DNA from: Microcaldota archaeon
GTDB lineage: Archaea; Micrarchaeota; Micrarchaeia; Anstonellales; Bilamarchaeaceae
Length of the DNA stretch: 13,207 nucleotides
Assembly: GCA_013331535.1 (NCBI GenBank)
Contig: DUGF01000106.1
Coordinates: 1 to 13,207 of the forward strand
Direction: 5' to 3'
Shown here: positions 1 to 13,207 of the stretch, in pieces
Position numbering within the stretch: the first letter of the stretch is position 1
How the letters are laid out: the number at the start of each line of letters is the position of its first letter
Made by a program: the position numbers and the translations under genes
Notes under the pieces: generated by a model
Seen by the model: the letters and a program-made list of their open reading frames with translations, nothing else
Database searches by the model: none
Told to the model about the DNA's origin: nothing

Positions 1-671
1 CTTTAGATTCCGGCTGCAAATCAATCTCTTTCACATACAACGAGCCGACAATTTTCACTGAATATGCGTTGGACATAATGAAAATCGGAAAGCGGGTCGG
101 TTTGCGGTTCATCTACGTTACAAACGGGTACGAATCGCGCGAGTGTTGGGACGCGCTTGCACCATATCTTACTGCTGCCAATATCGACCTGAAGGCATTC
201 AACCAGAATTTCTATGGAAAACTGTGCAAAGCGAATTTAGAACCCGTGAAGGAATCCATTCTTTATGTTAAAAAGAAATATCCGAAAATGTGGATTGAGA
301 TAACAACCCTTCTTGTTCCTGGCTGGAATGATGCCGAAAGTGAACTATTGGAAGAAACGAAATGGCTCGCGAAAATAGACAAGTTCATGCCCTGGCACGT
401 AACCGCTTTCCATCCTGACTATAAAATGCAGGATGTGGAACCAACAAAACCCGAGATGCTCATGCACGCCAGAGAAATCGGGCGCAGTGCGGGTCTAAAT
501 CATGTTTATTGCGGAAATCTTGGTTTCAGTTATTCAAATTACGAAACAACAGTATGTCCAAAATGCAAGAAAGAGTTAATAACCCGGGCTGGTTTTAGTA
601 TAACTAACAATAATATCATTGATGGAAAATGCAGATTCTGCAAGGAGAAAATTTCAGGAGTATGGATATAA
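1..671 (+). CDS. amrS: AmmeMemoRadiSam system radical SAM enzyme, 3' part
   Basis: This gene is cut by the left edge; the reading frame is open from base 3 and gives 222 visible residues to TAA at 669-671. It resembles the radical SAM protein of the AmmeMemoRadiSam system. The segment S-F-T-Y-N-E-P-T (about codons 9-16 of the visible part) and the V-T-N-G-Y strand match the radical SAM barrel of this family. Near the C-terminus, H-V-Y-C-G-N is followed by a CxxC...CxxC zinc-ribbon-like tail ending G-V-W-I, also typical. The CxxxCxxC motif that binds the 4Fe-4S cluster should lie left of the window, so catalytic competence cannot be judged. The family's reaction is not securely known. Memo follows 22 bp downstream on the same strand and AMMECR1 lies at 4104, so the classic trio is present. 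An internal ATG at 69 is not the true start because conserved residues precede it. Confidence 0.88.
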   Translation, partial: LDSGCKSISFTYNEPTIFTEYALDIMKIGKRVGLRFIYVTNGYESRECWDALAPYLTAANIDLKAFNQNFYGKLCKANLEPVKESILYVKKKYPKMWIEITTLLVPGWNDAESELLEETKWLAKIDKFMPWHVTAFHPDYKMQDVEPTKPEMLMHAREIGRSAGLNHVYCGNLGFSYSNYETTVCPKCKKELITRAGFSITNNNIIDGKCRFCKEKISGVWI

Positions 672-692
672 ATTTTTGGAGTATGGATATAA
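657..692 (+). repeat. 15-bp perfect direct repeat at the radical SAM stop and Memo leader
   Basis: GGAGTATGGATATAA occurs at 657-671, where it encodes the last four residues and stop of the radical SAM protein, and again at 678-692, immediately before the Memo ATG. The period is 21 bp, so both copies share the same frame. The second copy supplies the only GGAG upstream of Memo. It looks like a small tandem duplication that created or duplicated the translation signal; that origin is inference. Confidence 0.8.
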
Positions 693-693
693 C

Positions 694-1527
694 ATGAAGC
701 GCGAACAAGAAGATGTTATTCTGCGTCCTCCTGCAGTTGCCGGCATGTTTTACCCGGATGATCCGGAAGAACTTGAAGACATGATAAAAGGATTTGTGGA
801 AAGGGCAAAGGAAGAAACCATTCCCGGAACTCTTCGCGGGCTTGTTGTTCCGCACGCGGGTTATATCTATTCCGGGACAATTGCAGCCGTAGGGTATAAA
901 CTTCTTGCGCAGTATGCAAAACACGCGAAAAATATCTTTTTATTCGGTCCTTCCCATCATTCATACTTCAACGGGTTGGCCGAATCCGGAATGAATGTAT
1001 GGGAAACTCCTCTCGGAAGAGTTAACGCAAATCAAGCGCCAGAAAATCTCAAAAAAAGCAAATTGGTTTCACTAAATCCAGCAGCACATGCGCCAGAGCA
1101 TTGCCTTGAAGTGCAGTTGCCATTCCTTCAGACGATTCTCGGACGGAATTCTTTTTCAGTTATTCCGCTTCTTACCGGAGATGTTTCAGCCTCAACAGTG
1201 GCAAATGCAATTGAAGATGATTTTGACAAAGGCAGCGATTCGTTTTTCATTGCAAGCTCTGATCTGAGCCATTACAATCCTTACCAGCGGGCAGTGGAAC
1301 TGGATGGAATTGCGAACAAGGCAGTTCCGGCCCTTGACATACTCACAATGCAGGCACGCGGAGATGCGTGCGGAAAATCCGCAATTTTAATATTAATGTA
1401 CCTTGCAAAGCTAAAAGGATGGAAAGGAAAGTTTCTGGAATATAAAAATTCCGGGGATACGGCAGGGGATAAAATGCGCGTAGTTGGTTATGGCTGCTAT
1501 GCGTTTTACAGTTCCGAAGGGGACTGA
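694..1527 (+). CDS. amrB: AmmeMemoRadiSam system protein B (Memo family)
   Basis: A 277-residue Memo-like protein of the class III extradiol-dioxygenase fold, full length for the family. Visible conserved elements are R-P-P-A-V-A-G-x-F-Y-P near the N-terminus, P-H-A-G-Y (His54), G-P-S-H-H (His88/His89), E-H-x-x-E-V-Q-L-P-F-L (135-145), S-S-D-L-S-H-Y (188-194) and D-A-C-G-K (Cys226). His54, one of His88/89 and Cys226 correspond by eye to the metal-site residues described in human MEMO1. I chose the ATG at 694 because homology begins just after it. The upstream extension to 619 only re-reads the radical SAM gene in another frame. A GGAG at 678-681 is a somewhat distant ribosome site. It lies in a 15-bp direct repeat of the end of the preceding gene. 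The gene is probably co-transcribed with the radical SAM gene; the precise biochemical role is unknown. Confidence 0.93.
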   Translation: MKREQEDVILRPPAVAGMFYPDDPEELEDMIKGFVERAKEETIPGTLRGLVVPHAGYIYSGTIAAVGYKLLAQYAKHAKNIFLFGPSHHSYFNGLAESGMNVWETPLGRVNANQAPENLKKSKLVSLNPAAHAPEHCLEVQLPFLQTILGRNSFSVIPLLTGDVSASTVANAIEDDFDKGSDSFFIASSDLSHYNPYQRAVELDGIANKAVPALDILTMQARGDACGKSAILILMYLAKLKGWKGKFLEYKNSGDTAGDKMRVVGYGCYAFYSSEGD

Positions 1528-1604
1528 GAAGATTGAGGCTGCAGCCTCAGGATTTTACAGTCCCTAGAGGACTGGAAAGCTTGAGCTCACGGCCTCATGA
1601 TTTA
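1507..1604 (+). repeat. Imperfect ~50-bp tandem repeat carrying palindromes
   Basis: Two diverged copies lie back to back, roughly 1507-1557 and 1556-1604. Both begin TACAG-TCC-like, run through GGACTG and TTGAG, reach CCTCA and end in GATTTA-like sequence. Copy one contains a perfect 16-bp palindrome, TGAGGCTGCAGCCTCA, at 1534-1549. Copy two keeps the outer arms TGAG/CTCA but its centre has decayed. Copy one starts inside the last codons of Memo; copy two ends at the ribosome site of the next gene. It could be a terminator-like hairpin, a protein-binding palindrome or a small palindromic repeat element. Confidence 0.75.
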
Positions 1605-1605
1605 C

Positions 1606-1613
1606 GAGGAGGA
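1606..1613 (+). promoter_or_regulatory. Strong Shine-Dalgarno for the asparaginase-like gene
   Basis: GAGGAGGA ends 6 nt before the ATG at 1620 and is the strongest purine-rich ribosome site in the window. It decides the start of the asparaginase-like gene against the longer open frame from 1533, which would translate the palindromic repeat. Confidence 0.8.
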
Positions 1614-1619
1614 ATAAAT

Positions 1620-2111
1620 ATGGAACTCATGATATTTTCTACGGGCGGAACAATAGACGATATAGATGTAGATAACGCGATAACGCGGCCTAGGGAAACA
1701 CATCTTCCAGTTGCTTTCAAACAAGCGAGAATAAGTGACGAGGTTGCAGTGAAAAGAAAAATATTGATGAAAAAAGACAGCAGGGAAATAACTGATTCTG
1801 ATCGCGAGCTGATTTCAAAAGAATGCAAAAAATGCAAAGAAAATCACATACTTATAACCCACGGAACTTTTACAATGGCAGATACTGCCTCATATCTTGG
1901 AAAGAGAATAAGCGATAAGACAATTGTCCTGACAGGTTCAATGTTTCCACTCACCGAACCAAAAAATGATGCGGAATTCAATTTAGGTGGGGCGTTTATC
2001 GCAGTCCAGCTTTTGCCACCTGGAGTATATGTAGTGTTCAATGGAACTGTATTCCAGTGGTATAATCTCAAGAAGAATATCGACGGCGGTTATTTCGAAA
2101 GATTATTCTAA
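1620..2111 (+). CDS. Short standalone asparaginase-like protein
   Basis: A 163-residue protein matching only the N-terminal domain of L-asparaginase/Glu-tRNA amidotransferase D-type enzymes, which are normally about 330 residues. T-G-G-T-I (8-12, nucleophile-type Thr11), T-H-G-T (80-83, Thr83) and V-L-T-G-S-M (103-108) are present. The canonical T-H-G-T-D-T-M is T-H-G-T-F-T-M here, so the catalytic Asp is replaced by Phe84. The Lys expected about 13 residues after the F-N-L motif (120-122) aligns by eye with a Leu. Together with the missing C-terminal domain this makes ordinary asparaginase activity doubtful. Similar short proteins occur, to my memory, in CPR bacteria and DPANN archaea. The start is fixed by the strong ribosome site at 1606. 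It lies between Memo and AMMECR1 on the same strand. A binding or amino-acid-sensing role is possible but unsupported. Confidence 0.82.
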   Translation: MELMIFSTGGTIDDIDVDNAITRPRETHLPVAFKQARISDEVAVKRKILMKKDSREITDSDRELISKECKKCKENHILITHGTFTMADTASYLGKRISDKTIVLTGSMFPLTEPKNDAEFNLGGAFIAVQLLPPGVYVVFNGTVFQWYNLKKNIDGGYFERLF

Positions 2112-2132
2112 GGTGCGAGTATAGGTGCGGCC

Positions 2133-2405
2133 ATGTCCAACATAAATTCGGAAATTAGTGCGGAAATCCAAAAACTCAAAGAGCGAAACGAGCGCGTAGA
2201 ATTGGACAAGGCATGGGAAACCAGCAAAATCCGGCGCGGGCTTCTCGCAGCGGCTACATATTTCGTGGTAGGTTTGTTTATAGTTTCCATAAATGCACCG
2301 AATCCGTGGATAAACGCGCTTATTCCCGCTGGCGCATACGTATTGCAGACGCTTACCCTCCCAGTTCTGAAGAAGTGGTGGAGTGAACACAAATACAAAA
2401 AATAA
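2133..2405 (+). CDS. Small coiled-coil and two-helix membrane protein
   Basis: This 90-residue protein has a charged, heptad-like helix (residues 5-33, with K-L-K-E-R-N-E-R-V-E and D-K-A-W-E-T-S), then two hydrophobic segments at about 36-54 and 60-78 joined by a short N-A-P-N-P-W turn. The tail is basic and Trp-rich. The D-K-A-W-E-T-S element followed by a helical hairpin is one I associate with a hypothetical family common in CPR bacteria and some archaea; no function is known to me. The start is the ATG at 2133, preceded by AGGTG at 2123-2127. The protein probably sits in the membrane with its coiled coil in the cytoplasm, possibly oligomeric. It lies 21 bp after the asparaginase-like gene and 34 bp before the Cys-rich gene, so the three are probably one transcript. 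Confidence 0.75.
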   Translation: MSNINSEISAEIQKLKERNERVELDKAWETSKIRRGLLAAATYFVVGLFIVSINAPNPWINALIPAGAYVLQTLTLPVLKKWWSEHKYKK

Positions 2406-2439
2406 GAAATCTAAAAAAGAGAAATAATAGCTGAATACT

Positions 2440-4008
2440 ATGTTTGACCCAGCATTAAGTAAAGCGTGGAAAGATGCCTGTAGAGTTCTGTTCGGTCAGG
2501 AGATAGGCGAACTTTCAGATTATAGTGATTGGCTTGCAGAAATGGTTGATGCCCCAATAGTAAAAAAATCAAGCATTTCTGGAAAAGAAGTTATTCATTC
2601 AAGGGCAGACTATTCTGAATCTGCCAGATCAATAAGTCTTGAAGAAATAGACATCGGAAAAAAATTTGAGCCGCTCAATATAAACGAAATAAAAGATATT
2701 GATAGTATAATCGAAGCAATTCAGGATAGAATTTTTTATACTGGAAATATTATACTTGGTAATTCAAAGGAAGTACAAAAAAGTTCGAATATCAATGACA
2801 GTTTTTACGTGTATAATACAACGCTTTCTGGGAATTCGAAATACATGGCTTTTTGCACCCTTGCCAGGTTAGACTCATATGGTTTTGGGGGCAATGCTTT
2901 CAGTCAATGCGATTTCTGCATCAAATGCCATGAACTTACGCGCGTAAAAAGATCATTTGAACTGTGGATGAGCCAGGATTGCTCTGATTGTTATTACTCG
3001 CATGGATTGAAGAACAGTTCAAATTGCTTTTTTTGTTTTAACCTGGACAATGCGCGGTACACTATAGGAAATTTACAATTGCCACCCGATAAGTATACTG
3101 AACTGAAAACCAAACTGGTTTCGGAAATGTTGGATGAGCTAAAACGTGAAAAAAGAGTGCCCTCTCTTACTGAGATCGTGCAGGATTGCGAGGGTAAGAT
3201 ACTTTTACCACCAAGTACTTCAAAAGTTGCAGTTAAGCAACCAGTCGACCAGAAAAAAATAGATGGGGAATTTGTCAAGACTTTTGAAATATTATTCAAA
3301 AAAAGACCATCAAAAAACATTGACGAATATGCACCTTGGTTGTCCAGGCATGTGAGAGGATTTGAAAGGTGTAAATCTGCAGCAAGTGGAAGCGACGTAT
3401 TTCTTGCAAGATATGGAAATTATTGCGATTTACCCAAGAATCGCCTTTTGACCTTAGATGAAGCAAAGGGAATTGGCCAGACTTTAAAACTAACTGCTGA
3501 AGAAGTAAACGGCATTAGTTTCAAAAACATCGGTAAGACCATCGGAAAGATCGCATTTTTCAATACAGATATTCAGGATGGGCAAAATGCAAATAATTTT
3601 GAGTGTACAATCACGATCGATGCATTTAACTGCCATAGATCAGTATGCAGTGTCTATTCCAAATTTTGCGCGTATTCTTTTTGGCCAAGGAGTTCACAAC
3701 ACATTTTTGGCGGAGATACTGTTTTTGATTCAGCCTTTTGTATCAATAGTTATAATTCAGTAAACCTCCAGAGATGTGTGGAAATGGACGGCTGCAATAG
3801 CTGTTCTGACTCTTATTTTTGCCACAATTGTGAAAATCTCCAGAATTCGATGTTCTGCTTCAATACAAAAAACAAAAGATACGCAATAGGCAATGCCGAA
3901 TTGGAACGAGAGAATTATACAAAAATAAAAGAGGGCATTCTGGAACAAATCTGCCAGGAACTCGAAAAGAGTGGAAAAAGTAAATATGATATTTTTAGTC
4001 TGGGATAA
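2440..4008 (+). CDS. Internally duplicated Cys-rich solenoid-like protein, function unknown
   Basis: A 522-residue protein built of two copies of one unit, about residues 8-250 and 278-510. Each unit begins with a helical part (Y-x-x-W-L, then L-x-x-x-E/D-A/I-x-x-I-G). It continues as a run of short strands rich in Cys, Ser, Asn and aromatics, reaches C-F-F-C-F-N or M-F-C-F-N, then R-Y-x-I-G-N-x-x-L and a helix. I count 24 Cys, clustered as C157-C160-C163, C181-C184, C196-C199 in unit one and C446-C452-C455-C461-C464-C473 in unit two. The strand-turn periodicity suggests a beta-solenoid and the Cys pairs suggest metal binding; both are inference. The closing segment resembles Cys-rich proteins in CPR/DPANN genomes that are often labelled CaiB/BaiF-like, a label I would not trust. 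There is no signal peptide or membrane segment. The ribosome site before the ATG at 2440 is weak. Confidence 0.8.
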   Translation: MFDPALSKAWKDACRVLFGQEIGELSDYSDWLAEMVDAPIVKKSSISGKEVIHSRADYSESARSISLEEIDIGKKFEPLNINEIKDIDSIIEAIQDRIFYTGNIILGNSKEVQKSSNINDSFYVYNTTLSGNSKYMAFCTLARLDSYGFGGNAFSQCDFCIKCHELTRVKRSFELWMSQDCSDCYYSHGLKNSSNCFFCFNLDNARYTIGNLQLPPDKYTELKTKLVSEMLDELKREKRVPSLTEIVQDCEGKILLPPSTSKVAVKQPVDQKKIDGEFVKTFEILFKKRPSKNIDEYAPWLSRHVRGFERCKSAASGSDVFLARYGNYCDLPKNRLLTLDEAKGIGQTLKLTAEEVNGISFKNIGKTIGKIAFFNTDIQDGQNANNFECTITIDAFNCHRSVCSVYSKFCAYSFWPRSSQHIFGGDTVFDSAFCINSYNSVNLQRCVEMDGCNSCSDSYFCHNCENLQNSMFCFNTKNKRYAIGNAELERENYTKIKEGILEQICQELEKSGKSKYDIFSLG

Positions 4009-4022
4009 AAAATAAATCATTC

Positions 4023-4054
4023 TCTTCCAGTGCTAGAAAATAGCACTTAGAAGA
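4023..4054 (+). other. Intergenic hairpin upstream of AMMECR1
   Basis: A two-part stem: TCTTC (4023-4027) pairs with GAAGA (4050-4054), and AGTGCTA (4029-4035) pairs with TAGCACT (4041-4047) around a GAAAA loop, with C against TA as an internal bulge. No T-run follows, so it is not an obvious intrinsic terminator. It may end the Cys-rich transcript or act in the AMMECR1 leader. A hairpin with the same TTCCAGTG...CACT outline lies after rpoL. Confidence 0.65.
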
Positions 4055-4103
4055 AACGTAAGGAATTAAAGCAAGCACAGACTTTTCTTAATTGGTCGTG
4101 TAT

Positions 4104-4697
4104 ATGTCCGAATCAACTTTCACAAAACAGGAACGTGCGTTTCTTCTAAAGCTCGCACGCAGAACCATGGAGCATTACCTTAAAACAGGACGAAAGCTCG
4201 ATGTGAACCCGGGTGAGTTGCCATCTGCCAGAGTTATTGAGGACGGTGCCGCATTTGTTACCCTTTATATCGTTCGTGGAAAGAGCAAGCACCTGCGCGG
4301 TTGCATCGGAACCCTTGAGGCACGCAGACCGCTTGTGATGGACATAATAAACAACGCGATAAACGCTGCATTTGACGATCCGCGTTTCCCTCCCCTCAAA
4401 CGCGAAGAGCTGCCAAACGTAAGAATTGAAATCTCCATCCTTACCGAACCCAAGCCACTTAAAGTAATTGATAAGGACGACCTTCTCCGCAAACTGGTGC
4501 CGGGCAAGCATGGAGTGATAATCCAAAAAGGTTTTGCAAGGGCAACGTTTCTGCCAGTCGTATGGGAAGAGCTGAAGAAAAAAGAGGAATTCCTTACGCA
4601 TCTCTGCCAGAAGGCAGGGCTTTATCCAGACGAATGGAAGGACACAAGGGAAATGAGATTTTTTATCTACGAGGCAGAGAAGATTGAGGAAGATTAA
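4104..4697 (+). CDS. amrA: AmmeMemoRadiSam system protein A (AMMECR1 family)
   Basis: A 197-residue AMMECR1-domain protein, full length for the archaeal family. The hallmark L-R-G-C-I-G-T-L-E (about 68-76) is present, followed by N-A-I-N-A-A-F-D-D-P-R-F-P-P and E-I-S-I-L. The C-terminal part (F-L-P-V-V-W-E-E, Q-K-A-G-L) is also typical. The molecular function of AMMECR1 proteins is unresolved; the invariant L-R-G-C-I-G-T loop lines a cleft and is often taken as a functional site. I chose the ATG at 4104; a TTG at 4092 is in frame but adds only four residues. It lies on the same strand as the radical SAM and Memo genes but is separated from Memo by three other genes. A 19-bp stretch at 4087-4105 overlapping this start recurs upstream of the signal-peptidase-like gene. 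Confidence 0.93.
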   Translation: MSESTFTKQERAFLLKLARRTMEHYLKTGRKLDVNPGELPSARVIEDGAAFVTLYIVRGKSKHLRGCIGTLEARRPLVMDIINNAINAAFDDPRFPPLKREELPNVRIEISILTEPKPLKVIDKDDLLRKLVPGKHGVIIQKGFARATFLPVVWEELKKKEEFLTHLCQKAGLYPDEWKDTREMRFFIYEAEKIEED

Positions 4698-4699
4698 AT

Positions 4700-4846
4700 A
4701 TGAACAACATATCTTTTGAGAATTTGATAGAATACCTGCTTTCTCTTAATCCCCTATTCGTAAAAGAAATCGAAAAACGAAGAAAAGAATATGGAGCTGG
4801 CAAAACCGTTTCTCTGGAAGAATTGAAAAAAGAAATGAAGCGTTAA
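4700..4846 (+). CDS. Small RelB-like antitoxin candidate, apparently orphaned
   Basis: A 48-residue ORF starting 2 bp after the AMMECR1 stop. It has a hydrophobic helix (F-E-N-L-I-E-Y-L-L), a charged helix (K-E-I-E-K-R-R-K-E-Y) and the ending T-V-S-L-E-E-L-K-K-E-M-K-R. That ending is the usual shape of the toxin-binding C-terminus of small RelB-like archaeal antitoxins. Its TAA overlaps the ATG of a short ORF beginning like a RelE/ParE toxin, the standard antitoxin-toxin arrangement. Because the toxin is only a stub, this is either an orphan antitoxin or decaying remains. No DNA-binding domain is evident, though such small antitoxins often lack a clear one. The call rests on shape and context only. 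Confidence 0.6.
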   Translation: MNNISFENLIEYLLSLNPLFVKEIEKRRKEYGAGKTVSLEELKKEMKR

Positions 4847-4896
4847 TGTATTCTATAGACTTTACTGAATCTACACGAAGAGAGTTTTTACCCTGA
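4846..4896 (+). pseudogene. Truncated RelE/ParE-like toxin stub
   Basis: The ATG at 4846 overlaps the antitoxin stop by one base (TAATG). The 16 codons read M-Y-S-I-D-F-T-E-S-T-R-R-E-F-L-P and end in TGA at 4894-4896. M-Y-x-I-x-F-T-E-S-x-R-x-x-F-L is the usual first strand and helix of RelE/ParE-superfamily toxins, which run to about 85-95 residues. The last nine bases overlap the 3' end of ksgA on the opposite strand and no toxin coding continues beyond. The rest of the gene has apparently been deleted up to ksgA. The family call from 16 residues is tentative; the truncated architecture is clear. Confidence 0.55.
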
Positions 4897-5637
4897 TTTT
4901 GCTATTTCCAGGCATTCCCCCTTGGTTAGCGTGCGGACACGACGCTTTGCAAATTCTTCCGGCGCGACGAGTTCCGCATGTGCGTGCTTCAGCGCATTTC
5001 TCACGCTCTGATTCTTATGCTGGAATAAAATTCGGATTATTTCCTCTTCGTGTTTTGTTATTTTTGTTCCGCTTTTCGTTTTCCGCAGAATTATCATCAT
5101 GGAATCAACTTTAGGAGCAGGAGAGAAAAGATGTCTTGGGACTTTCTGAACAAGCTCAATTTCAAACGCGAGTTGTGCGGTTACACTCAATCTTCCGTAA
5201 TTGCTTTCATTCGGCTTTGCAACCATCTTCTCTGCGAATTCCTTTTGGACTATAAGAACCGCTCGTTCGAATTCGTAATCCTTCAAACGAAATATTATCG
5301 CCGATGAAATGTAATATGGAATATTCCCGATGACAATGTCAATGCTTCCGTTTTCGTCTCCGATATCGTGCGGCTCAACTTCCAAAAAATCCGCATTAAT
5401 AACCGCTACGCGCTGATTTCCGCCAAATTTTTCTTTTAGAACCGCTGCGAGTTCCTTATCTTTCTCAACAGCGAGCACCTTAAGCGCACCACCCTCAACA
5501 ATTTTCTCGGTGAGCCGTCCGTCCCCTGCGCCGATTTCAAGAACCGTTCTACCCCCCACCTCTCCAATTCCTACCTCCTTCCGTAATATATTTGCATCTC
5601 GGAGAAAATTCTGGCCAAGGTATTTTTTTGGTTTCAT
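4888..5637 (-). CDS. rsmA: 16S rRNA adenine dimethyltransferase KsgA/Dim1
   Basis: A 249-residue enzyme that dimethylates N6 of the two adjacent adenines in the 3'-terminal helix of small-subunit rRNA, using S-adenosylmethionine, late in 30S maturation. Visible motifs are Y-L-G-Q-N-F-L near the N-terminus, V-L-E-I-G-A-G-D-G-R-L (32-42, SAM-binding motif I), V-E-K-D (57-60), N-A-D-F-L (81-85) and the catalytic G-N-I-P-Y-Y (104-109). F-S-P-A-P-K-V-D-S follows. Length is normal for archaeal members. The start is the only in-frame ATG close to the K-x-L-G-Q-N-F motif. Its 3' end converges on the antitoxin/toxin remnant with a 9-nt overlap. A 117-bp gap separates it from the next gene upstream on this strand, so it probably has its own promoter. 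Confidence 0.96.
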   Translation of the reverse strand: MKPKKYLGQNFLRDANILRKEVGIGEVGGRTVLEIGAGDGRLTEKIVEGGALKVLAVEKDKELAAVLKEKFGGNQRVAVINADFLEVEPHDIGDENGSIDIVIGNIPYYISSAIIFRLKDYEFERAVLIVQKEFAEKMVAKPNESNYGRLSVTAQLAFEIELVQKVPRHLFSPAPKVDSMMIILRKTKSGTKITKHEEEIIRILFQHKNQSVRNALKHAHAELVAPEEFAKRRVRTLTKGECLEIAKSG

Positions 5638-5667
5638 TTGTCTCGTTTGAACTGTTTGTTTATGAAC

Positions 5668-5675
5668 GTTTAAAC
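5668..5675 (-). promoter_or_regulatory. Possible ksgA TATA box in a region with a 10-bp direct repeat
   Basis: The palindromic AT-rich octamer GTTTAAAC is centred about 34 nt upstream of the ksgA ATG, which would give a short leader. In the same gap GTTTGAACTG (plus strand) occurs twice, at 5645-5654 and 5707-5716, flanking the candidate box. This could be a regulator site. Promoter assignment by eye is weak. Confidence 0.35.
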
Positions 5676-5754
5676 TTGTTTGCCTTAGAGATTCGTGAAT
5701 ATCTAGGTTTGAACTGTGGAAGAAAATATGGAACTTGATAGGTTATAACAAAAA

Positions 5755-6420
5755 TCAAGAATCAATACGAATTATTCCTCCGCGTTTGGTTAGCAGCTTC
5801 TCGACAGATTCTGGGTCGTCTAAATTAACGTAACTGCCTTCCACCTTTGCATTGTTAAAATTTGTTATAAATTTCAAAAACCTTGCAGCATTTTCTTTTG
5901 TCATCAAAATATAACTTGGATGTCCAACGCGACCAAATCTGTATATGTCGTAAAAATTATCAAAATATCCGTTCTCACATATAAAACTGCGCAAATCTTT
6001 GCATTGTTCTTGGAATCCGATAGAAATTAATATATAATTTTTTGCAGGCAGGATTTGCACCCAAGATGGTAACCACCAGAAAATCTTGATGCGATCAAAC
6101 AACCCCGTAGAGAGATTTTTTATCTCGCTGCTATCAAAGTGGACAGTTAATTTCTCACGTGCAGGACTTAATAGAAATGGGATGTAGGCTCTCACGATAG
6201 TTACAAACAAAAGCGGACCTAGACTAAACACCATAAATAATAATAAAAACCTGAGAGGATCCTTATAAACTACTGCCACAATTAAGCCAAAGACTAATCC
6301 AACAAAGGCCAGAATTTTGGCAACTTTTTTATATGGAAAAAATAGATCTTCCAATTCAGAATCACTGCAGTCAAGCATCTCTTTCTTACTTAGTCCGCAG
6401 AACACCTTTGTTTCACTCAT
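5755..6420 (-). CDS. Hypothetical protein with two membrane segments
   Basis: I do not recognise this 221-residue protein. The N-terminal 30 residues are soluble and acidic. Two hydrophobic segments lie at about 34-52 and 57-82, separated by a short Y-K-D-P turn, so both ends face the same side. The C-terminal ~135 residues are mixed alpha/beta with many aromatics (I-F-W-W-L-P-S-W-V, N-F-Y-D-I-Y-R-F-G-R-V-G-H-P-S-Y) and no obvious catalytic motif. The ATG overlaps the stop of the DUF357 gene as ATGA, so the two are translationally coupled. The single-pair membrane anchor and cytoplasmic domain could fit a scaffold or sensor, but nothing visible supports a specific function. Base composition is more AT-rich than the neighbouring ksgA. 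Confidence 0.7.
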   Translation of the reverse strand: MSETKVFCGLSKKEMLDCSDSELEDLFFPYKKVAKILAFVGLVFGLIVAVVYKDPLRFLLLFMVFSLGPLLFVTIVRAYIPFLLSPAREKLTVHFDSSEIKNLSTGLFDRIKIFWWLPSWVQILPAKNYILISIGFQEQCKDLRSFICENGYFDNFYDIYRFGRVGHPSYILMTKENAARFLKFITNFNNAKVEGSYVNLDDPESVEKLLTKRGGIIRIDS

Positions 6421-6659
6421 TTTTTCCCCTCCGCAATCAGCAAACCGTCAATTATCCCATACGCGTAATTCGCCGCCCCAAATGCGGTGAAATAATCCGT
6501 CTTCTCAAAATAGTGCTTTGCATCCTTGTAATAATTCTCTGCCCACTCGTACACTGCGCCATGTTTCTCAGCAAAACCTAGCTTTTGGAACTCAACAAGT
6601 ATCTCCTTAAGTTTCTCAATGTCCTTATGTGCTCTTTCACGTTCGTCCATCAAAGCCAT
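6417..6659 (-). CDS. DUF357-family archaeal protein
   Basis: An 80-residue all-helical protein. The core E-N-Y-Y-K-D-A-K-H-Y-F-E-K followed by D-Y-F-T-A-F-G-A-A-N-Y-A-Y-G-I-I-D-G-L-L matches the archaeal DUF357 family. That family is of similar size and has no established function; the helical-hairpin layout resembles small HEPN- or TPR-like helical domains. The ATG at 6659 is taken as the start; a second ATG at 6650 would remove only three residues. Its stop overlaps the start of the two-TM protein by four bases, forming a two-gene unit. It diverges from csl4 across an 87-bp spacer with TATA-like sequences for both directions. Confidence 0.82.
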   Translation of the reverse strand: MALMDERERAHKDIEKLKEILVEFQKLGFAEKHGAVYEWAENYYKDAKHYFEKTDYFTAFGAANYAYGIIDGLLIAEGKK

Positions 6660-6679
6660 ACATTTAATAACCTTACAAG

Positions 6680-6720
6680 AGAATATAAACTTAGCTTTCT
6701 ATTTAAAGTTAGCTTTCTTT
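6680..6720. promoter_or_regulatory. Divergent promoter region between DUF357 and csl4
   Basis: For csl4, TATTTAAA (6700-6707) lies about 40 nt before the ATG at 6747, which places transcription start near 6730 and leaves a short leader with a ribosome site. For DUF357, the minus-strand GTTTATATTC (6681-6690) lies about 25 nt before its ATG, fitting a leaderless message. A 10-bp direct repeat TTAGCTTTCT at 6691-6700 and 6709-6718 brackets the csl4 box and could be a regulator site. Confidence 0.45.
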
Positions 6721-6746
6721 TTGTTTGATTATAACGAGTGATACTG

Positions 6747-7361
6747 ATGGATAAAACTCACGATTCAAGACCCGAGCTTCAAGACACGAAACCGTCTAAA
6801 CGCGAAACCGGCAAACTCGTAGAGCCAGGCACATACCTAGCCGGTGCAGAGGAAGTACTTCCGGGCCGGGGCACCTTTAGCGAGAATGATGAGATTTTTG
6901 CTGCAACATTTGGTCATGTAGCATCAACTTCAAAAGATGCAATTGTTGATTCAAAGAAGCGCATTCTTAAGATAATCGTGGGAACAGATGTTTACGGAAT
7001 TGTAACCAACGTTATGGATAGTAAGGCGCTTCTTCAGATTATTCCCCTAAGCGATGATAAAGATGCGAGATTTCCTCCTTCTGAAACCGCAGTGCTGAAA
7101 GTATCTTCTATTTCTCCATCATTCATCCGTGATATCCGTGATGGAATACGTATAGGCGACATTGTCCGCGCAAAGGTTTTCTCCACGCGCGATGGAATGG
7201 AAATAAGCATGCGTGAATCAACAGAATATGGCGTCATAAAAGCCTTCTGCTCAAGGTGCAGGCATAACATGATTCTTAAATCTGGTGGTCGTCTTATGTG
7301 CAGTTCATGCGGCTGGATGGAAAGTCGCAAGATTTCAAAATTCTATTCTCTTAAGGAATAA
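6747..7361 (+). CDS. csl4: Exosome RNA-binding subunit Csl4
   Basis: A 204-residue cap subunit of the archaeal exosome, which feeds RNA to the Rrp41/Rrp42 core for 3' decay and tailing. The N-terminal domain shows P-G-T-Y-L-x-x-x-E-E-V-L-P-G-x-G-T (27-43). The central S1-type RNA-binding domain spans about 78-155 (D-V-Y-G-I-V-T-N-V ... I-R-I-G-D-I-V-R-A-K-V ... E-I-S-M). The C-terminal zinc ribbon has Cys168/171 and Cys185/188 with C-G-W. All expected domains are present; a polar N-terminal stretch of about 22 residues is extra. I prefer the ATG at 6747, with GTGAT just upstream; a GTG at 6738 would add three residues. rpoL follows 19 bp downstream, so an RNA decay subunit and a polymerase subunit share a likely operon. 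Confidence 0.95.
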   Translation: MDKTHDSRPELQDTKPSKRETGKLVEPGTYLAGAEEVLPGRGTFSENDEIFAATFGHVASTSKDAIVDSKKRILKIIVGTDVYGIVTNVMDSKALLQIIPLSDDKDARFPPSETAVLKVSSISPSFIRDIRDGIRIGDIVRAKVFSTRDGMEISMRESTEYGVIKAFCSRCRHNMILKSGGRLMCSSCGWMESRKISKFYSLKE

Positions 7362-7380
7362 TATTCTGTGAGGTGTTGTT

Positions 7381-7656
7381 ATGGAAGTTTTGATTTTGAC
7401 AAATGAAAAAGGAACGCTTGAATTTGAAATGAAAGATAGTGATTCATCGCTTGGAAATCTTCTTGCTTCAAAACTTAATGATGAAAAAGGAGTGGAATTC
7501 GCTGGTTTTAAGGTAGAGCACCCATCTGAAAACAGGTGCAGAGTTATAGTTAAAACAAAGAAAGGTGACCCTGTCAAGCTTGTAGGAGAAAAGCTTTCTG
7601 AAATAGAAGAGGAGCTTGAGGCATTCAAAAAGGATTTTAAGGCAGCAGTGAAATAA
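7381..7656 (+). CDS. rpoL: DNA-directed RNA polymerase subunit L (Rpo11)
   Basis: A 91-residue homologue of archaeal Rpo11/eukaryotic Rpb11. It pairs with Rpo3 to form the alpha-like assembly platform of RNA polymerase. The core L-G-N-L-L-A-S-K-L-N followed by G-V-E-F-A-G-F-K-V-E-H-P (about 24-48) is diagnostic; the C-terminal half is an amphipathic helix (K-L-V-G-E-K-L-S-E-I-E-E-E-L-E). The length is normal. The ATG at 7381 is preceded by GAGGTG at 7370-7375, a good ribosome site with 5-nt spacing. It follows csl4 closely and is followed by a 205-bp structured gap. Confidence 0.95.
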   Translation: MEVLILTNEKGTLEFEMKDSDSSLGNLLASKLNDEKGVEFAGFKVEHPSENRCRVIVKTKKGDPVKLVGEKLSEIEEELEAFKKDFKAAVK

Positions 7657-7663
7657 ATTATCC

Positions 7664-7735
7664 TGAGACAAAAAAGTTTTTCCAGTGAGCAAAGCTCACT
7701 AGCTCTCCAGAAACTTCGTTTCTGAAGATGTCTCA
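7664..7735 (+). other. Three-way-junction-like structured element after rpoL
   Basis: TGAGACA (7664-7670) pairs with TGTCTCA (7729-7735). Inside lie two perfect hairpins: AGTGAGC (7684-7690) with GCTCACT (7694-7700) around AAA, and CAGAAAC (7708-7714) with GTTTCTG (7718-7724) around TTC. Three nested 7-bp perfect stems in 72 bases are unlikely by chance. The element begins 8 bp after the rpoL stop. It may be a transcription-end structure, a processed small RNA or a leader element of the next gene. It matches no RNA family I recognise. Confidence 0.65.
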
Positions 7736-7738
7736 ATC

Positions 7739-7801
7739 TATACACAACCAGCGAGATAAGACTATGGCAAAGAATCGGAAAAACTTAGTTGGTTGTGTAT
7801 A
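7739..7801 (+). repeat. 12-bp perfect inverted repeat forming a long stem
   Basis: TATACACAACCA (7739-7750) is the exact reverse complement of TGGTTGTGTATA (7790-7801). The stem can extend inward by a G-U and a C-G pair, and TAAG (7757-7760) can pair with CTTA (7784-7787) after a GAGA bulge. It sits 3 bp after the three-way element, so 7664-7801 could be one structured RNA. There is no clear target-site duplication that would support a mobile element. Confidence 0.65.
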
Positions 7802-7861
7802 TCAGTGAATGCTATTCTCACCCAAACTATCGGTGAATAATATTCCAACTGTCGTGTTCTT
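7802..7861 (+). promoter_or_regulatory. Leader region of the signal-peptidase-like gene
   Basis: Two related 14-mers, GTGAATGCTATTCT (7805-7818) and GTGAATAATATTCC (7833-7846), lie here. TCACC (7818-7822) can pair with GGTGA (7832-7836). The AT-rich part of the second 14-mer is about 22 nt before the ATG at 7862 and could be a TATA element for a leaderless message. No ribosome site is adjacent to the ATG. Confidence 0.3.
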
Positions 7862-8881
7862 ATGAAACTAAGCGATGCGCTCCGCTCACCAAAATACCAG
7901 GTCGTTATACTGGCAGTTTTGCTTGTTCTTTATCTTTTATCCCCAAACGATTTTTTCAGGGTTGTTTTTGGTATCTTAACTGCTTTCACATTCCTGGCAA
8001 TGGTTGCACTTGAAATGAAATCAGGTGTTGATCAGCAGGGATGGAAAAACGAAATCAAGGATACCGCGGTGCTAATTATCGTGGTCCTGATATTCTGGTT
8101 TGCAATACAGTTTATCCTAAATACCTCCTCCCCAATATCTGCGGTTGTTACCTGCAGCATGCTTCCAAATCTCGAGCGTGGGGATTTTGCAATTGTGCAG
8201 GGTGCGATTCCGAATGCACACGAAATAGAACTGACAAAAGCTGAACTTCAGCAATTATTCGGAAAAAGCACGCTTACTTTTAATGGCACGGATACTGAAG
8301 TTTTCGGTTCTGCATATTCATATTGCCTTGGAATTGGCGTCGGAAGTCCGCTTTGCGCAGCGTTCGTAACCAATCCGGAATCAATAAAAGAAATCCGTGG
8401 ACCATTGGAATTCAAATATTTAAAATGCAATCTTGATAAGAAATCAAAGGGCGGTGGAAATGGAGGAGGAGTCGGTAGCGGTGGCGCAATCGTCCAATAC
8501 GAAGAGCCATGTGTCAGCGAGGTAGTTCTAATCAAAAGCGGAAAATCATTCAAGCCAAACTACAATAACGATGTTATCGTCTACCAACCTGCGAAATACG
8601 AATATTATTCGCTTAGCGGGGATATAATTCATCGGGCATACTTCAAAATAAAGGTATCAGAAACCGGGGATTTATATTTTCTTTCAAAAGGGGACAACAA
8701 TCCTGTATTGGACATTCAGGTTTTTGATTATTATATAGGAATGGGCAATGAGCCGATTTCAAAACAAAAACTAAAGGGAAAATTGATCGCAAAGGTTCCG
8801 CTTCTCGGCTATTACAAACTCCTTTTATCAGGTTTCTTCACAGAGCCACCACAGTGCGCAACGCAATTGGAACAGAAATAA
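7862..8881 (+). CDS. Signal peptidase I-like protease with a large insertion
   Basis: A 339-residue membrane protein with three N-terminal hydrophobic segments (about 13-29, 31-50 and 67-87), then the signal-peptidase catalytic domain. The nucleophile region is T-C-S-M-L-P-N-L-E-R-G-D (Ser99), followed much later by G-D-I-I-H-R-A (His257) and L-S-K-G-D-N-N (Asp278) with a further Asp at 284. The Ser/His/Asp layout matches archaeal and ER-type enzymes (family S26B), not the bacterial Ser/Lys dyad. The closing V-P-L-L-G-Y is also typical. Ser and His are 158 residues apart, far more than in compact archaeal enzymes. The extra part includes a four-Cys region (155, 165, 189, 217) and a Gly-rich linker at 197-208. 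Cleavage of secretory signal peptides at the outer membrane face is likely; a more specialised substrate is possible. Confidence 0.85.
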   Translation: MKLSDALRSPKYQVVILAVLLVLYLLSPNDFFRVVFGILTAFTFLAMVALEMKSGVDQQGWKNEIKDTAVLIIVVLIFWFAIQFILNTSSPISAVVTCSMLPNLERGDFAIVQGAIPNAHEIELTKAELQQLFGKSTLTFNGTDTEVFGSAYSYCLGIGVGSPLCAAFVTNPESIKEIRGPLEFKYLKCNLDKKSKGGGNGGGVGSGGAIVQYEEPCVSEVVLIKSGKSFKPNYNNDVIVYQPAKYEYYSLSGDIIHRAYFKIKVSETGDLYFLSKGDNNPVLDIQVFDYYIGMGNEPISKQKLKGKLIAKVPLLGYYKLLLSGFFTEPPQCATQLEQK

Positions 8882-8904
8882 TCCGTTTTTTACAAAATAG
8901 ACTG

Positions 8905-9708
8905 TTATCCGTAATGGCTGTCTCCGAATTCCAGGGTTAAAATCTGTCTCAACCTGTCTGTTAATCCGTCCTTTTCCTTTTTGGACAGTTTAAGTCCATC
9001 TATTTTCTGGTCCCATTTGGCAAGCGCCGAGGCTATCCTTTGGAGGGTCTGCTCCCGCTCAGTGCACGTGGCATACTCAAGAAGTGATTTTAGTGCATAT
9101 GGCGAAGTACTTTCTCCAAGCGTGTCTATTACCGCATTCTTTAGCATGTGCATAGATTCTGCTTCTATAGACGAGAAAAACGTGAAATGATATGTTAATA
9201 GTTTCGCTGCGTCATCGCCTTCAAGTCTTCCAAGCAACCTTACTAGTGCAATAAGTCCCTCTAACGAGAAATTATAATTAAACATGGCCCTATACACGTT
9301 TATTCTGATCTGGGAAGGGTCTGCAGTTGGTAATTTCCTTTTGAAATGTTCGAAATTGTGCATTGTTTTCATATCCGCGGCCTGCGAAAGGTTTTCATGA
9401 ATCATATAAAGTATCATCTGCTTTACCGTATCATCTTCCTTTGCATACGCGTCAATGATTCGATTCTCTGCCTGAATTCTGGAATCCTCCTTTGTAGCAA
9501 CAGGATAGAATCTGAATGCAAAAAATGCCTGTTCAATTTCCTTAATCAATGCTGCCATGCGTTCGTCTTTCTTTCGTTCCTCCTCGCTCTTTTCCGGCTG
9601 AGGCGGTGTCTGAGGCGGGCTAGGCGATTGCGCAGGGTTCTGGTTCCCGTTTTTCTTTGCGTCCTTTATTTCCTTTATTCCGCCCGTTTCTTTTTTTTCC
9701 TCTGGCAT
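8905..9708 (-). CDS. Helical-repeat hypothetical protein with Pro-rich linker
   Basis: A 267-residue soluble protein I do not recognise. Residues 1-50 are low-complexity: Lys/Glu-rich, then a Pro/Gln stretch at about 25-39, then a charged helix (E-E-E-R-K-K-D-E-R). The remainder is all-helical with HEAT-like character, for example A-V-I-D-T-L-G-E-S-T-S-P-Y-A-L-K-S-L-L-E-Y-A (192-213). There is no signal peptide or membrane segment. The start is the ATG at 9708, preceded on its strand by GTGAT. The open frame extends 47 codons further, but that would overlap the divergent pyrophosphatase gene and lacks a ribosome site. A protein-binding scaffold role would fit the repeats but is inference. It converges with the signal-peptidase-like gene, 23 bp apart. 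Confidence 0.75.
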   Translation of the reverse strand: MPEEKKETGGIKEIKDAKKNGNQNPAQSPSPPQTPPQPEKSEEERKKDERMAALIKEIEQAFFAFRFYPVATKEDSRIQAENRIIDAYAKEDDTVKQMILYMIHENLSQAADMKTMHNFEHFKRKLPTADPSQIRINVYRAMFNYNFSLEGLIALVRLLGRLEGDDAAKLLTYHFTFFSSIEAESMHMLKNAVIDTLGESTSPYALKSLLEYATCTEREQTLQRIASALAKWDQKIDGLKLSKKEKDGLTDRLRQILTLEFGDSHYG

Positions 9709-9757
9709 AAGAATCACTTTAAAGCATCTGCTTCTTATATTATTCTCAGGTGGTTTT

Positions 9758-10333
9758 TTGAATCCTACGCATAATCGTGAATTGTATTTTGCCACAAGCA
9801 ATCCCCACAAATTCGGAGAGGCAAAGCCAATTCTTGCGGCCTCCGGCATAATTATACTTCACCTTCCATTTGTCCATGATGAAATCCGCTCGGATAGTCT
9901 AGAGGAAATCGCGCTTGAGGCTGTTTCCGTAGCATTCTCCAAGCTAAAAAAACCTGTTTTCGTCGAGGATACAGGTCTTTTCATTAATGCGCTGAATGGT
10001 TTTCCAGGAACATATTCTGCATGGGTTCAGAAGTAGATTGGAAATGAAGGGATTTTGCGCCTTCTCAGAGCAATTCCGCCTAAAGAGCGTTCTGCTGTTT
10101 TTCGCACAGCAATCGCTTACGCGGACAATGACGGAAAAACAAAAACATTCATAGGAGAGTGCGCAGGTTCTATCTCGCTAAAAATACGTGGAAAAGGCGG
10201 CTTTGGTTATGATTCCATCTTTATTCCGGATGGTCACACTGTTACATTTGCCGAAAACGTAAGTTTAAAAAACAACCTCTCACATAGATATAAATCCTTA
10301 CGGCTTTTTGCTGATTACTATTTATCTATGTGA
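9758..10333 (+). pseudogene. XTP/dITP pyrophosphatase (HAM1/RdgB) with an in-frame TAG
   Basis: The frame encodes a full-length non-canonical purine NTP pyrophosphatase, which hydrolyses XTP/dITP/ITP to the monophosphate and cleans the nucleotide pool. It is interrupted by one TAG at 10034-10036 (codon 93). Before it stand F-A-T-S-N-P-H-K-F (11-19, substrate-binding S/T-x-N-x-x-K), V-E-D-T-G-L (69-74, catalytic Asp) and G-F-P-G-T-Y-S. After it, in the same frame, stand I-G-N-E-G-I-L, G-G-F-G-Y-D-S-I-F and S-H-R. Methanogen homologues carry Thr at the interrupted position (V-Q-E-T-I-G-N-E-G, from memory). All else appears intact, so this is a very recent nonsense change, a sequencing error or read-through. 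The start is TTG at 9758, 4 nt after CAGGTGG (9747-9753); no ATG is available. It diverges from the helical-repeat gene by 49 bp. Confidence 0.88.
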
Positions 10334-10370
10334 ATAGTCGTATTGTCTCGTATTGTATTTAGGTGAATTA

Positions 10371-10439
10371 ATGGCATGGAGGAAACCAAGTGGGTTTTCG
10401 ACAGATTTGAACCGTAGTTCAAATGGATGGAGAATTTGA
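10371..10439 (+). CDS. Possible 22-codon leader ORF before uS15
   Basis: ATG at 10371 follows AGGTG (10361-10365) by 5 nt, a better ribosome site than that of the uS15 gene itself. The ORF reads M-A-W-R-K-P-S-G-F-S-T-D and stops at TGA 10437-10439, 34 bp before the uS15 start. It contains a perfect 7-bp hairpin, TTTGAAC (10406-10412) and GTTCAAA (10417-10423), around CGTA. Either a translated leader peptide or chance; I do not recognise the peptide as a known small protein. Confidence 0.3.
   Translation: MAWRKPSGFSTDLNRSSNGWRI
10406..10423 (+). other. Perfect hairpin in the uS15 leader
   Basis: TTTGAAC and GTTCAAA form a 7-bp stem with a CGTA loop about 50 nt before the uS15 start. Ribosomal protein leaders often carry autoregulatory structures; bacterial S15 is a known example. 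Such a role here is inference. The stem shares the GTTCAAA core with the repeat upstream of ksgA. Confidence 0.5.
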
Positions 10440-10473
10440 AAAATTCGACAGTATAAAAATTCGGGGAATTTTT

Positions 10474-10929
10474 ATGGCACGATTACATTCAAAGAAGAAA
10501 GGGAAGGCCGGTACGAAGATGCCTAAGCAGAAGTCTGTACCAGAATGGGTATCGGTTTCTAAGGCAGATTTAACTGCATTGGTTGTAAAGATGGCGAAGG
10601 AGGGCGTTCCGCCTTCCAAAATAGGTCTGGCTCTGCGCGACTTAAAAGGTGTCCCGAGTATCCGAGCGATTACAGGAAGACGCATGTGTGATTTGCTTAG
10701 TGACGAAGGCGTTACATCCGAATATCCCGAAGATCTTATTGCTCTTATCAAAAAGGCAGTGAAAATACGCACCCATCTAAAGGATTCAACTGCTGATACT
10801 CACAATGCTGTCAAGCTTTCTCATGTGGAGTCCAAGATAAATCGTCTTGTAAAATACTATTCTCGCACAGGAAGAATTCCGAAGAACTGGAGATACTCCC
10901 CGGAAAAGGCGGCTTTGCTGGTTAAATGA
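10474..10929 (+). CDS. rps15: 30S ribosomal protein uS15
   Basis: A 151-residue small-subunit protein that binds the central domain of 16S rRNA. It has the archaeal/eukaryotic form: a basic start M-A-R-L-H-S-K-K-K-G-K-A-G, an extra N-terminal helical region and then the conserved S15 core. The core includes the D-T-H-N-A-V-K-L-S-H-V-E-S-K-I-N-R-L-V-K-Y-Y segment (about 109-130). Length is normal for archaea. I place the start at the ATG at 10474 because the M-A-R-x-H-S motif is the family N-terminus; the open frame from 10423 adds 17 unrelated residues. GGGG at 10463-10466 is a modest ribosome site. It precedes eS1 by 24 bp. Confidence 0.97.
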   Translation: MARLHSKKKGKAGTKMPKQKSVPEWVSVSKADLTALVVKMAKEGVPPSKIGLALRDLKGVPSIRAITGRRMCDLLSDEGVTSEYPEDLIALIKKAVKIRTHLKDSTADTHNAVKLSHVESKINRLVKYYSRTGRIPKNWRYSPEKAALLVK

Positions 10930-10953
10930 TATTTCTATACGTAGGTTGATGTA

Positions 10954-11544
10954 ATGGCTGATAAAAAATCCAAAGTAGTTGATAAATGGAAGACAAAGGT
11001 ATGGTACTCTGTCCTTGCTCCAGAAATGTTTGAAGGAAAAGAGATAGCAGAGGTGGTGGCGTCTGACGAAAAGCTTCTTCAGAACAGGATTGTAAAATGC
11101 AGTCTTATGGAAATGATTGGTTCGGGCAGCCAAAATGCGATGTTTACAGCCTTGAGTTTCCGAGTTCATGAGGTAAGAGGAAAGAACGCCCACACAAAAT
11201 TAATTGGTCACGAGATTGCACCTTCTTATATCCGCACACTTGCAAGAAGGGGAAAAACACTCATTCACCTTGCGCTTCCTGTCAAGACAAAGGACGACGG
11301 TGCCGTAAATGTTAAGTTGGTTGCAGTCACAGGCGCACGTGTGAGTGCAAATACAAAAAAGAATCTGCTCAATACCATGCGGGACGAAGTTCTGAAAGCC
11401 GCAGAGGACTTAAGTTATGACCAGCTTATGCAGGACGTTCTTTACGGAAGACTTGCATCCAAGATTTTCAATAAACTGAAGCAAATCACATACATGAAAC
11501 GCGTTGAAGTGCGCAAGAGCGAGAAGCTTGAAGAGTTTAAGTAA
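10954..11544 (+). CDS. rps3ae: 30S ribosomal protein eS1 (S3Ae)
   Basis: A 196-residue archaeal/eukaryotic-specific small-subunit protein located near the mRNA exit on the platform. The family signature is the N-terminal K-W-K-x-K-x-W-Y-x-V-L-A-P-x-x-F (11-26), followed by I-G-H-E-I-A-P-S-Y-I-R-T-L-A-R-R and the L-L-N-T-M-R-D-E-V region. The C-terminus ends R-K-S-E-K-L-E-E-F-K. Length is normal. The ATG at 10954 is preceded by AGGTTGAT (10943-10950). Presence of eS1 rules out a bacterial source. It lies between uS15 and NAC on the same strand with gaps of about 20-25 bp, so one transcript is likely. Confidence 0.97.
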   Translation: MADKKSKVVDKWKTKVWYSVLAPEMFEGKEIAEVVASDEKLLQNRIVKCSLMEMIGSGSQNAMFTALSFRVHEVRGKNAHTKLIGHEIAPSYIRTLARRGKTLIHLALPVKTKDDGAVNVKLVAVTGARVSANTKKNLLNTMRDEVLKAAEDLSYDQLMQDVLYGRLASKIFNKLKQITYMKRVEVRKSEKLEEFK

Positions 11545-11564
11545 TTCGTCTTGCGGCTGATTTT

Positions 11565-11888
11565 ATGCTTCCAAACACGGACCCAAAACAAATGGAGCGC
11601 ATGATGAAGCAGATGGGAATAAATTCAAGGCAGATTCCCGCGTCGCGCGTAGTTATAGAAACTGATTCCGAGAACCTTATTATTGAAAATCCACAAATTA
11701 CAGAAATTTCAATGCAGGGCCAAAAGTCTTATCAAATCGCCGGAACTATTCATTCCGAATCCCGTATAAGTGAAGAAGATATCAAAATGGTGATGGAGCA
11801 AGCGGGTGTTGATAAGGAAAAGGCCACAGAATCCCTGAAAAAATCAAAAGGGGATATTGCAGCAGCGATAATGGACCTGAAGCAGTAG
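11565..11888 (+). CDS. nac: Nascent polypeptide-associated complex protein (alpha-NAC)
   Basis: A 107-residue archaeal NAC, which forms a homodimer at the ribosomal tunnel exit and contacts emerging chains. The N-terminal M-E-R-M-M-K-Q-M-G-I is the ribosome-binding-type helix. The NAC beta domain spans about 28-64, including the Q-I-T-E-I-S-M-Q-G-Q-K-S-Y-Q-I-A-G pattern. The C-terminal UBA domain (about 69-105) ends K-G-D-I-A-A-A-I-M-D-L. It terminates at TAG (11886-11888) exactly where family members end. That matters for the amber codon in the pyrophosphatase gene: TAG appears to be used as a stop here. It follows eS1 by 20 bp. Confidence 0.96.
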   Translation: MLPNTDPKQMERMMKQMGINSRQIPASRVVIETDSENLIIENPQITEISMQGQKSYQIAGTIHSESRISEEDIKMVMEQAGVDKEKATESLKKSKGDIAAAIMDLKQ

Positions 11889-11947
11889 TTCCATATTATT
11901 TTGAAAAATACCAATCAATAAAAATCTTAACCGACAATATCTGGCAT

Positions 11948-12586
11948 ATGAAAAAAGAGCTCATTCTCATTGCATTTCTTATAATCATTGCGGTGTTCCT
12001 GGTAAGCGTGAGCAATTTCTACAAAAAGAACATTGAAATTGCGGATGCAAAGAAATTTGTAATGGATGACCTGGCGTCAAAGTATCCGGGTGCATCCATG
12101 TCAATCCTTAGCGTGACCAACAGAACAAATACAGCTGGGGACACATATTTCGAGATAAAGGCAAAAGCAACCAAGGGAGATTCTACCCCCTGTCCAGAAC
12201 GTGTTCACATTTACTATAATTATCCAGCGCAGAATTTCGTAACCCAGCCCCCGGATTATGTCACATTGAACTGTAAGGTTTGCTCAGGAGTGGAGAACAA
12301 GAAATGCGTTATTGCATTCTCCGAAGAAGCCATAATCGCGTCTCATACACTGTCTGGAACATCCGAAGTGGAAGCGTATATAAAGAGTTATAAAGACGTT
12401 CTTCCACTAACCTCAGAGGATGAGAGCGGGTGGCTGGTCGTATGGGATTCTCCGTTCGCTTCATATTCCTATACGGTGTCGGTTTCAAGAAGCGGTTCCA
12501 TCATAGGAATTGCAAAAAAAGAGAAAAACAGCAATCTTGAAAAAGACACATTAAAAAATACAACAAAAAATACGACAGGTGATTAA
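11948..12586 (+). CDS. Membrane-anchored extracytoplasmic hypothetical protein
   Basis: A 212-residue protein with a single N-terminal hydrophobic helix (about 5-22) after M-K-K-E, so an anchored or exported protein with the bulk outside. It has four Cys (82, 109, 112, 120), including a CxxC, compatible with disulfides or metal binding. Segments such as G-W-L-V-V-W-D-S and S-Y-T-V-S-V-S-R-S-G-S-I-I-G-I have the strand pattern of PepSY-like domains; this is a weak visual resemblance only. The tail (about 191-212) is Lys/Asn/Thr-rich and disordered-looking. An AT-rich stretch near 11917-11925, about 27 nt upstream of the ATG, could be a TATA box for a leaderless message. Its stop overlaps the ribosome-site region of the Sec61-beta gene. 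Confidence 0.72.
   Translation: MKKELILIAFLIIIAVFLVSVSNFYKKNIEIADAKKFVMDDLASKYPGASMSILSVTNRTNTAGDTYFEIKAKATKGDSTPCPERVHIYYNYPAQNFVTQPPDYVTLNCKVCSGVENKKCVIAFSEEAIIASHTLSGTSEVEAYIKSYKDVLPLTSEDESGWLVVWDSPFASYSYTVSVSRSGSIIGIAKKEKNSNLEKDTLKNTTKNTTGD
12577..12583 (+). promoter_or_regulatory. Shine-Dalgarno of Sec61-beta within the upstream gene end
   Basis: AGGTGAT matches the archaeal anti-SD complement and ends 5 nt before the ATG at 12589. It lies in the last codons of the upstream membrane-anchored protein, implying translational coupling. Confidence 0.7.
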
Positions 12587-12588
12587 CA

Positions 12589-12759
12589 ATGAGCTGGAAA
12601 CAATCAAAGGTCTCTATGCCTATGGCATCTGCAGGTATTCTTGGGGTTTCTTCAGATGAAAGGATGGCCGGTATAGAAGTTGATCCAAAAACCGTGGTAA
12701 TCGGGAGCCTGTTTATAGTAGGGATTATAAAGTTAGTCTCATTCTTGTTCAAAGCTTAA
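12589..12759 (+). CDS. secG: Preprotein translocase Sec61-beta (archaeal SecG)
   Basis: A 56-residue protein, the usual size for the small beta subunit of the archaeal Sec translocon. It has a polar N-terminus with M-A-S-A-G-I-L-G (12-19), then G-I-E-V-D-P-K-T-V-V (28-37), the conserved motif just before the membrane helix. A single C-terminal hydrophobic helix follows (about 36-54). The usual R-Y-F-D-E-E stretch is replaced by G-V-S-S-D-E-R. The ribosome site AGGTGAT and 2-bp gap to the preceding gene suggest co-translation with the exported hypothetical protein. DUF350 follows. The translocon subunit near NAC and a signal peptidase makes this part of the window a secretion-related neighbourhood. 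Confidence 0.88.
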   Translation: MSWKQSKVSMPMASAGILGVSSDERMAGIEVDPKTVVIGSLFIVGIIKLVSFLFKA

Positions 12760-12764
12760 CATGA

Positions 12765-12778
12765 CCGCATAGATGCGG
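12765..12778 (+). other. Small hairpin between Sec61-beta and DUF350
   Basis: CCGCA (12765-12769) pairs with TGCGG (12774-12778) around TAGA. It lies directly in front of the GGTGAT ribosome site of the DUF350 gene and could modulate its translation. It is short, so chance is possible. Confidence 0.4.
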
Positions 12779-12790
12779 ATGGTGATTTCA

Positions 12791-13207
12791 TTGTCTGTTG
12801 AAACTGTTCTTGGTAGCATTGCTTTGGCTTTTTTCAAATTGTTTATAGGACTTATTCTTGCGATAGGGTCAATCTATCTTGGAACAAATCTTCTTGATCG
12901 CCTAACCCGTGATGTTGATGAATGGAAAGAGATAAAGCGTGGGAACTTTGCCATAGGTATTCTTTTTGGCGGGGTTATTCTTTCCATTGCAATTATAATA
13001 GAAAGCGGTGTTTCTGCCGCGCTTTCCGCGATTGTGCCGGGAATGAGTTTTCCAAGTTTAATCGTTTCATTGTTTGTTTCAGTGCTTAAACTTCTTGTAG
13101 GTGTTCTTGCAGCGGTTTTCTCTGTTTATATCGCGCTTCGCGTGATTGATTCCATGACCAAGGATATCGATGAGTTAAGCGAGCTGAAAAAGGGAAATGT
13201 TGCAATG
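12791..13207 (+). CDS. DUF350 membrane protein, 5' part
   Basis: The frame is open to the window edge with 139 codons visible. Four hydrophobic segments lie at about 7-30, 53-71, 75-97 and 98-119. Two repeats are visible: G-T-N-L-L-D-R-L-T-R-D-V-D-E-W-K-E-I-K-R-G-N (31-52), then L-R-V-I-D-S-M-T-K-D-I-D-E-L-S-E-L-K-K-G-N (116-136). This helix-pair followed by a conserved D-E-x-x-E-I/L-K-x-G-N motif is typical of DUF350 (YjfL-type) membrane proteins, which have no settled function. I favour the TTG at 12791 because GGTGAT (12781-12786) is ideally placed for it; the in-frame ATG at 12779 overlaps that site and would add four residues. It lies 31 bp after Sec61-beta. Confidence 0.82.
   Translation, partial: MSVETVLGSIALAFFKLFIGLILAIGSIYLGTNLLDRLTRDVDEWKEIKRGNFAIGILFGGVILSIAIIIESGVSAALSAIVPGMSFPSLIVSLFVSVLKLLVGVLAAVFSVYIALRVIDSMTKDIDELSELKKGNVAM

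Follow-up and report, generated by a model that had tools for sequence, protein, structure and literature searches.

Among the solved relatives of RdgB, the XTP/dITP pyrophosphatase of the RdgB/HAM1 family, are two pyrophosphatases from archaea, 1b78 and 1v7r. Some archaea decode UAG as pyrrolysine; among the literature titles listed, none concerned the lineage considered here. Nonsense mutations and consensus errors are ordinary occurrences in metagenome-assembled genomes (MAGs). In this study, we have analyzed a stretch of 13,207 nucleotides (the window) from a Micrarchaeota-related archaeon, in which an rdgB gene is split by one in-frame TAG, and we conclude that the TAG very probably reflects an isolated nonsense substitution, which replaced a Lys codon in a gene read with the standard code.

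An rdgB gene split by one TAG

The ORF at 9758-10036 of the + strand ends in the TAG, past which the same frame stays open to a TGA at 10331-10333, and the two pieces together make up an otherwise complete RdgB/HAM1 gene (9758-10333). The PF01725 match spans almost all of the gene and is shared by the two pieces in a complementary fashion (Table 1). The N-terminal part carries the SNxxK and EDTGLFI motifs, and the C-terminal part the FGYDSIFIP and SHR motifs. When the TAG is read through, the product exceeds the cut-offs of both NF011396 (203.3 bits against 203) and TIGR00042 (169.4 bits against 145.35), whereas each piece alone stays under the NCBIfam cut-offs (74.9 and 82.1 bits against the same 145.35 for TIGR00042); as assembled, the gene yields no uninterrupted product that reaches them. 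The gene is a member of the RdgB/HAM1 family, yet it is broken as assembled.

Table 1. Features of the window bearing on the interrupted gene, and further genes of the window
Feature	Position	Strand	Basis
AmmeMemoRadiSam system: radical SAM enzyme, protein B; protein A further on	3..1527 and 4092..4697	+	
Asparaginase-like protein, N-terminal domain only, stop TAA	1533..2111	+	PF00710 positions 2-160 of 193
Cys-rich protein, 522 residues, two similar halves by eye	2440..4008	+	
rdgB, N-terminal part, 92 codons, TTG start	9758..10033	+	PF01725 positions 1-86 of 186, E 4.2e-19
In-frame TAG; Lys here in the homologues listed	10034..10036	+	Sequence and homologue comparison
rdgB, C-terminal part, 98 codons, then TGA	10037..10333	+	PF01725 positions 96-185 of 186, E 4.7e-23
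Ribosomal protein S15, conserved neighbor downstream of rdgB; true start probably further in	10423..10929	+	PF08069 and PF00312
NAC-domain protein, stop TAG	11565..11888	+	PF01849 and PF19026, matched to residue 105 of 107

The surroundings of the gene are normal: ribosomal proteins S15 and S3Ae accompany rdgB in 37 of 44 loci from relatives, duplicates included. Elsewhere in the window, the asparaginase-like protein is perhaps a stand-alone domain, and the Cys-rich protein, for which no Pfam or NCBIfam match was found, is one of a large family, of which 977 proteins were found and in which many of the named members among the 120 matches listed come from Micrarchaeota; some contigs, to judge by their lengths, may hold two copies.

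A near-identical intact protein and the residue at the site

The best match in a large protein database, P0001, is a full-length protein of 191 residues with Lys at the position of the TAG and is otherwise the same as the product of the window, except for how the TTG start is written. No second lesion was seen when all other residues of the product were compared with P0001. The initial annotation, which had described an amber codon in an otherwise intact pyrophosphatase gene free of further damage, is borne out on both counts, by the ORFs and PF01725 halves on the one hand and by P0001 on the other. The source of P0001 is displayed as '-', the mark used for the window's own proteins, although the letters of the window differ at the site; the protein may come from the same population or from a sister strain. 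Its cluster comprises four member sequences from two contigs of up to 13,155 bases (the contig of the window measures 13,853 in the genome analyzed), and is drawn at 90% identity, so that Lys need not hold in all four members.

A truncated form of the protein was sought in the same database, and no near-identical fragment was found (of 7 candidates, 5 matched, the top one with 71% identity). This leaves the amber allele without an independent sighting and leans slightly toward an error, although truncated fragments may be hidden inside the P0001 cluster, in which case clustering could explain their absence. For the Cys-rich protein of the window, too, there is a record with 100% identity; its cluster, likewise drawn at 90% identity, spans six contigs of up to 27,911 bases, which implies that further public assemblies cover the same or a close organism.

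Lys occupies the TAG column in all 120 homologues listed of the 514 found in the protein database. Among the 44 loci of relatives, at least five contigs of which appear twice under whole-genome and genome_contigs identifiers, 34 have Lys in the same column and 8 have Thr, while Arg and Gln occur once each; the eight loci with Thr are all distant, at most 51% identical to P0001. Thr is likewise found in this column in chains of 1b78 and of 2e5x (PH1917). The Thr that the initial annotation had expected here is therefore the residue of more distant archaea, and the 120 homologues listed correct it to Lys for this lineage. The nearest named rdgB records come from assemblies of Candidatus Micrarchaeota and Candidatus ainarchaeum; the best six of 15 share 57-60% protein identity with the product, and records of the own genome may be missing from this list.

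The genome that carries the window comprises 1,180,144 bases in 109 contigs, is 84.17% complete and holds one rdgB match. Across the 40 genomes searched, this one included, rdgB was found in 35, and an internal stop occurs in this genome only; the comparison with related genomes that the initial annotation had proposed yields 34 other genomes with rdgB and an internal stop in none of them. The remaining five genomes lack a match at an E-value of 0.001 or better. Of the 40, 17 are of good quality (completeness of 90% or more, contamination of 5% or less), and these include three of the five. Loss of the gene is tolerated within the order.

TAG and tRNAs in the genome

The NAC-domain gene ends with TAG where its family ends, as had been pointed out before and as the Pfam match confirms, so TAG works as a stop within the window. 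TAG had also been called rare among stops, and this holds for the window (one of the 18 gene ends listed) but not for the genome: in a sample of 20 stretches (244,199 bases), from which ORFs were taken mechanically (the longest that do not overlap, 100 codons or more), so that some are not genes, 234 ORFs end with TAA in 107 cases, TGA in 79 and TAG in 48. In-frame extensions of at least 60 codons follow 4 of 48 TAG ends, 15 of 105 TAA ends and 4 of 79 TGA ends, and hidden coding sequence is thus no commoner behind TAG than behind the other stops. The longest of the TAG extensions turned out to be an MFS gene of its own that follows pheT, the last Pfam domain of which reaches residue 540 of 542; the pieces downstream of the other three TAG-ended ORFs gave no Pfam match, which is neutral evidence. 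The release factor aRF1 is intact (448.2 bits, the cut-off being 234.7).

The sample was also compared with relatives on two scales. The first comparison, against ORF products from 44 loci of relatives (233,416 bases, antisense ORFs counted too), gave 41 matches spanning the TAG of rdgB, duplicate loci included; in each of the 41, 7 or more of 25 residues are identical on either side. Eighteen minus-strand stops on one stretch (L071), lying opposite rdgB and its neighbors, were taken for artefacts of antisense ORFs and set aside. In the wider comparison (112 loci, 995,649 bases, 1009 ORFs), an antisense ORF took the place of the rdgB matches; rdgB is for this reason absent from the resulting list, which is headed by three antisense stops from that place. 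Homology to relatives covers 85,457 bases of the sample, in which no other convincing internal stop was seen; seven weak cases have poor identity on one side, of which two are TAG (L077 and L081), and one of the seven lies in the antisense rdgB stretch. Counting TAG codons inside conserved families, another check that had been proposed, leaves rdgB as the only convincingly interrupted gene and two weak TAG cases beside it.

Matches to the tRNA model RF00005 number 17 at E up to 10, with five over the cut-off. At these 17 tRNA-like loci, ARAGORN made 3 calls without introns, one with an unresolved anticodon, and 11 calls with introns allowed, none of which has a CUA anticodon in what is a partial tRNA set; the 6 tRNAs called across the 20 stretches of the sample belong to the same 11. 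Such a set is plainly incomplete for a genome that is 84% complete, and a suppressor may have been missed.

The tRNA genes of this genome seem to be rich in introns and hard to detect (for example at L074, L076, L078 and L081). Introns of 15 to 164 bases occur in 10 of the 11 ARAGORN calls, and the five matches over the cut-off are all that RF00005 gives in 1.18 Mb. Some calls may be spurious, as the reading at L032 changed with the intron option.

Explanations of the TAG and known counterparts

Genome-wide recoding of amber codons, by pyrrolysine or otherwise, had been raised as a possibility, and we consider it extremely improbable. All that speaks for it is the open frame on both sides of the TAG; 19 of 21 genomes do have weak matches to the PylS profile with E-values up to 0.001, but far under the cut-off. 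The search for pylS that had been suggested put none of the 21 genomes, this one included, over the TIGR02367 cut-off, and the weak match in our genome (22 bits against 178.15, at C46:1179-1442) lies inside pheT; among the controls, 1 of 14 scored over this cut-off and 13 of 14 had some match. TAG is an ordinary stop in the sample, aRF1 is intact and the near-identical copy has Lys at the site; RdgB, moreover, is not known as a pyrrolysine protein. We rejected pyrrolysine on the basis of PylS, stop usage, extension lengths, Pfam matches on TAG-ended ORFs and the proteins of relatives. Occasional suppression or natural readthrough, in which a mutant or near-cognate tRNA would preserve some enzyme, had been listed too, and we now grade it as very unlikely. 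In its favor, the tRNA genes here are hard to read, with 5 of 17 RF00005 matches over the cut-off; against it, the 11 ARAGORN calls include no CUA anticodon. Very unlikely too is a polymorphic amber allele of rdgB at the level of strains that would be maintained in the population and partly suppressed by an unusual, unrecognized intron-bearing tRNA, leaving a low level of enzyme.

We expect instead that one nonsense substitution turned the Lys codon of rdgB into TAG; the change would belong to the assembled strain as a very recent allele, or it would be an error of consensus or sequencing. The initial annotation had named both a fresh mutation and a sequencing error, and both still stand, with a near-identical intact protein in public records. 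That the allele is real, and rdgB a fresh pseudogene of the assembled strain, we judge to have an even chance, since the gene is unmatched in 5 of 40 genomes, so that its loss is tolerated, and since the near-identical intact version suggests a polymorphic population; the lack of a second lesion and of a second sighting of the amber form speaks against it. If the cell does carry the TAG, translation would yield 92 residues and stop short of the FGYD and SHR motifs, and the truncated RdgB, deprived of both, would be expected to lose its enzyme activity. That no cell has the TAG and that the rdgB of the organism is intact, the codon being an error of consensus or sequencing, we rate somewhat below an even chance; the public protein, intact and identical elsewhere, agrees with it, as do the lack of an independent copy of the amber form in the protein database and the freedom of rdgB from other decay. 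Against such an error, about 85 kb with homology shows no other convincing interruption (seven weak cases aside), which indicates that the assembly is not rich in errors of this kind.

The analysis removes one candidate for stop-codon recoding from an uncultured archaeal lineage, which carries little weight in itself. For a single in-frame stop in a MAG, near-identical public sequences should be compared before recoding is proposed.

Compared with the RdgB/HAM1 family as described by PF01725, TIGR00042 and NF011396, the gene of the window agrees in the matches of both pieces, in a read-through product over the cut-offs and in its S15/S3Ae context, and differs in the one TAG that interrupts it, no other of the 35 genomes with a match having an internal stop. 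With archaeal pyrrolysine decoding it has an in-frame UAG in common, and differs in the lack of a PylS over the cut-off among the genomes searched, in the use of TAG as a stop and in the Lys of the near-identical copy. From ordinary nonsense mutations and consensus errors in MAGs we saw no difference: the traits expected of a fresh allele or a consensus error, a single lesion and an intact near-identical copy elsewhere, are both present, and the TAG in rdgB is an ordinary case.
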